Of a stretch of DNA of 64,000 nt, positions 1-64,000 are shown one piece after another. The position numbers were made by a program, and so were the translations under genes. The stretch covers positions 80,760 through 144,759 of the forward strand of contig NZ_BJYX01000010.1 of assembly GCF_007991735.1 (NCBI RefSeq), in the 5' to 3' direction. Under the pieces are notes generated by a model that had not been told where the DNA came from, did no database searches, and saw nothing but the letters and a program-made list of their open reading frames with translations. This DNA comes from Terrabacter aerolatus. GTDB lineage: Bacteria; Actinomycetota; Actinomycetes; Actinomycetales; Dermatophilaceae. Positions within the stretch are counted from its first letter, which is position 1. Each line of letters begins with the position of its first letter.

Positions 1-1754
<1,754 letters not shown>

Positions 1755-2183
1755 TCAGGAGGCGGCCGCTGCGGCGCACGCGGGACACAGTCCCCAGTAC
1801 GTCACCTCGGCCTGGTCGATGCGGAAGCCATGGGTGTCGGATGCCGTGAGGCAGGGGGCCTCGCCGACGGCGCAGTCGACGTCGGCGATGGCCGCGCACG
1901 AACGGCATACGACATGGTGGTGGTTGTCGCCGACCCGCACCTCGTAGCGGGCGACCGAGCCGGTCGGCTGGATCCGGCGCACGAGCCCGGCGTCGGTGAG
2001 CGCCCGCAGCACGTCGTAGACGGCCTGGTGCGACACGTCGCCGGCGACCTCACGGACCCGGCGGATGATGGTGTCGGTGTCGGTGTGCGGGTGGTCGTGC
2101 AGGACCGTGAGCACCGCGACGCGCTGCCGCGTGACGCGCAGGCCCGACTCGCGCAGCTGCACCTCCACGGCGGACTCGGGCAT
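1755..2183 (-). CDS. furA: Fur-family redox/iron regulator FurA (142 aa)
   Basis: Transcriptional repressor of the Fur superfamily, expected to bind metal and control itself and katG. The N-terminal winged helix (about residues 10-80) holds the recognition segment around DVSHQAVYDVLRAL; the dimerisation half carries the histidine run NHHHVVCRSC and two CxxC pairs (CRSC and C-terminal CPAC), as in zinc-containing Fur proteins. The frame is open further upstream, but ATG 2183 gives the normal family length of ~142 residues and sits six bases below a plausible -10. FurA of mycobacteria behaves as an oxidative-stress sensor; this copy is likely the same by position next to katG. Confidence 0.93.
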   Translation of the reverse strand: MPESAVEVQLRESGLRVTRQRVAVLTVLHDHPHTDTDTIIRRVREVAGDVSHQAVYDVLRALTDAGLVRRIQPTGSVARYEVRVGDNHHHVVCRSCAAIADVDCAVGEAPCLTASDTHGFRIDQAEVTYWGLCPACAAAAAS

Positions 2184-2189
2184 GGTCCG

Positions 2190-2218
2190 AGTCTGGCCCC
2201 CTTTCTGGAAACAATCAA
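2190..2218 (-). promoter_or_regulatory. Putative leaderless furA-katG promoter and FurA site
   Basis: On the minus strand TTGATT (2213-2218) and CAGACT (2190-2195) are separated by 17 bp, and the furA ATG follows six bases later, so the mRNA would start at or beside the start codon. The -35 side is the only A/T-rich patch nearby, the kind of sequence FurA binds in mycobacteria, where the furA transcript is also leaderless. The -10 is imperfect. Confidence 0.5.
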
Positions 2219-2351
2219 GTCTTCGGAGCGGCCCGGTGGAACGCGTGCACCGGTGGAGACCCGGCCCCTTCTCGTACGATGCGGACGGGGCGAGCGGGTC
2301 CGGACCGCCCCGCTGAGACGCGGGACCAGATCGCACATCCGAGGGCGGCGC

Positions 2352-3671
2352 ATGTCACCAGAGAACGGCTTCCGGGAGTCCCCGTGGCGCCAGCTGGCGG
2401 CATGGGCCTGGCCGAGCCACCCCGCGACGTGGCGCGAGGTGCCGGCGCGGCTGCGGCCCACCCTGGGGACGGTCTTCCGCCTCACGGCGGCGGCGGTCGC
2501 GGCCTACGTCATCTCGCAGGTCGTCACCCCCGGCACGCCCGACCTCACCGGCCCCCTGACGGCCCTGCTCGTCGTCCAGGCCTCCGCCTTCTCGACGATC
2601 AAGATGAGTGCCGTCCGGGTCGGCGCGGTGCTCTCGGGCATCCTCGTCGCCACGCTCCTGTCGACGTGGATCGGCCTGACCTGGTGGAGCCTCGCCGCCG
2701 CCATCGCGGCGTCCCTGCTGCTGGCCAAGGTGCTGCGCCTCGGCGAGCAGGCCCTCGAGACGCCCATCAGCGCGATGCTCATCCTCGGGGTGAGCAACCA
2801 CGACATCGCCTCCGAGACGCGGATCCTCAACACCCTCATCGGCGCTGCCGTCGGGGTGGCCTTCAGCGTCGTCTACCCGCCGGCCATGCCGATCGGCCAG
2901 GCGAGGCAGGCGCTGCTGCGCGTCGTCGAGGCGGCGGCGTCCGCCCTCGACACCGCGGCCGAGGCCCTCGAGACGGGCCCGGTGACCCGCGGGCAGGTGA
3001 CCGAGTGGATCGGCCGGGTCCGCTCGGCCAACCGTGAGGTCGCCCGCGCCACCGAGACGATCGGCCACCTCAGGGACAGCCGGCGCTTCAACCCACGCGC
3101 GCTGGGCACCGTCGACGTCGAGCCCGTCCTGGCCTCGGCCCTCGACACCTTCGAACACTGCCTGCTCGCGATCCGCGCCCTCTTCACCCTCCTGCTGGCA
3201 GAGCTGCCGCCCGAGGGCGCGCCGGAGGACACCTACGGCGACGAGCTCCGGTCGGCGTTCGCCGTGGTCCTGCACGACAGTGCCGACTGCCTGCGCGCGT
3301 TCGGCGGCTTCGTCATCGCCGAGTCGGAGGGCCGCGAGCAGGACACCGAGCAGGCACTGGCCGAGAGCCTCGACATCCTCCGCGAGACGCAGGCGATCCT
3401 GACCGAGCTCATCCTCGTGCGGGCGCGGGAGGACACCTCCTCGTGGCTGCTGCGCGGCTCCATCCTCGCCGCCGTCGAGCAGGTGCTCGCCCGGCTCGAC
3501 CTCGAGGACCGGGCCCGGGTGCACCGCCAGTGGAAGGAGGAGCAGGACCGGCGGCCCCTCGCCCAGCTGCCCCGCCTCGTGCACGACGTCCTCCCCCACC
3601 CCGACCGGCCCTATCCCCGAGGCCTGCAGCCGGGCCGCGTCCGGCGGCGAGGCCGCCCCGACCAGCGATGA
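2352..3671 (+). CDS. FUSC/ArAE-type membrane protein (439 aa)
   Basis: Predicted inner-membrane protein of the FUSC / aromatic acid exporter type. The first ~180 residues hold a cluster of membrane segments (around residues 38-60, 66-85, 90-130, 140-175), followed by a long helical cytoplasmic domain rich in Glu and Arg and ending in a basic tail. This is half the usual 11-12 TM FUSC protein, as in the short actinobacterial members. The ATG at 2352 is preceded by GAGGG; the open frame extends far upstream but that part is a shadow over katG and furA. It is transcribed away from furA. The substrate cannot be told from sequence; aromatic carboxylates are the usual guess for the family. Confidence 0.75.
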   Translation: MSPENGFRESPWRQLAAWAWPSHPATWREVPARLRPTLGTVFRLTAAAVAAYVISQVVTPGTPDLTGPLTALLVVQASAFSTIKMSAVRVGAVLSGILVATLLSTWIGLTWWSLAAAIAASLLLAKVLRLGEQALETPISAMLILGVSNHDIASETRILNTLIGAAVGVAFSVVYPPAMPIGQARQALLRVVEAAASALDTAAEALETGPVTRGQVTEWIGRVRSANREVARATETIGHLRDSRRFNPRALGTVDVEPVLASALDTFEHCLLAIRALFTLLLAELPPEGAPEDTYGDELRSAFAVVLHDSADCLRAFGGFVIAESEGREQDTEQALAESLDILRETQAILTELILVRAREDTSSWLLRGSILAAVEQVLARLDLEDRARVHRQWKEEQDRRPLAQLPRLVHDVLPHPDRPYPRGLQPGRVRRRGRPDQR

Positions 3672-3682
3672 GGGGACACGAG

Positions 3683-3720
3683 GTGTGGGCCGGTCGACGT
3701 CCGTCGACCGGCCCACACCG
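3683..3720. terminator. Bidirectional hairpin terminator
   Basis: Perfect 18-bp inverted repeat (3683-3700 and 3703-3720) with a two-base loop, lying between the convergent FUSC gene and the phosphoesterase gene. It has no T-tract, which is normal for high-GC actinobacteria. Confidence 0.85.
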
Positions 3721-3743
3721 TCATGCTGCTCCCTGCCTGCGGG

Positions 3744-6536
3744 TCACTGCCCGTCGGCGCTGGGGATGTAGCCGCCCGGCACCTGCGAGGGCGTGTAGAT
3801 CTTCGAGTCACCCGGGTAGGGGGTGCTCCAGTTGCGCGCCTGGTACCACGTGAACCGGTTCATCAGCTCGGGGGCCGCGGTGTCCGGGGACGGGTTGCTG
3901 CCGTTGAAGCCCTGCTTGACGCGCCAGGCCTCCCACTGCGCAGCGACGGCCTTCTCGGATGCCGGCACGGTGGCCGAGCTCTGCTGGGCCGCAGCGCCGC
4001 TCGTCGCAGGCGTCGTGTCCTGACCACACGCCGGCGCCGGGTTGACCTGCTCGGTGAGCGGGATCTGGTTGGGCTGCGTCGTGAAGGGCGTCGGATCGGG
4101 CTTGGACTGGAACGCGTCGAACATCGGGGTCGCCGCCGCGAGCTTCTGGTTGAGCGGCTGGGCGCCGAGGATCTGCTCGATGGTGCGCACCATGTTGATC
4201 TGCGAGTAGTAGGTGCTCACGACCTTGCCGTGCTGGGCCCACGGGCTGATGACCTGCACCGGGGCCCGGTGCCCGTCGACGTGGTCGGCACCGTCCTGGC
4301 TGTCGTCCTCGACGACGAAGATCGCCGAGTCCTTCCAGTACTTGCTGTGCGAGATCTCGTCGACGACCTTGCCGACGGCGAGGTCGCCGTCGGCGACCTG
4401 GGCCCGGGCGTCCGGGGCCCCGCCGGTGTGGTCGCTGGAGAGCCACAGCATGTTGAAGTTGGCCGGGCCCTCCTTCTCGAAGTGCTGCTTCCAGAGCTGG
4501 AAGCGGTAGATGTCGGGGATGTTGACGTCGAACTTCGGGTAGTCGTGCTGGGTGATCGCGTTGAGCGACGGGATCGGCGACTCGGTGTCCGACTTCACCG
4601 ACGGGTCCGTCAGCGCGCTGGGGTCGCCGCCGGCCTCGACCTGCTTGGCCGTGCAGTAGTACTTCTGCCACGTCGCACCCGCCGGCTTGGTCAGGAACTG
4701 GGTGAACTCGCCGTAGTTGCGGGCGGTCTTGCCCGCGGACTGCACTGCGGTCCAGAGGAACCCGGACCGCTGGTGCCCGAGGGCGTCGTCCTCGGTGTCG
4801 TAGCTGCGCACGTACTCACCGGCACTGGACTCGGTGTACTCCGGGTTGTCACCCTGCATGAGCCAGTTGTGGCCCTCGGCGGAGTTGGTGCCGATGTCGT
4901 AGAGGTTGTCGTAGAGGCCGAACTGCCTGGCCAGCGCGTGCTGGTTGGGGGTGACCTTCTGCCCGAACTGCACGAGCGAGGGGTCGCCGTTGCCGCGGGT
5001 GTCGTCGCCGTAGACCTGGTCGTAGGTCCGGTTCTCCTTGACGATCATGAAGACGTGCTTGATCGTCGACGGGTCGCCGAGCCGGACGGGGACCGGCACG
5101 GCCTTGGCGCGGTTGCCCTCGGCCTGCTTGACGTCGTCGTGGCCCCAGTCGTTCTGGGCGAAGACGGTCGCGGTGTAGCGGTCGATCTCCTTGTCGCTGG
5201 GCAGCGTGAAGCTCGTCAGCGACGCGGTCGTGCTGTGGGTGTCGTGGCCGCTCACGACCGGGACGCCGTAGCCCTTGTTCGTCGTGATCGCGGGGCCACG
5301 CGCGTCGATGCCGCGGGTGTTGGTCACGACGACCCGGTTGCCGACGGTCGCCACGTCGGACGGGTAGTAGTCCGTGGGCAGCAGGCCGACGTAGCCGACC
5401 GGCGCCTGGGGCGTCCCGGCGTAGCGGTAGACGGCGACCGCGTTCGCGCGGCCGAGGGTGACGAGGAGGCGACCGTCCTTGGCGAGCGCGATGCCGGTGG
5501 GCTCGTAGCCCACCTTGGCCTTGGGCCACGGCTGGGTCGCGATGGTCTGGACGACGGCGTCCTTGCGGGTGTCGATGACCGAGACGGTGTCGCTGTTGGT
5601 GTTGGCCACGAAGAGGGCGTTGCCGGCGGCATACAGCGCAGTCGGGTGCAGTCCGACGTCGATCGACTTCACGGCCGTGGAGGGGGCCGCGGTGTCGATG
5701 ACGCTCACGGTGCCGGTCGTCGAGGTGCCGAGGTAGGGGTCGGAGGGGACGTCGCTGCCGTACGAGTTGATCGTCGGCTCGCCCGGCCTGGCCTGCCGGC
5801 CCCCCTCGTTGCTGACGTAGAGCTTGCCACCGACGAAGGTCAGGTGCCTCGGAGCGATGCCGACGTTCCACGTCTGCCGGACCGCACCGGTCGACGGGTC
5901 GAGGGCCACGACGGTGTTCTGGCCGTTGACCGCCACGTAGAGCGTCGACCCGTCGGGCGAGTAGACCGACCTGCCGGGCAGGGCGGAGTGCCCGCCGACC
6001 TGCGGGAGGGCGAACCGCGAGGCCGTGCCCAGGGTGCCGTCGGCGTTGACCGGGAAGCGGGTCAGGGCGTCCTGCTGGGACAGCCAGAGGAACTTCCCGT
6101 CGGGAGAGTAGGTGGGACCCTCCTGCCCGACGCTGCCGTCGGCGAGCTTCTGGTCGACTCCGGCCGCCTTGCCGACGCGGTCGATCAGCTTGCCGGTCGC
6201 CAGGTCGAAGACCTGCAGGACGACGTTCTTGTCGGCGCTGCTGGCGGCGAGGAAGCGGCCGTCGGCGCTGACCGTCGAACCCATGAACTTGCCGTACTCG
6301 GTCATGATCCGGGAGCCGATGGGCTTGATCACCTGGTTGTCGGAGACCTGGAGACCGTTGGCGTACTGCGTGCCGACGGTGCGGTTGCCGAAGCCCCCGG
6401 TCGCGGCGGTGGCGATGCCGCCGCCGACGATGGTCAGGGCAGCGGTGCCGGCCGCGGCGACGCGGACCCTGCGGGTGGTGCGACGGCGCTCAGGAGCCGG
6501 CCCGGAGGCCGAGAGCCGTTGACGAGTGACCTGCAT
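3744..6536 (-). CDS. Exported YncE-like beta-propeller / phosphoesterase fusion (930 aa)
   Basis: Two-domain exported protein. After a basic N-terminus and hydrophobic segment (signal or anchor, residues ~25-48) come about 400 residues of YncE-type propeller repeats (motifs such as VSADGRFLAASSADKN, YSPDGSTLYVAV, VSVIDT repeated). The C-terminal half is an alkaline-phosphatase-like phosphoesterase: VFMIVKENRTYDQV with the metal/nucleophile Thr region, GTNSAEGHNW and AIFVVEDDSQDGADHVDGH supplying metal-binding Asp and His. NCBI names such proteins bifunctional YncE/alkaline phosphatase. ATG 6536 is preceded by AAAGGA. It starts two bases after the stop of the ABC permease, so the three genes form an operon. 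The substrate is unknown. Confidence 0.88.
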   Translation of the reverse strand: MQVTRQRLSASGPAPERRRTTRRVRVAAAGTAALTIVGGGIATAATGGFGNRTVGTQYANGLQVSDNQVIKPIGSRIMTEYGKFMGSTVSADGRFLAASSADKNVVLQVFDLATGKLIDRVGKAAGVDQKLADGSVGQEGPTYSPDGKFLWLSQQDALTRFPVNADGTLGTASRFALPQVGGHSALPGRSVYSPDGSTLYVAVNGQNTVVALDPSTGAVRQTWNVGIAPRHLTFVGGKLYVSNEGGRQARPGEPTINSYGSDVPSDPYLGTSTTGTVSVIDTAAPSTAVKSIDVGLHPTALYAAGNALFVANTNSDTVSVIDTRKDAVVQTIATQPWPKAKVGYEPTGIALAKDGRLLVTLGRANAVAVYRYAGTPQAPVGYVGLLPTDYYPSDVATVGNRVVVTNTRGIDARGPAITTNKGYGVPVVSGHDTHSTTASLTSFTLPSDKEIDRYTATVFAQNDWGHDDVKQAEGNRAKAVPVPVRLGDPSTIKHVFMIVKENRTYDQVYGDDTRGNGDPSLVQFGQKVTPNQHALARQFGLYDNLYDIGTNSAEGHNWLMQGDNPEYTESSAGEYVRSYDTEDDALGHQRSGFLWTAVQSAGKTARNYGEFTQFLTKPAGATWQKYYCTAKQVEAGGDPSALTDPSVKSDTESPIPSLNAITQHDYPKFDVNIPDIYRFQLWKQHFEKEGPANFNMLWLSSDHTGGAPDARAQVADGDLAVGKVVDEISHSKYWKDSAIFVVEDDSQDGADHVDGHRAPVQVISPWAQHGKVVSTYYSQINMVRTIEQILGAQPLNQKLAAATPMFDAFQSKPDPTPFTTQPNQIPLTEQVNPAPACGQDTTPATSGAAAQQSSATVPASEKAVAAQWEAWRVKQGFNGSNPSPDTAAPELMNRFTWYQARNWSTPYPGDSKIYTPSQVPGGYIPSADGQ

Positions 6537-6538
6537 GA

Positions 6539-7954
6539 TCATCCTTTCGAGGAACTGCGGGAGGACAGGTCGACGAGGCTGTCGATCTGCCACAGGGGGT
6601 TGGCTGCGTCCCCGCTGGGGGTCCGCACCTGGAAGTAGCCGTTCACTTCCTTGGGGCCGTCCCCGTCAGCGACGTACCGCCCTTCGGCGGCGACGTCGAG
6701 CTGGTAGAGGGCCGTACCGACGGCCGTGGCACCGGGGATGTGCCACGACACGGCACAGCGCCAGTCGTTGCCCGCTCCCTCGTCGTCCCCCGGCGAGCCG
6801 GCGCGGTAGCAGGACGCACTGGTGCGCAGCTGCTCCTCGGTCACGTCGGGCCGGTGGAGCTCGCGGGACTGGAGGCGGTAGAGGTGGGCGAACGAGGCGG
6901 CGAGCGAGCCCTCGATCTTGGTCCGGTCGATCCCGGAGCCGGTCGAGGGCGTGGCCACCGCGACGACGGCGATGCTCATCGCCGTCAGGGCGGCCACGGG
7001 GAGCGCCCCGAGCGCCAGTGACCGTCGACCCGGACCGTCGTGGGCGACGTCGGTGAAGTCGCGGCGCACGAAGACGAGGAGGGCCAGGCCCGTCACGACG
7101 ACGACCCAGACGACGCTGACGACGAGTGCGATGAGCAGCGGTCCGGTCTGGGGCGGCCCGCTGAACAGGCCGCGCCAGGCGAGGAACCCCTGGCTCGGCA
7201 GGGCGAGACGCACGGCGGCCGGCATGGGCAGCAGCTGCGCCGCCTGCAGGACGAAGGCCAGGACCGCCGGCAGGAGCAGCCCCATGGGCGAGCGGCCGAG
7301 GGCGACCGAGCCGAGCAGGCCGACGGCCGCGAAGGCGAGGGAGGTGACCATGGCGCAGACCCAGGCGAGCAGCACGAGCCGGGCGCTCTGCCCCGGGTCG
7401 ATGAGCTGGCCGTCGAGGCCGACGAGCTCCCGGTCACCCATGACCGCGAGGCCGCCGCCGATGCTGGACACGGCGAGACCGACCTCCATGGCGAGGATCA
7501 CGGCGGTGCTGGCGAGCGCCTTGGCGGCGAAGATCCGCCTCGGTGAGCGCACCGCCATGACGAGGTGGCGCCAGGTGCCGAGCCGGTCCTCCGCGGCGAA
7601 GACGTCACCGGCCACGAGGGCGGTGAGCAGCGGGAGCGCCCACGTGGAGGCGAACCCCAGCACGACGAGCGAGCCGGCCCAGCCGGTCGCGAACATCCAG
7701 CGACCGAAGACCGTGTCGCTCGGCAGGGTGCTCTGCTGGCCCACGGCCACGATGAAGGCGGCCGGCGCCAGCCAGCAGGCCAGCAGCACGATCCGCACCC
7801 GCCAGAGGGTGAGCAGCTTGACGAGCTCGAAGCGGACGATGGGCGCGAGGTCCGCCGGACGGGCGGGAGCGACGGGGGCGGCCACCGTGGCCGCCGTGGG
7901 TGCTGGGGCCGCCGGCGCCTCGGGAGCAGGTGCGGCCGCGGGCGTCGGGCTCAC
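6539..7954 (-). CDS. ABC transporter permease with extracytoplasmic tail (471 aa)
   Basis: Membrane subunit of an ABC-2 type transporter. An Ala/Pro-rich N-terminus (~50 residues) is followed by about seven hydrophobic segments, from LWRVRIVLLACWLAPAAF through ALPVAALTAMSIAVVAV. The last ~130 residues are soluble, contain two cysteines (ASCYRAG and WRCAVSW) and look like an extracytoplasmic domain. The GTG at 7954 is chosen because it overlaps the stop of the ATPase gene by four bases (GTGA), a translational coupling. The stop at 6539 nearly touches the downstream phosphoesterase start. This soluble tail is unusual for a plain ABC-2 permease; its role is not known to me. Confidence 0.82.
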   Translation of the reverse strand: MSPTPAAAPAPEAPAAPAPTAATVAAPVAPARPADLAPIVRFELVKLLTLWRVRIVLLACWLAPAAFIVAVGQQSTLPSDTVFGRWMFATGWAGSLVVLGFASTWALPLLTALVAGDVFAAEDRLGTWRHLVMAVRSPRRIFAAKALASTAVILAMEVGLAVSSIGGGLAVMGDRELVGLDGQLIDPGQSARLVLLAWVCAMVTSLAFAAVGLLGSVALGRSPMGLLLPAVLAFVLQAAQLLPMPAAVRLALPSQGFLAWRGLFSGPPQTGPLLIALVVSVVWVVVVTGLALLVFVRRDFTDVAHDGPGRRSLALGALPVAALTAMSIAVVAVATPSTGSGIDRTKIEGSLAASFAHLYRLQSRELHRPDVTEEQLRTSASCYRAGSPGDDEGAGNDWRCAVSWHIPGATAVGTALYQLDVAAEGRYVADGDGPKEVNGYFQVRTPSGDAANPLWQIDSLVDLSSRSSSKG

Positions 7955-8916
7955 CGGGGTCCCCCGAGCGGCGCGAGGGTGCTCCCGGACTCGGTCAGCG
8001 CGAGGAACGCCGCCTCGAGCGGCGTCACGGTCGGTCCCAGCCCGCGGACGGCGACGCCGGCTCCGACGAGCCGGACGACGAGCTCGTCCACGGCGCTGAC
8101 GGGACCGCGAGCCACCACGACGTCGTCCTCGGCACGCACACCGCCGGGGGCCGACACCAGCTCGAGTCCCGGCGTCTCGCCCACGACACGACGCGCCACG
8201 GCAGGGTCCGAGGTCACGACCCGGTAGTCGAGCCGTCCGCTCTCGGCGGCCAGCTTCTCGACCGGCCCGGAGAAGACCACCCGTCCGTTCGACAGGAGCG
8301 TGACCTCCGAGCACAGGGCCGCCACGTCGTCCATGTGGTGGCTGGAGACGACCACGGCGGCGCCACCGGCGGCGAGCTCACCCAGCAGACCGTGGATGTG
8401 CCGCTTGGCCGCGGGGTCGAGACCGTTGGAGGGCTCGTCGAGCACGAGGAGGCGGGGCCGGGCGAGCAGGGCTGCGGCCAGGCCGAGTCGCTGGCGCATC
8501 CCGAGCGAGAAGCCCCGGGGACGGTCGTCGGCGACGTCGCTGAGACCGACCTGCTCGAGCGCGTCCTCGACCTCGCGGGTCACGTGCGCCCCGTGCCCGC
8601 GGAGGGCCGCGAGGGCGGCGAGGTTCTGCCGGGCGGTCAGTGACGGGTAGAGACCGGGTCCGTCGAGGAAGCCGGACACGCCGCCCGGGGTCCCGAGAAC
8701 CCGGCGGACCGGGCTGCCGAGGATCTCGAGGGTGCCCCGGTCGGCGACGGACAGCCCGAGGAGCAGCCCGAGGAGCGTCGTCTTCCCCGCGCCGTTCGGT
8801 CCCACGAGGCCGTGCACCTGGCCGAGGGGGATGTCGAGGTCGACCCCGTCGAGGGCGACGACGTCGCCGTAGTACTTCGTCGTGCTGCGGGAGCGGACTG
8901 CGGCCGAGCTCTCCAT
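7951..8916 (-). CDS. ABC transporter ATP-binding protein (321 aa)
   Basis: Cytoplasmic ATPase subunit partnering the permease encoded next. Walker A is GPNGAGKTTLL (residues ~38-48), the signature is FSLGMRQRLGLA, Walker B is LLVLDEPSNGLD and the switch His is in VVSSHHMDD. The C-terminal ~90 residues form the extra domain common in ABC-2 export ATPases. ATG 8916 has GGAGG six bases upstream, the clearest ribosome site of this operon, so this is the first gene. With no other transport component nearby, the complex would be an exporter or a mechanotransmitter acting on a membrane or wall substrate together with the exported phosphoesterase; that coupling is inference. Confidence 0.92.
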   Translation of the reverse strand: MESSAAVRSRSTTKYYGDVVALDGVDLDIPLGQVHGLVGPNGAGKTTLLGLLLGLSVADRGTLEILGSPVRRVLGTPGGVSGFLDGPGLYPSLTARQNLAALAALRGHGAHVTREVEDALEQVGLSDVADDRPRGFSLGMRQRLGLAAALLARPRLLVLDEPSNGLDPAAKRHIHGLLGELAAGGAAVVVSSHHMDDVAALCSEVTLLSNGRVVFSGPVEKLAAESGRLDYRVVTSDPAVARRVVGETPGLELVSAPGGVRAEDDVVVARGPVSAVDELVVRLVGAGVAVRGLGPTVTPLEAAFLALTESGSTLAPLGGPR

Positions 8917-9061
8917 GTGGTGCCTCCAGATCGTCGAACGACAACGACGCTAGGGAGGCCGGGAGGGCCCGGGGCGGCGGGAGCCTGAACCCTGGGCAAA
9001 CGTCACATTTCGGTAGGGCAGACGCGACCCCTGCGGGGCCGGACGCCCCTCCGACCTCTAC

Positions 9062-9805
9062 CTACTCGTCGGTCGCGACGAGCTCGACCTCGAAGCCCTC
9101 GCCGCTCTCGAGGTAGGCGGCGTAGTGCTGCGGTCCTCCGGCGTAGGGGTGCCGGTCGGCGAACATCAGCGTCCACCCGCCGTCGCCGCACGCCTCGACG
9201 AGCGCGTCGACCTCGGCACGCGAACCACCATGGAACGCAAGGTGGTTCAGACCGGCACGCGTGCGCTCGTGGCGACCCGCCACGACATCGGGACCGGCCT
9301 CGACGACGACGTAGAGCGCCCCGAGCTCCCAGGCCTGACCGTGCCCCCAGTCGTCGCCCAGTCGGAAGCCGAGCCGGCCGAGCAGCCAGCCCCACTCGCG
9401 CCCCGCGGCGGTGATGTCGTCGACCCAGATCTCGACGTGGTGGAGCCCTCCGCGCGACGGCGCTCCCCCGCCGGGCGCTCCTGACGGGACGCTCGCCCCG
9501 CCGAAGTCCCACCTCGCCGCAGCCATGTCGGCCCGTCCACCCTCGACGAGGCCACCGACCATCGGGGTGCCCTCCGCGCGCCAGTGCTCGAGCGCCTCGT
9601 CCTCGAGCCCCTGTGGTGGCCGGCCGTCGGAGCGGATGACCCGCCACCACGGCAGGTCGGAGCCGTAGCGGCTCATCACCGTGCCGACCGTGCGCGGCCC
9701 CATGCCTCCGAGGCGCTTGGCGATGTCGCCGTAGGCGAGCACGCGTCCCTCGGGGATGGTGGCGACGAGGTCGAGCACCCGCTCGGCATGGTCCTCCAGC
9801 GACAC
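9062..9805 (-). CDS. Alkyltransferase-like (ATL) domain fused to a VOC domain (247 aa)
   Basis: Residues 1-~98 are an MGMT C-terminal-type DNA-binding domain with LAYGDIAKRLG and the active-site segment LPWWRVIRSDG (52-56 PWWRV); the alkyl-accepting cysteine of PCHRV is replaced by Trp53, so it is an ATL protein that can bind alkylated guanine and flag it for repair but not remove the alkyl group. Residues ~118-247 form a vicinal-oxygen-chelate (glyoxalase/dioxygenase-like) domain with likely metal ligands in GLHHVEIWV, LNHLAFHGG and near GFEVELV. ATG 9805 lies ten bases after the moeZ stop, so it is probably translated from the moeZ mRNA. A separate ATL gene at this place is common in actinobacteria; the fusion is what stands out. 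Confidence 0.88.
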   Translation of the reverse strand: MSLEDHAERVLDLVATIPEGRVLAYGDIAKRLGGMGPRTVGTVMSRYGSDLPWWRVIRSDGRPPQGLEDEALEHWRAEGTPMVGGLVEGGRADMAAARWDFGGASVPSGAPGGGAPSRGGLHHVEIWVDDITAAGREWGWLLGRLGFRLGDDWGHGQAWELGALYVVVEAGPDVVAGRHERTRAGLNHLAFHGGSRAEVDALVEACGDGGWTLMFADRHPYAGGPQHYAAYLESGEGFEVELVATDE

Positions 9806-9815
9806 GGACGTCCTC

Positions 9816-10994
9816 TCAGTACTCGGGCTGGCTCGGGTCGATCTCCCGGAGGTAGGCGAGTATGCCGCCCTCGACGTTCGCGACGTCGGTCAGCCCGGCG
9901 CGCAGCGCCAGCCGGGTGGCCTCGGCGGAGCGACCACCCACCTTGCAGTGGATGAGCACCCTTCTGTCCGAAGGCAGCTCGTCGAAGGCCTCGCCGGACC
10001 GGAACCGGTCGAGGTGGATCGCGACCGCACCCGGGATCGAGGCGATGGCCCGCTCCTCGTCGCCACGGACGTCGACGAGGAGCGGCGGACGTGCTGCCGC
10101 GAGCTCCTCGGCCATCTCGTGGACGGTGACCGTCGGCAGGTCCCCCTCGTCGTGGGCGGCCGCACCCGGCACACCGCAGAACTCGACGTAGTCGATGAGC
10201 TCGGTGACAGACGGGTCGTCGCCACAGACGGGGCACTGCGGGTCGGCCCGCACCGTCAGGGTGTCCCAGGTCTGACGCAGCGCGTCGTGGACCATGAGCC
10301 GGCCGACGAGCGGCTCGCCGATACCGAGGAGCAGCTTGATCGCCTCGGTCGACTGCACCGACCCGATGGCCGCGCACAGCACGCCGAGCACGCCCCCCTC
10401 GGCACAGCTCGGCACCGACCCGGGCGGGGGCGGCTCGGGGAAGACGCACCGGTAACAGGGCCCGTGGCCGGCCCACCAGACCGAGACCTGCCCGTCGAAA
10501 CGCAGGATCGAGCCCCACACGTGCGGCTTGCCGAGCATCACGCAGGCGTCGTTGACGAGGTAGCGCGTGGGGAAGTTGTCGGTGCCGTCGACGACGAGGT
10601 CGTAGCCGCCGATGATCTCGAGCGCGTTGGACGAGTCCAGCGCGACGTCGTGGCGCTCGACCGTGACGTGCGGGTTGACCCGGTGCACGGCCGCCTCGGC
10701 CGACTCGGTCTTGGGGCGGCCGATGTCGGCGTCGGAGTGGATGACCTGGCGGTGGAGGTTGGTGAGGTCGACGACGTCGGCGTCGACGACGCCGATGGTG
10801 CCCACGCCCGCCGCAGCGAGGTAGAGCAGCGCCGGTGACCCGAGGCCGCCGGCGCCGACGACGAGGACGCGCGCGTTGGCGAGGCGTTCCTGCCCGTCCC
10901 GCGCGACGTCGGGCAGCAGGAGATGACGGGCGTACCTCGTCGTCTCGGCCGTGCTGAGGGCGCGACCCGTCTTGACCAGCGGATCCGTCGGCAT
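9816..10994 (-). CDS. moeZ: Adenylyltransferase/sulfurtransferase MoeZ (392 aa)
   Basis: E1-like enzyme that adenylates and then thiolates the C-terminal Gly-Gly of small sulfur carriers (MoaD, CysO), feeding molybdopterin and cysteine synthesis. The ThiF/MoeB domain (residues ~15-260) shows the nucleotide site VVGAGGLGSP, zinc cysteines in CYRC and CPVC, and the conserved DGTDNFPTRYLVNDAC. A linker leads to a C-terminal rhodanese domain (~290-390) with the active-site loop HCKVGGRS. Length and layout match MoeZ exactly. A -10 TACGGT six bases before the ATG suggests a leaderless mRNA, and the promoter lies inside an inverted repeat shared with the divergent tetR gene. Confidence 0.95.
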   Translation of the reverse strand: MPTDPLVKTGRALSTAETTRYARHLLLPDVARDGQERLANARVLVVGAGGLGSPALLYLAAAGVGTIGVVDADVVDLTNLHRQVIHSDADIGRPKTESAEAAVHRVNPHVTVERHDVALDSSNALEIIGGYDLVVDGTDNFPTRYLVNDACVMLGKPHVWGSILRFDGQVSVWWAGHGPCYRCVFPEPPPPGSVPSCAEGGVLGVLCAAIGSVQSTEAIKLLLGIGEPLVGRLMVHDALRQTWDTLTVRADPQCPVCGDDPSVTELIDYVEFCGVPGAAAHDEGDLPTVTVHEMAEELAAARPPLLVDVRGDEERAIASIPGAVAIHLDRFRSGEAFDELPSDRRVLIHCKVGGRSAEATRLALRAGLTDVANVEGGILAYLREIDPSQPEY

Positions 10995-10998
10995 GCCC

Positions 10999-11022
10999 TC
11001 ACCGTACTGCTCGGTATGGTGA
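10999..11022. promoter_or_regulatory. Inverted-repeat operator with back-to-back -10 boxes (moeZ/tetR)
   Basis: TCACCGTAC and GTATGGTGA form a 9-bp inverted repeat (one mismatch) around a 6-bp spacer. The left arm holds TACGGT read on the minus strand (11001-11006), six bases before the moeZ ATG; the right arm holds TATGGT on the plus strand (11015-11020), directed at tetR. The adjacent TetR protein is the natural candidate to bind here and regulate both sides, by family habit; this is not proven. Confidence 0.6.
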
Positions 11023-11095
11023 GACGGACACGGTCGTCTGCGGTGGCGGACGGCACGAACGGACGATCGAGCGCCCAGACCCGAAGAGGATCCGC

Positions 11096-11797
11096 ATGGC
11101 AGACGAGATGACCCCGCCCGGCCGAGGCCAGCGCCTGCCCCGATCCGAGCGACGCGCGCAGCTGCTCGACGCCGCGCTCGGGGTGTTCGTCGAGAACGGC
11201 TACCACGCCGCCGCGATGGACGACATCGCCGCGCGTGCCGGAGTCTCCAAACCCGTGCTGTACCAGCACTTCCCGGGCAAGCTCGAGCTCTACCTGGCCC
11301 TCATCGACCAGCACACCGGAGAGCTCGAGCAGCTCGTCCGAGACGCCCTCGCACTCGCGGACAACAAGTCGCGCATCAACACGATGACCCGGGCCTACTT
11401 CGACTTCGTCGGGCAGGAGGGCGCCGCCTTCCGCCTCATCTTCGAGTCCGACCTGGCCAACGAGCCCGAGGTTCGCAGGCGCCTCGACCAGATCGACCTC
11501 ACCTGCGCCGAGGCGATGGCCACGATCATCCGCAGCGAGACCTCGATGGACCAGGAGGAGGCGGTGCTCGTCGGCGTCGCCTTCGTCGGCCTCGCCCAGA
11601 CCTCGGCGCGGCACTGGCTGACCCACGAGGCGACCCTGTCCAAGGAGACGGCCGTGCGGATCACGGCGGCGCTCATCCGCCGGGGGTTCGGCGCCTTCCC
11701 GCTCGTGGGTCGCGCGGACGGGCGGGCCGACGGCGCGGTCGAGGACGACCGGCCGTCAGGCACGGCCAGGGAATCGGTCGGCACGCCGGCTGGTTAA
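11096..11797 (+). CDS. TetR-family transcriptional regulator (233 aa)
   Basis: One-domain-plus-ligand-pocket repressor. The DNA-binding helix-turn-helix is at residues ~17-63 (MDDIAARAGVSKPVLYQHF), and the helical ligand/dimer domain follows to about residue 205. The tail is Gly/Asp-rich and disordered. ATG 11096 is preceded by GAAGAGGA. It is divergent from moeZ and just upstream of a DUF3107 gene; the same trio is found in mycobacteria (Rv3206c, Rv3208, Rv3208A as I recall). It likely controls itself, moeZ, or both through the inverted repeat at 10999-11022. The ligand is unknown. Confidence 0.92.
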   Translation: MADEMTPPGRGQRLPRSERRAQLLDAALGVFVENGYHAAAMDDIAARAGVSKPVLYQHFPGKLELYLALIDQHTGELEQLVRDALALADNKSRINTMTRAYFDFVGQEGAAFRLIFESDLANEPEVRRRLDQIDLTCAEAMATIIRSETSMDQEEAVLVGVAFVGLAQTSARHWLTHEATLSKETAVRITAALIRRGFGAFPLVGRADGRADGAVEDDRPSGTARESVGTPAG

Positions 11798-11853
11798 GGT
11801 GACGACAGGGCGCGGCCGACCGCGTCCACCGGAACTGAGAAAGCAGGTTTGAC

Positions 11854-12075
11854 GTGGAGGTCCGCATCGGCGTGCAGAACGTGGCGCGCGAGATCACCTT
11901 CGAGACGACGCAGTCGTCCGACGAGATCCACGCCGCCGTGACGGCAGCACTCGGCTCAGACGTCCTCGAGCTGGTCGACGACAAGGGTGGGCGCATCATC
12001 GTCCCGTCCGCCTCGATCGGCTACGTGACGACGGGTGCCGAGCGCAAGGGTGGCGTCGGGTTCGGCGCTCACTGA
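11854..12075 (+). CDS. DUF3107 small protein (73 aa)
   Basis: Short, highly conserved actinobacterial protein of unknown function. It reads MEVRIGVQNVAREITFE at the start and ends IGYVTTGAERKGGVGFGAH, with a single alpha/beta domain and no membrane segment. The GTG at 11854 is used; AAGCAGG lies upstream. The homologue in M. tuberculosis (TB9.4) is known mainly as an antigen. It follows tetR by 56 bp and is likely in the same transcript, which ends at the hairpin at 12151-12185. Confidence 0.9.
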   Translation: MEVRIGVQNVAREITFETTQSSDEIHAAVTAALGSDVLELVDDKGGRIIVPSASIGYVTTGAERKGGVGFGAH

Positions 12076-12150
12076 ACGCATACGACAACAGCTCTGCCGC
12101 AAGCGATCGCGTCACTCGCACTCGCGTGACGACGTGAGCCCGCAGCGGTG

Positions 12151-12185
12151 AAAGGGCCGCCGACCCGACGGGTCGGCGGCCCTTT
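12151..12185 (+). terminator. Hairpin terminator after DUF3107
   Basis: Perfect 16-bp inverted repeat (12151-12166 and 12170-12185) with a three-base loop, 75 bp after the DUF3107 stop. The stem starts AAAGGGCC and ends GGCCCTTT, so a short T-run closes it. Confidence 0.85.
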
Positions 12186-12306
12186 CGCTGCTCCCATCAA
12201 CCTGAGCGTGACCTGAGAGCGTCGGGCGGGTACAGGGAGAGGGAACGAGTCGGGACCGCCGGGTCGTCGCCGCCCGCACCGCGGGCTCGAAGGAGGAAGC
12301 GCCGTC

Positions 12307-12579
12307 ATGATCGGAACCATCCTGGCCGCCCTCGTCGCGGGTGCGATCGTGGGACCGCTCGCCCGACTGGTGCTTCCGGGCAGGCAGCACATCAGCGTCC
12401 TGCTCACCGTGGTCCTCGGGGCCATCGGCTCCCTCATCGGCGCCTTCATCTACTACAAGGCGACCGGTGTCACCGACACCAAGGGGATCGACTGGATCTC
12501 CGGCCTCATCGGCGTCGTCGTCGCGGCCGCCCTCATCGTCGGCTACGGCATGATCACCGGCAACCGCCAGACGCGTTGA
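12307..12579 (+). CDS. GlsB/YeaQ/YmgE-family membrane protein, copy 1 (90 aa)
   Basis: Very small integral membrane protein with three hydrophobic segments (residues ~3-22, 31-50, 64-83) and the family glycine-rich pattern VGPLARLVLPG near the first segment. The family is annotated as transglycosylase-associated or general-stress protein; in firmicutes GlsB-type proteins anchor stress factors at the membrane. AAGGAGGAAG is a strong ribosome site 7-8 bases before ATG 12307. A paralogue follows 190 bp later. Stress-inducible expression is expected from the family; no stress promoter is obvious here. Confidence 0.85.
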   Translation: MIGTILAALVAGAIVGPLARLVLPGRQHISVLLTVVLGAIGSLIGAFIYYKATGVTDTKGIDWISGLIGVVVAAALIVGYGMITGNRQTR

Positions 12580-12767
12580 GCCGCAGGGCGGGTGCTCGTC
12601 AGCCGCCGTGTCGCCTTCGTCCGTCGATGGGCGGAATCCCGTGGAAATGGCACCCGCCACATCCACCACTCCCGCCTCAAGCGGTGGGACATTGAACTCG
12701 TTGCACATATTCGTCCGCACCCCTCGCGGATCAAACGGTCACCCGTGACCAGAAGGAGCTGTGACAC

Positions 12768-13031
12768 ATGGTCAGCACCATCATCGGAGCCATCATCGTC
12801 GGTGCCATCATCGGCGCCCTCGGTCGGCTGATCCTCCCCGGCAAGCAGAACATCTCGATCGTCGTGACGATCCTCATCGGCATCGTCGCCAACGTCATCG
12901 TCACGTTCGTCGTGCGCCAGCTGGGCTACTCGAACAACGGCGGCATCGCCTGGATCCCGCTGATCCTCGGCGCCATCGTCGCCGCGATCATCATCGTGCT
13001 GTACGGCCGCATGAGCCACAAGTCGGTCTGA
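12768..13031 (+). CDS. GlsB/YeaQ/YmgE-family membrane protein, copy 2 (87 aa)
   Basis: Paralogue of the preceding gene with the same three membrane segments and the motif IGALGRLILPGKQNIS, which lines up with VGPLARLVLPGRQHIS of copy 1. AGAAGGAG precedes ATG 12768. The two copies have diverged in their second halves (GIDWISGLIGVVV versus GIAWIPLILGAIV), so the duplication is not recent. The 190 bp between them has lower GC (around ATTGAACTCGTTGCACATATTCG) and could hold a separate promoter for this copy. The transcript ends in the strong hairpin at 13044-13077. Confidence 0.85.
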   Translation: MVSTIIGAIIVGAIIGALGRLILPGKQNISIVVTILIGIVANVIVTFVVRQLGYSNNGGIAWIPLILGAIVAAIIIVLYGRMSHKSV

Positions 13032-13043
13032 CCCACGACGCGA

Positions 13044-13077
13044 CCGAAGGGCCCGACCACGCGGTCGGGCCCTTCGG
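13044..13077 (+). terminator. Hairpin terminator after GlsB copy 2
   Basis: Perfect 15-bp stem (13044-13058 and 13063-13077) with loop ACGC, 13 bp past the stop codon. Confidence 0.88.
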
Positions 13078-13111
13078 CGTGTCCGGGGCCTGTGCGCTCG
13101 CAGCTGCCTAT

Positions 13112-13174
13112 GTATGCCGTGTGCCCCGTGGCGTGGGCCCGCGCACCGGCGCGTGGCCCGGGCGCACGGCATAC
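13112..13174 (-). terminator. Long hairpin built on the GTATGCC motif
   Basis: Arms 13112-13126 and 13160-13174 pair over 15 bp with one mismatch; each arm carries the GTATGCCG/CGGCATAC motif. It lies just past the stop of the minus-strand ferritin-like gene and ahead of the convergent GlsB terminator, so it is probably that gene's terminator. Confidence 0.6.
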
Positions 13175-13183
13175 GGCCGGCGG

Positions 13184-13924
13184 TCAGGCCGAGAGGCCGA
13201 GGCGCTCCATGCGTCGGGAGTGCTCGTCCGTGAGGCGGGCGAACATCCGGCCCAGCTCGGCGAGGTCGGCGCCGGCCCGGCCCGGGGCGCCGACGAGGAT
13301 GCTGGCGAGGGCGTCGCGCTCGACCCCGACCCGCTGGGCCTGGGTGATGGCCTCACCGACGAGCCGACGGCCCCACAGCGCGAGACGACCGGCGAGCCGC
13401 GGCTCGGCCGCGATGGCCTCCCGCACGACGGTGACGGCGAACTCGGCCTGCCCCGTGTCCTCGAGCACGCTGACGACGAGGGCCCGGGTGTCCTCGTCGA
13501 CGTAGCGCGAGATCTCTCGGTAGAAGTCCTGCGCGATGCCCTCGCCCACATAGGCCTTGACGAGGCCCTCGAGCCAGTCGGACGGGTTCGTGCGCTCGTG
13601 GAAGGCGTCGACGGCCGGGACGAACGGCTGCATCGCCGACTCCGGCTCGACGCCGAGGGACTGGAGCCGCTCGGTCAGCACCGAGTAGTTGCGCAGCTCG
13701 TGGGCGGCCAGGACCGCGAGCGCCGACTTGTGCCGCAGTGAGGGGGCGAGCTCCGCGTCCTTGGCGAGCTGGCTGAAGGCCCGCAGCTCGCCGTAGGCCA
13801 GCGCGCCGAGCAGGTCGGTGACCGCCGCGAGGTAGCCGGGCTCGCCGTCCTGCTCGCCCGGCGTCTGGGCGTGCGCCCAGGGCGGGGTCTGCTCGGTGGT
13901 CTCGGGCGCCGCGTCGTCGCTCAT
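13184..13924 (-). CDS. Ferritin-like fold protein (246 aa)
   Basis: Soluble, all-helical protein of the actinobacterial group annotated ferritin-like fold-containing (Rv3210c type as I recall). A charged, proline-rich N-terminus of ~30 residues precedes four long helices with scattered Glu and His (GALAYGELRAFSQLA, AAHELRNYSVL, YREISRYVDEDT) that could form a diiron site, although I do not see the clean ExxH pair of true ferritins, so metal binding is unproven. It is transcribed away from the DEAD-box helicase gene, as in other actinobacteria. TAGATT six bases before ATG 13924 points to a leaderless transcript. Confidence 0.82.
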   Translation of the reverse strand: MSDDAAPETTEQTPPWAHAQTPGEQDGEPGYLAAVTDLLGALAYGELRAFSQLAKDAELAPSLRHKSALAVLAAHELRNYSVLTERLQSLGVEPESAMQPFVPAVDAFHERTNPSDWLEGLVKAYVGEGIAQDFYREISRYVDEDTRALVVSVLEDTGQAEFAVTVVREAIAAEPRLAGRLALWGRRLVGEAITQAQRVGVERDALASILVGAPGRAGADLAELGRMFARLTDEHSRRMERLGLSA

Positions 13925-13930
13925 GCGCCC

Positions 13931-13936
13931 AATCTA
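13931..13936 (-). promoter_or_regulatory. -10 box of leaderless ferritin-like gene
   Basis: TAGATT (TANNNT) ends six bases before the ATG at 13924, so transcription should begin at the start codon. Confidence 0.5.
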
Positions 13937-13970
13937 GTGAAGGAGTTCGGGCGTTCTGCCCCCATGCCGG

Positions 13971-13976
13971 TAGACT
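13971..13976 (+). promoter_or_regulatory. Candidate -10 of the DEAD-box helicase gene
   Basis: TAGACT on the plus strand would start a transcript near 13983 and leave an untranslated leader of about 180 bases before the helicase ATG. The leader contains several short GC-rich inverted repeats but no riboswitch that I recognise. Confidence 0.35.
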
Positions 13977-14163
13977 GGACCGGACAACTCGGTGCCCGGT
14001 CGGCCCTTAGTTTGCCCAGATGGTGCTCGCGGACTCCCCGCGCACCGGTGGAGCCCGCACCACTGCGAGAGCCACCCACCGTCCCTGACAGTCTCCGATC
14101 GGCCCGTCACGCGCCACTGAGCTCCCGCACCGCCGGGGTGCTCGTGCCGATCGAGAGATGCCC

Positions 14164-15984
14164 ATGACCCAGCCCCACGAGATCTCCGCCGACGCGGAGG
14201 TCGCCACGGACGCGCCCGAGACCGTCGTCGACACCACGGTCGAGCCGGCCCCCGAGACCGTTGCCGAGCCGGCCGTCGAGCTGACCTTCGCCGACTTCGA
14301 CGTGCACCCCGACATCGTCGCCTCGCTCGCCGACCACGGGATCGTCCACCCCTTCCCCATCCAGGCCATGACGCTGCCCGTCGCCCTCGCCGGCCACGAC
14401 ATCATCGGCCAGGCCAAGACCGGCACGGGCAAGACGCTCGGGTTCGGCGTGCCGATCCTCAACCGCGTGCTCGCCCGCGGTGACGAGGGCTTCGAGGCCC
14501 AGGCCCGTCCCGGCAAGCCGCAGGCCCTCGCCGTGGCCCCCACCCGCGAGCTCGCCGTCCAGGTCGCGAGCGACCTCGAGCGCGCCGGCCGCAAGCGCGG
14601 CGTGCGCGTGCTCACCGTCTACGGCGGCCGCGCCTACGAGCCCCAGATCGAGGCCCTCAAGGCCGGCGTCGAGGTCGTCGTCGGCACGCCCGGCCGCCTC
14701 ATCGACCTCGCCAAGCAGGGCCACCTCGACCTGTCGCAAGCCCGCACCGTCGTGCTCGACGAGGCCGACGAGATGCTCGACCTCGGCTTCCTGCCCGACG
14801 TCGAGACCCTCATGTCGCTGACGCCGGCCTCGCGCCAGACCATGCTCTTCTCGGCGACCATGCCCGGCGCGATCGTCGCCCTGGCCCGCCGCTACATGTC
14901 CCAGCCGACGCACATCCGCGCCATGGGCGACGAGAACGAGAACGCCCACACGGTCAAGGCCGTCGAGCAGTTCGTCTACCGCGCCCACGCCATGGACAAG
15001 GTCGAGATGCTCTCGCGCATGCTGCAGGCCAACGGCCGCGGCCTGACGATCATCTTCAGCCGCACCAAGCGCACCGCCGCCAAGGTCGCCGACGAGCTCG
15101 TCGAGCGCGGCTTCGCGGCCGCCGCGATCCACGGCGACCTCGGGCAGGGGGCGCGCGAGCAGGCCCTGCGGGCGTTCCGCAACGGCAAGGTCGACATCCT
15201 CGTCGCGACCGACGTCGCCGCCCGTGGCATCGACGTCGAGAACGTCACCCACGTCATCAACTACCAGTGCCCCGAGGACGAGAAGACCTACCTGCACCGC
15301 ATCGGTCGCACGGCGCGCGCCGGCAACACCGGTGTCGCGGTGACGTTCGTCGACTGGGACGACCTCCACCGCTGGACGCTCATCAACAAGGCCCTGGACC
15401 TCGGCATCCCCGAGCCCCAGGAGACCTACTCGAGCTCCGACCACCTCTTCACCGACCTCGACATCCCCACCGATGCCAAGGGCCGCCTGCGCCGCTCGCA
15501 GCAGAAGCTCGCGGGCCTCGGCGCCGAGGAGATCGAGGACCTCGGTGAGACGGGCAAGCGCCACGGCAAGTCCGCCGGTGCGGGCCGTGGCGAGCGCAGC
15601 GACCGTGACCGGGGCGACCGGGGCGACCGGGGCGACCGGGGCGACCGGGGGCGCTCGCGCTCCGACCGCGGCCGCGGCGACGCCCAGCCGACCGAGGCCC
15701 CCGAGTCCGCCGACCCGTCCGCTCCCGCCGAGGACGGCGAGAGCCGCCCCCGCCGCAGCCGCAACCGCCGCCGTACGCGTGGAGCCGGGGCCGCGGCCGC
15801 CGGCGCCGCGGGCGCGACCGGCGGCGACGAGTCGTCGGCCCCCGCCGAGGGCGCGTCCGACTCCGGCGCGTCCGACGCCGGCGAGGGCGCCTCGCGTCCG
15901 CCGCGTCGCCGCCGTCGTGGTGGTTCCGGTCGGGGCGGTGCCGGGCGTGGCGAGTCCGCACCCGCGACCACCGCTGCGGAGTGA
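14164..15984 (+). CDS. DEAD-box ATP-dependent RNA helicase (606 aa)
   Basis: RNA helicase of the RhlE/CsdA kind acting in ribosome assembly or RNA decay. Motifs in order: Q motif (FPIQAMTLP), Walker A QAKTGTGKT, PTRELA, GTPGR, DEADEM, SAT, then the second RecA domain with IIFSRTKRTA, ATDVAARGID and HRIGRTARAG. The C-terminal ~170 residues are disordered and charged, with a tandem Gly-Asp-Arg run (about residues 480-500) followed by Ala/Glu-rich and Arg-rich stretches likely to bind RNA. ATG 14164 is preferred since GAGAG is six bases before it; ATG 14158 is the alternative. Its place beside the ferritin-like gene matches Rv3211/Rv3210c. Confidence 0.94.
   Translation: MTQPHEISADAEVATDAPETVVDTTVEPAPETVAEPAVELTFADFDVHPDIVASLADHGIVHPFPIQAMTLPVALAGHDIIGQAKTGTGKTLGFGVPILNRVLARGDEGFEAQARPGKPQALAVAPTRELAVQVASDLERAGRKRGVRVLTVYGGRAYEPQIEALKAGVEVVVGTPGRLIDLAKQGHLDLSQARTVVLDEADEMLDLGFLPDVETLMSLTPASRQTMLFSATMPGAIVALARRYMSQPTHIRAMGDENENAHTVKAVEQFVYRAHAMDKVEMLSRMLQANGRGLTIIFSRTKRTAAKVADELVERGFAAAAIHGDLGQGAREQALRAFRNGKVDILVATDVAARGIDVENVTHVINYQCPEDEKTYLHRIGRTARAGNTGVAVTFVDWDDLHRWTLINKALDLGIPEPQETYSSSDHLFTDLDIPTDAKGRLRRSQQKLAGLGAEEIEDLGETGKRHGKSAGAGRGERSDRDRGDRGDRGDRGDRGRSRSDRGRGDAQPTEAPESADPSAPAEDGESRPRRSRNRRRTRGAGAAAAGAAGATGGDESSAPAEGASDSGASDAGEGASRPPRRRRRGGSGRGGAGRGESAPATTAAE
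15607..15650 (+). repeat. Tandem 9-bp repeat coding Gly-Asp-Arg
   Basis: GACCGGGGC is repeated almost five times inside the helicase gene and encodes the GDRGDRGDR run of its tail. The near-identical DNA copies suggest slippage, so the copy number probably varies between strains. Confidence 0.9.
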
Positions 15985-16032
15985 CCCCGCGACGTCGAGC
16001 CCCAGCGGCTGACGTCGCACCGAGCACGTGAC

Positions 16033-16072
16033 AGGCCCGGGCGGTCGACACCACGGTGTCCCGCCCGGGCCT
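16033..16072 (+). terminator. Two-part hairpin terminator after the helicase
   Basis: AGGCCCGGGCGG (16033-16044) pairs with CCGCCCGGGCCT (16061-16072), and the loop holds a further 6-bp stem (GACACC/GGTGTC). It lies about 50 bp beyond the helicase stop. Confidence 0.85.
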
Positions 16073-16188
16073 TCGCGTACCCCGACGAGGCGCGCCCCGG
16101 CCTGCGGGTCCACGGTGCGGTCACAGCGGGTCGGCCCCGGGAGACGCTCCTACGCTGGCGGGAGACCACGGCACCGAGGAGGACTCCC

Positions 16189-16797
16189 ATGAAGCTGCAC
16201 GACTGCATCGACGATCGCCTGCGCGCCTTCATCGAGGCGCAGCACCTCTTCTTCGTCGCGACGGCGCCGCTCGATGCCGATGGTCACGTCAACCTCTCCC
16301 CCAAGGGCCTCGACGGGACGTTCGCGGTCCTCGACGAGCACTCCGTGGCCTACCTCGACCTCACCGGCAGCGGCTCCGAGACGGTGGCCCACCTGCGCGA
16401 GAACGGTCGCATCACCGTCATGTTCTGCGCCTTCGAGGGGCCGCCGAACATCGTGCGCCTGCACGGCACAGGCCGTTACATCACCCTGCACGACGTCGAG
16501 TTCGACTCGTACCGTGGGCTCTTCGCCGACCACCCCGGCGCGAGGGGTGTCGTCGTCGTCGACGTCGAGCGGGTCTCCGACTCGTGCGGGTATGCCGTCC
16601 CCTTCATGAGCCACGAGGCCGACCGGGACCTGCTGACCCGGTGGGCCGGCAACCGTGGCGAGGAGGGCCTGGCGACCTACCGGGCCACGAAGAACGCCGC
16701 GTCCATCGACGGTCTCCCGGCCCTGGACCCCACCACCCCCACCCCGCAACACACCGGGCAGTCGCCAACCGCGCCGGTTGCAACCGGCGCGAGCTGA
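16189..16797 (+). CDS. Pyridoxamine 5'-phosphate oxidase family protein (202 aa)
   Basis: Split-barrel flavin-binding protein of the PNPOx-like superfamily, probably an FMN- or F420-linked reductase; the exact substrate is not readable. Residues ~10-130 carry the barrel (HLFFVATAPLDADGHVNLSPKG, VMFCAFEGPPNIVRLHGTGRYI). GAGGAGG a few bases before ATG 16189 sets the start. The last ~20 residues (PTPQHTGQ onwards) and the stop codon are encoded by a 71-bp palindromic repeat (16746-16816), so the original C-terminus has been replaced or extended by the repeat. TACGCT at 16151-16156 is a possible -10. Confidence 0.85.
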   Translation: MKLHDCIDDRLRAFIEAQHLFFVATAPLDADGHVNLSPKGLDGTFAVLDEHSVAYLDLTGSGSETVAHLRENGRITVMFCAFEGPPNIVRLHGTGRYITLHDVEFDSYRGLFADHPGARGVVVVDVERVSDSCGYAVPFMSHEADRDLLTRWAGNRGEEGLATYRATKNAASIDGLPALDPTTPTPQHTGQSPTAPVATGAS

Positions 16798-16816
16798 CCA
16801 CTGCCCGGTGTGTTGC
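16746..16816. repeat. Palindromic repeat family, copy 1
   Basis: 71-bp element with perfect 17-bp terminal arms (16746-16762 and 16800-16816; ends GCAACACACCGGGCAGT) and a perfect 22-bp palindrome in the middle (16770-16791). It overlaps the 3' end of the flavin oxidase gene and supplies its last residues and stop. It could also act as a transcription terminator. Same family as 28082, 29221, 34043 and 51514. Confidence 0.9.
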
Positions 16817-16834
16817 CGGGCATTCATGGCGGGT

Positions 16835-16870
16835 CTGTCGGCGGGGCTGTCGGCGGGGGTGTCGGCGGGG
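16835..16870. repeat. 12-bp tandem repeat, three copies
   Basis: CTGTCGGCGGGG twice, then GTGTCGGCGGGG, directly after palindromic repeat copy 1. The rest of this 140-bp intergenic space holds a weak GC hairpin near 16880-16902 that may end the alcohol dehydrogenase transcript. Confidence 0.8.
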
Positions 16871-16937
16871 ACGCCGACGGCCGGGCCCCTGAGGGACCCG
16901 GCCGCACGGCATACGCCCTCGTCGGGGCGCTCGAGGA

Positions 16938-17984
16938 TCAGGCGCTGATCGTCGCGGTGTCGATGACGAAGCGGTAGCGCACGTCGCCGGCCACGACGCG
17001 GTCGTAGGCCGCGTCGACCTCGTCGGCGGAGATCTTCTCGATCGTCGCGCCGATGCCGTGCTCGGCGCAGAAGGCGAGCATCTCGGCCGTGGCGGGGATG
17101 CCACCGATGTTCGAGCCGGCCACGACCCGGCTGCCGCCGACGACGGCGCCGGGGGCGAAGTCGTAGTTGCCGGCGGGCAGTCCGACGTTGGCGATGACGC
17201 CGAGCGGGCGCAGCAGCCCGATGTAGGTCTGCATCGGCAGGTCGGCGCTGACGGTGTTGATGATGATGTCGAAGGTGCCCTTGAGGCCCTTCAGCACACC
17301 CTCGTCACCGGTCGCGTAGTAGTTCGTCGCGCCGAGCGCCTCGCCGTCGCCCTTCTTGGCGTCGGTGCGGCTCAGCACGCTGACCTCGGCGCCGAGGGCG
17401 GCGGCGAGCTTGACGGCCATGTGGCCGAGGCCGCCGAGACCGATGACGGCGACCTTCTTGCCGGGGCCGGCGCCCCAGCGCTTGAGCGGGGACCACACGG
17501 TGATGCCGGCGCAGAGCAGTGGAGCGGCGACGTCGAGCTCGATGCCGTCGGGGATGCCGACCGCGAAGCGCTCGGAGACGACGACCTGCTGGGCGTAGCC
17601 ACCCTTGGTCGGCTCGCCGTCGTAGCCCTTGCCGTTGTAGGTCATGACGGCGCCCTTGGAGCAGAACTGCTCCTCGCCGTTCTTGCAGAACTCGCACTCG
17701 CCGCACGAGTCGACCATGCAGCCGACGCCGACGCGGTCGCCGACCTTGTACTTCGTGACGCCGTCACCGACGGCCGACACGACACCGGCGATCTCGTGCC
17801 CGGGGACCATGGGGAAGATCGCGCTGCCCCACTCCTCGCGGACCTGGTGGATGTCGCTGTGGCAGATGCCGGCGAACTTGATGTCGATGAGGACGTCGTC
17901 GTCGCGCAGGTCGCGGTGCTCGACGGTCCGGGCCTCGAAGGCGGCTCCGGCGCTCGGTGCGACCAGTGCAGGGGTGGAAATCAA
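16938..17984 (-). CDS. Zinc-dependent NAD(P) alcohol dehydrogenase, AdhC/YahK type (348 aa)
   Basis: Medium-chain dehydrogenase reducing aldehydes with NADPH. Catalytic zinc ligands are in GICHSDIH and GHE (PMVPGHEIAGVV); the structural zinc lobe has four cysteines in CMVDSCGECEFCKNGEEQFC. The Rossmann site is GLGGLGHMAVKLA. It matches the mycobacterial NADP-dependent AdhC group in length and motifs. The start is uncommon: a TTG at 17984 with AAGGAG eight to nine bases upstream; no ATG or GTG gives a full N-terminus. It stands alone, convergent with the flavin oxidase gene. Confidence 0.93.
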   Translation of the reverse strand: MISTPALVAPSAGAAFEARTVEHRDLRDDDVLIDIKFAGICHSDIHQVREEWGSAIFPMVPGHEIAGVVSAVGDGVTKYKVGDRVGVGCMVDSCGECEFCKNGEEQFCSKGAVMTYNGKGYDGEPTKGGYAQQVVVSERFAVGIPDGIELDVAAPLLCAGITVWSPLKRWGAGPGKKVAVIGLGGLGHMAVKLAAALGAEVSVLSRTDAKKGDGEALGATNYYATGDEGVLKGLKGTFDIIINTVSADLPMQTYIGLLRPLGVIANVGLPAGNYDFAPGAVVGGSRVVAGSNIGGIPATAEMLAFCAEHGIGATIEKISADEVDAAYDRVVAGDVRYRFVIDTATISA

Positions 17985-18088
17985 GGGGGTGTCTCCTTCG
18001 TGGTGGGTGGCGACGCTCTCAGGTCCAGCGCCGCCTCACCACGGTTCATTCCCCGTCGCCGGGTCGTTCCGAACGGATGGGACCTCGG

Positions 18089-18916
18089 TCACAGTCTCGC
18101 GAGCAGAGACGTGGCGACGTCGCGGTAGGCCTGCGCGCCCTTGGACGAGCGGGCCGTCGACAGGATCGACCGCCCGACGGCCGGGGCCTCGGCGAAGCGC
18201 ACCGTCTTGGGGATCGGCGGCTCGAGGACCGGCAGGTCGTAGCGCTCCCCCACGTCGGCGAGCACCTCGCGGGCATGGTTGCTGCGGCCGTCGAAGAGAG
18301 TCGGCAGGATGCCCCACACCTCGAGGTCGCGGTTGAGGATCTTCTGCACGTCGGCGACGGTGTCGAGCAGCTGGCCGACGCCGCGGTGGCTGAGCATCTC
18401 GCACGGCATGGGGATGATGAGGCCGTCGGCGGCGGTCAGCGCGTTGAGGGTCAGCACCCCGAGGCTGGGCGAGCAGTCGAGGAGCACGACGTCGTATGCC
18501 GTGTCGGCGCCGTCGAGGGCCGAGCGCAGGACGTACTCGCGGCCGGGTCGCGGCAGGAGCATGGCCTCGGCGCCGGCGAGGTCGATGGCGGACGGGACGA
18601 GGTCGACACCTTCCTCGCACGTGACGACGACGTCGCCGATCTCGGCGGACCCGGTGAGGACGTCGTGGACCGAGCGCTCGACGGTGTCGGGGTCGACGCC
18701 GAGGGAGAAGGTGAGGCAGGCCTGCGGGTCGAGGTCGACGAGCAGCACCCGCTGGCCCAGCTCGGCGAGAGCGGCACCGATGCTCGCCACCGACGTCGTC
18801 TTGGCGACCCCGCCCTTCTGATTGGCGAGGGCGATGACCGTGGGTCCGGCGGGTGCGTCGGTCCCGGCACCCGTGCGCGCCGTCGACGGGCCGGAGGTGC
18901 GGGTGCGGGGCGCCAT
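18089..18916 (-). CDS. ParA/Soj-like ATPase (275 aa)
   Basis: Deviant-Walker-A ATPase of the ParA/MinD family. KGGVAKTT at residues 34-41 is the P-loop, LLVDLDPQ the second motif, and VLLDCSPSLGVL Walker B. A 25-residue Ser/Thr/Gly-rich N-terminus precedes the fold. There is no parB partner or parS site beside it, and the chromosome's own parAB normally sits near oriC, so this orphan copy may position some other cargo. The actinobacterial homologue at this place is Rv3213c. It lies 26 bp after the DinB-like gene. Confidence 0.9.
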   Translation of the reverse strand: MAPRTRTSGPSTARTGAGTDAPAGPTVIALANQKGGVAKTTSVASIGAALAELGQRVLLVDLDPQACLTFSLGVDPDTVERSVHDVLTGSAEIGDVVVTCEEGVDLVPSAIDLAGAEAMLLPRPGREYVLRSALDGADTAYDVVLLDCSPSLGVLTLNALTAADGLIIPMPCEMLSHRGVGQLLDTVADVQKILNRDLEVWGILPTLFDGRSNHAREVLADVGERYDLPVLEPPIPKTVRFAEAPAVGRSILSTARSSKGAQAYRDVATSLLARL

Positions 18917-18942
18917 GCGGCCCAGTGTGTCAGTTCGCCGGC

Positions 18943-19584
18943 TCAGAACGCCGAGATCGTCCGTGGGGCACGCTCGGAGCGTGACAGAGCCGACACCAGG
19001 GCTCCCTGACCGTGCCTGCCGGCGGCCAGCCGGGCCAGCAGGGTCACGACCGGCGTGAGCACCTCGTCGGGCAGGGTCGGGGCGGTGAAACCGATGCTCG
19101 CGGCGACGTCCTCGCCATGCACGACGACCTCCATCATCCGGCCGGTGAGGAAGTCGTCACGGCGCAGCGCCCAGCCCGTCCACGGGATGAGGACGGCCCG
19201 GTCGGCGGACTGCGCCTCGAGCAGCGCAGGGAGCGCCTCTCGCGCCCCGAGCACTTGGACCAGCACCTCGGCGGGGCCCAGCGCCGCCTGCTCGTCCGAG
19301 CTCGCGCGGATCGAGACGTTGACGTCGTCGTCGACGGGCGCGGCGACCCAGCGCGAGCGGGCGTAGTGCTCGTCGAGCGTGATGGCCTCGGCGGCCGGCT
19401 CGGCGGCGAGCAGCCGCGCCGCCGTGGGCGGCTGGCTCGCGAGGTGGGCGGCGAGTCCGCCGACGCTCCACTCGGGCAGCACGCTGGGCTCGTGCCAGGC
19501 CGCGGCGACGTCGTCGCGCGACAGGATCGAGATGACGTGGTCGGTGGCGGCCAGGAAGGCCGTTCGGAGGTCCGGGTCAGGCAT
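18943..19584 (-). CDS. DinB/maleylpyruvate isomerase-like protein (213 aa)
   Basis: Member of the DinB-like four-helix family often annotated as mycothiol-dependent maleylpyruvate isomerase, N-terminal. The opening helix LRTAFLAATDHVISILSRDDVAAAW and the pattern LPEWSVGGLAAHLASQ with a conserved His, then VVVHGEDVAASIG, give the usual metal-binding histidines (His in AAHLA and VVHGED). ATG 19584 is chosen because it overlaps the end of the RecB-like gene by eight bases, a coupling. Mycothiol-dependent transfer is a guess from the family; the true substrate is unknown. Confidence 0.8.
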   Translation of the reverse strand: MPDPDLRTAFLAATDHVISILSRDDVAAAWHEPSVLPEWSVGGLAAHLASQPPTAARLLAAEPAAEAITLDEHYARSRWVAAPVDDDVNVSIRASSDEQAALGPAEVLVQVLGAREALPALLEAQSADRAVLIPWTGWALRRDDFLTGRMMEVVVHGEDVAASIGFTAPTLPDEVLTPVVTLLARLAAGRHGQGALVSALSRSERAPRTISAF

Positions 19585-20461
19585 CGTCACGCTCCACGGG
19601 GCTGCTGTCGTAACCGGCGGGCTCGAGACCGGCCCAGTCAGACTTCTCCGGCCCCATCTGCTGGCCCTCGGGGCAGTGCGCCCGGAAGTCGCACCACGAG
19701 CAGATCGCCGAGGTCCGGGGCGCGAACCGGGTCGACTCGACGCCGACCTGCTTGAACTCGGCGTCGGCGCGGCGCAGGTCGGAGGCGATGGACTCGGCCT
19801 CGGCGATCTTGCGCGCCAGCGACTCGTCGGTGTGCTCGTGCGCGGCGATCGTGCCGGAGGGAACGTGGTGCAGCTCGACCCGGTGGCAGGGCCGGCGGAA
19901 CATGCGGGCGGCCGCGACGGCATACAGCGCGAGCGGGAGGGAGGTGCGCGCGTCGTCGTCGGTGGGCACCTGCCGGCCCGTCTTGTAGTCGACGACGACG
20001 AGCTCGCCGTCGCGGTCGTCGAGGCGGTCGATGCGGCCGGTGATGGCGACCTCGTCGGTCTTGAGCGAGACGCTGCGCTCGATGCCGACGGGCTGGTTGT
20101 CGCGGTCGCTGGCGCGGAGGTAGTCGGTGACGGCGTCACGGACCCGGAGGCGCCACGCGGCGGACTGCTCGGGGTCGCGGAAGCCGACGTCGATCCACGA
20201 CGAGCGGACGAGCTCGGCGACCCCGGCCGGCGTGCGCCGGGCCGCCGGGAGGTCCCAGAAGTCGCGGAGCGCGTTGTGGGTCGCGATGCCGACGGAGGTG
20301 TGCGCCCGTTGCGGGCGGGCCAGCGGGCGCGGGCGGTCGAGGTACTGCATGCGGTAGCGCCGCGGGCAGTCGAGCCAGGCGAGCAGCCGCGACGGAGAGC
20401 CCGAGTAGAGCGGCGTGGGCATGCCGGCGAAGGTCGTCTGCTCAGCGGGTCCCGTCGTCAC
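19577..20461 (-). CDS. RecB-like PD-(D/E)XK exonuclease with Fe-S cysteines (294 aa)
   Basis: Stand-alone nuclease domain of the RecB/AddB family. The catalytic core is ELVVVDYKTGRQVP (Asp and Lys of the D-ExK motif) preceded by TGRIDRLDDRD. One cysteine near the N-terminus (WLDCPRRYRMQYL) and three near the C-terminus (CSWCDFRAHC) match the four-cysteine iron-sulfur clasp of AddB and Cas4-type nucleases. It acts probably in DNA repair. The GTG at 20461 lies six bases after a TAGGGT -10 box, so the mRNA is probably leaderless. It is co-transcribed with the overlapping DinB-like gene. Confidence 0.88.
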   Translation of the reverse strand: MTTGPAEQTTFAGMPTPLYSGSPSRLLAWLDCPRRYRMQYLDRPRPLARPQRAHTSVGIATHNALRDFWDLPAARRTPAGVAELVRSSWIDVGFRDPEQSAAWRLRVRDAVTDYLRASDRDNQPVGIERSVSLKTDEVAITGRIDRLDDRDGELVVVDYKTGRQVPTDDDARTSLPLALYAVAAARMFRRPCHRVELHHVPSGTIAAHEHTDESLARKIAEAESIASDLRRADAEFKQVGVESTRFAPRTSAICSWCDFRAHCPEGQQMGPEKSDWAGLEPAGYDSSPVERDDA

Positions 20462-20467
20462 GCCGAC

Positions 20468-20473
20468 ACCCTA
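20468..20473 (-). promoter_or_regulatory. -10 box of leaderless RecB-like gene
   Basis: TAGGGT ends six bases before the GTG start at 20461. Confidence 0.5.
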
Positions 20474-20513
20474 CGACCCGCACCCGACATCGACCGGACG
20501 ACATCCACACGCC

Positions 20514-21452
20514 TCAGCGCGACGCGCCCGCGACCTGCGCGAGTCGCGCTGCGGCGGCGTGGAACTCGCGCTCGAGCACGTCGACGACCTCGGCCACCGA
20601 CGTCACGGAGCGGATGGCCTGCAGCCCCTGGCCCGCCGCCCACAGCTGCGACCACCGCTTCGCCTCGCCGACCCCGACGTCGTAGTCGCGCACCGCGTCG
20701 CTGCCGAGGCGGTCGGGGTCGAGACCGTGCGCCACGAGGCTCGGGCGCAGCCACGACGCGTCGGCCCCCGTGATGCCGTCGCTGACGACGAGGTCGTCCG
20801 GGCCGTGGTCGATGACCATCTGCTTGTACTCCTCGGCCGCCCGGCTCTCGGTGGTGGCGAGGAACCGCGTGCCCATGTAGACGAGGTCGGCGCCGGCCGC
20901 CACGGCACCGGCGACACCGGCGCCGTCCGCGATGCCGCCCCCGACGGTGACGAGGCCGTCGAAGAGGTCCCGGACGGCCGAGACGAACGCGAAGGGCGAC
21001 AGGTGCCCCGTGTGGCCACCGGCGCCGGCGCTGACGCACGCGAGGCCGTCGACGCCGGCCTCGACCGCCTTGCGCGCCAGCCCGAGGTCGATGACGTCGG
21101 CGACGACGAGGCCGCCGTAGCCCTTGACCGTCTCCATGACCGGTCGGGGCGACCCGAGCGCGGTGATGACGACGGGCGGGCGGTGCTCCGCGACGAGGGC
21201 GAGGTCGTCGGCGAGCCTCGTGTTGGTGCGGTGGGTGATGAGGTTGACCGCCCAGGGTCCGGTGCCGGCAGCGGCGGCGATGGCGCCCAGCCACTCGTCG
21301 AGCTCCCCGGCGCTGCGGCAGTTCTGGGTCGGCAGCACCCCGAGGACGCCCGCCCGGGCCGCCGCGGCGACGAGCTCGGGACCGGACACGAGGAACATCG
21401 GCGCCGCGACGACCGGGAGGCGCAGCGAGCGCAGCAGCTCCTCCCGCGTCAC
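20514..21452 (-). CDS. Nitronate monooxygenase / NPD-type flavoprotein (312 aa)
   Basis: FMN-dependent TIM-barrel oxidase of the 2-nitropropane dioxygenase family. It shows LPVVAAPMFLVSGPELVAAA at the N-terminus, AGAGGHTGH (the His-containing active loop), GGGIADGAGVAGAVAAGADLVYMGTRF for phosphate binding. Such proteins oxidise propionate-3-nitronate or act as enoyl reductase-like enzymes; which applies is not clear. Its ATG overlaps the stop of the acyl-CoA synthetase by four bases (ATGA), so it is the last gene of the five-gene operon starting at 27006. Confidence 0.9.
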   Translation of the reverse strand: MTREELLRSLRLPVVAAPMFLVSGPELVAAAARAGVLGVLPTQNCRSAGELDEWLGAIAAAAGTGPWAVNLITHRTNTRLADDLALVAEHRPPVVITALGSPRPVMETVKGYGGLVVADVIDLGLARKAVEAGVDGLACVSAGAGGHTGHLSPFAFVSAVRDLFDGLVTVGGGIADGAGVAGAVAAGADLVYMGTRFLATTESRAAEEYKQMVIDHGPDDLVVSDGITGADASWLRPSLVAHGLDPDRLGSDAVRDYDVGVGEAKRWSQLWAAGQGLQAIRSVTSVAEVVDVLEREFHAAAARLAQVAGASR

Positions 21453-23173
21453 GGCGAGGCTTCAGGCCGACGCAGCAGGCGCTTGAGCACCTTGCCGACC
21501 GCGTTGCGGGGCAGCTCGTCGCGCACCTCGAGCCGTTCGGGGAGCTTGAACGAGGCGATGCTCCGCCCCCGCAGCCACCCGACGAGCTCGTCGAGCGTCA
21601 GGCTCGCGCCCGGACGCAGCACGACGACGGCCGCGACGCGCTCACCGAGCCGTTCGTCCGGGTCGCCGATGACGGCCACGTCGGCGACCGCGGGGTGGTC
21701 CGCGATGAGGCCCTCGAGCTCGGCCGGGGCGATGTTCATGCCGCCGCGGATCACCTGGTCGCGGGCCCGGTCGAGGTAGCGGAGGTACTGCCCCCGCTCC
21801 CCCGCGATCTCGAAGAGGTCACCGGTGCGGAGGTAGCCGCGGTCGTCGAACGGGCTCGGCAGCTGCTCGCCGTGGAGGTAGCCGGCGAAGACGCTCGGGC
21901 CGCTGATGTGCAGCTCGCCCGGGTGCCCGGGCTCGGTGACCTCCTCGCCCGTCACGATGTCGACGAGCCGGGTGTCGGTCCACTCCCCGGCCCGCGTCGA
22001 CCACGTCACGCCTGGCGCCCCGAACCGGGGGAAGAACTGCGCCCGCTCGTCCGGGTCGGGGAAGTCCACCGGGCTCGACAGCAGCCCGATCCCCTCGTTG
22101 GACCCGAAGAAGTTGATGACGCTGATGCCACGCCGCTCCTGCCACCCGCGGACCATGGCCGGCTGCAGCGGCGCCGAGCCGGAGCCGATCCGGGTCAGGC
22201 TGCTGACGTCGACCGACGCCATGAGCTCCTCGTTGCCGAGCAGCATCCAGAGCAGCGCGGGCGGCGCGCACGTGTAGGTGACGCGCTCGTGCGCCACCTG
22301 CCCGAGGAAGGTCGGCAGGTCGAAGGGATGGTGCTGCACGAGGACGCACCCCGTGAGCAGCCACGGCAGGAACATCCCGCTGATGCCGGCCATGTTGATC
22401 ATCGGGAAGGGGTTGAGCAGCACGTCGTCGACGGTGACCTGCGGAGCCTCTGTGGTCGCGACGCCGACGGCGAGCCAGTCCATGTGGCAGCGGGGCACGC
22501 CCTTCGGCGCGCTCTCCGTCCCCGACGTCCAGCAGATCGTCACGGCGTCGTTGGCCTCGTTGGGGTCCTCGGCGGCGTAGGCCTCCACCGCGTCCCGGTC
22601 CGCGTCGGTGGCCGGGGCCGGGTTCCAGACGCGGACCCCGATGGGCACCTCGGCCGTCTCGCGCTCGGGGCCGTAGGCGACGACCGCGCGCACCGAGTCG
22701 ACGTCGGCGAGCGCCGTGGCCGCCTCCTCGGCGAGGGCTCGCTCCCCGAACCGCGCACAGCTGAGGTATGCCGTCACGCCCGCTCGGGCGCACATCGTGG
22801 CCACCTCGCGCTCCCGCAGCTGCACGGGCAGCGGCGAGACGACGACCCCGAGGCGCCAGGCCGCGAGGTAGGCCTCGACGAGCTCGACGGTGTTGGGCAG
22901 CTGCACCCCGAGCACGTCCCCGCGGCCGAGGCCGAGCGAGAGGAGCCGAGCGGCGAGCGCCGTGACCTCGGCGTCGAGCTCGTGCCAGGTCAGGCGGCGT
23001 GGCGGCGAGCCGAGCAGTGCCTCCCGGTTGGCGGGGTCGACGACGGCGAGCGCCGGGCCCCGGGCGCGGACCCGGTCGGCGAAGAGCCCGTCGAGGGTCT
23101 GCTCGCCCCACCACCCCCTCGAGCGGTAGTCGGCGACCTTCTCCGGCGGGTGCAGACCGCGGGCCAGCGGCAT
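21449..23173 (-). CDS. Acyl-CoA synthetase, AMP-forming (574 aa)
   Basis: ANL-superfamily enzyme activating a carboxylic acid with ATP and CoA. The P-loop reads TICWTSGTESAPKG (variant of TSGTTGxPKG), followed by FFGSNEGIGLL, YLRTGDLFEI and the C-terminal catalytic lysine in NAVGKVLKRLL. N-terminal ~400 residues and C-terminal lid are both complete. It lies six bases after the HxlR gene and overlaps the nitronate monooxygenase gene. With a thiolase and a carotenoid oxygenase in the same operon, it may activate an acid released by cleavage of an apocarotenoid or stilbene; this is inference. Confidence 0.92.
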   Translation of the reverse strand: MPLARGLHPPEKVADYRSRGWWGEQTLDGLFADRVRARGPALAVVDPANREALLGSPPRRLTWHELDAEVTALAARLLSLGLGRGDVLGVQLPNTVELVEAYLAAWRLGVVVSPLPVQLREREVATMCARAGVTAYLSCARFGERALAEEAATALADVDSVRAVVAYGPERETAEVPIGVRVWNPAPATDADRDAVEAYAAEDPNEANDAVTICWTSGTESAPKGVPRCHMDWLAVGVATTEAPQVTVDDVLLNPFPMINMAGISGMFLPWLLTGCVLVQHHPFDLPTFLGQVAHERVTYTCAPPALLWMLLGNEELMASVDVSSLTRIGSGSAPLQPAMVRGWQERRGISVINFFGSNEGIGLLSSPVDFPDPDERAQFFPRFGAPGVTWSTRAGEWTDTRLVDIVTGEEVTEPGHPGELHISGPSVFAGYLHGEQLPSPFDDRGYLRTGDLFEIAGERGQYLRYLDRARDQVIRGGMNIAPAELEGLIADHPAVADVAVIGDPDERLGERVAAVVVLRPGASLTLDELVGWLRGRSIASFKLPERLEVRDELPRNAVGKVLKRLLRRPEASP

Positions 23174-23179
23174 GGCCGG

Positions 23180-24184
23180 CTACCGCGCCCCTCGTCGGGC
23201 CGAACGCGGGACGATCTCGATGTCGCTGCCGTGGAGGTCGGCCGAGCACTGGTCGCAGGCGAGCGCGACCCCGAGCGGCGCCTCGCACGGCACGTGCTGC
23301 TGGACGAGCGCAGGGCCCTCCTCGGCGGCATACCAGTGCTGCGCCCAGTCGATGGCGACGGCGACGACGGGGTAGAAGGCGTGCCCCTTGGCGGTGAGGT
23401 GGTACTCCGCACGGCCCACGCGTCCGGGACCGCGCCGGCCCCGGGCCTCGAGCACGCCGATGTCGCAGAAGGCCCTCAGCCGGTCGGCGACGAGCGCCGG
23501 CGGCGCGCCCAGCGCGTCGACGAAGTCACCGAAGCGCGTCAGCCCCCGCAGGGACGCACCGATGAGGGCCGAGGACCAGCGGTTGCCGAAGATCGACATC
23601 GTCTCGGGGAAGAGGCCCGCGGAGGAGCGGTCGGCCCGCGCGTCCGACCGTCTCCGGGTGGCCGAGTCCGGGACGGACCGCTCCCACGACCCACTCGGGC
23701 CCCACTCGGCGTGCACGGTGCTCGAGGGCACGGCCCCACGGCATACGCGGCAGGTCAGGTCGGGGGCGAAGTCCTGCCCGCACAGGGCGTGCCGCATGGC
23801 CGGGAGGGTCTGCGCGTGACCGGGGACCCACTGGCGCTCCCAGTCCCAGATCGCGATCGTGACGGGCCACAGCCCGCGGCCCCGCGGCGTCAGGACGTAC
23901 TCGGCTCGCACCGGTCGGTCCTGGTAGACGACGCGGCGCAGCACACCCTCGCGTTCCATCGTCGCGAGCCTGGAGGTGAGCACCGCGTTGGAGATGGCGA
24001 GCTCGTCGAGGAACTGGCCGTACCGGGTCGTGCCGCGCAACGCGCGCTGGAGGATGAGCAGGGTCCACTCGTCGCCGAGCAGGCCCAGCATGCGGCCGAT
24101 GGCGTTCGTCGTCCCGGGCTCGAGCCGGGTGGGCGCGGTGCCGAGGTCGACCTCGTCGACCACGGGCTCAGAGATCGATGGCAT
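23180..24184 (-). CDS. Tandem HxlR regulator with two winged helices (334 aa)
   Basis: Two HxlR winged-helix domains in one chain. The first (residues ~25-110) contains LGDEWTLLILQRALRGTTRYGQF, the second (~205-295) FGNRWSSALIGASLRGLTRFGDF. Each is followed by an Ile-x-Asp/Trp-rich helix and then a cysteine set with identical spacing, C-x9-C-x2-C (CGQDFAPDLTCRVC and CEAPLGVALACDQC), which could bind zinc. The middle linker is Arg/Ser-rich. It overlaps the carotenoid oxygenase gene by 17 bp and is likely the local regulator of this operon. A covalent tandem would act as a built-in dimer, since HxlR proteins normally dimerise. Confidence 0.88.
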   Translation of the reverse strand: MPSISEPVVDEVDLGTAPTRLEPGTTNAIGRMLGLLGDEWTLLILQRALRGTTRYGQFLDELAISNAVLTSRLATMEREGVLRRVVYQDRPVRAEYVLTPRGRGLWPVTIAIWDWERQWVPGHAQTLPAMRHALCGQDFAPDLTCRVCRGAVPSSTVHAEWGPSGSWERSVPDSATRRRSDARADRSSAGLFPETMSIFGNRWSSALIGASLRGLTRFGDFVDALGAPPALVADRLRAFCDIGVLEARGRRGPGRVGRAEYHLTAKGHAFYPVVAVAIDWAQHWYAAEEGPALVQQHVPCEAPLGVALACDQCSADLHGSDIEIVPRSARRGAR

Positions 24185-25685
24185 CCGCTGCCGTCTCCGC
24201 CGTGCTCCACCGGCGCAGCTCCAACCCGGGTGCCCAGGTCGAGTGGGTGCCGCTCGAGATCCGCTCCGGCAGGCGCAGCTTGCAGACCGGGCCGTCCGCG
24301 ACCCGGGCCGCGTCGAACACGACGCAGTAGGACGCGTCGGCGTTCATGTCGGTCGTCAGGGTCACGAGATAGCCGTCGTCCTCGCCGGTGCAGCCGACAC
24401 GGGGCGCCATCGCGGTCTCGCTGCCGAAGACGTTCTCGCCGAAGGAGTACCGCTCCTCGCTCCCGGTGTGCAGGTCGTGCTTGACGAGGCCGTCGAAGAG
24501 GAACCAGGCGGGCTTGCCGGTGGCGGCGTAGGCGTAGCGGTACTTCCCGCCGGCGTAGGCGCCGTTCATCATCCCGAACTCGGTGATGCTCTCGGAGAGC
24601 GGCTCCTCCTTGACGAGGCCGGTGCGCAGGTCCAGCCGCCAGCGGTGCAACCGGGCCTGCATGCGGTCGAGGGCGAGGAAGCGGAAGGCCCGCTCCCACC
24701 GGTTGCCCATGCCGTTGTCCTGCGGCTCGGGGTCGCCCTGGAAGAAGCCGTCGAGGACGATCTCGTCACCGTCCTCGTAGGCGTTGACGAAGTGCAGGAC
24801 GTAGGTCGGGTCGGCCTCGAACCAGCGGATGTCGCTCGTCTGCCCGCGCCGCGGGACGACGGCGAAGCGGCTCGGCATCTCGCGGTGGAAGCGCGCGACG
24901 TGGGCGCCCTTGGCGAGGGCCTCGGGCTCCCAGAAGAGCGGGAAGTCGCCCAGGACGACGTAGTTCTCGGTGAAGGCCATGTCGTGCGGCAGTCGCGGCC
25001 CCGGCAGCGGGACGTCGACGTAGTGGACGAGGTCGTCGGCCTCGTCGACGACGCCGTAGTGCATGTACGGCGCGTCCTTGCTGTAGTTGAAGAAGAGCAG
25101 CTCACCCGTGCGGTCGTCGACCTTGGGGTGCGCGGAGACGCCCCAGTCGACGGGAAAGCGGCCGTTCCACGTCACCTTGCCGAGGGTCTCGGCCGACATC
25201 GGGTCGAGCCGGTAGAGGTCGCCGCACTGGTAGAAGCTCGTCAGCGCCGTGCCGCGGTGCACGACGACGTCGGTCGACGACGCGTCCTTCATCTGGCGAC
25301 GCGCGCCCCAGCCGTCCTCACGGAGGGCGAGGTAGGGCGGCTCGGCGAGCCCGGCCCACAGCGACTGCCCGGCCTCCTGCTCGGCGAGGAGGCCGTCGGT
25401 GCGGACGAATCTGTTGCGGTAGAAGGCCTTTCCGTCGCGGAAGCCGACCACGTGGACCATCCCGTCACCGTCGAACGGGTGATAGTGCTTGAGCGACGGG
25501 TGGACCGGGTTCTCGGTGTTGCGCAGGTAGACCCCGTCGAGGTCCGCCGGTACCTCCCCCTCGACGATCTCGAGGTCGTCGGCCCGGAACTCGGTGGTCT
25601 GCGGCCTCCACGGACCCGTGCGCTAGGGATGGGCGTCGTCCGCGGGCAGCGTCGAGAGCATCCGACCGACGATGTCGACATCCAT
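24168..25685 (-). pseudogene. Carotenoid oxygenase with in-frame amber codon at 25623-25625
   Basis: Iron(II) carotenoid/stilbene cleavage dioxygenase, a seven-blade propeller. From ATG 25685 (GGAGG five bases upstream) the frame reads MDVDIVGRMLSTLPADDAHP, then TAG, then RTGPWRPQTTEF and the complete family body (DLDGVYLRNTENP, YHPFDGDGM, ASSTDVVVHRG, SAHPKV, LPHDMAFTENY, GTHSTWAPG with the iron-binding histidines). In homologues as I recall them the stop position is Tyr (HPYRTGPW), so one base (TAC to TAG) breaks the gene. The first ATG after the stop is at 25460, losing the conserved N-terminal blade. The rest has no further stop or frameshift. Readthrough or sequencing error are the alternatives. 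Confidence 0.82.
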
Positions 25686-25755
25686 CCGGGCCTCCTTGGC
25701 TCGCAGTGGTTCTCAGTGGTGCTCGAGTGTTCTCTGGTGATCTCGGACGTGCTGG

Positions 25756-27006
25756 TCAGTCGTCGACGGCGCCGACGACGAGGCTGACGGTGGTGGCGGT
25801 GCTGCCCCCGAAGTTGAGCGTGCCGAACCGTCGCGCGCCCTCGACCTGGTAGTCCCCCGCGGTGCCGCTGACCTGCCGCGCGGCATCGAGGAGCATGCGT
25901 ATGCCGCTGGCTCCCACCGGGTGCCCGCCACCGATGAGGCCACCGCCGGGGTTGATCGGCAGACGGCCGTCCGGTGCGATGGACCCGTCCTCGACGGCCT
26001 TCCACGACTCCCCCGGCCCGGTGAGTCCGATGTGGTCGATGGCGAGGTACTCGGACGGCGTGAAGCAGTCGTGCACCTCGAAGCCGTCGAGGTCCTCGAG
26101 CGTGACGTGGGCCCGGTCGAACGCGTCGGTGACGGCCCGACGCACGTGGGGCAGGACGTAGAGCTCGTCCCGGTCCCGGTCGAGCTTCTGGCGCAGCCCG
26201 AGCCCGACGGTGCGGTGACCCCACCCGTCGATCCGGGCGACGGGTCGGCGCCCCGGATGGTCGCGCAGCCACGCGTCGGAGACGAGCACGACGCCTGCGG
26301 CGCCGTCGGTGACCTGGCTGCAGTCGTAGCGGCGCAGCCGGCCCTCGACGACGGGGTTGAGCGCGTCGTCGGTCGCGTCCGGACCGGTGAGGTCGGGGAC
26401 GTCCCAGGCGCGGGTCTGCGCGTTCGGGTTGCGGCGGGCGTTGGCGAGGTTGAGCGCGGCGATGGCGCGCAGGTGCGCGTCGTCGAGGCCGTGGCGGCGG
26501 TCGTACTCGCCGGCGACGGCGTTGAAGACGTGGGGCCACATGAAGCGGGCTCCCTCACCGTCGCGCCCCACCCAGGCCGCGGCGCCGAGGTGTCGAGCCG
26601 CCTCGTCGCCGGGCACCGTCTTCTCCAGCTCGACACCGAGCACGAGGGCGCAGCCGTAGTGTCCGGCGCGCAGGTCGGCCATGGCCGCGAGCAGCGCCAC
26701 TCCCCCGGACGCGCAGGCAGCCTCGTGCGCGCTTGCCGGCAGGCCCCAGAGATCGGGGCGCACGGTGGCCGGCACGGCCCCGAGGTGGGCCTGGCCGGTG
26801 AAGAGCTGCCCGAAGGCGTTGCCGACGTGGACGACCTCCACCTCCGTCGCCGCGGTGCGACCCGCTTCGAGGGTGCCGTCGACGACCTCGCCGACGAGGT
26901 CGGACACGTCGCGACCCTCACGGGTGAGGTTGCGCGCGAAGTCCGTCTGGAACCCACCGAGCACCCAGACTCCCGTGAGGGAGGTGCTCGGGCTGCCGGC
27001 CGTCAT
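25756..27006 (-). CDS. Thiolase-like acetyl-CoA acetyltransferase (416 aa)
   Basis: Member of the SCP-2-type thiolase group. The nucleophilic cysteine is in HEAACASGG (residue ~98), and the C-terminal half has EVHDCFTPSEYLAIDHIG and the glycine-rich INPGGGLIGGGHPVGASG with the catalytic His. Family members cleave or condense acyl-CoA in side-chain or sterol-type beta-oxidation. ATG 27006 is the first gene of a five-gene minus-strand operon; the leader upstream holds no clear ribosome site other than GAGGCGGAC. The Ile codon ATA within GGHPVGASGIR is very rare here and is part of the GTATGCC motif. Confidence 0.9.
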   Translation of the reverse strand: MTAGSPSTSLTGVWVLGGFQTDFARNLTREGRDVSDLVGEVVDGTLEAGRTAATEVEVVHVGNAFGQLFTGQAHLGAVPATVRPDLWGLPASAHEAACASGGVALLAAMADLRAGHYGCALVLGVELEKTVPGDEAARHLGAAAWVGRDGEGARFMWPHVFNAVAGEYDRRHGLDDAHLRAIAALNLANARRNPNAQTRAWDVPDLTGPDATDDALNPVVEGRLRRYDCSQVTDGAAGVVLVSDAWLRDHPGRRPVARIDGWGHRTVGLGLRQKLDRDRDELYVLPHVRRAVTDAFDRAHVTLEDLDGFEVHDCFTPSEYLAIDHIGLTGPGESWKAVEDGSIAPDGRLPINPGGGLIGGGHPVGASGIRMLLDAARQVSGTAGDYQVEGARRFGTLNFGGSTATTVSLVVGAVDD

Positions 27007-27157
27007 GTCCGCCTCCGCTCCCGACGCCGCCGTCGGTGCCCAGCTTGCCCTTCACCGGGCACGGTACTACAGCTGACAGAGCCACTCCTGCGAGCGCGGA
27101 GGTGTGACGCGACCGTGCTCCTGACGGGGCTGGGGCACGATCGTCAGGTCGGGACGC

Positions 27158-28036
27158 TCACGGCCTGAGCACCTCGGTGGCGCCGCTCGAGGCGGCCTCG
27201 ATCGCGTCGAGCACCGCCGGTGCCGTGGTGTTCTCGGCGAGCCGGTTCACCTTGCCCTCTCCGTGGTAGTCGCTCGACCCGGTGAGCAGCAGGCCGAGAC
27301 GTGCGGCCAGCTCCGTGGCGCGAGCGATCTCGGCCGGTCCGTGGTCGCGGTGGTAGGCCTCCAGCCCCGCCAGACCGGCGTCCCGCATCCGCTCGACGAG
27401 CGTGTCGTCCAGCGCGCCGGACCGGGTCCGGGTGAACGGGTGCGCGATCACCGGCACCCCGCCTGCTGCGCGGACGAGCTCGACGGCCCGGACCGGGTCG
27501 GGCGCGTAGTGACCGACGTAGTACGGCGAGTCGTCGCCGAGCCACGACCGGAACGCCTCGTCGCGGTGCCGGATCGTGCCGTTCGCGATGAGGGCGTCCG
27601 CGATGTGCGGTCGACCGGGGGTGGCGCCGGGCCCGACCTGAGCGAGCACCTCGTCGTAACCCAGGGGTATGCCGTCCGCGGCCATGAGCGCGACCATCCG
27701 CTCGAGCCGGGTCGACCGGGAGTCGCGGGCCCGCTCGAGCTCGTCGGTGAGGGCCGCGTCGTCCGGGTCGGTGAGGTAACCGAGCAGGTGGATCGAGGAG
27801 TGGCGCCAGGCGCAGGAGATCTCGATGCCGCGCACCAGGGTGACGCCGAGGGCGCGCGCGGCCGTCGCCGCCTCGGGCCAGCCGGCGACCGTGTCGTGGT
27901 CGGTGATGGCGAGGACGTCGACCCTCGCCTCGGCAGCCGCGGCGAGCAGCTCGCTGGGCGACTCGGTGCCGTCGCTGACCGCCGAGTGCGCGTGCAGGTC
28001 GATGACCGGACCCGCTCCTGCCCCGGTGGCTCCCAC
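27158..28036 (-). CDS. PHP-domain phosphoesterase (292 aa)
   Basis: Metal-dependent phosphatase of the PHP superfamily, the TrpH/YciV group that hydrolyses 3',5'-nucleoside bisphosphates or related nucleotides. Metal ligands are in DLHAHSAVSDG, AITDHDTVAG, the Glu of RGIEISCAW, VIAHPFTR, and the closing GSSDYHG. Length and order match the family. The GTG at 28036 has TAGGGT six bases upstream, so a leaderless transcript is likely. It is transcribed alone; the next gene upstream is separated by a palindromic repeat. Confidence 0.92.
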   Translation of the reverse strand: MGATGAGAGPVIDLHAHSAVSDGTESPSELLAAAAEARVDVLAITDHDTVAGWPEAATAARALGVTLVRGIEISCAWRHSSIHLLGYLTDPDDAALTDELERARDSRSTRLERMVALMAADGIPLGYDEVLAQVGPGATPGRPHIADALIANGTIRHRDEAFRSWLGDDSPYYVGHYAPDPVRAVELVRAAGGVPVIAHPFTRTRSGALDDTLVERMRDAGLAGLEAYHRDHGPAEIARATELAARLGLLLTGSSDYHGEGKVNRLAENTTAPAVLDAIEAASSGATEVLRP

Positions 28037-28042
28037 GCCCCC

Positions 28043-28048
28043 ACCCTA
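28043..28048 (-). promoter_or_regulatory. -10 box of leaderless PHP gene
   Basis: TAGGGT ends six bases before the GTG at 28036. Confidence 0.5.
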
Positions 28049-28081
28049 GGGCCGCCCCGCTCCCGGCCCGCCCCCAACTCC

Positions 28082-28153
28082 GCAACACACCCAGTAGGTC
28101 ACAACACGCCGGGGTCAGATCGCGGGTGAGGCGGGACCTACACGGTGTGTTGC
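28082..28153. repeat. Palindromic repeat family, copy 2
   Basis: 72-bp element, arms 28082-28100 and 28135-28153 (19 bp, two mismatches). The left half shares almost 30 bases with copy 3 (AGTAGGTCACAAC then GCCGGGGTC), in the same orientation, so copies 2 and 3 are direct repeats around the AbiEi/DUF559-like gene. Confidence 0.88.
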
Positions 28154-28174
28154 AGCATGCAACAGTTAGCGGCT

Positions 28175-29128
28175 TCAGGCGGGGCGTGGCGGACGAGCGA
28201 CGACGAGCGCCTTGGCAGACCGAACCCGCGCGCCGATGAGTCCGGGGCGCTCCAGCTCGTTCCAGATGACCCGCTCGACGGGGTGCCCCAACCTCCTGAT
28301 CGCATCCTCACGTCGTTTCTCGAGCCAGAGGACCTCCTCAGGCCTCGGCGCACCATCCTCGGCATCGCGCTGTCGCGCGTACTTCACCAAGCCGTCGAAC
28401 TCGAGAACCACTCCGTCCACGAGCAGATCGACCCTCGCCACGAAACGGCCCTCCTCGTCACGGAGAACCACTTGGCTCTCTGGCTGCAGGCCCAGGCGTC
28501 GAAGCGCGAGGCGGGTCCGAGACTCTCCTACCGACTCACTCCTACCGTCCATGAGCAGAACGGCTTCCAGTGCCCGGCCGCGTCCTTGGTGCGGGGAAAC
28601 GGCGGCAACCTCGGTCATCAGATCGTCCAGGGTCACCAGTCCCCGGTGCAGAGCAGCGTCTCCCGCCACGACGGCGCAGTCCTGGCCCATGGTCAGGGCA
28701 GTCCGCACGACGGCGCGAGCAGGTGAGACGCAGACCGCGTCCGCGGCTCGAACCACCGCGACACCGTCATCGGGGTGGAGCCAGACCGCACCGCGCCGCA
28801 CACTCTGGACGGTATCGGAGACGAGGTCGATGCGGTCGGCATCAACGTTCCAGAGCGGCAGACCCAGCATCCCGATAGCGGCATGGTGGCTCAGGGCGTC
28901 ACCGGGCCTGGATCTGGCGACTGCGAGGCAACGGAGCCGATAGCGCTCGTCCCCGGTTGCCTGCTGCCAGACGGTCGCGCGGACATACGCACCGCGCCGC
29001 ACCCGAACCAGCTGCCGGGACCGCACCGCTCGGTGTAGATCCGCCTTGGTGAGCCCGGCGGCCTGGGCCTCGTGTGCGGCGAAAACCCCGCCCTGGGAGC
29101 CGGCCAGCGCCTCGATTCGTGGGTCCAT
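28175..29128 (-). CDS. AbiEi-like winged helix plus DUF559/Vsr-like nuclease fold (317 aa)
   Basis: N-terminal ~60 residues form the winged helix of the AbiEi antitoxin-like group (QGGVFAAHEAQAAGLTKADLHRAV and LVRVRRGAYV). The C-terminal ~110 residues look like the DUF559/very-short-patch-repair endonuclease fold: the acidic VDLLVDGVVLEFDGLVKY and the later EKRREDAIRRLGHPVERV. I see no toxin (AbiEii) gene beside it, so it is not a complete type IV toxin-antitoxin pair. ATG 29128 is chosen over an upstream frame rich in Ala/Ser. Base use is slightly less GC-biased than the neighbours, and repeats 2 and 3 flank it on both sides. Confidence 0.75.
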   Translation of the reverse strand: MDPRIEALAGSQGGVFAAHEAQAAGLTKADLHRAVRSRQLVRVRRGAYVRATVWQQATGDERYRLRCLAVARSRPGDALSHHAAIGMLGLPLWNVDADRIDLVSDTVQSVRRGAVWLHPDDGVAVVRAADAVCVSPARAVVRTALTMGQDCAVVAGDAALHRGLVTLDDLMTEVAAVSPHQGRGRALEAVLLMDGRSESVGESRTRLALRRLGLQPESQVVLRDEEGRFVARVDLLVDGVVLEFDGLVKYARQRDAEDGAPRPEEVLWLEKRREDAIRRLGHPVERVIWNELERPGLIGARVRSAKALVVARPPRPA

Positions 29129-29220
29129 GTGAGCAGACTCCGCGGCAAACGAGCAACTGTTCGGGGCAGCAGCAGCACCTGTGGACAGTGCCGCCGCAGG
29201 CGCACCGGCTGTGGACGAAC

Positions 29221-29291
29221 GCAACGCACCGAGTAGGTCACAACCCGCCGGGGTCCGATCGCGGTGTGTTGTGACCTACTCGGTGTGTTGC
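29221..29291. repeat. Palindromic repeat family, copy 3
   Basis: 71-bp element with 24-bp arms (29221-29244 and 29268-29291) and a single mismatch, the longest arms of the family. Located between the start of the AbiEi/DUF559-like gene and the end of the MaoC gene. Confidence 0.92.
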
Positions 29292-29295
29292 GGGG

Positions 29296-29850
29296 TCAGG
29301 AGGGGTGGGACTCGGGCGCCGGCACGTCGCGGCCGGGCCAGTTCCGGTCCGGCACCGGCACCGGACGACCGGGCTGCTCGCCGCCGCGGGCCTCGAGGTA
29401 GTTCTCCTTGGGCACCATGACCTTGCGGCGGAAGATGCACACGACCGTGCCGTCCTGCTTGTAACCGATCGTCTCGACGTGCACGACCCCACGGTCGTCC
29501 TTCGAGGTCGACTCCCACTTGTCGAGCACGGTCGTCTCTCCGTAGATCGTGTCGCCGTGGAAGGTCGGCGCGACGTGGCGCAACGACTCGATCTCGAGGT
29601 TGGCGATGGCCTTGCCCGAGACGTCCGGCACCGACATGCCGAGCAGCAGCGAGTAGACGTAGTTGCCGACGACGACGTTCTGCCCGAACTGCGTCGACCC
29701 GGCGGCGTAGTGGGTGTCGAGGTGCAGCGGGTGGTGGTTCATCGTCAGCAGGCAGAAGAGGTGGTCGTCGTACTCCGTGACCGTCTTGCCGGGCCAGTGC
29801 CGGTAGACCGCACCGACCTCGAACTCCTCATAGCTGCGTCCGAACTGCAT
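29296..29850 (-). CDS. MaoC-family hydratase/dehydratase (184 aa)
   Basis: Hot-dog fold enoyl-CoA-type hydratase. The catalytic Asp/His region is recognisable as FCLLTMNHHPLHLDTHYA, followed by the dimer helix GQNVVVGNYVYSLLLGMSV. It most resembles the mesaconyl-CoA/2-methylfumaryl-CoA hydratase-like group, usually found with CoA-ester lyases; two such lyases are encoded at 46.9-48.9 kb but not adjacent. GAGGAGCGGGC precedes ATG 29850. The tail is proline-rich. Repeat copy 3 ends four bases from its stop codon. Confidence 0.88.
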   Translation of the reverse strand: MQFGRSYEEFEVGAVYRHWPGKTVTEYDDHLFCLLTMNHHPLHLDTHYAAGSTQFGQNVVVGNYVYSLLLGMSVPDVSGKAIANLEIESLRHVAPTFHGDTIYGETTVLDKWESTSKDDRGVVHVETIGYKQDGTVVCIFRRKVMVPKENYLEARGGEQPGRPVPVPDRNWPGRDVPAPESHPS

Positions 29851-29917
29851 GCCCGCTCCTCGTCGAGAGTGATCACCCGGCCCCGCTGGGACGAGCGGCT
29901 ACCAGCCTGCCCGAGCC

Positions 29918-29947
29918 CACGGCATACGCCCATGGTCGTATGCCGTG
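29918..29947 (-). terminator. Hairpin made of two facing CGGCATAC/GTATGCCG motifs
   Basis: Perfect 11-bp stem (29918-29928 and 29937-29947) with an eight-base loop, just past the stop of the thrE gene. Each arm is one copy of the over-represented motif. Confidence 0.7.
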
Positions 29948-29954
29948 TGCTTGC

Positions 29955-31508
29955 TCACGATGGCCCCTGACCGACCGTGTCGTCCGCCACGACGGGCAGG
30001 TCGCTCGTCTCGGAGAGGACGGGCGCGGTGCTCCCCGTGGCCGTCGGGTCGGGGTCGGCCGGGAGGGTCGCTCCGGCGGCCGGACGGGGACGCACCCCCT
30101 GCTTCTTGGCGACGAGCAGGCTCGCGAAGTAGGTGCCGAGCGACACGCCGGCGGCGAGGCCGAGGCCGAGGCCGAAGGCCTGCAGGAGCGTCGGGACCCC
30201 CACGGCGAACCCGTTGCCGTCGGGGTTGGTCACGAGCTGCGAGATGCCCTCGTAGGCCATCCGCCCCGGCAGCAGCGGGACGATGGCGGCGGTGGTCACG
30301 GCCAGCGGCGAGATCGTGAGGCGGCGCGCGACGAGGCGGGCGGCGAATCCGATGACGAGGGCGGCCGTCGCCGACGCCGTGACGGCGCCGAGCTGGAGCG
30401 TCCGCTCGGCGAGCGCCAGCATGACCCAGCCCGCTCCCCCGGCCACACCGGCGACGGCGACCGCGGTGCCGGTCGCGTAGGACATGACGGCGAACGCCAC
30501 GGAGATGATGACGGCGCACACGACCTGGACGACGACGTTGTCGCTGAGCAACGTCTGCGAGCTGATGGCGATCGGGTAGTCCAGCCGCTTGCCGAGCGAG
30601 AGCACGACAGAGATGCCCACCGCGATGCCGAGCGAGAGCACGATGACCTCGAACCCGCGCGCCCCGGCCGTGACGTAGTAGCCCTCGAGCGCGTCCTCGG
30701 CCGCGCCCACGACCGAGAGGCCCGACAGCAGCAGGACGATCCCGGACGCCACGACAAGCGAGGGCGACACGTCACCGACGAAGGTGAGGCCCGCCGACTG
30801 GGCGACCACGACGAGGGTCGCCACGGCGGTCGGTATCGCGGCGCCGACGCACTGGGCGAAGAAGGCTGCGACCCCCGCGCCGGTGAGCCACGTCAGGACC
30901 CGCCCCACGACCGTCGCGGTGAGGAAGCTGAGCAGGATGATGAACGGTCCGGCGCCGACGAGGCCCGCGGCCCCGGCGGCCAGCGCGCCACCCGCGACGG
31001 TGACGAGCCAGCGACGGTACGGGTGCGGCGCCGTGATGACCGAGTCGAACCGGACCCGCGCCTCGTCCACCGGCACCGGGTCCTGGGACAGCTCGACGAT
31101 GAGGCCGCGCAGGCGCTCGAGGCGCGTGTAGTCCTGCACGCGGAAGCGGACGATGCGCATGACGGTGATGGGGTCGGCGTTCGGGCCGCGGTGGTAGCTG
31201 ACGGTGACCGAGGTGTAGGTGACGTCGACGTGCACCGAGCTGAGGCCGTACGCCTTGGTCAGCGTCAGCACGGTCGCCGTCACGTCGGCCGCGGCGGCGC
31301 CGGTGGCGATCATCGCCACCCCCGCGCGCATGGCGAGGTCGATGACCGCCTGGGCCGTCACGGAGTCGACGCCGTCGGGCGTCGTCCAGATCGGGATCTC
31401 GTCGGTGGGCGGCCCACTCGGTCTCATGGCGCGCCGGGTGCTCGCCCGCAGCGAGGGCAGGCTCCGGTGGGCGGTGGTCGGCCGGGCGGTTCGGTCGGTG
31501 CGGGCCAC
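29955..31508 (-). CDS. ThrE-type threonine/serine exporter (517 aa)
   Basis: Two-part exporter (ThrE_1 plus ThrE_2 halves in one chain) that expels threonine, serine or small peptides. A ~130-residue cytoplasmic N-terminus (VIDLAMRAGVAMIATGAAAADVTATV, typical of the hydrolase-like start) leads into about ten membrane segments between residues ~165 and ~470. The C-terminus is Pro/Asp-rich and disordered. The GTG at 31508 is preferred because TACGGT lies exactly six bases before it; a GTG at 31526 would add six residues that overlap this -10, and ATG 31427 is a further option. Confidence 0.9.
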   Translation of the reverse strand: MARTDRTARPTTAHRSLPSLRASTRRAMRPSGPPTDEIPIWTTPDGVDSVTAQAVIDLAMRAGVAMIATGAAAADVTATVLTLTKAYGLSSVHVDVTYTSVTVSYHRGPNADPITVMRIVRFRVQDYTRLERLRGLIVELSQDPVPVDEARVRFDSVITAPHPYRRWLVTVAGGALAAGAAGLVGAGPFIILLSFLTATVVGRVLTWLTGAGVAAFFAQCVGAAIPTAVATLVVVAQSAGLTFVGDVSPSLVVASGIVLLLSGLSVVGAAEDALEGYYVTAGARGFEVIVLSLGIAVGISVVLSLGKRLDYPIAISSQTLLSDNVVVQVVCAVIISVAFAVMSYATGTAVAVAGVAGGAGWVMLALAERTLQLGAVTASATAALVIGFAARLVARRLTISPLAVTTAAIVPLLPGRMAYEGISQLVTNPDGNGFAVGVPTLLQAFGLGLGLAAGVSLGTYFASLLVAKKQGVRPRPAAGATLPADPDPTATGSTAPVLSETSDLPVVADDTVGQGPS

Positions 31509-31514
31509 CCCCAG

Positions 31515-31520
31515 ACCGTA
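31515..31520 (-). promoter_or_regulatory. -10 box of leaderless thrE
   Basis: TACGGT ends six bases before GTG 31508; it forms part of a GTATGCC motif copy. Confidence 0.45.
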
Positions 31521-31558
31521 TGCCACCGGCCGCTGGCCCTCGGGGGTGGGCGTGACCC

Positions 31559-32401
31559 TCAGCGCAGCGGCACGTCAAGCGCGCGGTAGACCATGAGCGA
31601 CACGGCGTTGACCGTGTCCCGGCCGTAGGTGAAGCCGTTGGGGCTGCGCGAGAGGATCGCGAGGGAGTACCACCGGTTGTTGCCGTGGACGTAGCCGAGC
31701 GAGTTGACGCGGTACCCGCCCGTCATCGGTCCCCAGCCGTTCTTGACCGTCGTGTAGACGCTCGTCGGCAGCGGCGGGTCGCACACGCCCCAGCGCTGGG
31801 TGGCCGTCACCGTGGACATCAGCTGGCGCGCGTAGGCGCGGTTGACGACCGTGAGGTAGCCCGTCCCCACGACGACGACGCGCAGGAGCCTGACGAGGTC
31901 CCCGGGGACGGTCGTCGAGTAGCCCCACCACGACGAGCCGTACGAGCCCGTCTGCACGACGGTCGCGGACATCCCGACGTCCCGAGCCACCCGGAGGATC
32001 GAGGCGCTGCCGATCTGGGTGATGAGCGAGTCGGTGGCCGCGTTGTCGCTGTTGCGGATCATCCGGCCCGCGAGGTCCCTCTGGCTCGTGGTCACGGCCA
32101 CCCCGCGCTCCTGGCTGCGGCGCAGGAGCGTCACGAGCACCAGGACCTTGATGGTGCTGAGCGACTCGTTGCGGAAGGTGTTCCAGGTGACCTCCTGACC
32201 GGTCTGGTGGTCGTGCAGGAGCAGCCCCAGGGTGCCGACCCTCGTGCTCAGGTACGAGGAGAGCGCCGACCGCAGCGCGGCCGCGGTGTCGATCCCCGCC
32301 GCCGATGCCGTCGCCGCACCGGCGACGGAGGCGGTCGGCAGCACGAGGGCCGCCGAACCGAGCACGAAGGAGCGCCGGCCCGCCTTGCCTGAGAGATCCA
32401 T
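31559..32401 (-). CDS. Tat-exported serine hydrolase, class A beta-lactamase-like (280 aa)
   Basis: Secreted penicillin-recognising hydrolase. The N-terminus GRRSFVLGSAALVLP has a twin arginine and hydrophobic core, ending in Ala-rich cleavage sites near residue 35. The three active-site motifs are present: SxxK as SLSTIKVL, SDN as NSDNAATD, and the KTG-equivalent as KNGWGP. The usual class A glutamate (ExxLN) is not evident, so this is more likely a muralytic or DD-peptidase-like enzyme than a drug-resistance lactamase. It is divergent from the pepP gene with only 40 bp between starts. Confidence 0.87.
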   Translation of the reverse strand: MDLSGKAGRRSFVLGSAALVLPTASVAGAATASAAGIDTAAALRSALSSYLSTRVGTLGLLLHDHQTGQEVTWNTFRNESLSTIKVLVLVTLLRRSQERGVAVTTSQRDLAGRMIRNSDNAATDSLITQIGSASILRVARDVGMSATVVQTGSYGSSWWGYSTTVPGDLVRLLRVVVVGTGYLTVVNRAYARQLMSTVTATQRWGVCDPPLPTSVYTTVKNGWGPMTGGYRVNSLGYVHGNNRWYSLAILSRSPNGFTYGRDTVNAVSLMVYRALDVPLR

Positions 32402-32441
32402 GAGAGGACCGTAGGCGCAATCTGGTTGTGACGGAGGTGCA

Positions 32442-34007
32442 ATGGCGTGTCACGATGACGCGGTGATGAGTGAAGAGCAGAACACCTCTCCGAGCCGCAA
32501 GCGCCCGACGACCGACGAGTTCCGGGCCTTCGTCGCCAGTGGGTGGGCACCCCGCAGCACCGAGGTGACCCCTCGGGCCGAGGTCGCCGACCACGCAGCC
32601 CGCCGTCGCGAGGCCGTGAGCGCCGCCTTCCCGGGCGAGCGCCTCGTCGTGCCCGCCGGTGGCCTCAAGGTGCGCAGCAACGACTGCGACTACGTCTTCC
32701 GGCCGCACAGCGCCTTCGCCCACCTCACCGGCCTGGGCAGCGACCGCGAGCCCGACGCCGTGCTCGTCCTCGAGCCGCGCGCGTCGGCCGACGGCGAGGG
32801 CAGCGACGGGCACGAGGCCGTGCTCTACTTCCGCCCGCTCGCCGAGCGCGACACCGAGGAGTTCTTCGGCGACTCGCGCTACGGCGAGTTCTGGGTCGGT
32901 GCCCGCCCGACCCTCGCCGACATCGAGTCCGAGCTCGGCCTGACGGCCCGTCACATCGACGAGTTCGGCGAGGCCGTCGGCAAGGACGCCGGCGAGGTCA
33001 CCATCCGGGTCGTGCGCGACGCCGACGCCGAGGTCGCGACCCGCGTCGACAAGGCTCGCGCCGCAGCGGCCGGTTCCGCCGAGTCCGCAGAGGCCGAGAC
33101 CCGGGTCGACCGCCAGCGTGAGGCCGACGAGCAGCTGGCCGCCTTCCTCTCGACGCTCCGGTTCGTCAAGGACGAGTGGGAGGTCGAGCAGATGCGCGAC
33201 GCGGTCGCCGGCACCCACCAGGGCTTCGACGCCGTCATCGCCGACCTCCCCGAGGCGGTCCGTCGGGGCCGCGGCGAGCGCTGGGTCGAGGGTGTCTTCG
33301 GCCTGCACGCGCGCCACCATGGCAACGGGGTCGGCTACGACTCGATCTGCGCGAGCGGCGACCACGCCAACACGCTCCACTGGATCAAGAACACCGGCGA
33401 CGTCAAGGACGGCGACCTGCTCCTCCTCGACGCCGGCGTCGAGGTCGACTCGCTCTTCACCGCCGACATCACCCGCACGCTGCCCGTGAGCGGCACCTTC
33501 AGCGACGCGCAGCGCCGGATCTACGACGCCGTGTATGCCGCGCAGGAGGCGGGCATCGCCGCCTGCCGGCCGGGCAACAAGTTCAGCGACGTCCACGCCG
33601 CCGCCATCCGCGTCATCGCCGAGCACCTGCACGAGTGGGGTCTGCTCCCCGAGGGCGTCGACGTCGAGGGCACCCTCGACGCCGACCACGGCCAGTACCA
33701 CCGCCGGTGGATGGTCCACGGCACGAGCCACCACCTCGGCATCGACGTCCACGACTGCGCGCTCGCGACCCGCGAGGAGTACTCCGACGCCGAGCTCCGG
33801 CCGGGCATGGTCATCACCGTCGAGCCGGGCCTCTACTTCAAGGCCGACGACGAGCTCGTCCCCTCCGAGCTGCGCGGCAACGGGGTGCGCATCGAGGACG
33901 ACGTCCTCATCACCGAGGACGGCTGCGAGAACCTCTCGGCCGCGATGCCCCGCAGCTCCGCCGAGGTGGAGCAGTGGATCACCGGCATCTGGGCCGACCG
34001 CGCCTGA
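32442..34007 (+). CDS. pepP: Xaa-Pro aminopeptidase, M24 family (521 aa)
   Basis: Dimanganese aminopeptidase that removes N-terminal residues before proline. The N-terminal domain (to ~residue 190) is the creatinase-like cap; the pita-bread domain carries the metal ligands in LLLDAGVEVDSLFTADITRT (two Asp), VHGTSHHLGIDVHD (His), ITVEPGLYF (Glu) and GNGVRIEDD (Glu). An Ala/Glu insert near residues 200-230 is typical of actinobacterial copies. ATG 32442 has ACGGAGG just upstream; ATG 32466 (MSEEQN) is a reasonable alternative start. Confidence 0.94.
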   Translation: MACHDDAVMSEEQNTSPSRKRPTTDEFRAFVASGWAPRSTEVTPRAEVADHAARRREAVSAAFPGERLVVPAGGLKVRSNDCDYVFRPHSAFAHLTGLGSDREPDAVLVLEPRASADGEGSDGHEAVLYFRPLAERDTEEFFGDSRYGEFWVGARPTLADIESELGLTARHIDEFGEAVGKDAGEVTIRVVRDADAEVATRVDKARAAAAGSAESAEAETRVDRQREADEQLAAFLSTLRFVKDEWEVEQMRDAVAGTHQGFDAVIADLPEAVRRGRGERWVEGVFGLHARHHGNGVGYDSICASGDHANTLHWIKNTGDVKDGDLLLLDAGVEVDSLFTADITRTLPVSGTFSDAQRRIYDAVYAAQEAGIAACRPGNKFSDVHAAAIRVIAEHLHEWGLLPEGVDVEGTLDADHGQYHRRWMVHGTSHHLGIDVHDCALATREEYSDAELRPGMVITVEPGLYFKADDELVPSELRGNGVRIEDDVLITEDGCENLSAAMPRSSAEVEQWITGIWADRA

Positions 34008-34042
34008 CCATCCGCGCCCGACCGGCTCAGCTCCGGCCCAGC

Positions 34043-34113
34043 GCAACACACCGAGCAGTCGGCAAACCCCGGCGGTTACAACCGCCGGGGTTTGCCGTTG
34101 CTCGGTGTGTTGC
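34043..34113. repeat. Palindromic repeat family, copy 4
   Basis: 71-bp element between convergent genes. Outer arms 34043-34057 and 34099-34113 pair perfectly over 15 bp (GCAACACACCGAGCA), and an inner perfect 17-bp stem (34061-34077 and 34080-34096) closes it. Probably doubles as a bidirectional terminator; it ends two bases from the stress-protein stop codon. Confidence 0.92.
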
Positions 34114-34115
34114 GG

Positions 34116-34733
34116 TCAGAGGGCGGGCGGGGGGCCGGGCTGGTCGCTGCCCGACGGCGGGGTCGGCGGGGTCGGTGGGGCGGTCTGGGTCGGCGGCGTC
34201 CCGGGCGGGCTGCGGAAACCGCCGTGCGGACCCACGTCGATGCCCGCCTGGGCGAGGATCTCGCGACCCTGCTGGGCGAACTTGTGCTCGCAGAAGACCT
34301 CGTAGCGCGTCGCGACCACCTGGCTCACCGACGAGAAGTCACGCGCGCCCCGGGTGAAGGCGTAGCCGACGAGCGACCAGACGAGGCCGAAGACCGCACC
34401 GTAGAGGGCGGTGTAGAGCAGGAGCGTCAGGGGGTTCGAGGGCTGGGAGAAGAGCGAGAGGATGAGGCCGACGAACAGGCCGAGCCACACGCCGGAGAGC
34501 ATGCCGCCGAGCGCCACCCGGCCCCAGGTGAGGCGGGCCGTCACCCGCTCCATCTGCTTGAGGTCGGTGCCGACGATGAGGCAGTTCTCGACCGGGAACT
34601 GGTTGTCCGACAGCGTGTCGACGGCCTTCTGCGCGTCGAGGTACTTCTCGAAGACACCCAGCGACATGGGGTACTCCAGGGACAGCGTCGCAAATCCCTG
34701 GCGTCCCCCCGGACCCTTCGGTTGCAGGCTCAT
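34116..34733 (-). CDS. General stress protein, YflT/17M-like with two membrane helices (205 aa)
   Basis: The first ~90 residues form the heat-induced stress domain (LGVFEKYLDAQKAVDTLSDNQFPVENCLIVG). Two hydrophobic helices follow (residues ~97-120 ALGGMLSGVWLGLFVGLILSL and ~128-150 LLYTALYGAVFGLVWSLVGYAF), then a His-containing VATRYEVFCEH and a Pro/Thr-rich tail. The family is induced by general stress in Bacillus and is common in actinobacteria as a membrane-anchored version; its molecular role is not known. GGATGGAGG precedes ATG 34733. Confidence 0.87.
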   Translation of the reverse strand: MSLQPKGPGGRQGFATLSLEYPMSLGVFEKYLDAQKAVDTLSDNQFPVENCLIVGTDLKQMERVTARLTWGRVALGGMLSGVWLGLFVGLILSLFSQPSNPLTLLLYTALYGAVFGLVWSLVGYAFTRGARDFSSVSQVVATRYEVFCEHKFAQQGREILAQAGIDVGPHGGFRSPPGTPPTQTAPPTPPTPPSGSDQPGPPPAL

Positions 34734-34774
34734 GCCTCCATCCTCGCACCCCCTGCCGGACGGGCAAGGGACGC

Positions 34775-35974
34775 TCAGGCCTTGAGCTTGTAGTCCTCCA
34801 CCAGCCGGCGGCCGATGATCATGCGCTGGATGTCCGCGGTGCCCTCGCCGATGAGCAGCATGGGCGCCTCGCGGTAGAGGCGCTCGATCTCGTACTCCTT
34901 GGAGTAGCCGTAGCCGCCGTGGATGCGGAAGCTGTCCTCGACGACCTGCGAGCAGTACTCCGACGCAAGGTACTTCGCCATCCCGGCCTCGAGGTCGTTG
35001 CGCTGGCCGGAGTCCTTCTTGCGGGCGGCCTTGACCATCATCTCGTGCGCGGCCTCGACCTTGACGGCCATGTCGGCGAGCCGGAACAGCACCGCCTGGT
35101 GGTCGACGATCTTCTTGCCGAAGGTCTCGCGCTGCTGGGCGTAGGAGACACCGAGCTCGAAAGCCCTTCTCGCGACACCACATCCGCGCGCCGCGACGTT
35201 GACACGGCCGACCTCGACGCCGTCCATCATCTGGTAGAAGCCCTTGCCGGGCTCACCCCCGAGGATCTGCGCGTCGGTCGTGCGGTGCCCGTCGAAGATG
35301 AGCTCGGTCGTGTCGACCCCCTTGTAGCCCATCTTGTCGATCTTGCCCGGCACCGTGACGCCCTGCGCGGTCTCGCCGAAGCCGGACTCCTTGTCGACGA
35401 GGAAGGTCGTCATGTTCTTGTAGACCGAGTCGGCGCCCGTGTCGGTCTTGACGAGGACGGCGACGAGGTTGGCCGACCCTCCGTTGGTGAGCCACATCTT
35501 CTGGCCGTTGACGGTCCAGGCACCGTCGTCGCCCCGGACGGCCTTGGTCTTGATGGCGGAGACGTCGGAGCCGCAGCCCGGCTCGCTCATCGAGAAGGCC
35601 CCGCGGATCTCGCCGGTCGCCATCTTCGGCAGGTAGTGCTGCTTCTGCTCCTCGGTGCCGTGCTGGAGCACCATGTAGGCGACGATGAAGTGGGTGTTGA
35701 TGATGCCGCTGACGCTCATCCAGCCGCGGGCGATCTCCTCGACGGAGAGGGCGTAGGTCAGGAGCGACTCGCCGAGACCGCCGTACTCCTCGGGGATCAT
35801 CAGCCCGAAGATCCCCATCTCCTTCATGCCGTCGACGATCGCCTGCGGGTACTCGTCCCGGTGCTCCAGCTCGGTGGCGACGGGGATGATCTGCTCCTCG
35901 ACGAACTCGCGCACGAGCTTGATCAGTTCGGTCTGCTCCTCGGTGAGGCCGTCGGTCTGCTGCAGTCGGGACAT
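34775..35974 (-). CDS. Acyl-CoA dehydrogenase (399 aa)
   Basis: FAD-dependent dehydrogenase introducing the first double bond into an acyl-CoA. The three domains are intact: N-terminal helices, the middle barrel with FSMSEPGCGSDVSAIKT and MWLTNGGSANLVAVL, and C-terminal helices with YAQQRETFGKKIVDHQ and IHGGYGYSKEYEIERLYREA, the last containing the segment where the catalytic Glu and FAD contacts lie. Closest in feel to short-branched or butyryl-CoA dehydrogenases. AAGGTGG is ten bases before ATG 35974. No electron-transfer flavoprotein gene is nearby. Confidence 0.93.
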   Translation of the reverse strand: MSRLQQTDGLTEEQTELIKLVREFVEEQIIPVATELEHRDEYPQAIVDGMKEMGIFGLMIPEEYGGLGESLLTYALSVEEIARGWMSVSGIINTHFIVAYMVLQHGTEEQKQHYLPKMATGEIRGAFSMSEPGCGSDVSAIKTKAVRGDDGAWTVNGQKMWLTNGGSANLVAVLVKTDTGADSVYKNMTTFLVDKESGFGETAQGVTVPGKIDKMGYKGVDTTELIFDGHRTTDAQILGGEPGKGFYQMMDGVEVGRVNVAARGCGVARRAFELGVSYAQQRETFGKKIVDHQAVLFRLADMAVKVEAAHEMMVKAARKKDSGQRNDLEAGMAKYLASEYCSQVVEDSFRIHGGYGYSKEYEIERLYREAPMLLIGEGTADIQRMIIGRRLVEDYKLKA

Positions 35975-36112
35975 GCGCGAATCGCCACCTTGCGTCTGGG
36001 CTCTCGGTCAACTGCGTCCGAGTATGCCGTCGCGCCGGGTGGGCGGTCAGCGCGCCGGCGTGTGAGGGTCGACACCTGTGTCCTCGGTCACCGGACCGCG
36101 CGGGCGTCGATG

Positions 36113-36165
36113 CAGGGCTGGGCTACCAGGGCTGGCCTACCAGGGCTGGCCTACCAGGGCTGGCC
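36113..36165. repeat. 14-bp tandem repeat across the caspase stop codon
   Basis: CAGGGCTGGCCTAC is repeated 3.8 times. Read on the minus strand it encodes the final Gln-Pro-Trp-stop of the caspase-like protein and then repeats that sequence out of frame in the 3' flank. Copies are nearly identical, suggesting recent slippage. Confidence 0.9.
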
Positions 36166-37026
36166 GAACGGGACGCTCTTGGACTTGACCGGCCCCTCGA
36201 GCGTCGAGCGCTGGCTGAAGTTGCCACCCTTGAGGCCGGCGGTGACGGCGCGCAGCAGGTCGCTGCGCGTCGCGGCCGGCTGCTCCTTGAGCGCCTTGAG
36301 GAACAGGTAGGTGAAGGCCCCGTTGGACCGGCCGCCGAAGGTCGCGTCGGAGGCGGTCTGACCCGACTTGCAGGCGGCGAAGAGCACGGGCTTGGACGCC
36401 GTCGACCGGCTCTTCGTCAGCTCGACGAGGGCCCTGCGGTCGGGCCGACCGGCAGGGGCCTGGGCCCGCAGTGCCCGCGCCCGGTCCAGCCCCTTGGGCG
36501 TCGGCTGCGGCAGGAAGCGCGGCTTCCGGCCGAGCAGCTGGGCCTGCATGATCTCCTCGAGGTCCTTCAGGCCGGTGCCGCTGTGGCACGTGTCGAGGAG
36601 CACCTCGAAGAGGACGCCGGAGGGCACCCGGGCCAGGAGGTCGTGCATCTCGTCGTCGACGATGACCGTGTCCCGGTCCCACTGGTCGCCCTTCTGTCGG
36701 ATGTCGTGGCAGGCGAACGCCTCGTCGAGGTCGTCGGGCTCGAAGTCGCCGCCCGGCTCGTTCGGCAGCTGGGTGCCGTGGCTGGAGAGGGTGAAGATGA
36801 TGTGGTCCCCGGGCTTCGCCGTGTCGACGAGGGCGTTCAGGGCCGCCATGACGGCACTCTTCGTGGCGGCGGCGTCGGTGAGCACCGTCGTCGCGCTCCC
36901 GGTGAAGCCGAGCGGCTTCAAGGCCTGGGCGATGTCGTTCGCGTCGTTGACGCAGCCGGCCAGCCAGCTCGTCTGCGGCAGCGACTCGAACTCGTTGATC
37001 CCCACGCACAGAGCCCTGCGTGCCAT
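36151..37026 (-). CDS. Caspase-fold (C14 / metacaspase-like) protease (291 aa)
   Basis: Clan CD cysteine protease. MARRALCVGINEF and LAGCVNDANDIAQAL are the hallmark first strand and helix of the metacaspase/caspase fold; the catalytic His is His83 (FTLSSHGTQL) and the nucleophile Cys147 (LLDTCHSGTG). The segment CKSGQTASDATFGGRSNGAF near residues 219-238 is the usual C-terminal substrate-pocket signature. No prodomain, signal peptide or membrane segment is present, so it is cytoplasmic. AAGGAAGGA precedes ATG 37026. It is the second gene of an operon with the lipase-CHAT protein 62 bp upstream. Both catalytic residues are intact. Confidence 0.92.
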   Translation of the reverse strand: MARRALCVGINEFESLPQTSWLAGCVNDANDIAQALKPLGFTGSATTVLTDAAATKSAVMAALNALVDTAKPGDHIIFTLSSHGTQLPNEPGGDFEPDDLDEAFACHDIRQKGDQWDRDTVIVDDEMHDLLARVPSGVLFEVLLDTCHSGTGLKDLEEIMQAQLLGRKPRFLPQPTPKGLDRARALRAQAPAGRPDRRALVELTKSRSTASKPVLFAACKSGQTASDATFGGRSNGAFTYLFLKALKEQPAATRSDLLRAVTAGLKGGNFSQRSTLEGPVKSKSVPFGQPW

Positions 37027-37088
37027 GGCCGTTCCTTCCTTGTCGTGAACCACTCGGGTGAGCGGGTTCGTCTGGGGCGTATGCCGTT

Positions 37089-40000
37089 TCACACCGTCTG
37101 CAGGACCGCGTCCGGTCTCGCGTACACGACGTACGCGAGCCAGGTCGGGTCGTCCGCGTCGCGTGCCGCCGCACGCGCGAGCGCGCTGGCCCGAGACATC
37201 TGGGTCCCCTTGAGCAGCTCGTCGTAGAGCGTCTCCACGAAGACGCGGGCCGGCTCCCCGCGGACCGACCACAGGCACGAGACGAAGGCCGACGCCCCGG
37301 CGTCGAGGAACGCCTTGGCGAACCCGCCGACGGTCGTGAACAGCTCACCCGACCGTCCGGTCTGGCACGCGTTGAGGACGACGACGGGGCCGACGTCGTC
37401 CGGGCCCGTCCAGTCGAGGTTCTCGGAGACGTCGGTCGCGCTGAGGAACTGCTGTCGCACGGTGCTGCCACGCCGCTGGCCCTTGAGCAGGACCTTGGCC
37501 TCGGCGATGTCGTCGGAGCGGGCCGCCCCGTGGCCGGAGAAGTGGAGCAGGTCGAAGCCGCCTCCGCGCAGGAGCCGCTCGACGCCCGTCGGGGTGGCCG
37601 TCACCGCCGTCGCGCCCAGCCGGTCGCGGAGGTAGCCGGCCTCGGCGACGCCGACGTCGTTCTTGAACATCGGGTCGGCGTAGACCGGGCAGATCGTGCG
37701 CGCGTGGCCCCGCCGCACGCGTACCTGCTGGGGAGGGAAGCTGCCCAGCTGCCACCGCACGAGACCACCGGAGGCGAGGAAGCGGGGGGTCGTCCCCCGC
37801 TTGCCCCGCGGCGGCTTGAGGTGCAGGAGCTCCCACGGGACGACGGGCTCGTCGGTGTAGACGATGAGGTCGTGCACGAGGTCGCGGTGCGTCCAGAGGT
37901 AGGCCTGCATGTCCTCCGGGAAGAACTGGTCGAAGAGCATGGTCCCGGTGTTCTGCAGCTGCGACATCCGCTCCTGCGCCGAGAGGTCCGGGTTCTTGAT
38001 GACGTCCTCGACCTCGGCGATGCGGTAGTGCACGAACTCGTCGCGTCCCACGATCGGCGCCGACTCGAAGACGTGCGCGGGCTCCCCGGGGACGAGGCGC
38101 ACGGCATAGCTGTAGACGCGCTCCCCCGTGACCCGGCGCCCTTCGACGATGTCGAGACACGGCAGGCCGTCGAGCTGCGGCGCGTCGATGCCGGTGTGGA
38201 CCGCGGCCGTCACGGGAACCGGGGCCGCCGCCGCGGCCGGCGCAGCGGTCGTTTCGAGGGTGAGCGTGGCGACCGGGACCCAGCCCTGACGCAGCACGAT
38301 CGACACGCGTACCGGTCCGGCCGCGAGGGCCCGTACGCGGAAGGTGAGCTCGCTGGCCCAGTCCCCGCTCGGCAGGCCGAAGACCTTCGCGTCGGTCTCG
38401 AGCACCTGGGCGTTGTCCTTGGCGTAGACCTGCACGCTCACCGGCCGCTCGGCGTCGACCTGGACGGTCTGTGCCACGTGGGCGGTGCCCTCGGTCGCCG
38501 CCAGTCGCCGACGCGCCAGGCGGACGCGCACCGTCGCCTCGGCGCCGGGCACGACGGTCGACGGCATCTCCGCAGCGAGCTCGGCCGTCGTCGTCTCGTC
38601 CCTGACCGCGGCCTCCCTCGCCACGGGCCTCTTCGCCGTCGCCTTCTTCGCGGTCGCCTTCTTCGCCGTCGCCTTCTTCGCGGTCGCCTTCTTCGCCGTC
38701 GCCTTCTTCGCCGTCGCCTTCTTCGCCGTCGCCTTCTTCGCCGTCGCCTTCTTCGCGGCCTGCTCGTTCGGGGGCGGAGGGGCCTGCGCGGCGGGAGGCG
38801 GCGGCTCGGCCATGTCCAGGTCGCGGCTCCCCCCGTCGCCGGACGTGAGGACGGGCCCGGCGGTCATCCAGGCGGGCAGGTGGCTCGCGTCGTCGGAGGC
38901 GCCGAGCCCGAGCGGCAGCCACTGCGAGATCGCCCCGATGACCGACAGCTGCGAGAAGTAGTTGACGTGGTAGACGACGTCGTTCGTGCCGAGCGCGAAG
39001 CTGTCACGGACGTAGCCTCCCGCCGGTAGCCCGATCGCGGACATCGAGTCGGTGTCGACGACGAGGTCGTTGCGACCGTGGAAGAGTCCGTCGACGAAGC
39101 CCTCGGCGAGCTTGACCGCCAGCTCCCGGGGGAACTCCGGCGGGTTGTGGTGGTCGCCGAAGAGCGAGACGTGGAAGTCGGACGAGACGACGTGCCAGTC
39201 CGTGCCCGGCCCGGGTTGTCCGGGCTGGACCTCGTTGAGCGTGGTCACGAACGGGCCTCCAGGAGTCATGGCGGCCAGGCCGGGCACCCCGTCGTCGCCC
39301 GCGGCATACGACACGAGGTACTTCACGAGAGCACCGACACCCGAGACGACGCCGCTGACCACCGCCCCGAACGGGGCGCCCCCGGGCACGAGGGACAGTC
39401 CGGCCGCGCCGGCCATGACGAGGTTGGTGTAGAGGTCGACGAGGTCGTGCCAGCGCTCGGGGTCGGCGAGGTGGGTCCCGCCGTTGGTGGCGGCGACGAA
39501 GACGATCGAGTCGACACTCGTGCGCAGCCCCGACCCCGGGAGCACCGCCTCGACGAACGACCGCGTGACGAGGCCGCCGCGGCTGTGCGTGACGACGTCG
39601 AGGACGAGTTCGCCGTCGTGGGGCTCGAGCAGGGCGAGCAGGTCTCGCGCGTTGCTCTCGGGGTCGACGCTCAGCGTGCGGTGGTCGAAGCCGATCACGG
39701 CGTCGTAGGCCTGCACGAGGGTGTCGACGAACCCCTCCGCCCCCGGAGTGACGGCCAGGGCCCCGAACGCTCCGGCCGTCGACGAGAACGTCCCGTGGAC
39801 GAGCAGCAGCACCCGGGCGGGCCGCTCCGTCGGCAGGCCCACCTCGGCGAGCGAGGCGACCGGTCTCCACGCATCGAGCGCACTGCCCGTCACGTGGACG
39901 AGCCCGCTGTGCACGCCCGCCTCGAGGTGCTCGATGACCTTCCCCACGACGAGCGGCGCCGCGAAGCGGAGCACGATGGCCTGCAGGGCCCCGTGCGCGA

Positions 40001-40481
40001 GGTCACCGAGCAGACCGCGGTCGACCGCACGCGGGGAGGCGTCGAGCGAGCGGGAGCGAGCAGCAGGACGAGTCGGGGCCTCGGGCTGGACCCTCAGCGC
40101 GAACGAGACCGTCCGGGGTCCGCGGTCCAACGACCTCGTGCGCTCGCCGACGTCGACGGGGAGGTGCCACGAGTAGAGGCCGTCACGCTCGAGGAGGACG
40201 ACCGCGTCCTCACCGGCCGGCACGTCGACGTCGACCCCGACGGTGCCCCGCCGGTTGGCCGGTGCGGGGCCGTCGAGGTCGCGACCGCGCCGCGGCGTGA
40301 GGTCGATCCGGTCGACGACGACGAAGTCGCCGCCGCGCAGGGCCTCGACGAGGGCGGCGCGCTGGGCGTCACGCCCTCCGGAGGGCAGGTCGCGGTCGGT
40401 GCGGTCCGACGCCGGCGACGCGTCGTAGCCCCGGGGCGCGCGCACGCGCACCGCTCCTCGACCGAAGGATGCGGACGGCAT
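37089..40481 (-). CDS. Lipase-like alpha/beta hydrolase fused to a CHAT protease (1130 aa)
   Basis: Multi-domain cytoplasmic protein. Residues ~35-135: beta-rich N-terminal domain. ~220-540: serine hydrolase with the oxyanion HG (RVLLLVHGTFSS, 229-230), nucleophile Ser300 in VTHSRGGLV, and a candidate His469 in GLFHGRNDLVVD. 555-575: Pro-rich hinge. 577-617: eight KKATA repeats, strongly basic. ~640-745: a beta-sandwich-like domain. ~770-1130: CHAT protease with His984 (LLHFSGHGA) and Cys1039 (VVLNACQTG). ATG 40481 has GGAGGGG nine bases upstream; the frame stays open further upstream but without a ribosome site. First gene of the operon with the caspase-fold protease. All catalytic residues are present. 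No signal peptide seen. Confidence 0.9.
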   Translation of the reverse strand: MPSASFGRGAVRVRAPRGYDASPASDRTDRDLPSGGRDAQRAALVEALRGGDFVVVDRIDLTPRRGRDLDGPAPANRRGTVGVDVDVPAGEDAVVLLERDGLYSWHLPVDVGERTRSLDRGPRTVSFALRVQPEAPTRPAARSRSLDASPRAVDRGLLGDLAHGALQAIVLRFAAPLVVGKVIEHLEAGVHSGLVHVTGSALDAWRPVASLAEVGLPTERPARVLLLVHGTFSSTAGAFGALAVTPGAEGFVDTLVQAYDAVIGFDHRTLSVDPESNARDLLALLEPHDGELVLDVVTHSRGGLVTRSFVEAVLPGSGLRTSVDSIVFVAATNGGTHLADPERWHDLVDLYTNLVMAGAAGLSLVPGGAPFGAVVSGVVSGVGALVKYLVSYAAGDDGVPGLAAMTPGGPFVTTLNEVQPGQPGPGTDWHVVSSDFHVSLFGDHHNPPEFPRELAVKLAEGFVDGLFHGRNDLVVDTDSMSAIGLPAGGYVRDSFALGTNDVVYHVNYFSQLSVIGAISQWLPLGLGASDDASHLPAWMTAGPVLTSGDGGSRDLDMAEPPPPAAQAPPPPNEQAAKKATAKKATAKKATAKKATAKKATAKKATAKKATAKKATAKRPVAREAAVRDETTTAELAAEMPSTVVPGAEATVRVRLARRRLAATEGTAHVAQTVQVDAERPVSVQVYAKDNAQVLETDAKVFGLPSGDWASELTFRVRALAAGPVRVSIVLRQGWVPVATLTLETTAAPAAAAAPVPVTAAVHTGIDAPQLDGLPCLDIVEGRRVTGERVYSYAVRLVPGEPAHVFESAPIVGRDEFVHYRIAEVEDVIKNPDLSAQERMSQLQNTGTMLFDQFFPEDMQAYLWTHRDLVHDLIVYTDEPVVPWELLHLKPPRGKRGTTPRFLASGGLVRWQLGSFPPQQVRVRRGHARTICPVYADPMFKNDVGVAEAGYLRDRLGATAVTATPTGVERLLRGGGFDLLHFSGHGAARSDDIAEAKVLLKGQRRGSTVRQQFLSATDVSENLDWTGPDDVGPVVVLNACQTGRSGELFTTVGGFAKAFLDAGASAFVSCLWSVRGEPARVFVETLYDELLKGTQMSRASALARAAARDADDPTWLAYVVYARPDAVLQTV
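38631..38753 (-). repeat. 15-bp tandem repeat encoding (KKATA)8
   Basis: Eight near-identical 15-bp units inside the CHAT gene; only two synonymous forms of the Ala codon differ. The encoded lysine/alanine run resembles the DNA-binding tails of actinobacterial HU and histone H1-like proteins. Confidence 0.93.
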
Positions 40482-40669
40482 ACCTGGGCTCCCCTCCGAG
40501 AGGTCTCCCCTGCTCCTGCCACGGTAGAGGCGAACGCCGTCCCCGGTGATACAGATCGCGCGAAGCGGTCCCGATGGGGAGTGCTCCCCCTTCCACGTCG
40601 GCCGGCCCGCTCCTACCGTCGGTGCCGCCGGGGGACCATCGGGGAACCCCGTCGACGAAGGGACGACAG
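40482..40669. promoter_or_regulatory. Divergent promoter region between the CHAT operon and NlpC/P60 gene
   Basis: 188 bp without a gene. TACCGT occurs once in each direction: on the minus strand (40521-40526) 39 bp before the CHAT start, and on the plus strand (40614-40619) 50 bp before the NlpC/P60 start. Both would give short leaders with ribosome sites. No clear operator is visible. Confidence 0.35.
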
Positions 40670-41608
40670 ATGGGTTCCACCACGCAGGTGCGCCGTTCGG
40701 CAGCGCCACGTTCGGCGCGGTCGGTCAGCGCGCTCCTCGCAGCGCTGGCCGTCGCAGCCGCCACCGTCATCGGTCACGGCGCACCGGCCCAGGCCGTGAC
40801 GTCGCTGACCACCACGCAGCTCCAGCGAGACCTGTGGGGCCTGCTCTACTACTCCGGCCCCATCGACGGGGTCGACGGGTCGGGCACCCGGGGCGCCGTC
40901 CGGGCCTTCCAGAAGGACAACTGTCTCGGCCAGGACGGCGTCGCCGGGGCGGCCACCCAGCCCAAGGTCATCGCCAAGGTCAAGGCGGTGCAGACGAAGG
41001 CCGCGACCGGCGCCGACGGCGTCTACGGGCCCGTCACGACGAGCAGGGTCCGCGCCTACCAGAAGGCGCACGGCATCCCGACCGGCGGCCAGGCCGGCCC
41101 GCTCACCATGAGGGCGATGGGCATCACGCGCGTCCTGTCGTGCACGCCCGCACCACCGGCCGGCGGATCGAAGGTCGGCGGCACCATCTCGCGCACCGAG
41201 GTCCTGGCGCGCGCGGCGTACTGGACCGACCGGCGCATCCCGTACAGCATGAACCGCTACACCGGTGACCCCAAGGGCCGCCAGTACCGCACGGACTGCT
41301 CGGGATTCGTCTCCATGGCCTGGCACCTCTCGTCGTCCCTGTCGACCGTGACCCTCCCGGGTGTCTCGCACCGGATCAGCAAGAGCGACCTGCGCCCCGG
41401 CGACGTCCTGCTCAAGGGCGGCCCGGGGTCCGCCGGCGCGTCGGGGCACGTCGTGCTCTTCCGCGGGTGGGCCGACTCGGCCCACACGTCGTACCACGCG
41501 AGCGAGGAGTCCGGCTCGCACGGGGCGATCGCCCGCACCATCCCCTACCCCTACTTCGCCGGCTACGGCACGTTCGTGCCCTACCGCTACGACAAGATCA
41601 CCGGCTGA
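40670..41608 (+). CDS. Secreted NlpC/P60-type peptidoglycan hydrolase with wall-binding domains (312 aa)
   Basis: Exported protein with a signal peptide (basic start, core ALLAALAVAAATVIG, Ala-x-Ala near residue 42). Two peptidoglycan-binding repeats follow (LQRDLWGLLYYSGPIDGVDG and VQTKAATGADGVYGP). The C-terminal ~140 residues are an NlpC/P60 or amidase fold with Cys in TDCSGFVSMAWHL and His in SGHVVLFRGW; these would cleave peptide cross-links. GAAGGGA precedes ATG 40670. It is divergent from the CHAT/caspase operon; whether the two are functionally linked is open. Its transcript ends in the hairpin at 41621-41650. Confidence 0.88.
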   Translation: MGSTTQVRRSAAPRSARSVSALLAALAVAAATVIGHGAPAQAVTSLTTTQLQRDLWGLLYYSGPIDGVDGSGTRGAVRAFQKDNCLGQDGVAGAATQPKVIAKVKAVQTKAATGADGVYGPVTTSRVRAYQKAHGIPTGGQAGPLTMRAMGITRVLSCTPAPPAGGSKVGGTISRTEVLARAAYWTDRRIPYSMNRYTGDPKGRQYRTDCSGFVSMAWHLSSSLSTVTLPGVSHRISKSDLRPGDVLLKGGPGSAGASGHVVLFRGWADSAHTSYHASEESGSHGAIARTIPYPYFAGYGTFVPYRYDKITG

Positions 41609-41620
41609 CCCGGCTGACCT

Positions 41621-41650
41621 GCCGGAGCGGCCGTCGTCGGCCGCTCCGGC
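41621..41650 (+). terminator. Hairpin terminator after the NlpC/P60 gene
   Basis: Perfect 13-bp stem with a TCGT loop, 12 bp past the stop codon, followed by GAAAA. Confidence 0.88.
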
Positions 41651-41663
41651 GAAAACCCGTTGC

Positions 41664-41717
41664 ACGGCCGTGTGCCGCCGCGCCAGTCTGTGACCGAGCG
41701 CGGCGGCACACGGCCGT
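41664..41717 (+). promoter_or_regulatory. Second long hairpin, upstream of the RIO kinase
   Basis: Perfect 19-bp stem (41664-41682 and 41699-41717) around a 16-base loop. Either a second terminator for the preceding gene or a leader structure: it ends only 12 bases before a strong AAGGAGG that serves the short frame at 41742. Confidence 0.6.
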
Positions 41718-41741
41718 CCACACCGACCCAAGGAGGGTGAC

Positions 41742-41852
41742 ATGTCCATCACGGCAACGGGCACACCTGCCCACATCACTTCTTCCTTGGAGTTCTCTTG
41801 TCGTTCAACGCTTTTCACGACGACGGCCTCGATGCCGTCGAGCCCCGGCTGA
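41742..41852 (+). CDS. Possible leader peptide overlapping the RIO kinase start (36 aa)
   Basis: ATG 41742 is preceded by AAGGAGGGTGAC, the best ribosome site in the area, yet the frame is short, Ser/Thr-rich (starts MSITATGTPAHITS) and stops at 41852 inside the kinase gene in another frame. The kinase itself has only a TTG start at 41798 with a weak site. Translation of the small frame may open the kinase start. No known domain; it could also be a chance frame or mark an annotation problem at the kinase N-terminus. Confidence 0.4.
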   Translation: MSITATGTPAHITSSLEFSCRSTLFTTTASMPSSPG

Positions 41853-42706
41853 GCAGCCGGGCGGTCCTCGGTCTCGAGGACGAGCAGTATGCGGTCGACA
41901 GCGACCCCGACGGTCCGCCCGAGGGTGAGCGATGGTCGAGCTGGGACGGCGCGACCCACGGCCCGAAGCCCCGACCGGACTGGGTCATCACCGACCTCGG
42001 CGCGGTGGAGGCCGACCTCGGGGTGCTCAAGACCGGCAAGGAGGCCGACGTCCACCTGGTCCGCCGGTGGGTGCCGGGCTCGCCCGACCGTGACGTCGTC
42101 ATGGCCGGCAAGCGCTACCGGTCGAGCCAGCACCGCATGTTCCACCGCGACTCCGGCTACCTCGAGGGCCGGCGCGTGCGGAAGTCGCGCGAGATGCGGG
42201 CCATGCGCACCCGCACCTCGTTCGGCAAGGAGCTGATCAGCGGGCTCTGGGCCTTCGCGGAGTTCCAGACCCTGGTGCGCCTCTGGGAGGAGGGGCTGCC
42301 CGTGCCCTACTCGGTGCAGATGTCCGACGACGAGATGCTGATGGAGTTCATCGGCACCTCCGACGGGCGGGCCGCGCCACGTCTGGCACAGGTGCGCCCG
42401 GAGGCGGACCTGCTGCCGGTGTTCTTCGAGCAGCTGCGCGAGGCGATGCTCCGGCTCGCCGAGCTCGGCTGGGCCCACGGGGACCTCTCGCCCTACAACG
42501 TGCTCCTCGAGGGTGAGGGGGACGCGTCGCGGCTCGTCCTGATCGACTGGCCGCAGATCGTCGACGTCATCGGCAACCCGCACGGACCGGAGTTCCTCGA
42601 GCGCGACACCCGCAACATGTGTGACTGGTTCACCCGTCGTGGGTACGCGGTGGACGAGGGAGTGCTCTTCGGCGACCTCATGGCGGCGGCGACGTCCCGC
42701 TGGTGA
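41798..42706 (+). CDS. RIO-family atypical serine kinase (302 aa)
   Basis: Atypical protein kinase/ATPase of the RIO1 type, in archaea and eukaryotes a ribosome-assembly factor; the bacterial role is unclear. Nucleotide loop VLKTGKEADVHLV, catalytic loop WAHGDLSPYNVLL and metal-binding LVLIDWPQIVDV are all intact. The N-terminal 55 residues are acidic and disordered. The TTG at 41798 gives LSFNAFHDDGLD; a start further in would still keep the kinase fold. It overlaps the 36-codon leader frame. Ends before the hairpin at 42758-42786. Confidence 0.88.
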   Translation: MSFNAFHDDGLDAVEPRLSSRAVLGLEDEQYAVDSDPDGPPEGERWSSWDGATHGPKPRPDWVITDLGAVEADLGVLKTGKEADVHLVRRWVPGSPDRDVVMAGKRYRSSQHRMFHRDSGYLEGRRVRKSREMRAMRTRTSFGKELISGLWAFAEFQTLVRLWEEGLPVPYSVQMSDDEMLMEFIGTSDGRAAPRLAQVRPEADLLPVFFEQLREAMLRLAELGWAHGDLSPYNVLLEGEGDASRLVLIDWPQIVDVIGNPHGPEFLERDTRNMCDWFTRRGYAVDEGVLFGDLMAAATSRW

Positions 42707-42757
42707 GAAGCGGGCGGCGGTGCGCCCGTGCCGTCCCGAGGGGCCCACAGGTCAGGT

Positions 42758-42786
42758 GGAGGTCACCCGTTCGTGGGGTGACCTCC
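42758..42786 (+). terminator. Hairpin terminator after the RIO kinase
   Basis: Perfect 11-bp stem GGAGGTCACCC / GGGTGACCTCC with a seven-base loop, 51 bp past the stop. Confidence 0.8.
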
Positions 42787-42830
42787 ATCCCCTGTGGCCC
42801 GTCGCGACGGTCGGTCGCCGCACGTCGAAG

Positions 42831-42880
42831 CCGTCAGTCGAGGCCGCCAGTCGAGGCCGTCAGTCGAGGTGGTCAGTCGG
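42831..42880. repeat. 13-bp tandem repeat at the nitroreductase 3' end
   Basis: CCGTCAGTCGAGG repeated 3.8 times with single changes; the last unit contains the nitroreductase stop codon on the minus strand. Confidence 0.85.
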
Positions 42881-43550
42881 TGAGGAAGTCCGCAGGGTGG
42901 CCGAACTTGCCCGAGTGCACGAAGCCCTCGAGTGGCAGCCGGGAGCGAGGCAGCCGGGCTCGGGTGCGCACCCAGTCCGGCATCTCGGTGTCGTCGTCGG
43001 GGCCGGCCGGCAGGCCCAGGGCGAGGCCCGTGGTGACGGCCCAGTGGGGCGGCACCGCAAACCGCTCGGTCGCGGCGCGGTGGTCGAAACCACCGAACTG
43101 GCGCACCTGCAGGCCCATCGAGCGCGCCTGCACCGTGATGTGGGCGACCGCCTGCCCGAGGTCGAACATCGCGTAGTCGCTGTACGCGATCTCGTGGTCC
43201 TCGTCGGTGGCGACCTGGTGGAGGGTCAGGATGATGGCTGACGCCGAGGGCGCCCACACCTGGTTGGCCGACGAGAGCAGCTCGACCATGGCGGCGTGCG
43301 TGTCGTCGCCCCGTCGCCCGACGATGAAACCCCACGGCTGCGAGTTGCCCGCGGACGGTGACCACCGGGCGGCCTCGAGGATCGCGCGCAGCGCGTCCGG
43401 CCCGAGCTCGTGCGTGCGGTCGTAGACCATGACGCTCTCGCGGTCACGGAGCAGCGGCGTGAGGATCTCCGGCTGCGCCGCCGGTGGGGGCGTATGCCGT
43501 CCCGCTCGGTCGATCTCGTGCGTCACGTCGCGCTCACCGTCCTCACGCAT
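42873..43550 (-). CDS. Nitroreductase-family flavoprotein (225 aa)
   Basis: FMN-dependent NAD(P)H oxidoreductase. The FMN-binding start is in RDRESVMVYDRTHEL, with the classic ARWSPSAGNSQPWGFIVG segment and C-terminal LALGLPAGPDDD. The likely role is reduction of nitro groups, quinones or flavin; the physiological substrate cannot be told. The start is uncertain: ATG 43550 or the in-frame GTG 43526, neither with a strong ribosome site. It stands alone downstream of the proS gene with 117 bp between them. Confidence 0.85.
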   Translation of the reverse strand: MREDGERDVTHEIDRAGRHTPPPAAQPEILTPLLRDRESVMVYDRTHELGPDALRAILEAARWSPSAGNSQPWGFIVGRRGDDTHAAMVELLSSANQVWAPSASAIILTLHQVATDEDHEIAYSDYAMFDLGQAVAHITVQARSMGLQVRQFGGFDHRAATERFAVPPHWAVTTGLALGLPAGPDDDTEMPDWVRTRARLPRSRLPLEGFVHSGKFGHPADFLTD

Positions 43551-43667
43551 CCGACAACCATGCCGCAGCGTCGTCTCTTCCCGGCTCCGTTGTGGCAGGG
43601 ACCACGCCCCGCCGGCCCCGTCAACCGCCGGCGGGTGCGGGCGGCCGACGACGAGCCACGGTGCGCG

Positions 43668-45077
43668 TCAGTAGGCGCGACCGACGACGGCGAGCACACC
43701 GTCGTCCGACTCCGAGCCGGGCACCGACCCGTCGGGCATCGTCAGGCACCGGACCGTGACGGCCGACTGGGCGAGCGTCGCCTCGCCCTCGCGCCCGAGC
43801 GTCGTCCACGGGATCGTCGCCCACCCGGTGCGGGCCGCCTCGGCTGCGTCCTCGAGGGTGGCGACAGCGGTCGTGTGCGCGTCCCGGTGGGCCAGCGCGG
43901 CGGCATACAACGCGTCGTGGTCGGCCTCGAGCGCTGCGGCCACGGTGTCCGTGACGGCGGCGAGCAGCACCGGCGACTTGCCCCCGGCGATCCGGCGGGC
44001 CACCGTGACCGAGCCCTCGGCGAGGTCACGTGGCCCGATCTCGACGCGCACCGGGATGCCCTTGAGCTCGGCATCGACGGCGCGGCGCCCGAAGGGTGTG
44101 TCGACGCGGGCGTCGAGCTCGGCGCGCACCCCACGCGCCACGAGGTCGGCCACGACCTGGCGGGCCGCCTCGACGACACCCTCGCCGTCCTTGACGACCA
44201 TGACGAGGGCCTGCACGGGCGCGAGCCGGGGCGGCACGCGCAGGCCCTGGTCGTCGCCGTGGCCCATGATGAGGCCACCGAGCATGCGGGTCGAGGTGCC
44301 CCACGAGGTGGTCCAGCAGGTCTCCTGTCGGCCCTGCTCCGACAGGTAGGTGATGTCGAAGGCCTGGGCGAAGTTCTGACCCAGCTCGTGGCTCGTGCCC
44401 ATCTGAAGGGCCTTCCCATCGCGCATCATCCCTTCCAGCGCAAGGGTGTTCGTCGCTCCGGCGAAGCGCTCACGGGCAGTTTTGCGGCCGAGGACCACCG
44501 GCATCGCGAGCATCTCGCGCATGAACGACGCGTAGACCTCCTCGTGGATGCGCTTGGCGTAGAGGCGCGCGTCCTCCTCCGTCGCGTGGGCGGTGTGCCC
44601 CTCCTGCCACAGGAACTCGCTGGTGCGCAGGAAGATTCGCGGGCGCAGCTCCCACCGCACGACGTTGGCCCACTGGTTGAGCAGGAGCGGCAGGTCACGG
44701 TAGCTCTGCGTCCACTTCGCCATGTACTCACCGATGACGGTCTCGGAGGTGGGGCGCACGACGACCTTCTCCTCGAGCTCCTTGCCGCCGGCGTGGGTGA
44801 CGACGGCGAGCTCGGGGCTGAAGCCCTCGACGTGCTCGGCCTCCCGGCTCAGGTAGGACTCCGGGATGAAGAGCGGGAAGTAGGCGTTGCGGGCGCCCGC
44901 CTCCTTGATGCGACGGTCCATGTCGGCCTGCATGCGCTCCCAGATGGCGTAGCCGTACGGTCGGATGACCATCGTGCCGCGTACGGGTCCGTTGTCGGCC
45001 AGCTCGGCCTTGGCGACGACGTCCTGGTACCAGCGGGGGAAGTCCTCTGACTGGGGAGTGAGCACGGTCTTGGGCAT
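43668..45077 (-). CDS. proS: Proline--tRNA ligase, archaeal/eukaryotic type (469 aa)
   Basis: Class II aminoacyl-tRNA synthetase charging tRNA-Pro. The catalytic core has motif 2 around VRWELRPRIFLRTSEFLWQEG and motif 3 in GLIMGHGDDQGLRVPPRLAP; the anticodon-binding domain and a C-terminal zinc-like domain follow, without the editing insertion of the bacterial type. This short eukaryote-like ProS is found in several actinobacteria instead of, or beside, the bacterial enzyme; whether a second one exists elsewhere cannot be seen. A TAGGAT box seven bases before ATG 45077 suggests a leaderless mRNA. Confidence 0.95.
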   Translation of the reverse strand: MPKTVLTPQSEDFPRWYQDVVAKAELADNGPVRGTMVIRPYGYAIWERMQADMDRRIKEAGARNAYFPLFIPESYLSREAEHVEGFSPELAVVTHAGGKELEEKVVVRPTSETVIGEYMAKWTQSYRDLPLLLNQWANVVRWELRPRIFLRTSEFLWQEGHTAHATEEDARLYAKRIHEEVYASFMREMLAMPVVLGRKTARERFAGATNTLALEGMMRDGKALQMGTSHELGQNFAQAFDITYLSEQGRQETCWTTSWGTSTRMLGGLIMGHGDDQGLRVPPRLAPVQALVMVVKDGEGVVEAARQVVADLVARGVRAELDARVDTPFGRRAVDAELKGIPVRVEIGPRDLAEGSVTVARRIAGGKSPVLLAAVTDTVAAALEADHDALYAAALAHRDAHTTAVATLEDAAEAARTGWATIPWTTLGREGEATLAQSAVTVRCLTMPDGSVPGSESDDGVLAVVGRAY

Positions 45078-45084
45078 GCGCCCG

Positions 45085-45090
45085 ATCCTA
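45085..45090 (-). promoter_or_regulatory. -10 box of leaderless proS
   Basis: TAGGAT ends seven bases before ATG 45077. Confidence 0.5.
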
Positions 45091-45131
45091 CGGGCGCCGC
45101 CGAACGGGTCCCCACGCCTGGTGCGCCCGGG

Positions 45132-46010
45132 TCAGGCGTGCTCCATCGTCGCGACCATGAACGCCTGCCAGGACTCGCGGCTCCCGGCGAGCTCGCCCGG
45201 TCCGCCGGCCTGCTCGAGGATGCTCGTGGTCGCGTCCCTCGTCGCGTCGTCGAAGTCACCGGTCAGGTCGACGTCGGTGCGGCCCCAGACGTGGCGGCAC
45301 ATGGCCTGCACGGCCCGGACCTGCGCGTCCGACCTGCGGATGAGGCGTGGCCGCTCGGGTCCGAAGCGGCCGATGTCGACGTGGACGTGGTTTAGGTGCG
45401 CATCGTCGAAGAGGTAGGTGAGCACGTCGGCGAACTCGTGGTGCAGTCCCGCCGCGGTGCGCCAGTACAGGGACAGCCGCCGCCGCAGCTCGCCCGCCGG
45501 AGCGTCCCGCCACTGGTCGTACCTCAGCGAGGTGAGGTCGCGGCCGCCGGAGCGGAGCCGTGCGAGGTCGATGGCCTCGCCGGAGCGGTGCCACGACCTG
45601 GACGACCCACGGACCCATGCCCCGTACGAGCTGATCTCGTCAGGCGCCTGGCCGATGTGCTTGCGGTGCAGGGCCGCCCACTGGTCGAGTCGAGCTCCGA
45701 ACTGTTCGGTCACGTAGTAGGTGGAGGCCCGTCCGTCCACCTCGTAGACGTAGGACGCCGCGCCGATCCGGCGCCGGGCCTGGAGCTCGGAGAAGTCCAC
45801 CGGTACCGGGTCGATCCGCAGCTCCGGCGGCGCCGGACCACCCAGCACGGGCAGCGGCGGGAGCGCGGGGAGACCGGGACCGCGCGACACGGCATACGCC
45901 CCTCCGGCGGTCACGGCACCCAGGGTCCCGAAGGCGCCCCACGAGAGCAGCCGACGCCGCGACAGCGAGGGGTGCTGCCCGTCCCCGTCGTCCCGCACGC
46001 CCCGGCTCAT
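45132..46010 (-). CDS. Tat-exported M15/extensin-like peptidase (292 aa)
   Basis: Exported zinc peptidase-like protein. The N-terminus SRRRLLSWGAFGTLGAV is a twin-arginine signal. The fold shows the M15 metal motif S-x-H-x2-G-x-A-x-D as SWHRSGEAID and the second ligand in HLNHVHVDIG, as in DD-carboxypeptidases and the extensin-like family. It probably trims wall peptides. The C-terminal ~80 residues form an extra helical domain. GGAGCA precedes ATG 46010. It is divergent from the lipoprotein hydrolase gene, 86 bp apart. Confidence 0.84.
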   Translation of the reverse strand: MSRGVRDDGDGQHPSLSRRRLLSWGAFGTLGAVTAGGAYAVSRGPGLPALPPLPVLGGPAPPELRIDPVPVDFSELQARRRIGAASYVYEVDGRASTYYVTEQFGARLDQWAALHRKHIGQAPDEISSYGAWVRGSSRSWHRSGEAIDLARLRSGGRDLTSLRYDQWRDAPAGELRRRLSLYWRTAAGLHHEFADVLTYLFDDAHLNHVHVDIGRFGPERPRLIRRSDAQVRAVQAMCRHVWGRTDVDLTGDFDDATRDATTSILEQAGGPGELAGSRESWQAFMVATMEHA

Positions 46011-46084
46011 GACTGCTCCAACGCGCGAAGTCCGTCGACCGATCCCACCGTCGCGGAGGACCAGACCCGACCGACCGCCGCGGC

Positions 46085-46090
46085 TACGCT
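46085..46090 (+). promoter_or_regulatory. -10 box of leaderless hydrolase gene
   Basis: TACGCT ends six bases before ATG 46097. Confidence 0.5.
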
Positions 46091-46096
46091 CCCGCC

Positions 46097-46885
46097 ATGA
46101 CCACCGACCGCGCCCCGTCGCGACGCTCGGTGCTGCTGGGCGCCGCCGTCGTCGCGGCCGCCCTCGTGCCGAACCTCGCGGGGTGCGCCGGCGCGGACGG
46201 GCCGGTCCTGACCGACGGCGTCCTCTCCGACCGCTTCGGTCTCGAGGCGCCGCACTGGCGGATGGCCGTGCCGCGCTCCGGACGCCCTCGCGGACTCGTC
46301 GTGGCGCTGCACGGGTTCGGCGGCTCGGCGGACGACGCCTTCCACCTCGGATTCGGCGACGCCGTCGAGAGCTCACGGATGGCGCTCGTCTCCGTCGACG
46401 GCCGTGACTCCTACTGGCACGCGCGGCGCGACGGCACCGACAGCGGCGCCATGGTCCGCGACGAGCTCATCCCCCTGGCGCTCGCCGGAGCAGGGCTGCC
46501 ACCCTCTGCGCGGGTGACGCTCCTCGGGTGGTCGATGGGTGGCTTCGGCGCCCTGCTGCTGGCGAGCGATCTCGGCCGCTCCCGCGTCAGCGGTGTCGTG
46601 GCCGCGAGCGCCGCGCTGTGGCTCAAGGGCAGCCAGACGCCGGCGCGCGCCTACGACGACCGGGCCGACTTCGACGCGCACTCGATCTTCAACCGCATCG
46701 CCAGGCTCGAGGGCATCCCGGTCCGCCTCGACTGCGGCACCTCCGACCCCTTCATCGCAGCGAACCGCACCCTGGCCGGGCGGCTACCGGGATGTGAGGC
46801 CCACTTCACGCGCGGCGGTCACGACGACGCCTTCTGGAGCGGGAACGTCGCGACGGAGATGACGTGGGCGGCGGCGCACACCTGA
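46097..46885 (+). CDS. Exported alpha/beta-hydrolase esterase, probable lipoprotein (262 aa)
   Basis: Serine esterase outside the membrane. The signal contains a twin arginine (SRRSVLLGAAVVAAALVP) and a lipobox LAGC, so it is likely lipid-anchored after Tat export. Catalytic Ser is in LLGWSMGGFGALLL, His in GGHDDAFW, Asp near CGTSDPF. The fold resembles putative esterase/mycolyltransferase-like proteins, but there is no evidence of mycolic acid chemistry in this window. TACGCT six bases before ATG 46097 indicates a leaderless transcript. Confidence 0.88.
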   Translation: MTTDRAPSRRSVLLGAAVVAAALVPNLAGCAGADGPVLTDGVLSDRFGLEAPHWRMAVPRSGRPRGLVVALHGFGGSADDAFHLGFGDAVESSRMALVSVDGRDSYWHARRDGTDSGAMVRDELIPLALAGAGLPPSARVTLLGWSMGGFGALLLASDLGRSRVSGVVAASAALWLKGSQTPARAYDDRADFDAHSIFNRIARLEGIPVRLDCGTSDPFIAANRTLAGRLPGCEAHFTRGGHDDAFWSGNVATEMTWAAAHT

Positions 46886-46917
46886 GCCCTCTGGCTGGGG
46901 GGTGCGCCGGCCCGTGG

Positions 46918-47796
46918 TCACGACAGGCCGGCGATGGCCTCCGCCGTGGCCAGGACCTTCTGCGCCGTGTCGACGTGGAGGTTCTCGATGAGGCGCCCGT
47001 TCAGGGTGACGACGCCCTTGCCCTCTGCGTGCGCCGTCTCGAAGGCGGCGATCACCGCCCGCGCCTCCTCGACCTGCGCGGCGCTCGGGGCGAAGACCTC
47101 GTTGCACGGCTCGACCTGAGCGGGGTGGATCAACGTCTTGCCGTCGAACCCCCACTCACGCCCCTGCCGGGCCTCGGCGAGGAACCCGTCCGCGTCCTTG
47201 ACGTCGTTGAAGACCCCGTCGACGATGGCGACGCCGGCGGCCCGGGCAGCGAGCAGCGCCAGCTGCAGGCTCGTCGCGATGGCCGCCCGGCCGGGGACGA
47301 AGCTCGCACCGAGCTCCTTGTAGAGGTCGTTGGTCCCGAGCACGAGGCAGGCGAGACGGTCGGACGCGCGGGCGATCTCCTCGGCGTGCAGGACCGCGAC
47401 GGGCGTCTCGACCATCGCCCAGAGGCGCGTCCGCTCAGGCGCTCCGGCGTCCTCCATCGCGGCGACCAGACAACGCACCTCGTCCGCCGAGCCGACCTTC
47501 GGGACGACGATGGCGTCCGGACCTGCGGCGGCTGCGGCCGTGAGATCCGCCTCGTGCCACTCGGAGCCGAGGCCGTTGACGCGGATCGTCAGCTCCCGGC
47601 GGCCGTACTCACCGGATCGCACTGCGGCGCAGGCGTTCTCGCGTGCAGCTGCTTTGGCATCAGGGGCGACGGCGTCCTCGAGGTCGAGGATGAGCGCGTC
47701 GACGGGGAGCGTCTTCGCCTTCTCCAGCGCACGCTCGTTGGAGCTCGGCATGTAGAGCACCGAACGTCGCGGGCGGTATGCCGTCTGCTGCGTCAC
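46918..47796 (-). CDS. CoA-ester lyase, HpcH/CitE type (292 aa)
   Basis: TIM-barrel lyase of the citrate lyase beta-subunit-like family, cleaving or condensing (S)-citramalyl-CoA, malyl-CoA or similar. Motifs: RRSVLYMPSSNERALEKA, LDLEDAVAPDAKAAAREN (metal-binding Glu/Asp), VPKVGSADEV, WAMVETPVAVL and GKTLIHPAQVEPCNEVFAPS. The GTG at 47796 is four bases after the stop of the paralogue and has GGAAGG upstream. A pair of such lyases in one operon suggests a branched-acid or C4/C5 dicarboxylate route; the MaoC hydratase at 29.3 kb could belong to the same route but is not linked. Confidence 0.9.
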   Translation of the reverse strand: MTQQTAYRPRRSVLYMPSSNERALEKAKTLPVDALILDLEDAVAPDAKAAARENACAAVRSGEYGRRELTIRVNGLGSEWHEADLTAAAAAGPDAIVVPKVGSADEVRCLVAAMEDAGAPERTRLWAMVETPVAVLHAEEIARASDRLACLVLGTNDLYKELGASFVPGRAAIATSLQLALLAARAAGVAIVDGVFNDVKDADGFLAEARQGREWGFDGKTLIHPAQVEPCNEVFAPSAAQVEEARAVIAAFETAHAEGKGVVTLNGRLIENLHVDTAQKVLATAEAIAGLS

Positions 47797-47800
47797 CGGG

Positions 47801-48874
47801 TCAGCCTTCCTGCGCGGCGGGCTCGACGGCATACAGCTCTGCGAGCGCGGGGTCGGTCTGCGACAGGCGCTCGGCGAGCTCGACGATGACGAGGCACTGC
47901 TTGAGGCTGGCGTCGTCCTCCATCTTGCCGTCGAGCATGACCGCGCCCGTGCCGTCGCCCATGGCGGCGACGACGCGCCGCGCGTGCGCGACGTCCTCGG
48001 CCGACGGGCTGAAGACGCGCTTGGCGATCTCGATCTGCACGGGGTGGAGCGACCACGTGCCGACGCACCCGAGGAGGAAGGCGTTGCGGAACTGGTCCTC
48101 GCAGGCGACGACGTCCTGGATGTCGCCGAACGGGCCGTAGTAGGGGTAGATCCCGTGCATCGCGCACGCGTCGACCATGCGGGCGATCGTGTAGTGCCAC
48201 AGGTCCTGCTGCGCCGTGGCGCGCTCGCCCTGGACGTCCCCGTCGACGGGGTCGGTGCGCACGAGGTAGCCGGGGTGTCCCCCGCCGACCCGGGTGGTCT
48301 TCATCCGCCGGTCGGCCGCGAGGTCTGCCGGTCCGAGCGAGAGACCCTGCATGCGCGGCGACGCGCCGCAGATCTCCTCGACGTTGACCATGCCGCGTGC
48401 CGTCTCGAGGATCGCGTGCACGAGGATCGGCCGGGTCAGGCCTGCCTTGGCCTCGAGCTGGGCGAGAAGCCGGTCGACGTAGTGGATGTCCTCGGCGCCC
48501 TGCACCTTGGGCACCATGACGACGTCGAGCTTGTCGCCGATCTCGGTGACGAGGGTCGTCAGGTCGTCGAGCGCCCAAGGGCTGTCGAGGGCGTTGATGC
48601 GGGTCCACAGCTGGGTGTTCGCACCGAAGTCGGTGGCCTTGGCGATCTCGACGAGGCCGGCACGCGCCGCCTCCTTGCGGTCCGCCTTGACGGCGTCCTC
48701 GAGGTTGCCGAGCAGCACGTCGACGGTGCCGACCATGCCGGGCACCTTCGCGGCCATCTTGGGGTTGCTGGGGTCGAAGAAGTGGATGACCCGTGACGGG
48801 CGGGCCGGCACCTGCGTCAGGGGCGTCGGCGCCCCCACCGCGAGCGGGCGGAAGAAGTCCTTGGCGCTGCGCAT
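47801..48874 (-). CDS. CoA-ester lyase, malyl-CoA lyase-like (357 aa)
   Basis: Longer paralogue of the next gene, closer to L-malyl-CoA/beta-methylmalyl-CoA lyase. [11 protein letters not shown] is the typical start of this subgroup; then [51 protein letters not shown] and [20 protein letters not shown] 48874 is chosen rather than a TTG three codons earlier, because a TACGTT -10 is seven bases before it. It leads a two-gene operon. Confidence 0.9.
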
Positions 48875-48881
48875 GGCCGTC

Positions 48882-48887
48882 AACGTA
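48882..48887 (-). promoter_or_regulatory. -10 box of leaderless CoA-lyase operon
   Basis: TACGTT ends seven bases before ATG 48874. Confidence 0.45.
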
Positions 48888-48951
48888 GCAACGGCCGACC
48901 GGGCCGCGTTATGACGACGGTCACGCGTGCCACCGATGAGGGCGGGATCAC

Positions 48952-48957
48952 TAGGGT
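48952..48957 (+). promoter_or_regulatory. -10 box of leaderless gene at 48964
   Basis: TAGGGT ends six bases before GTG 48964. Confidence 0.5.
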
Positions 48958-48963
48958 GGCGGT

Positions 48964-49647
48964 GTGACCGAGCGCGCGACCGACCAGGTGCCCGAGCCCG
49001 TGTCGGAGCCTGCGGCCGCCACCGCGACCGGCCCCGCGCCCGGCACGGCGCCCAGCACCGCGGCCCTCCTCACCGAAGCGATGACGAAGTCCGGCCTGCT
49101 GTGGATCGAGGTCGAGGGCGACCGGACCTGGCCCGCCTGGCACGTCTGGGACGAGGGCGCCGCGCTCGTCGTCAGCGGCCCGGGCGAGCAGCCGCTGCCG
49201 TGGCTGCCCCCGGAGGTCCGGCTCGTGCTGCGCAGCAAGGACACCGGCGGGCGCCTGCTCACCGTCCGGGCGCACGTGCACGTCCTCGAGCCGGGCACGC
49301 CCGAGTGGGAGCGCGCGACCGGGCTGCTGCGCGCCTCACGGCTGAACTCGGTCGACGACTCCCTGACCCGCTGGGCGGCGGAGTGCACCGTCACCGCCCT
49401 CGTCCCCTTCGACAGCCCCGTCGAGTCGCCGGGAGCGTATGCCGCCGGTGACCACCGTGAGCCCCCCGCGCGGACCGCCGCGACGACCACCGCGTGGCGG
49501 CCGTGGCACTGGGGCGGGCGGGGCGAGGAGAAGGCCGCACGCAAGCGCGCCCGCGCCGAGGCCAAGGCCGCGAGGCGCGCCGCGAAGGAGCGGGCCAAGC
49601 TGCGCAAGAAGCGCCAGCGACGTGGCACCCGTCGGCGCGGACGATGA
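48964..49647 (+). CDS. Conserved hypothetical protein, possible split-barrel fold, basic tail (227 aa)
   Basis: Function unknown. Residues ~1-30 are Ala/Pro/Glu-rich; ~35-155 form a single beta-rich domain ([43 protein letters not shown]) that resembles a flavin-binding split barrel without clear cofactor residues. The last ~50 residues are almost all Lys, Arg and Ala, likely a coiled or nucleic-acid-binding tail. The GTG start at 48964 fits a leaderless transcript. It always seems to sit beside the MgtE-N/CBS gene in actinobacteria, so a shared role is possible. Confidence 0.7.
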
Positions 49648-49652
49648 CCCCA

Positions 49653-49658
49653 TAACCT
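49653..49658 (+). promoter_or_regulatory. -10 box of leaderless MgtE-N gene
   Basis: TAACCT ends six bases before ATG 49665; the hypothetical gene's stop lies immediately upstream. Confidence 0.5.
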
Positions 49659-49664
49659 TGCCCC

Positions 49665-50972
49665 ATGAGTGCGAGCACCCGCGTCTTCGTCGCGCGCCTG
49701 ACCGGCCTGAGCGTCTTCGACCCGCTCGGTGACCAGGTCGGGCGGGTCCGCGACGTCGTGGTGATGTTCTCCGTCAGCCGTCCCCAGCCCAGGGTCATCG
49801 GGCTCGTCGTCGAGGTGCCCGGCCGGCGTCGCGTCTTCGTGCCGATGACACGCGTGACCTCGATCGATGCGGGCGCCGTCATCACGACCGGTCTGGTCAA
49901 CATGCGCCGCTTCGAGCAGCGCACCAACGAGGTCCTCGTCGCCGCCGAGCTCTTCGACCGCACCGTGACGGTCACCGCTCCGGAGGCGGTCGAGGCCGGC
50001 TTCTCCGAGGCGCTCGTCGAGGACCTCGCGATCGAGCAGGGACCGCGCCGCGACTGGCTCGGTGTCAAGGTGTTCGTGCGTCAGGCCGCCACCGGTGTGT
50101 CGTCGGCCTCCAAGGCCATGTCGCGCCTCGCCCGCCGGCGCTCGGGCAAGACGATGCTCGTCGACATCCGGGACGTCGTGGGGTTGCACGAGCAGCTCGG
50201 CGCCCAGAGCGCCGAGCGGCTGCTCGAGACCTACGACGACCTCAAGGTCGCCGACCTCGCCGAGGTCATCCACGACCTCAACCCCAAGCGGCGTGCCGAG
50301 GTCGCCGCCGCGCTCGACGACGAGCGCCTCGCCGACGTCCTCGAGGAGCTGCCCGAGGACGACCAGGTCGAGATCCTCGCCGGCCTCGCCAACGCCCGGG
50401 CGGCCGACGTGCTCGAGGCGATGGAGCCCGACGACGCCGCCGACCTGCTCGCCGACCTGCCGCCCGAGCAGGCCGAGCAGCTGCTCCAGCTCATGGAGCC
50501 CGACGAGGCGGCTCCCCTGCGCCGGCTGCTCGCCTACGACGAGAACACCGCCGGCGGCATGATGACGACTGAGCCGGTCATCCTGGGCCCGGAGGCGACG
50601 ATCGCCGAAGCCCTCGCGACCGTGCGCCGCGAGGAGCTCGCGCCCGCCCTCGCCTCGATGGTCTACGTCTGCCGTCCCCCGCTCGAGGCCCCGACCGGCC
50701 GCTACCTCGGGCTCGTGCACATCCAGCGGCTGCTCCGCGAGCCCCCGCACGCCGCGATCGGGTCGATCATCGACAAGGAGATCGAACCGGTGGGTGCGAG
50801 CGACTCGCTCGAGAAGGTGACCCGGACCCTCGCCACCTACAATCTCGTGTCCCTGCCTGTCGTCGACGACGACGGGCGGCTCATCGGTGCGGTGACGGTC
50901 GACGACGTGCTCGACCACATCCTGCCCGAGGACTGGCGTGAGGAACGGCACGAGATCGGGGTGGTGACATGA
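49665..50972 (+). CDS. PRC-barrel + MgtE N-terminal + CBS protein without membrane domain (435 aa)
   Basis: Looks like the cytosolic magnesium sensor of MgtE with the channel missing. Residues ~1-90: PRC-barrel-like start (GLSVFDPLGDQVGRVRDVVV). ~190-300: helical MgtE N domain with repeated LADVLEELPEDDQVEIL / AADLLADLPPEQAEQLL units. ~305-430: two CBS motifs (TAGGMMTTEPVILGPEAT and LPVVDDDGRLIGAVTVDDVLDHI). No hydrophobic segment long enough to cross the membrane. Its stop overlaps the DUF1003 start by four bases (ATGA), and that protein does have two membrane helices, so the two may form one complex. Confidence 0.9.
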   Translation: MSASTRVFVARLTGLSVFDPLGDQVGRVRDVVVMFSVSRPQPRVIGLVVEVPGRRRVFVPMTRVTSIDAGAVITTGLVNMRRFEQRTNEVLVAAELFDRTVTVTAPEAVEAGFSEALVEDLAIEQGPRRDWLGVKVFVRQAATGVSSASKAMSRLARRRSGKTMLVDIRDVVGLHEQLGAQSAERLLETYDDLKVADLAEVIHDLNPKRRAEVAAALDDERLADVLEELPEDDQVEILAGLANARAADVLEAMEPDDAADLLADLPPEQAEQLLQLMEPDEAAPLRRLLAYDENTAGGMMTTEPVILGPEATIAEALATVRREELAPALASMVYVCRPPLEAPTGRYLGLVHIQRLLREPPHAAIGSIIDKEIEPVGASDSLEKVTRTLATYNLVSLPVVDDDGRLIGAVTVDDVLDHILPEDWREERHEIGVVT

Positions 50973-51529
50973 GCGAGCGCGCCGAGCGACGCACCCCGTC
51001 ACGAGCGGTGCGGGGCGACAAGCTCGACCAGCCGCAGGAGCAGCGCGCCCGCGTCCTGCCGAGGATGACGTTCTCGCAGGAGGCCTTCGGCGTCCTCTCG
51101 GAGCAGTTCGCGCGACTCATGGGGACCGCGGGCTTCCTCATCGGCATGACGGTCTTCGTCGCCGCGTGGATCCTCTGGAACGTCGCGGCGCCCGCCGGCC
51201 TGCGCTTCGACGAGTTCCCGTTCATCTTCCTCACGCTCGCGCTGAGCCTCCAGGCGTCGTATGCCGCACCCCTCATCCTGCTCGCCCAGAACCGTCAGGC
51301 CGACCGCGACCGCGTCGCCCTCGAGCAGGACCGGGCGCGTGACGAGCGCAACCTCGCCGACACCGAGTTCCTCACGCGGGAGGTGGCCTCCCTGCGCATC
51401 GCCCTGCGTGAGCAGGCGACCCGTGACTTCGTGCGCTCCGAGCTGCGCAACCTCCTCGACGAGCTGGAGAGCCGCACGGCGGTCCGCGGCACGGACGACC
51501 CCACCGCTCCCCCGCAACACACCGAGTAG
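50969..51529 (+). CDS. DUF1003 membrane protein (186 aa)
   Basis: Small inner-membrane protein with two helices (residues ~50-70 LMGTAGFLIGMTVFVAAWIL and ~82-108 FIFLTLALSLQASYAAPLILL) joined by a short loop, then a long charged coiled-coil (QNRQADRDRVALEQDRARDE). Function unknown; the family is often near magnesium or stress genes. The start overlaps the preceding stop. Its last residues APPQHTE and the TAG stop are encoded by the left arm of palindromic repeat copy 5. Confidence 0.88.
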   Translation: MSERAERRTPSRAVRGDKLDQPQEQRARVLPRMTFSQEAFGVLSEQFARLMGTAGFLIGMTVFVAAWILWNVAAPAGLRFDEFPFIFLTLALSLQASYAAPLILLAQNRQADRDRVALEQDRARDERNLADTEFLTREVASLRIALREQATRDFVRSELRNLLDELESRTAVRGTDDPTAPPQHTE

Positions 51530-51585
51530 GGGTCGACCCACCGGTTCCGGACGCCGGTGTGTCACGGCCTCCTCGGTGTGTCGCG
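51514..51585. repeat. Palindromic repeat family, copy 5
   Basis: 72-bp element with outer arms 51514-51531 and 51568-51585 (two mismatches over ~18 bp). The left arm is in frame with DUF1003 and provides Gln-His-Thr-Glu-stop. The inner part carries a partial palindrome around ACCGGTTCCGGACGCCGGT. Confidence 0.85.
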
Positions 51586-51625
51586 GTAGACAGCGGGCGT
51601 GGTCGGGGGGTCCGGCAGGGCGGCA

Positions 51626-51631
51626 TACGAT
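51626..51631 (+). promoter_or_regulatory. -10 box of leaderless mrp
   Basis: TACGAT ends seven bases before ATG 51639 and overlaps a CGGCATAC motif copy. Confidence 0.45.
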
Positions 51632-51638
51632 GGAGCAC

Positions 51639-52781
51639 ATGTCTGTCGTCGCACTGCCCAGCCGGGACGCCATGCTCACGGCGCTGTCGAAGGTCAACGA
51701 CCCCGAGATCCGCAAGCCGATCACCGAGCTCGGCATGGTCAAGTCGGTCGAGATCGACGACGCCGGCAAGGTCGACCTCGCGATCTTCCTCACCGTCTCG
51801 GGCTGCCCCATGAAGGAGACCCTGACCAAGGACTCCAGCAACGCCCTCCTCGCGCTCGACGGCGTCACCTCGGTCGAGGTCGAGCTCGACGTCATGAGCG
51901 ACGAGCAGCGCGCCGAGCTGCGCTCGCAGCTGCGCGGCGGCGCCCCGGAGAAGGAGATCCCCTTCGCCAAGCCCAACAGCCTCACGCGGGTGTATGCCGT
52001 CGCGTCCGGCAAGGGCGGCGTCGGCAAGTCGTCGGTGACGGTCAACCTCGCTGCCGCGATGGCCGAGCAGGGCCTGCGCGTGGGCGTCGTCGACGCCGAC
52101 GTCTACGGGTTCTCGGTGCCGCGCATGCTCGGTGTCGAGCAGCGCCCGACGCAGGTCGACGACATGATCCTGCCGCCCATCAGCCACGACGTGAAGGTCA
52201 TCTCGATCGGCATGTTCGTCCCGGGCAACCAGCCGGTCGTGTGGCGTGGCCCGATGCTGCACCGCGCGCTCCAGCAGTTCCTCGGCGACGTCTTCTGGGG
52301 CGACCTCGACGTGCTGCTGCTCGACCTGCCGCCGGGCACCGGTGACATCGCGATCTCGGTCGCCCAGCTCATCCCCACGGCGGAGATCCTCGTCGTCACG
52401 ACGCCCCAGCAGGCTGCGGCCGAGGTGGCCGAGCGGGCCGGGTCCATCGCCCTGCAGACGCACCAGCGCGTCGTCGGCGTCATCGAGAACATGAGCTGGC
52501 TCGAGCTGCCCGACGGCACCCGCCAGGAGATCTTCGGCTCCGGTGGCGGCCAGGCCGTCGCGGACTCGCTGACCCGGAGCATCGGCTCGCCGGTCGAGCT
52601 CCTCGGACAGATCCCGCTCGACACGCGCCTGCGCGAGGGCGGCGACACCGGCACCCCGGTGGTGCTCGGTGACCCCGACACCGCGGCCGCCGTGGCGCTG
52701 CGTGGCATCGCGCGCAGCCTCGGTTCGCGTGCTCGCGGCCTCGCCGGCCGCTCGCTCGGCCTCACGCCCGCCGGCCGCTGA
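51639..52781 (+). CDS. mrp: Mrp/ApbC iron-sulfur carrier ATPase (380 aa)
   Basis: P-loop ATPase that loads Fe-S clusters onto client enzymes. An N-terminal DUF59/MIP18 domain (~1-95, with LTVSGCPMKET) precedes the ATPase, whose deviant Walker A is SGKGGVGKSSV (residues 123-133); VVDADVYGFSVPRMLG and LLLDLPPGTGD follow. The CxxC that holds the cluster in most Mrp proteins (ENMSxxxCPxC) is absent: here it reads ENMSWLELPDGT, as I recall for other actinobacteria. ATG 51639 (MSVVALP) fits a leaderless start; ATG 51630 would add MEH. Confidence 0.92.
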   Translation: MSVVALPSRDAMLTALSKVNDPEIRKPITELGMVKSVEIDDAGKVDLAIFLTVSGCPMKETLTKDSSNALLALDGVTSVEVELDVMSDEQRAELRSQLRGGAPEKEIPFAKPNSLTRVYAVASGKGGVGKSSVTVNLAAAMAEQGLRVGVVDADVYGFSVPRMLGVEQRPTQVDDMILPPISHDVKVISIGMFVPGNQPVVWRGPMLHRALQQFLGDVFWGDLDVLLLDLPPGTGDIAISVAQLIPTAEILVVTTPQQAAAEVAERAGSIALQTHQRVVGVIENMSWLELPDGTRQEIFGSGGGQAVADSLTRSIGSPVELLGQIPLDTRLREGGDTGTPVVLGDPDTAAAVALRGIARSLGSRARGLAGRSLGLTPAGR

Positions 52782-52786
52782 CCTGC

Positions 52787-52814
52787 GCGGGGGCCGCCCG
52801 AGGGCGTCCCCCGC
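52787..52814. terminator. Hairpin terminator between mrp and the ABC exporter
   Basis: 12-bp stem with one mismatch (52787-52798 and 52803-52814) between two convergent genes. Confidence 0.75.
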
Positions 52815-52828
52815 CTCTGCCGCTCTGG

Positions 52829-54658
52829 TCAGGCGAGGGAGTCGACCCAGGCCTGGTGCAGGTCGGAGTAGCGGCCGTCGCCGGAGGCGACGAGGTCGCT
52901 CGGCGTCCCGTCCTCGACGATGCGACCGTGCTCGAGCACGAGGACCCGGTCGGCGTTCTCCACGGTCGAGAGCCGGTGCGCGATGACGACGGCGGTGCGC
53001 CCGGCGAGGATGGTCCCGAGCGCCTGCTGCACCAGCCGCTCCGACGGGATGTCGAGCGATGACGTCGCCTCGTCGAGGATGAGCACTGCGGGGTCGGCCA
53101 AAAAGGCGCGGGCGAACGCGACGAGCTGCCGCTGCCCCGCGCTCAGCAGGCCGCCACGGTTGGACACCGGGGTGGCATACCCCTGCGGCAGTGCCTCGAT
53201 GAACTCGTGGGCGCCGAGCGAGCGCGCGGCGGCCTCGACCTGCTCGTCGCTGGCGTCGGGGCGCCCAAACCGGATGTTGTCGGCGATCGTGCCGCTGAAG
53301 AGGTAGTTCTCCTGCGTCACCATGACGACGGCCCGGTGCAGGTCCTCGGGGGCGAGACTCCTCAGGTCGATGCCGTCGAGCAGCACGGCGCCGTCCGTCG
53401 GGTCGTAGAAGCGCGTCGCCAGCTTGGCGATCGTGGTCTTGCCGGCGCCCGTCGTGCCGACGAGCGCCACCGTCTGCCCGGCCGGCACCGTGAGGTCGAG
53501 GCCGGGGAGCACGACCGAGCCCTCGACGTAGGCGAACCGGACGGCGTCGAACCGCACTTCGCCGCGCGGGTCGAGGAGCGGCACCGGGTCGGTGGGCGCC
53601 GGCACGTCGGGCACCTCCTCGAGCACACCGGACAGCTTCTCGAGGGCCGCGGAGGCGGACTGGAAGGTGTTGTAGAACTGCGAGATCTCCATCATCGGCT
53701 CGAAGAACTGGCGCAGGTAGAGCAGGAAGGCCGCCAGCACGCCGACGGTGACCTCACCGTGATAGGCGAGGTAGCCGCCGTAGAGCAGGACCGCGGCGAT
53801 CGTGACGTTGCCGATGAGGCGGATGCCCGGCATGAACCAGGCGACGAGGCGGAAGGCGACGAGGTTGGCCCGGCGGTACTCGTCGTTGACGTCGTCGAAG
53901 ATCGCCTGGTTGCGCGGCTCGCGGCGGAAGGCCTGCACGGCCCGGATGCCGTTCATCGACTCGACGAAGTGGACGATGACGAGCGCGACCTTCTCGCGCG
54001 TGGCCCGGTAGCTGCGGGCCGACTCCTTGCGGAACCAGTTGGTGAGCAGGACGAGAGCAGGCCCGCAGAGGAGGGCGACGACGCCGAGCTTGACGTCGAG
54101 CACGAGCAGCAGCACGGAGGTGCCGACGAGGGTCAGGGCTGCCGTGACGAGGCCGTCGAAGCCGCTCTCGAGCATCTCGTAGATGGCGTCGACGTCGGAG
54201 GTCTGGCGGGAGATGACGCGACCCGAGGTGTACCGGTCGTGGAAGGCCGGGCTGAGCACCTGGAAGTGCCGGAAGACGCGCCGCCGGATCGACAGGAGGA
54301 TGTCCTGGCCCATGACGCCGGACCGGACGAGGAAGAGGTTGCGCGCGATGGCCTGGGTCACCGTGGCCACGAGCACGAGACCGACGACGAGCAGCAGCGG
54401 CTCGAGGTCGCCGGACGCCCGGATCGGCGGGATGCCGGTGTCGATGCCCTCCTTGACGAGGTAGGGGATGGACAGCCGGGCGGCGTTCTCGACGACGACC
54501 ACGACCATGAGCCACCACAGCGCTCGTCGCCACGGGCGCAGCAGCTCGCGCAGGAGCCGTCTGGAGCGGCCGGCGAGGCGGGTCGACGTCTCGGCCGTCA
54601 GCTCGCCCTCGATGTCGTCCGACGCGACACCGCGCCACTGCTGGGTCGAGGTGCTCAT
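52829..54658 (-). CDS. ABC exporter half-transporter, consensus ATPase site (609 aa)
   Basis: Type IV-fold exporter half: six membrane helices in residues ~45-340, then an ATPase domain with Walker A GTTGAGKTTIAK, signature LLSAGQRQLV, Walker B LILDEATSSLD with the catalytic Glu, and the switch His in AHRLSTV. Together with the upstream half it forms a heterodimeric multidrug/lipid-type exporter. Its ATG overlaps the stop of the partner by four bases. The substrate is unknown. Confidence 0.93.
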   Translation of the reverse strand: MSTSTQQWRGVASDDIEGELTAETSTRLAGRSRRLLRELLRPWRRALWWLMVVVVVENAARLSIPYLVKEGIDTGIPPIRASGDLEPLLLVVGLVLVATVTQAIARNLFLVRSGVMGQDILLSIRRRVFRHFQVLSPAFHDRYTSGRVISRQTSDVDAIYEMLESGFDGLVTAALTLVGTSVLLLVLDVKLGVVALLCGPALVLLTNWFRKESARSYRATREKVALVIVHFVESMNGIRAVQAFRREPRNQAIFDDVNDEYRRANLVAFRLVAWFMPGIRLIGNVTIAAVLLYGGYLAYHGEVTVGVLAAFLLYLRQFFEPMMEISQFYNTFQSASAALEKLSGVLEEVPDVPAPTDPVPLLDPRGEVRFDAVRFAYVEGSVVLPGLDLTVPAGQTVALVGTTGAGKTTIAKLATRFYDPTDGAVLLDGIDLRSLAPEDLHRAVVMVTQENYLFSGTIADNIRFGRPDASDEQVEAAARSLGAHEFIEALPQGYATPVSNRGGLLSAGQRQLVAFARAFLADPAVLILDEATSSLDIPSERLVQQALGTILAGRTAVVIAHRLSTVENADRVLVLEHGRIVEDGTPSDLVASGDGRYSDLHQAWVDSLA

Positions 54659-56505
54659 GCGCGGGCCCCTTCGTTCGTGGGGGCTCCGGAGGCACCGGCG
54701 GTGCGACCGGCCGCACGGGGAGCTGCGGTCGGCGCGTCAGGATCGGCCGGCGGCACCGGGTCGGCCGCGAGCAGGTCGCGGTAGGCCGGGACGGTCTCGA
54801 GCAGCTCCCGGTGGGTGCCGACGTGGGTGATGGTGCCGTGCTCGAGCAGGGCGACCCGGTCGGCGAGCAGCACCGTCGAGGCCCGGTGTGCGACGACGAG
54901 GCCGGTGGTCTCGGACAGCACGTTGGACAGGGCCTCCTCGACGAGCTTCTCGGTGTGCACGTCGAGCGCCGACAGGGTGTCGTCGAGCACGAGCACCGCG
55001 GGTTGCGCCAGGACGGCCCTGGCCAGGGCCAGGCGCTGACGCTGCCCACCGGACAACGAGAGCCCCTGCTCCCCGATGCGGGTGTCCAGACCCCACGGCA
55101 GGTCGTGGACGAAGCCCGCCTGCGCGATCTCGAGCGCGGCGAGCACGTCGTCCTCGTCGGCATCGGACCGGCCGAGGGTGACGTTCTCTCGGGCGCTCAT
55201 CGAGAAGAGCGTCGGCTCCTCGAAGGCCGTGGCGACGAGGCTGCGCAGGACCGCGAGGTCGAGGTCGCGCACGTCGACGCCGTCGATGGTGACCCGGCCG
55301 CCCGTGACGTCGAACAGACGCGGCACGAGGGCGGTCAGGGCGGTCTTGCCGGAGCCGGTGGCGCCGACGAGGGCGAGCGTCTGCCCCGGCGCCACGTCGA
55401 GGTTGACGTCACGCAGCACCGGCTGGTCCGGGTCGTCGGGGAAGGCGAAGTGGACGTGCTCGAAGCGCAGGTGCCCGCGCGGGCTCCGCACCCGCTGGTC
55501 ACCGGCGACGATGTCGGGCTCGGTGTCGAAGATCTCGAGGACGCGCGCGGCCGCCGTCATGGCCTCCTGCGCCATCGCGAGGATGACCCCCAGCGAGGAG
55601 ACCGGCCACACGAGCGAGAGCAGGAGGGTGATGAAGGCGACGAGCTCCCCCGGTGTCAGGGCGCCCCGACCGACACCGATGGCGCCGAGCAGGAGCACGA
55701 CGACGACGGCGAGGTTGGGGATGACCTCGAGGAAGGTCCAGAACTTCGCCGAGAGCCGCACCTTGTCGAGACTCGTCGCCCGCAGCTCGAGCGCCGCCTC
55801 GTCGTAGCGGCGGGCCATGTGGTCGCTGCGGCCGAACGACTTGATGACCCGGATGCCGACGGCGCCCTCCTCGGCCTGGGTCGCGAGGTCGCCCTGCTGG
55901 TCCTGGACCCGCCGCGACACGACGACGTAGGCCTTCTCGAACCGCATCGAGAGCCAGACGATCGGCGCTGCCGTCGCGGCCACGACGAGGCCGAGCGGCC
56001 AGTACATCGTCAGGAGCACGATCGTGACGACGACGACCTGCAGGATGTTGACGACGAGGAAGAGCAGCCCGAAGCCGCTGAACCGCCGGATCGCCGACAG
56101 GTCGGTGGTGACGCGCGAGAGCAGCTGCCCGGACTGCCACCGGGAGTGGAAGCTCATGGGCAGGGCCTGCAGCCGCTCGTAGAGGTCGCGGCGCAGGTCC
56201 GTCTCGAGCCCGAGCACGGCGTTGGACTGCACCCACCGGCGCACGAAGATCAGCACGGCCTCGAGCACCCCGAGCGCCAGGGCCAGCAGGCCGAGCGGCA
56301 GGACCGGGGCCAGCTCGTGCCGCGTGATCGGCCCGTCGATGATGGCACGGGTGACGAGCGGGATGGCGATCGTCAGCCCGACTCCCGCGAGGGAGACGGC
56401 GAACATGACGACGAGGGACCACCGGTGGGGCCGGAGGTAGCCGCGAAGGCGCCACAGCGACCGGACGGAGGCGGGCGGGTGCGAAGTCGGGTCAGCAGGC
56501 ATCAA
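54655..56505 (-). CDS. ABC exporter half-transporter, degenerate ATPase site (616 aa)
   Basis: Partner half of the exporter. Six membrane helices (~35-320), ATPase with Walker A GATGSGKTALT, signature LSLSGGQRQRLALARA and Walker B VLVLDDTLSALD, where Asp replaces the catalytic Glu. One weakened and one consensus site is the known pattern of heterodimeric exporters such as TM287/288 and BmrCD. Start: the TTG at 56505 lies six bases after TATCGT, fitting leaderless transcription; ATG 56502 is next. No ribosome site is visible. The C-terminal ~40 residues are Pro/Ala-rich. Confidence 0.92.
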   Translation of the reverse strand: MMPADPTSHPPASVRSLWRLRGYLRPHRWSLVVMFAVSLAGVGLTIAIPLVTRAIIDGPITRHELAPVLPLGLLALALGVLEAVLIFVRRWVQSNAVLGLETDLRRDLYERLQALPMSFHSRWQSGQLLSRVTTDLSAIRRFSGFGLLFLVVNILQVVVVTIVLLTMYWPLGLVVAATAAPIVWLSMRFEKAYVVVSRRVQDQQGDLATQAEEGAVGIRVIKSFGRSDHMARRYDEAALELRATSLDKVRLSAKFWTFLEVIPNLAVVVVLLLGAIGVGRGALTPGELVAFITLLLSLVWPVSSLGVILAMAQEAMTAAARVLEIFDTEPDIVAGDQRVRSPRGHLRFEHVHFAFPDDPDQPVLRDVNLDVAPGQTLALVGATGSGKTALTALVPRLFDVTGGRVTIDGVDVRDLDLAVLRSLVATAFEEPTLFSMSARENVTLGRSDADEDDVLAALEIAQAGFVHDLPWGLDTRIGEQGLSLSGGQRQRLALARAVLAQPAVLVLDDTLSALDVHTEKLVEEALSNVLSETTGLVVAHRASTVLLADRVALLEHGTITHVGTHRELLETVPAYRDLLAADPVPPADPDAPTAAPRAAGRTAGASGAPTNEGARA

Positions 56506-56511
56506 GGAGTG

Positions 56512-56517
56512 ACGATA
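56512..56517 (-). promoter_or_regulatory. -10 box of leaderless ABC exporter operon
   Basis: TATCGT ends six bases before TTG 56505 and nine before ATG 56502. Confidence 0.4.
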
Positions 56518-56555
56518 ACCCCGTCGTCCGACAATGATGCCTCTGGGTCAGAGAT

Positions 56556-56912
56556 TCAGGTCGCTTCGCTGTCCCAGGGGGTCGGCACCGACGGGTCGTG
56601 GCCGCGCGGGGTGCTCACCGGCTTGTCCACCGCGGGGTTCGGCTCGAGGTCCTCCTCGGGCGGGGACGAGAGGGCGTCGCGGACGATCTTGCGCGGGTCG
56701 TACTGGCGCGGGTCGTAGGCCCGCCAGTCGACGTCGGAGAACTCCGGGCCCATCTCGTCCTTGAGCTGCTGCTTGGCCCGATCGGCCATGCCGCGTGCCT
56801 GGCGGACGAACTTGCCGAACTTCGCGGCGTACTCGGGCAGACGCTCCGGACCCAGGATGAGGATCGCGAGCACACCCAGCAGGAGCAGCTCCCACCCGTT
56901 GATGTCGAACAC
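56556..56912 (-). CDS. tatB: Sec-independent translocase protein TatB (118 aa)
   Basis: Subunit of the twin-arginine translocase receptor. One N-terminal membrane helix (WELLLLGVLAILILGPERLP) with the family Gly-Pro after it, an amphipathic helix (YAAKFGKFVRQARGMADRAK), and a Pro/Asp-rich cytoplasmic tail. Length fits TatB rather than TatA. A GTG at 56912 is used, with GAGGGA upstream. It sits between htrA and the ABC exporter, matching the mycobacterial sigE-rseA-htrA-tatB order. It would serve the Tat substrates seen at 31.6, 45.1 and 46.1 kb. Confidence 0.92.
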   Translation of the reverse strand: MFDINGWELLLLGVLAILILGPERLPEYAAKFGKFVRQARGMADRAKQQLKDEMGPEFSDVDWRAYDPRQYDPRKIVRDALSSPPEEDLEPNPAVDKPVSTPRGHDPSVPTPWDSEAT

Positions 56913-56967
56913 AGTCCCTCGCTTCCACGCGTACCGGCTGCGCCATCCTACGGTGGCGCGTCCAGGG

Positions 56968-58527
56968 CTACTTGGCCGGATCGGCCTCGAGGGTCATCCG
57001 CAGGTCGAGCTCCTGGCCGTCGCGCTGCACCTTGAGGCTCACGGTGTCGCCGACGGCCCGCGCGCGGATCGAGACGATGAGCTGGTCCGGGGTCCGGATG
57101 CGCTTGCCCTCGAACCCGATGATGACGTCCCCGGGCTTGACCCCGGCCTTGGCGGCCGGACCTCCGGCGCTGACGGCGCCGGCCTTGTCGTCGACCTGGG
57201 CGCCCTCCCCCGTGAAGGTGCGGTCGAGGCTGACGCCGATGATCGGGTGGGTGGCCTTGCCGGTGGCGATGAGCTGGTCGGCGGTGCGCCGGGCCTGGTC
57301 GCTCGGGATCGCGAAGCCGAGCCCGATGCTGCCACCGGTCGAGCCGCTCGTTCCCGGCACCCGGGCGATGGCGCTGTTGACGCCGATGACCTTGCCGGTC
57401 ATGTCGAGCAGCGGGCCACCGGAGTTGCCGGGGTTGATGGCCGCGTCGGTCTGGATGGCGTTGATGTACGAGGCCTCGCCGGGGTCGCCCGGCTGCACGG
57501 GCCGGTTCAGGGCGCTGACGATGCCCGTCGTCACGGTCTGGTCCAGACCGAGGGGCGCACCGACCGCGATGACCTGGTCGCCGACGACGACCTTGTCGGA
57601 CGGCCCGAGCGTCAGGGGTTTGAGGTCGGTCCGGCCGATCTTGAGCACGGCGAGGTCGTAGCTCGAGTCGCGACCGACGATCGTGGCCTTCTCCGTGTCG
57701 CCGTTGCTGAGCACGACCTCGATGTCACCGTTGACGCCCGGCTCGACGACGTGGTTGTTGGTGAGCACGTGACCCAAGGCGTCGAGCACGAAGCCGGAGC
57801 CGGTCGCCGAGCCCTCGCTGCCGCCGTCGACCTTGATCGTGACGACGCTGGGCAGGGCGTTGGCCGCGATGTTGGCGACCGACCCGACGGGTCGCTGCGT
57901 CGCGCCCGGACCGGGCTCGGGAAGGGTCGAGCCGCCGACGGTGAGGCCGCCGTCGACGAGCTGGCTGACGACGCCGCCGACGACGCCCGAGAGCAGGCAC
58001 AGGGCGACGACCCCCGCCGCCAGTCGGCCGCGGCCGCGTCGCCGTGACGCCGGGTCCTCGGCCTGGGCGACGCCCCCGGGAGCGACGGTCGCCGGTTCGC
58101 CGCCGGGCGCCGCCGGCACGGGGCCGAGGTATGCCGGGTGCTGGGCACTGCTGTGCGCGCTCGCGACGGGCGGGGCCGGGTCGGCGGCAGGCGCGGGGCC
58201 GGGCGGCGCGTAGGCGGAGCGGTGCACCTCCTCGGCGCGGGCATCGGCGCGGTCGCTGCCCCACGAGGAGTCGGCGCGCACCGGGACGCCGGCACCCTCG
58301 GTGGGGTGCTCGCCCCCGAAGACGTCGAACCACGCATCGTCACCGGACGACTGAGGACCGGTGGACGGGATGGCGCGGGTGTCGCTGAGGTCGATGATGC
58401 CGGTGCGGTCCGGGACCCCAGCCGGAGGCACCGGTCCGGCGCCGGCCGACGTCGCCTGTCCGGGCGCAGCCGGCGGCTCGGGGGCTGCCGTGGGGTCGGG
58501 GCCCGGCGTCGTCGGCTCGTCGTTCAT
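56968..58527 (-). CDS. htrA: Membrane-anchored HtrA-type serine protease with PDZ domain (519 aa)
   Basis: Envelope quality-control protease. A ~165-residue Pro/Ala-rich cytoplasmic segment, one membrane helix (~169-191), then the trypsin-like domain with His259 (TNNHVV), Asp291 (SYDLAVL) and Ser369 (NPGNSGGPL), and one PDZ domain (~425-515). ATG 58527 overlaps the anti-sigma stop by four bases, so sigE, the anti-sigma gene and htrA form one operon. In mycobacteria the protease acts with SigE in envelope stress; the same is likely here. Confidence 0.95.
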   Translation of the reverse strand: MNDEPTTPGPDPTAAPEPPAAPGQATSAGAGPVPPAGVPDRTGIIDLSDTRAIPSTGPQSSGDDAWFDVFGGEHPTEGAGVPVRADSSWGSDRADARAEEVHRSAYAPPGPAPAADPAPPVASAHSSAQHPAYLGPVPAAPGGEPATVAPGGVAQAEDPASRRRGRGRLAAGVVALCLLSGVVGGVVSQLVDGGLTVGGSTLPEPGPGATQRPVGSVANIAANALPSVVTIKVDGGSEGSATGSGFVLDALGHVLTNNHVVEPGVNGDIEVVLSNGDTEKATIVGRDSSYDLAVLKIGRTDLKPLTLGPSDKVVVGDQVIAVGAPLGLDQTVTTGIVSALNRPVQPGDPGEASYINAIQTDAAINPGNSGGPLLDMTGKVIGVNSAIARVPGTSGSTGGSIGLGFAIPSDQARRTADQLIATGKATHPIIGVSLDRTFTGEGAQVDDKAGAVSAGGPAAKAGVKPGDVIIGFEGKRIRTPDQLIVSIRARAVGDTVSLKVQRDGQELDLRMTLEADPAK

Positions 58528-59234
58528 GGACCCGATTGTGCCGAACGCACGTTGATGACCCGCGCGGGGGCCACGACCCCGTTCACGGTGCCGAGCGCCC
58601 GCGTCGAGGCAGGCGTGGTCACGACCCAGTAGGGCACGTTGTCGGAGCCGAGATCGCGGGTGGACCGGGAGTCACGCGTCACCGGGGCGACCCGGTCGCC
58701 GGGCAGCACGGAACCGCCGAAGTTCACGGCGGTGACGGAGCTGTCTCCGAAGCTGGCGACCGGACCGCGGACCGACGGGACGCGTGAACCGGGCACCGGG
58801 GCGATGGCGAGGCCCCAGGCCGCCGCGACGGACGCCCCGGCGGCGATCGAGGCCACGACCGCTGCGCGCATGGGCGAGCGGTGCAGGGCGGGAGCCGTCG
58901 GTCGCACGGTGGGCACGGGGTCGTAGGACGGGGCGGACGGCATACGCAGACCCGGAGGCGGCAGCGGGATGCGCGGCGCCCTGGTGTCCCGCACGGGAGC
59001 GGGAGCGGGCTGCGGCTCACCCGAGGGCGCCGCGCCCAGGCCCATGAGGGAGGTCCGCAGGCTCATCGGCACGCCGGTGTCGGAGCGCAGGGCAGCCACG
59101 ATGCGCCGCTCCTGGTCGGCCGCCGCCCGGCAGACGGTGCAGCAGACGAGGTGCTTGTCGTAGAGGTGCAGCATCGCCGGCGGCAGGGCGCGGTCGACGT
59201 AGGCGCGGACGTATCCCTTGAGGTGCGGCGTCAC
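58524..59234 (-). CDS. rseA: Zinc-finger anti-sigma factor, RseA type (236 aa)
   Basis: Transmembrane or membrane-associated inhibitor of the ECF sigma factor encoded just upstream. The ZAS motif H-x3-C-x2-C is present as HLVCCTVC (about residues 25-32), preceded by a helix LKGYVRAYVDRALPPAML. A Pro-rich linker leads to a hydrophobic segment (MRAAVVASIAAGASVAAAWGLAIAP, ~135-158) and an outer domain of ~75 residues, so it may span the membrane, unlike the soluble mycobacterial RseA. The GTG at 59234 has GGAGG seven bases upstream; 19 bp separate it from sigE. Confidence 0.88.
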   Translation of the reverse strand: MTPHLKGYVRAYVDRALPPAMLHLYDKHLVCCTVCRAAADQERRIVAALRSDTGVPMSLRTSLMGLGAAPSGEPQPAPAPVRDTRAPRIPLPPPGLRMPSAPSYDPVPTVRPTAPALHRSPMRAAVVASIAAGASVAAAWGLAIAPVPGSRVPSVRGPVASFGDSSVTAVNFGGSVLPGDRVAPVTRDSRSTRDLGSDNVPYWVVTTPASTRALGTVNGVVAPARVINVRSAQSGP

Positions 59235-59253
59235 GACATCACCTCCGGGCGCA

Positions 59254-59913
59254 TCAGCGTGAGCTCGCCGCGACTCGGCGGCCGGGAAGGCGCAGGCCGG
59301 CGCGCGCGGCCCGCGACTCGGGCTTGGCCGGACGGGCCGCAGCGGCGACCTCGGGTGCGCGGTGGGCGAGCGCCTCACGCAGCTGGGCACGGCCACGGTG
59401 GATGCGCGAGCGGACGGTGCCGAGCTTGACGCCGAGGGTCGCGCTGATCTCCTCGTAGGACAGGCCCTCGATGTCGCACAGGACGACCGCGGCGCGGAAC
59501 TCCGGCGCCAGGGCGTCGAGCGCACGCTGCACGTCGTCGTCGAAACGGGCGTCGTGGTAGGTCTGCTCGGGACCCTTCTCGAAGCTCGGGAGGCGGCCTG
59601 CGGCGTCGTCCGGGAGCGAGTCGAAGCGGATCCGCTGCTTGCGGCGCATCTTGTCGAGGAAGACGTTCGTCGTGATGCGGTGGAGCCAGCCCTCGAAGGT
59701 GCCCGGCTGGTAGGAGTGCAGTGACCGGAAGACCCGCACGAAGACGTCGTGGGTCAGGTCCTCGGCGTCGTGCGGGTTGCCCGTGAGGCGGTACGCCAGG
59801 CGGTAGACGCGCGCCGAGTGCTGCTCGACGATCTCCTCCCAGGTGGGAGGAGTCCACGTCGAGTCGGCCTGCTCCACCGAGGTGGGAGAGGTGGACGTCA
59901 CGCTGGTGCTCAC
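59254..59913 (-). CDS. sigE: ECF RNA polymerase sigma factor SigE (219 aa)
   Basis: Extracytoplasmic-stress sigma factor. Region 2 (~28-95) has [29 protein letters not shown] and [19 protein letters not shown]; region 4 (~128-180) has [48 protein letters not shown]. The tail is Ala/Arg-rich. The GTG at 59913 is the start; the ribosome site is weak (AAAGG ten bases away). It is followed by its anti-sigma gene and htrA. A SigE-type promoter 40 bp upstream suggests self-activation. Confidence 0.95.
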
Positions 59914-59952
59914 AGGGGGCCGGGCCTTTCAGGCTGAGGGTTCAACGACAAG

Positions 59953-59978
59953 AACGCCGTCTGTCCGTCTTTCGTTCC
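59953..59978 (-). promoter_or_regulatory. ECF-type (SigE) autoregulated promoter of sigE
   Basis: On the minus strand GGAAC (59974-59978) and CGTT (59953-59956) are 17 bp apart, the consensus of SigE-type promoters. It lies 40 bp before the sigE start, so the operon is probably turned on by its own sigma factor. Confidence 0.7.
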
Positions 59979-60055
59979 CACCGATGGTCTCGGATGGGCC
60001 TGTCCCGTCGCCAGCCGGAACCTGTGGTTTCGCTGTGGAGGGGCCAGGTCGGGCG

Positions 60056-60514
60056 TCACGGGGCCTGCTCGCTCCCGTCGTGCGGCACCGCCTCGTGGTG
60101 GGGGCGCCCGTGCGTGCGGCGGTCCTCCTTCATCTCCGCCTCGAAGAGGTGTCGGCGCCCACCGACGAGGTCGTCGCGCGCCGCGGCCTCGAGGTGCTTG
60201 AAGGTGGCGTAGTAGTCGTCGTCGTACTCCTCGACGATCTGGAAGGTCCACCGTCCCTGGACGACGTTGCGTCCGACGAGCTCGGTCTGCAGCCGGTCGG
60301 CCAGCTCGCCGTGCCCGGCCTCGCGGAACAGGTCGACCGCCTCGCCGAGGGTGAGGTCGGCCATGCCGGAGAGGCGGTGGAAGCCGTACAGGTGGCCACG
60401 CGCGTCCTCGACGACCTCGAGGGCCTCGGAGAGCTTGCCGAGGGCCTCCACCGTCGCGTCGTCGACGCCCTTCGGACGCCGGTGCTCGCGGGTCGGTCGG
60501 TCCTTGTCGTCCAT
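60056..60514 (-). CDS. Conserved hypothetical protein (152 aa)
   Basis: Unknown function. A charged start (MDDKDRPTREHRRPKG) is followed by helices (VEALGKLSEALEVVEDARGHLYGFHRL, LGEAVDLFREAGHGELADRL) and a Tyr/Asp-rich segment (FQIVEEYDDDYYATFKHLE), ending in a His-rich tail. No membrane segment or signal peptide. AAGGAGTGGGTC before ATG 60514 is a good ribosome site. It is divergent from the O-methyltransferase, with a 9-6-9 inverted repeat between them, and convergent with nothing: sigE follows in the same direction. Confidence 0.75.
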   Translation of the reverse strand: MDDKDRPTREHRRPKGVDDATVEALGKLSEALEVVEDARGHLYGFHRLSGMADLTLGEAVDLFREAGHGELADRLQTELVGRNVVQGRWTFQIVEEYDDDYYATFKHLEAAARDDLVGGRRHLFEAEMKEDRRTHGRPHHEAVPHDGSEQAP

Positions 60515-60562
60515 GACCCACTCCTTACCCTCTCGGGGACGACGGCGTGCCGAGTGCGCCCG

Positions 60563-60586
60563 GTTCGTCACAGTAGGGTGACGAAC
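60563..60586. promoter_or_regulatory. Perfect 9-6-9 inverted repeat overlapping the methyltransferase promoter
   Basis: GTTCGTCAC (60563-60571) and GTGACGAAC (60578-60586) pair perfectly around AGTAGG. The -10 TAGGGT (60574-60579) lies inside it and the ATG follows directly at 60587, so a bound repressor would block both transcription and a leaderless start. The hypothetical gene on the other side begins 48 bp away and could share it. Confidence 0.65.
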
Positions 60587-61210
60587 ATGAGCAGTCAGAA
60601 GGTCGCGGCGTGGTCGCACGCCGAGGAGTTCGTCACCCCGACCGAGCACGTCGACGAGGCCACCCACCGCGGTGAGGAGCTCGGCGCGCCGGCCGTCGGC
60701 AACGGGGTCGGCGCCGTCCTGCAGATGCTCGCCGCCGCCACCGGCGCCAAGGCCGTCATGGAGATCGGCACCGGAGCGGGGGCCTCCGGGCTCTGGCTGC
60801 TCGGTGGCATGCCCGCCGACGGCATCCTCACGACGATCGACCTCGAGACCGAGCACCAGCGAGCGGCCCGCGACGCCTTCGCCGCCGCCGGCATCGCCCA
60901 CCAGCGCACCCGGGTCATCGCCGGACGTGCCCTCGAGGTGCTCCCCCGCATGACCGACGGCGCCTACGACCTCGTCGTCGTCGACGCCGACAAGGAGGAG
61001 TACCCCGACTACCTCGCCCAGGCCACGCGCCTGCTCCGTCGGGGCGGCACCCTCGTCATGACGTGGTCCGACAGGGAGTCCGACCCGGCCAGCCGCGACG
61101 CCGAGACCCGCACGCTGCGCGCGGTCGGCCGCTCCATCCGCGACCACGACGAGTTCACCGTGTCGCTGCTCCCGGTGGGCGAGGGCCTGCTCGTCGCCGT
61201 CAAGCGCTGA
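60587..61210 (+). CDS. SAM-dependent O-methyltransferase (207 aa)
   Basis: Class I methyltransferase of the caffeoyl-CoA/catechol O-methyltransferase-like group. Motif I is MEIGTGAGASGLWLL (~residues 60-74), the acidic loop TTIDLETEHQ, and DLVVVDADKEEYPDYL holds the metal-binding Asp. The homologue beside sigE in mycobacteria is Rv1220c. ATG 60587 is confirmed by the -10 box seven bases upstream. The acceptor substrate is not known. Confidence 0.93.
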   Translation: MSSQKVAAWSHAEEFVTPTEHVDEATHRGEELGAPAVGNGVGAVLQMLAAATGAKAVMEIGTGAGASGLWLLGGMPADGILTTIDLETEHQRAARDAFAAAGIAHQRTRVIAGRALEVLPRMTDGAYDLVVVDADKEEYPDYLAQATRLLRRGGTLVMTWSDRESDPASRDAETRTLRAVGRSIRDHDEFTVSLLPVGEGLLVAVKR

Positions 61211-61248
61211 CCACGTATGCCGGGTGGCCGGCCACCCGGCATACGTGG
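61211..61248 (+). terminator. 38-bp perfect palindrome containing two GTATGCC motifs
   Basis: Starts on the base after the methyltransferase stop codon. The two 19-bp halves are exact reverse complements with no loop spacer, and each half contains CGTATGCCGG. Probably the terminator of this gene. Confidence 0.8.
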
Positions 61249-61289
61249 GCTCGTCCTGTGGTTCGGTCCGAGGCCCGTCCGGGTAGCGA

Positions 61290-61321
61290 GACGGCCCCCG
61301 ACCGTGAGGTCAGGGGCCGTC
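61290..61321 (-). terminator. Hairpin terminator of the DUF3117 gene
   Basis: 14-bp stem with one mismatch (61290-61303 and 61308-61321) and a four-base loop, 20 bp past the DUF3117 stop. Confidence 0.8.
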
Positions 61322-61342
61322 GAACCTGGATCAGGCGAAGGG

Positions 61343-61516
61343 TCAGTTGACGCCGTCACAACCCTGGATCGCGTCACGCAGAGCTGCAGCCTCGTCGGGG
61401 GTCATCTCGACGACGAGCCGGCCGCCGCCCTCAAGGGGCATACGCAGCACGATGCCGCGACCCTCCTTGACGACCTCGAGCGGGCCATCGCCGGTCCTCG
61501 GCTTCATTGCTGCCAT
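61343..61516 (-). CDS. DUF3117 small protein (57 aa)
   Basis: Very short conserved actinobacterial protein. It begins MAAMKPRTGDGPLEVVKEG, continues RGIVLRMPLEGGGRLVVEMT and ends DAIQGCDGVN. It is a single small beta-rich domain with one cysteine near the end and no membrane segment; its function is unknown. ATG 61516 has AAGGGGAA upstream. A short inverted repeat, GTCTCG-TTTG-CGAGAC (61563-61578), lies in its promoter region. Universal conservation next to the sigE block suggests a core role. Confidence 0.9.
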   Translation of the reverse strand: MAAMKPRTGDGPLEVVKEGRGIVLRMPLEGGGRLVVEMTPDEAAALRDAIQGCDGVN

Positions 61517-61668
61517 GGTTCCCCTTCCCTAGGAATCCTCGGTCTTTGGCACCATTATTCCGTGTCTCGTTTGCGAGACCTAATTGGGGATGTGAGAGAC
61601 GGCACGTCGGGGCGACGACGGGCCTGCCGCGCTTCCGCCCCGGGACGGATTGGGACAGAGTGACCGCC

Positions 61669-62481
61669 ATGACGCAGACGCCTGACTCCGCCTCCACCGC
61701 CCCTCTGCTCGTCGAGGTCGTCGACGGCATCGCCTGGCTCCGGCTCAACCGTCCCGAGGCGATGAACAGCCTCGACGACGCGCTCAAGGACGCCCTCCTC
61801 ACGGCCCTGCGCGAGGTCGGGGTCGACCCGGCGGTCCGCTGCGTCGTGCTCACCGGCACCGGGCGCGCCTTCTGCGTCGGCCAGGACCTCAAGGAGCACG
61901 TGCGCAGCCTCGGCGACCCGGACTCGACGCTCGAGACGACGGTCACCGACCACTACAACCCCATCGTCATCGCGCTCTCGACGATGAACAAGCCGGTCGT
62001 CGCGGCCCTCAACGGCGTCGCGGCCGGGGCCGGCATGAGCTTCGCGCTCGCCTGCGACTTCCGGGTCGCGTCGGAGCAGGCCGGGCTCAACACCTCGTTC
62101 GCGGGCATCGCCCTCTCGTGCGACTCCGGCGCGTCGTGGACGCTGCCGAGGCTCGTCGGTCCGGCCCGCGCCAAGGAGCTGCTGCTGCTCCCCCGCACGG
62201 TGTCGGCGGCCGAGGCGCTGGGCCTGGGGCTCGTGACGACGGTCGTGCCGGCCGACGAGCTCGAGGCGGCCGTCACCGAGCTGGCCCGCACGCTGGCCGA
62301 CGGCCCGACGCTCGCCTACGGCTCGATCCGGCGCGCCGTGGCCTACTCCGCGGGCGCCGACCTGCCGGCGGCGCTCGCGCACGAGGCGGAGCTCATGGCG
62401 CTGACGGGTCGCAGCAGCGACCACCGGGCTGCCGTCGACGCGTTCCTGGCCAAGGAGAAGCCCACCTACACCGGCGCCTGA
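61669..62481 (+). CDS. Enoyl-CoA hydratase/isomerase (270 aa)
   Basis: Crotonase-fold enzyme hydrating or isomerising enoyl-CoA. The oxyanion regions are AFCVGQDLKEHV and ALNGVAAGAGMSFALACDFRVA; the second catalytic region is FAGIALSCDSGASWTLPRLVG, where the usual Glu of hydratases (the second catalytic Glu) is replaced by Asp/Ser, as in the PaaG/isomerase-like branch. So a 2-(1,2-epoxy-1,2-dihydrophenyl)acetyl-CoA isomerase-type role is possible. ATG 61669 is used; only a weak ribosome site precedes it. The 217 bp after it to the next gene hold short inverted repeats (ACAACCGGTGG / CCACCGGTTG) but no gene. Confidence 0.9.
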   Translation: MTQTPDSASTAPLLVEVVDGIAWLRLNRPEAMNSLDDALKDALLTALREVGVDPAVRCVVLTGTGRAFCVGQDLKEHVRSLGDPDSTLETTVTDHYNPIVIALSTMNKPVVAALNGVAAGAGMSFALACDFRVASEQAGLNTSFAGIALSCDSGASWTLPRLVGPARAKELLLLPRTVSAAEALGLGLVTTVVPADELEAAVTELARTLADGPTLAYGSIRRAVAYSAGADLPAALAHEAELMALTGRSSDHRAAVDAFLAKEKPTYTGA

Positions 62482-62698
62482 CCCGCCCAGCCGCGTCGAC
62501 GAACGGGCCGCGCAGGCAGCCGCTTCGCGACGCCAGCGGCACCGTGGCCACAACCGGTGGGGCAGCTGCGGCCCGGCTGCGGATCCAAGCCGGGCGTGGT
62601 CCTTCTCGGATGCCTGATGATCCTGCGGAAGGTGGTTTCCGGGCACCACCGGTTGCAGGACGATCCGGCGGACCATCGGGACGGACCGCGCCGCGCGG

Positions 62699-63676
62699 TC
62701 AGCCGGTGGGCTGCATCGGCAGAGGTGACGTGGGACGTGGGACGACTCTCACGGAAGCGCGCCTGCCGGAGCGCCGCGCCGAGTCGTGGGCGCGCTCGAG
62801 CCGTCGCAGCTGGGCGCCCGGGTCACGAGCCAGCGCAGCGGGGGTGACCCCACCACGACGACGCGCGCCGCCGACAGGTCCGAGCCCTGCTCCACCGTGG
62901 TGTCCCTCGAGTCCGTCGGCGTGGAACTCCCGTGACTGCACGAGGACTGCCATCCCGACGTCGTCGAACCAGGCGTCGGGCGAGGTGAGCTTCTCGCCGG
63001 TGGGGCCGGTCAGCACCTGATTGGCCAGCGGGGTCGGGAGGCGGGGTGACGTGCGGATCAGGGCGAGCAGATCGGACTCGGGCACCGACCAAGCGCCCGC
63101 CGCCACCTCGGCGAGGATGCGCCGCAGTCGCACGGACCCGGACCGGCCGCGGGCGTCGACCCGGTGCTCGAGGTCGTCGAGCCGAACGAGTCGAGGCTGC
63201 ACTGCCTCGATCACCAGGGCACGCGCCTGACGCTCGGCGGGCGCCTCTGCAGCCGCGTCGACGACGGCTCGCGCCAGGCAGCCGATGCGCATCCCGTCGC
63301 GGTCGACGACGGGCTCACCGGTCAAGGTCGTGCTCCTGAGCTCGACCCAGGCGATGCGGCGCGAGCGCCTCGGCGCCGGCACGAGCACCCTGATGGGTGC
63401 CCCGACCGAGCACGACCTCAGGCCGTGCAGGGCTGCCGCAGTGGTGCCTGCCAGCCAGGCTCCGTCGCCCCCGGCGAGCTGTGCGGCCACGAGGCGTTGC
63501 CGCTCGGACGGCAGACCGGTCTGCAGCGCGTAGACCCCCGGGAGCAGCAGCCGCCAGTCACGACCGACCCGCCACCGCAGCGCGTCACGCGTGACGCCGG
63601 CCTCGAGCAGCTGGCGACGGGTGACGACGCCGTGCTGCGACCGCGCGAGCACGAGCAGTTCGGGCGAGAGGTGCAT
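62699..63676 (-). CDS. DUF559/AbiEi-like protein with a locally shifted frame (325 aa)
   Basis: N-terminal winged helix of the AbiEi-like group (ARSQHGVVTRRQLLEAGVTRDALRW, LLLPGVYALQTG), then a long middle region and the C-terminal Vsr-like domain (SPDAWFDDVGMAVLVQSREFHADGLE). After that, about 25 residues (62836-62914) read GHHGGAGLGPVGGARRRG in this frame, whereas the +1 frame reads DTTVEQGSDLSAARVVVVG, which fits the family better, before the frame returns to VTPAALARDP. Two small deletions that cancel out would explain it. ATG 63676 is the start. Paralogous in domain layout to the gene at 28.2 kb. Confidence 0.75.
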   Translation of the reverse strand: MHLSPELLVLARSQHGVVTRRQLLEAGVTRDALRWRVGRDWRLLLPGVYALQTGLPSERQRLVAAQLAGGDGAWLAGTTAAALHGLRSCSVGAPIRVLVPAPRRSRRIAWVELRSTTLTGEPVVDRDGMRIGCLARAVVDAAAEAPAERQARALVIEAVQPRLVRLDDLEHRVDARGRSGSVRLRRILAEVAAGAWSVPESDLLALIRTSPRLPTPLANQVLTGPTGEKLTSPDAWFDDVGMAVLVQSREFHADGLEGHHGGAGLGPVGGARRRGGVTPAALARDPGAQLRRLERAHDSARRSGRRASVRVVPRPTSPLPMQPTG

Positions 63677-63915
63677 GTTCCCGCATGTTCCCACCCTCCT
63701 CACCCGCCGCTCACGCGGCGCCGACGACGGTGCCGGCTGTGGACCGATGCACGCGACGCCGCAGGGGTGTGGATCGTCCGCTGGGGGCCCACGAAGAGCC
63801 CTCCGGCTCCTGGCCAGCCTCGTCGTCCTGCGTCGGATGGGGTCCTGACGCACCCGGAGGCAGGACGATCCCGCGGATGAGTCGGCGGTGCACGCCCCGG
63901 ACGCCGATGGTGCCG
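63677..63915. other. Intergenic stretch without a recognisable gene
   Basis: About 240 bp upstream of the DUF559-like gene. I see no convincing coding frame; a 9-bp stem (TCGTCCTGC 63823-63831 with GCAGGACGA 63860-63868) could end a transcript coming from beyond the window. Confidence 0.5.
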
Positions 63916-64000
63916 GTCAGGTCAGGTCAGGTCAGGTCAGGTCAGGTCAGGTCAGGTCAGGTCAGGTCAGGTCAGGTCAGGTCAGGTCAGGTCAGGTCAG
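63916..64000. repeat. (GTCAG)17 tandem array reaching the window end
   Basis: Seventeen perfect copies of the pentamer GTCAG, unbroken up to the last base. The array may continue beyond the window. Perfect identity points to recent slippage or an assembly boundary. Confidence 0.97.

Follow-up and report, generated by a model that had tools for sequence, protein, structure and literature searches.

Two neighbouring genes of Terrabacter aerolatus, within the 64,000-nucleotide stretch of DNA analysed here (the window), encode a lipase-CHAT fusion protein (LIP-CHAT) and a metacaspase-type caspase, and their linkage in relatives, together with natural fusions, supports the view that they form one unit. 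The preferred reading, held tentatively and with slightly less than even confidence, is that the proteases cut the linker of LIP-CHAT and so switch on a lipase, which would likely degrade the membrane lipids of the cell itself.

The LIP-CHAT protein and its active residues

The LIP-CHAT gene (37089..40481, minus strand, as are all features of the pair) was delimited by gene call, Pfam and a structural model, and its 1130-residue product is organised as DUF7362, a DUF7379 hydrolase, a disordered linker, DUF7363 and a CHAT domain. The N-terminal DUF7362 covers residues about 8–175 (39957..40460; Pfam E 1.4e-63), a placement taken from residues 85–249 of protein P0001 with the numbering shifted by 76. 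It is followed by a lipase-fold alpha/beta-hydrolase core at residues about 220–508 (38958..39824), delimited by Pfam, fold and alignment, in which the DUF7379 match spans residues 225–416 (E 5.6e-71). The linker, at residues 527–624 (38610..38903) according to the model and the sequence, contains SRDLDMAEPP, with Arg553, and the repeat (KKATA)8 at 577–616. DUF7363, predicted by Pfam and the model to be an all-beta domain, occupies residues about 637–742 (38256..38573; E 1.6e-34), and the Pfam CHAT protease domain residues about 959–1107 (37161..37607; E 9.7e-22), its fold match extending back to about residue 690, beyond the Pfam bounds. The Pfam scan gave no TPR match in this protein. In the predicted structure (pLDDT 84.3) the domains are ordered and the linker is disordered, with low model confidence, and a fold search matched the hydrolase part to lipases and the C-terminal part to separase and Csx29. 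A LIP-caspase model (pLDDT 76.0) matched metacaspases and lipases; the relative placement of domains is unreliable in both models (pTM 0.61 each).

The initial annotation had located catalytic residues at Ser300, His984 and Cys1039 of LIP-CHAT and at His83 and Cys147 of the caspase, and all were found there. The hydrolase and CHAT residues are conserved in nearly all of 94 aligned LIP-CHAT homologues, with identity down to about 29%: His229, Asp472 and His505 are invariant (94/94), Ser300 is kept in 93, and, counting rows with a letter, the CHAT dyad has its His984 in 85 of 86 and its Cys1039 in 85 of 85. The hydrolase presents a Ser-Asp-His triad in a lipase fold, in which Asp472 and His505, assigned from conservation, probably complete the triad with Ser300; its action on lipids is predicted from the fold. 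A coarse pattern screen over 120 homologues picked out ten, namely six short proteins (724–985 aa), P0086, P0088, P0068 and P0108. P0086 and P0088 carry true residue changes, the nucleophile Ser being replaced by Gly; P0086 has lost the CHAT His as well. In Halomonas, LIP-CHAT is divided between two overlapping frames (L128, 8701-12775) and therefore may be broken there.

The caspase and the operon

The caspase gene (36151..37026) lies 62 nt downstream of LIP-CHAT on the same strand, so that the two are encoded back to back, as the initial annotation had described. The intergenic gap (37027..37088), defined from the sequence, contains AAGGAAGG ahead of the caspase ATG, likely the ribosome site of that gene. 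Gene call, Pfam and alignment give a protein of 291 residues with a C14 fold (PF00656, Peptidase_C14; E 4.8e-22), the His83–Cys147 dyad, invariant in 21 of 21 caspases, and Asp227 within the motif QTASDA. The PADLOC generic caspase model matches it at 1.4e-15, and it falls below the curated score of NF047832 (EACC1-associated caspase), at 26.3 bits against 140 bits. It was aligned to the metacaspase-1 structures of Yca1 (4f6o) and Candida glabrata (7qp0), with E values of 1.1e-42 and 4.3e-41. QTASDA falls opposite QTSADA of metacaspase-1 (Yca1). Metacaspases prefer a basic P1 residue, and QTASDA in the window caspase is presumably tied to this specificity; by analogy, the enzyme probably has the same preference. 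In many aligned rows, [KR]-G-L, which resembles the linker motif described below, occurs in the loop that follows the active-site half of the caspase.

Linkage in relatives and natural fusions

In the genus Terrabacter the gene is present in 8 of 9 genomes, the one miss being 74% complete, and all eight carriers have the caspase downstream of LIP-CHAT at a single chromosomal site, with proS/RIO on one side and acyl-CoA dehydrogenase on the other. Of the 119 genomes sampled across the family, 18 have the gene, four of them belonging to the genus; among the 14 carriers outside the genus the caspase is adjacent or fused in 12, and neither CHAT nor caspase was seen in the remaining two (L053, L054). 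A phylum-wide search with DUF7362 recovered 2 of 396 genomes, the own genome and one marginal match, against 226 relatives across many phyla in a scan of named genomes; therefore, distant members escape either the Pfam model or the sample. Among viral contigs, 14 pattern matches were obtained, none of them a relative by tblastn.

The best 80 of the 226 relatives were analysed as loci, with home-made gene calls and caspase presence checked by frame searches. In the best-matching 21 (L056–L076), the caspase is the next gene in 17, always on the same strand and 24–110 nt downstream of LIP-CHAT, and part of the same chain in three; the contig of L073 ends just past the LIP-CHAT gene. Thus all 20 testable loci are linked, which, with the fusions on three branches, supports the two genes forming one unit. 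Two observations named beforehand as speaking against the pair, unlinked genes in relatives and unconserved active residues, were not encountered, because the genes are linked and the residues conserved. In L057 and L058 (the same loci as L024 and L020), from Terrabacter sp. Ter38 and Terracoccus sp. 273MFTsu3.1, a second caspase gene stands in tandem downstream of the first.

The other 59 loci were searched with a caspase profile trained on the window clade, some flanks being short, and one of them (L131, two genes) had a caspase. Two Streptomyces LIP-CHAT loci have no caspase either, and a LIP-CHAT protein therefore does not always require one; the link is clade-bound. Two actinobacterial loci (L077, L085) have the hydrolase, with no CHAT or caspase in the flanks examined. 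At L131 (7075-8853), a caspase beside LIP-CHAT matches a GDSL lipase at its C-terminus, below the Pfam cut-off, and is possibly another protease-lipase fusion.

Three full-length fusions, from Humibacillus xanthopallidus DSM 21776 (L062), a Micrococcales MAG (L067) and P0060, sit on separate branches of a tree of 30 proteins in which the long branches P0121, L073 and P0111 are of unsure place. The starred branches force three changes, and therefore three independent fusions are the simplest reading. The former caspase start region is retained inside the fused chains. In H. xanthopallidus KV-663 (L072), lipase and caspase share one 883-aa open frame in which a threonine-lysine repeat replaces DUF7363 and CHAT; this CHAT-less fusion may be an assembly error.

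A candidate cleavage motif in the linker

The linker between hydrolase and CHAT is hypervariable among homologues. Of the lysine-rich linker noted in the initial annotation, the repeat (KKATA)8 is indeed present in the window protein and is not conserved in relatives, whose linkers are unrelated and mostly proline- or alanine-rich; the repeat was rejected as a functional element. The annotation had also proposed looking for a cleavage site between the hydrolase and this repeat, and a candidate, predicted from sequence, is R-[GD]-[LIV], which in the window occurs as SRDLDM at Arg553. The motif is found in 70 of 106 clade linkers (139 less those >70% alike, a minority of them checked for a caspase) against 11.3 expected, and 0 of 500 shuffles reached as high a count; it was picked after viewing the linkers, and the rows are related. 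In control linkers it is found in 11 of 32 against 10.8 expected; these 32, left from 40, come from LIP-CHAT proteins in other lineages and phyla, with no caspase in the flanks examined, and are longer (median 213.5 vs 98 in the clade). Among 2,197 overlapping tripeptide classes scanned, R-[GD]-[LIV] ranked sixth, and the five that rank higher are interpreted as the hydrolase domain's aligned end. A wider form, R-[GDSE]-[LIV], starts 10–101 residues past the hydrolase domain; in the linkers of caspase-positive loci (n=19) it occurs in 17 and the narrow form in 16. In distant LIP-CHAT proteins (L091, L097, L103, L105, L120 and others), the linker between hydrolase and DUF7363 is enlarged by a further conserved segment about 140 residues long, in which PSYVVV...YAF...PVGVV was picked out by eye.

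CHAT-caspase pairs beyond the lipase type

Co-occurrence of CHAT and caspase genes beyond chance is seen in the own genome, where, by home-made gene calls, all three caspase genes lie next to one of the four CHAT genes, at distances of 62, 3 and 1 nt. The two further pairs, C8 (L009, 7995-12224; 3-nt gap) and C3 (L010, 7854-13023; 1-nt gap), have no lipase, and a CBM9-like domain is present in the CHAT protein of C3. In 59 family genomes, a CHAT match lies within about 1.5 kb of 17 of 28 caspase loci, eight of the LIP type and nine without lipase domains, by a rule that overlooks the C8 pair of this genome (L005), where the CHAT domain is farther out, and with a CHAT profile trained mainly on LIP-CHAT proteins; the linkage is not a general one, as the same rule gave 0 of 21 elsewhere in the class. 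L144 and L156 were left out of the family count since in both, at the edge of a contig, the CHAT match and the caspase overlap, and counts including such overlapping matches (23/28 family, 9/21 class) were discarded. The lipase may be one output of an older core, a CHAT-caspase relay. The target of SAVED-CHAT, a type III CRISPR protease, is a caspase.

Genomic setting and comparison with known systems

The eight neighbours scanned at the window locus are housekeeping genes, and the sole PADLOC match among them is a weak one of the RIO kinase to MkoA. No Cas protein is found among these eight, no MBL-fold nuclease domain in them or in the pair, and no gasdermin gene, the flanking genes on both sides belonging to other families. 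A beta-lactamase enzyme family protein (PF13354; 31559-32398), adjoining an aminopeptidase P gene, is encoded near the pair. The idea of a defence island at this locus is not supported, as the gene is genus-wide, its neighbours are housekeeping and no clear defence gene is among the eight scanned; a near-universal gene in such a setting is unlike a typical mobile defence gene.

Full-text searches, with subscription papers and preprints outside their scope, yielded no paper on DUF7379, DUF7362 or DUF7363 and, among the matches listed, none on the lipase-CHAT/caspase module except the pairing of Kaur 2020 (PMC7159879). The part of that paper drawn on here describes NTPase-driven conflict systems, VMAP (MoxR-vWA) ternary and GAP1 systems, in which an alpha/beta-hydrolase is paired with a caspase-superfamily peptidase, and suggests that the two operate together. 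The window shares with them a hydrolase gene beside such a peptidase, the hydrolases being likened by description. It differs from the systems as there described in that its hydrolase forms one chain with CHAT, that a second, metacaspase-type protease comes next, and that no MoxR AAA, vWA, VMAP or GTPase gene is among the eight neighbours scanned. As far as this part of the source extends, what is new is a stand-alone hydrolase-caspase form without an NTPase gene, the pairing principle itself being already published.

Some distant relatives have conflict-type neighbours. L081 and L100 adjoin a trypsin and an AAA gene, the latter read as MoxR-like; L080 has AAA and NACHT proteins nearby, and the trypsin matches of L080 and L100 are under the Pfam cut-off. 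At L105 the called start of an EAD1-trypsin gene overlaps LIP-CHAT; divergent EAD8-CHAT, EAD8-nSTAND1 and NACHT genes lie near L098, and a TCAD7-CHAT gene near L130. A separate CHAT gene is directly upstream of the hydrolase gene at L130, L133 and L135, and 11 loci of Bradyrhizobium have both a CHAT gene and a multi-spanning membrane protein ahead of LIP-CHAT. At least one further CHAT or caspase gene occurs in the flanks of 41 of the best 80 loci, a count that takes in remote or opposite-strand genes (L098, L105, L120), and many other distant loci showed no conflict-type neighbour. Coupling of the hydrolase to clan-CD peptidases is thus recurrent, in line with what Kaur 2020 reports for ternary systems. 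The multi-spanning membrane protein, in Bradyrhizobium and other proteobacteria, was seen near CHAT and LIP-CHAT genes at L082-L084, L086-L088, L090, L095, L101, L102 and L117 and at L110 and L130; the copies of L110 and L130 are homologous (E 1.2e-36), and L110 matches L082 weakly (4e-5).

Bacterial caspases act in gasdermin, nuclease and CRISPR-linked immunity, according to the available part of PMC12799240, which also describes the Canu caspase-nuclease loci, whose MBL-fold nuclease is a gated proenzyme activated by an Ig-bearing caspase and which were tested against phage. Canu, as presented there, and the window both couple a caspase to a second enzyme; in the window this is a lipase-fold enzyme with CHAT and a bare caspase. 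SAVED-CHAT (8tl0), in the portions consulted of PMC11417357 and PMC11229360, has a SAVED domain, which the window LIP-CHAT lacks. TPR-CHAT/Csx29 of Craspase (type III-E CRISPR) shares the CHAT fold with the window protein, in which no TPR match is found; separase and Csx29 are the fold matches of its C-terminal part. The window caspase has the fold and motifs of metacaspase-1 (Yca1, Candida glabrata) and, unlike it, is a bacterial, bare domain in an operon or fused with a lipase-CHAT protein. We know of no partner protease of the Bacillus licheniformis lipase BlEst2. Its propeptide form (6wpx) is among the closest known systems to the window lipase.

Proposed function

The evidence favours a protease-gated lipase over the other readings. 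Some stress would act as the signal, with DUF7362, DUF7363 or the CHAT domain as its possible sensor, upon which CHAT and caspase would activate each other or themselves. The caspase would then cut the linker in or close to R-[GD]-[LIV], and the freed hydrolase would hydrolyse lipids, its helices 341–363 and 371–392, rich in hydrophobic residues, being able in principle to enter the bilayer. Once stress exceeds a threshold, the cell would stop growing or die. The protease-activated lipase of the initial annotation, a prediction, fits the disordered linker with its clade-specific floating motif and the lipase-type fold; the two-component suicide or stress system proposed with it is hypothetical, and the housekeeping setting and near-universal presence in the genus stand against it. 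Also counted against a gated lipase are the Gly in place of the nucleophile Ser in P0086 and P0088, the caspase in 1 of 59 remaining loci, the flanks of L077 and L085 free of CHAT and caspase, the choice of the motif after viewing the linkers and the weak domain placement. The more specific version, a caspase-gated pro-lipase in which CHAT and metacaspase both cut R-[GD]-[LIV] in the hypervariable linker to free a membrane-destroying lipase, with no NTPase switch, is possible and rather doubtful.

It could also be argued that the proteases tune a physiological envelope-lipid enzyme, a lipase remodelling or repairing membrane lipids with no killing. Its presence in 8 of 9 genus genomes at one site between proS/RIO and acyl-CoA dehydrogenase, in a housekeeping neighbourhood with no clear defence gene among the eight genes scanned, would suit such a role, which is therefore retained as a somewhat unlikely alternative; the gene is, however, sporadic outside the genus (14 other-genus carriers in 119 family genomes), has one marginal match beside the own genome in 396 phylum genomes, and some of its distant relatives are located with conflict-system parts. 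That the proteases are themselves the effectors, a CHAT-to-caspase relay degrading cell proteins with the hydrolase and flanking domains as sensor or regulator, would agree with the nine CHAT-caspase loci without lipase domains among the 17 of 28 in the family and with immunity through a proteolytic cascade, as reported for SAVED-CHAT in the part of PMC11229360 consulted; yet nearly all homologues keep the hydrolase triad, and the L072 strain kept lipase and caspase and lost CHAT, which makes this quite improbable. Inherited gene order with no joint function is highly improbable, since, although most loci are related and syntenic, fusions occur on three branches, there are two genomic settings and the same-strand spacing is tight (24–110 nt).

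Regarding the protease-gated lipase, the natural fusions, the CHAT-less variant and the candidate motif make the published hydrolase-caspase guess directly testable. With a caspase and a CHAT protease held to a single lipase, just two genes would provide an additional output that attacks lipids. If true, the pair would be an enzymatic counterpart of the protease-triggered gasdermin, and a self-contained bacterial execution module.
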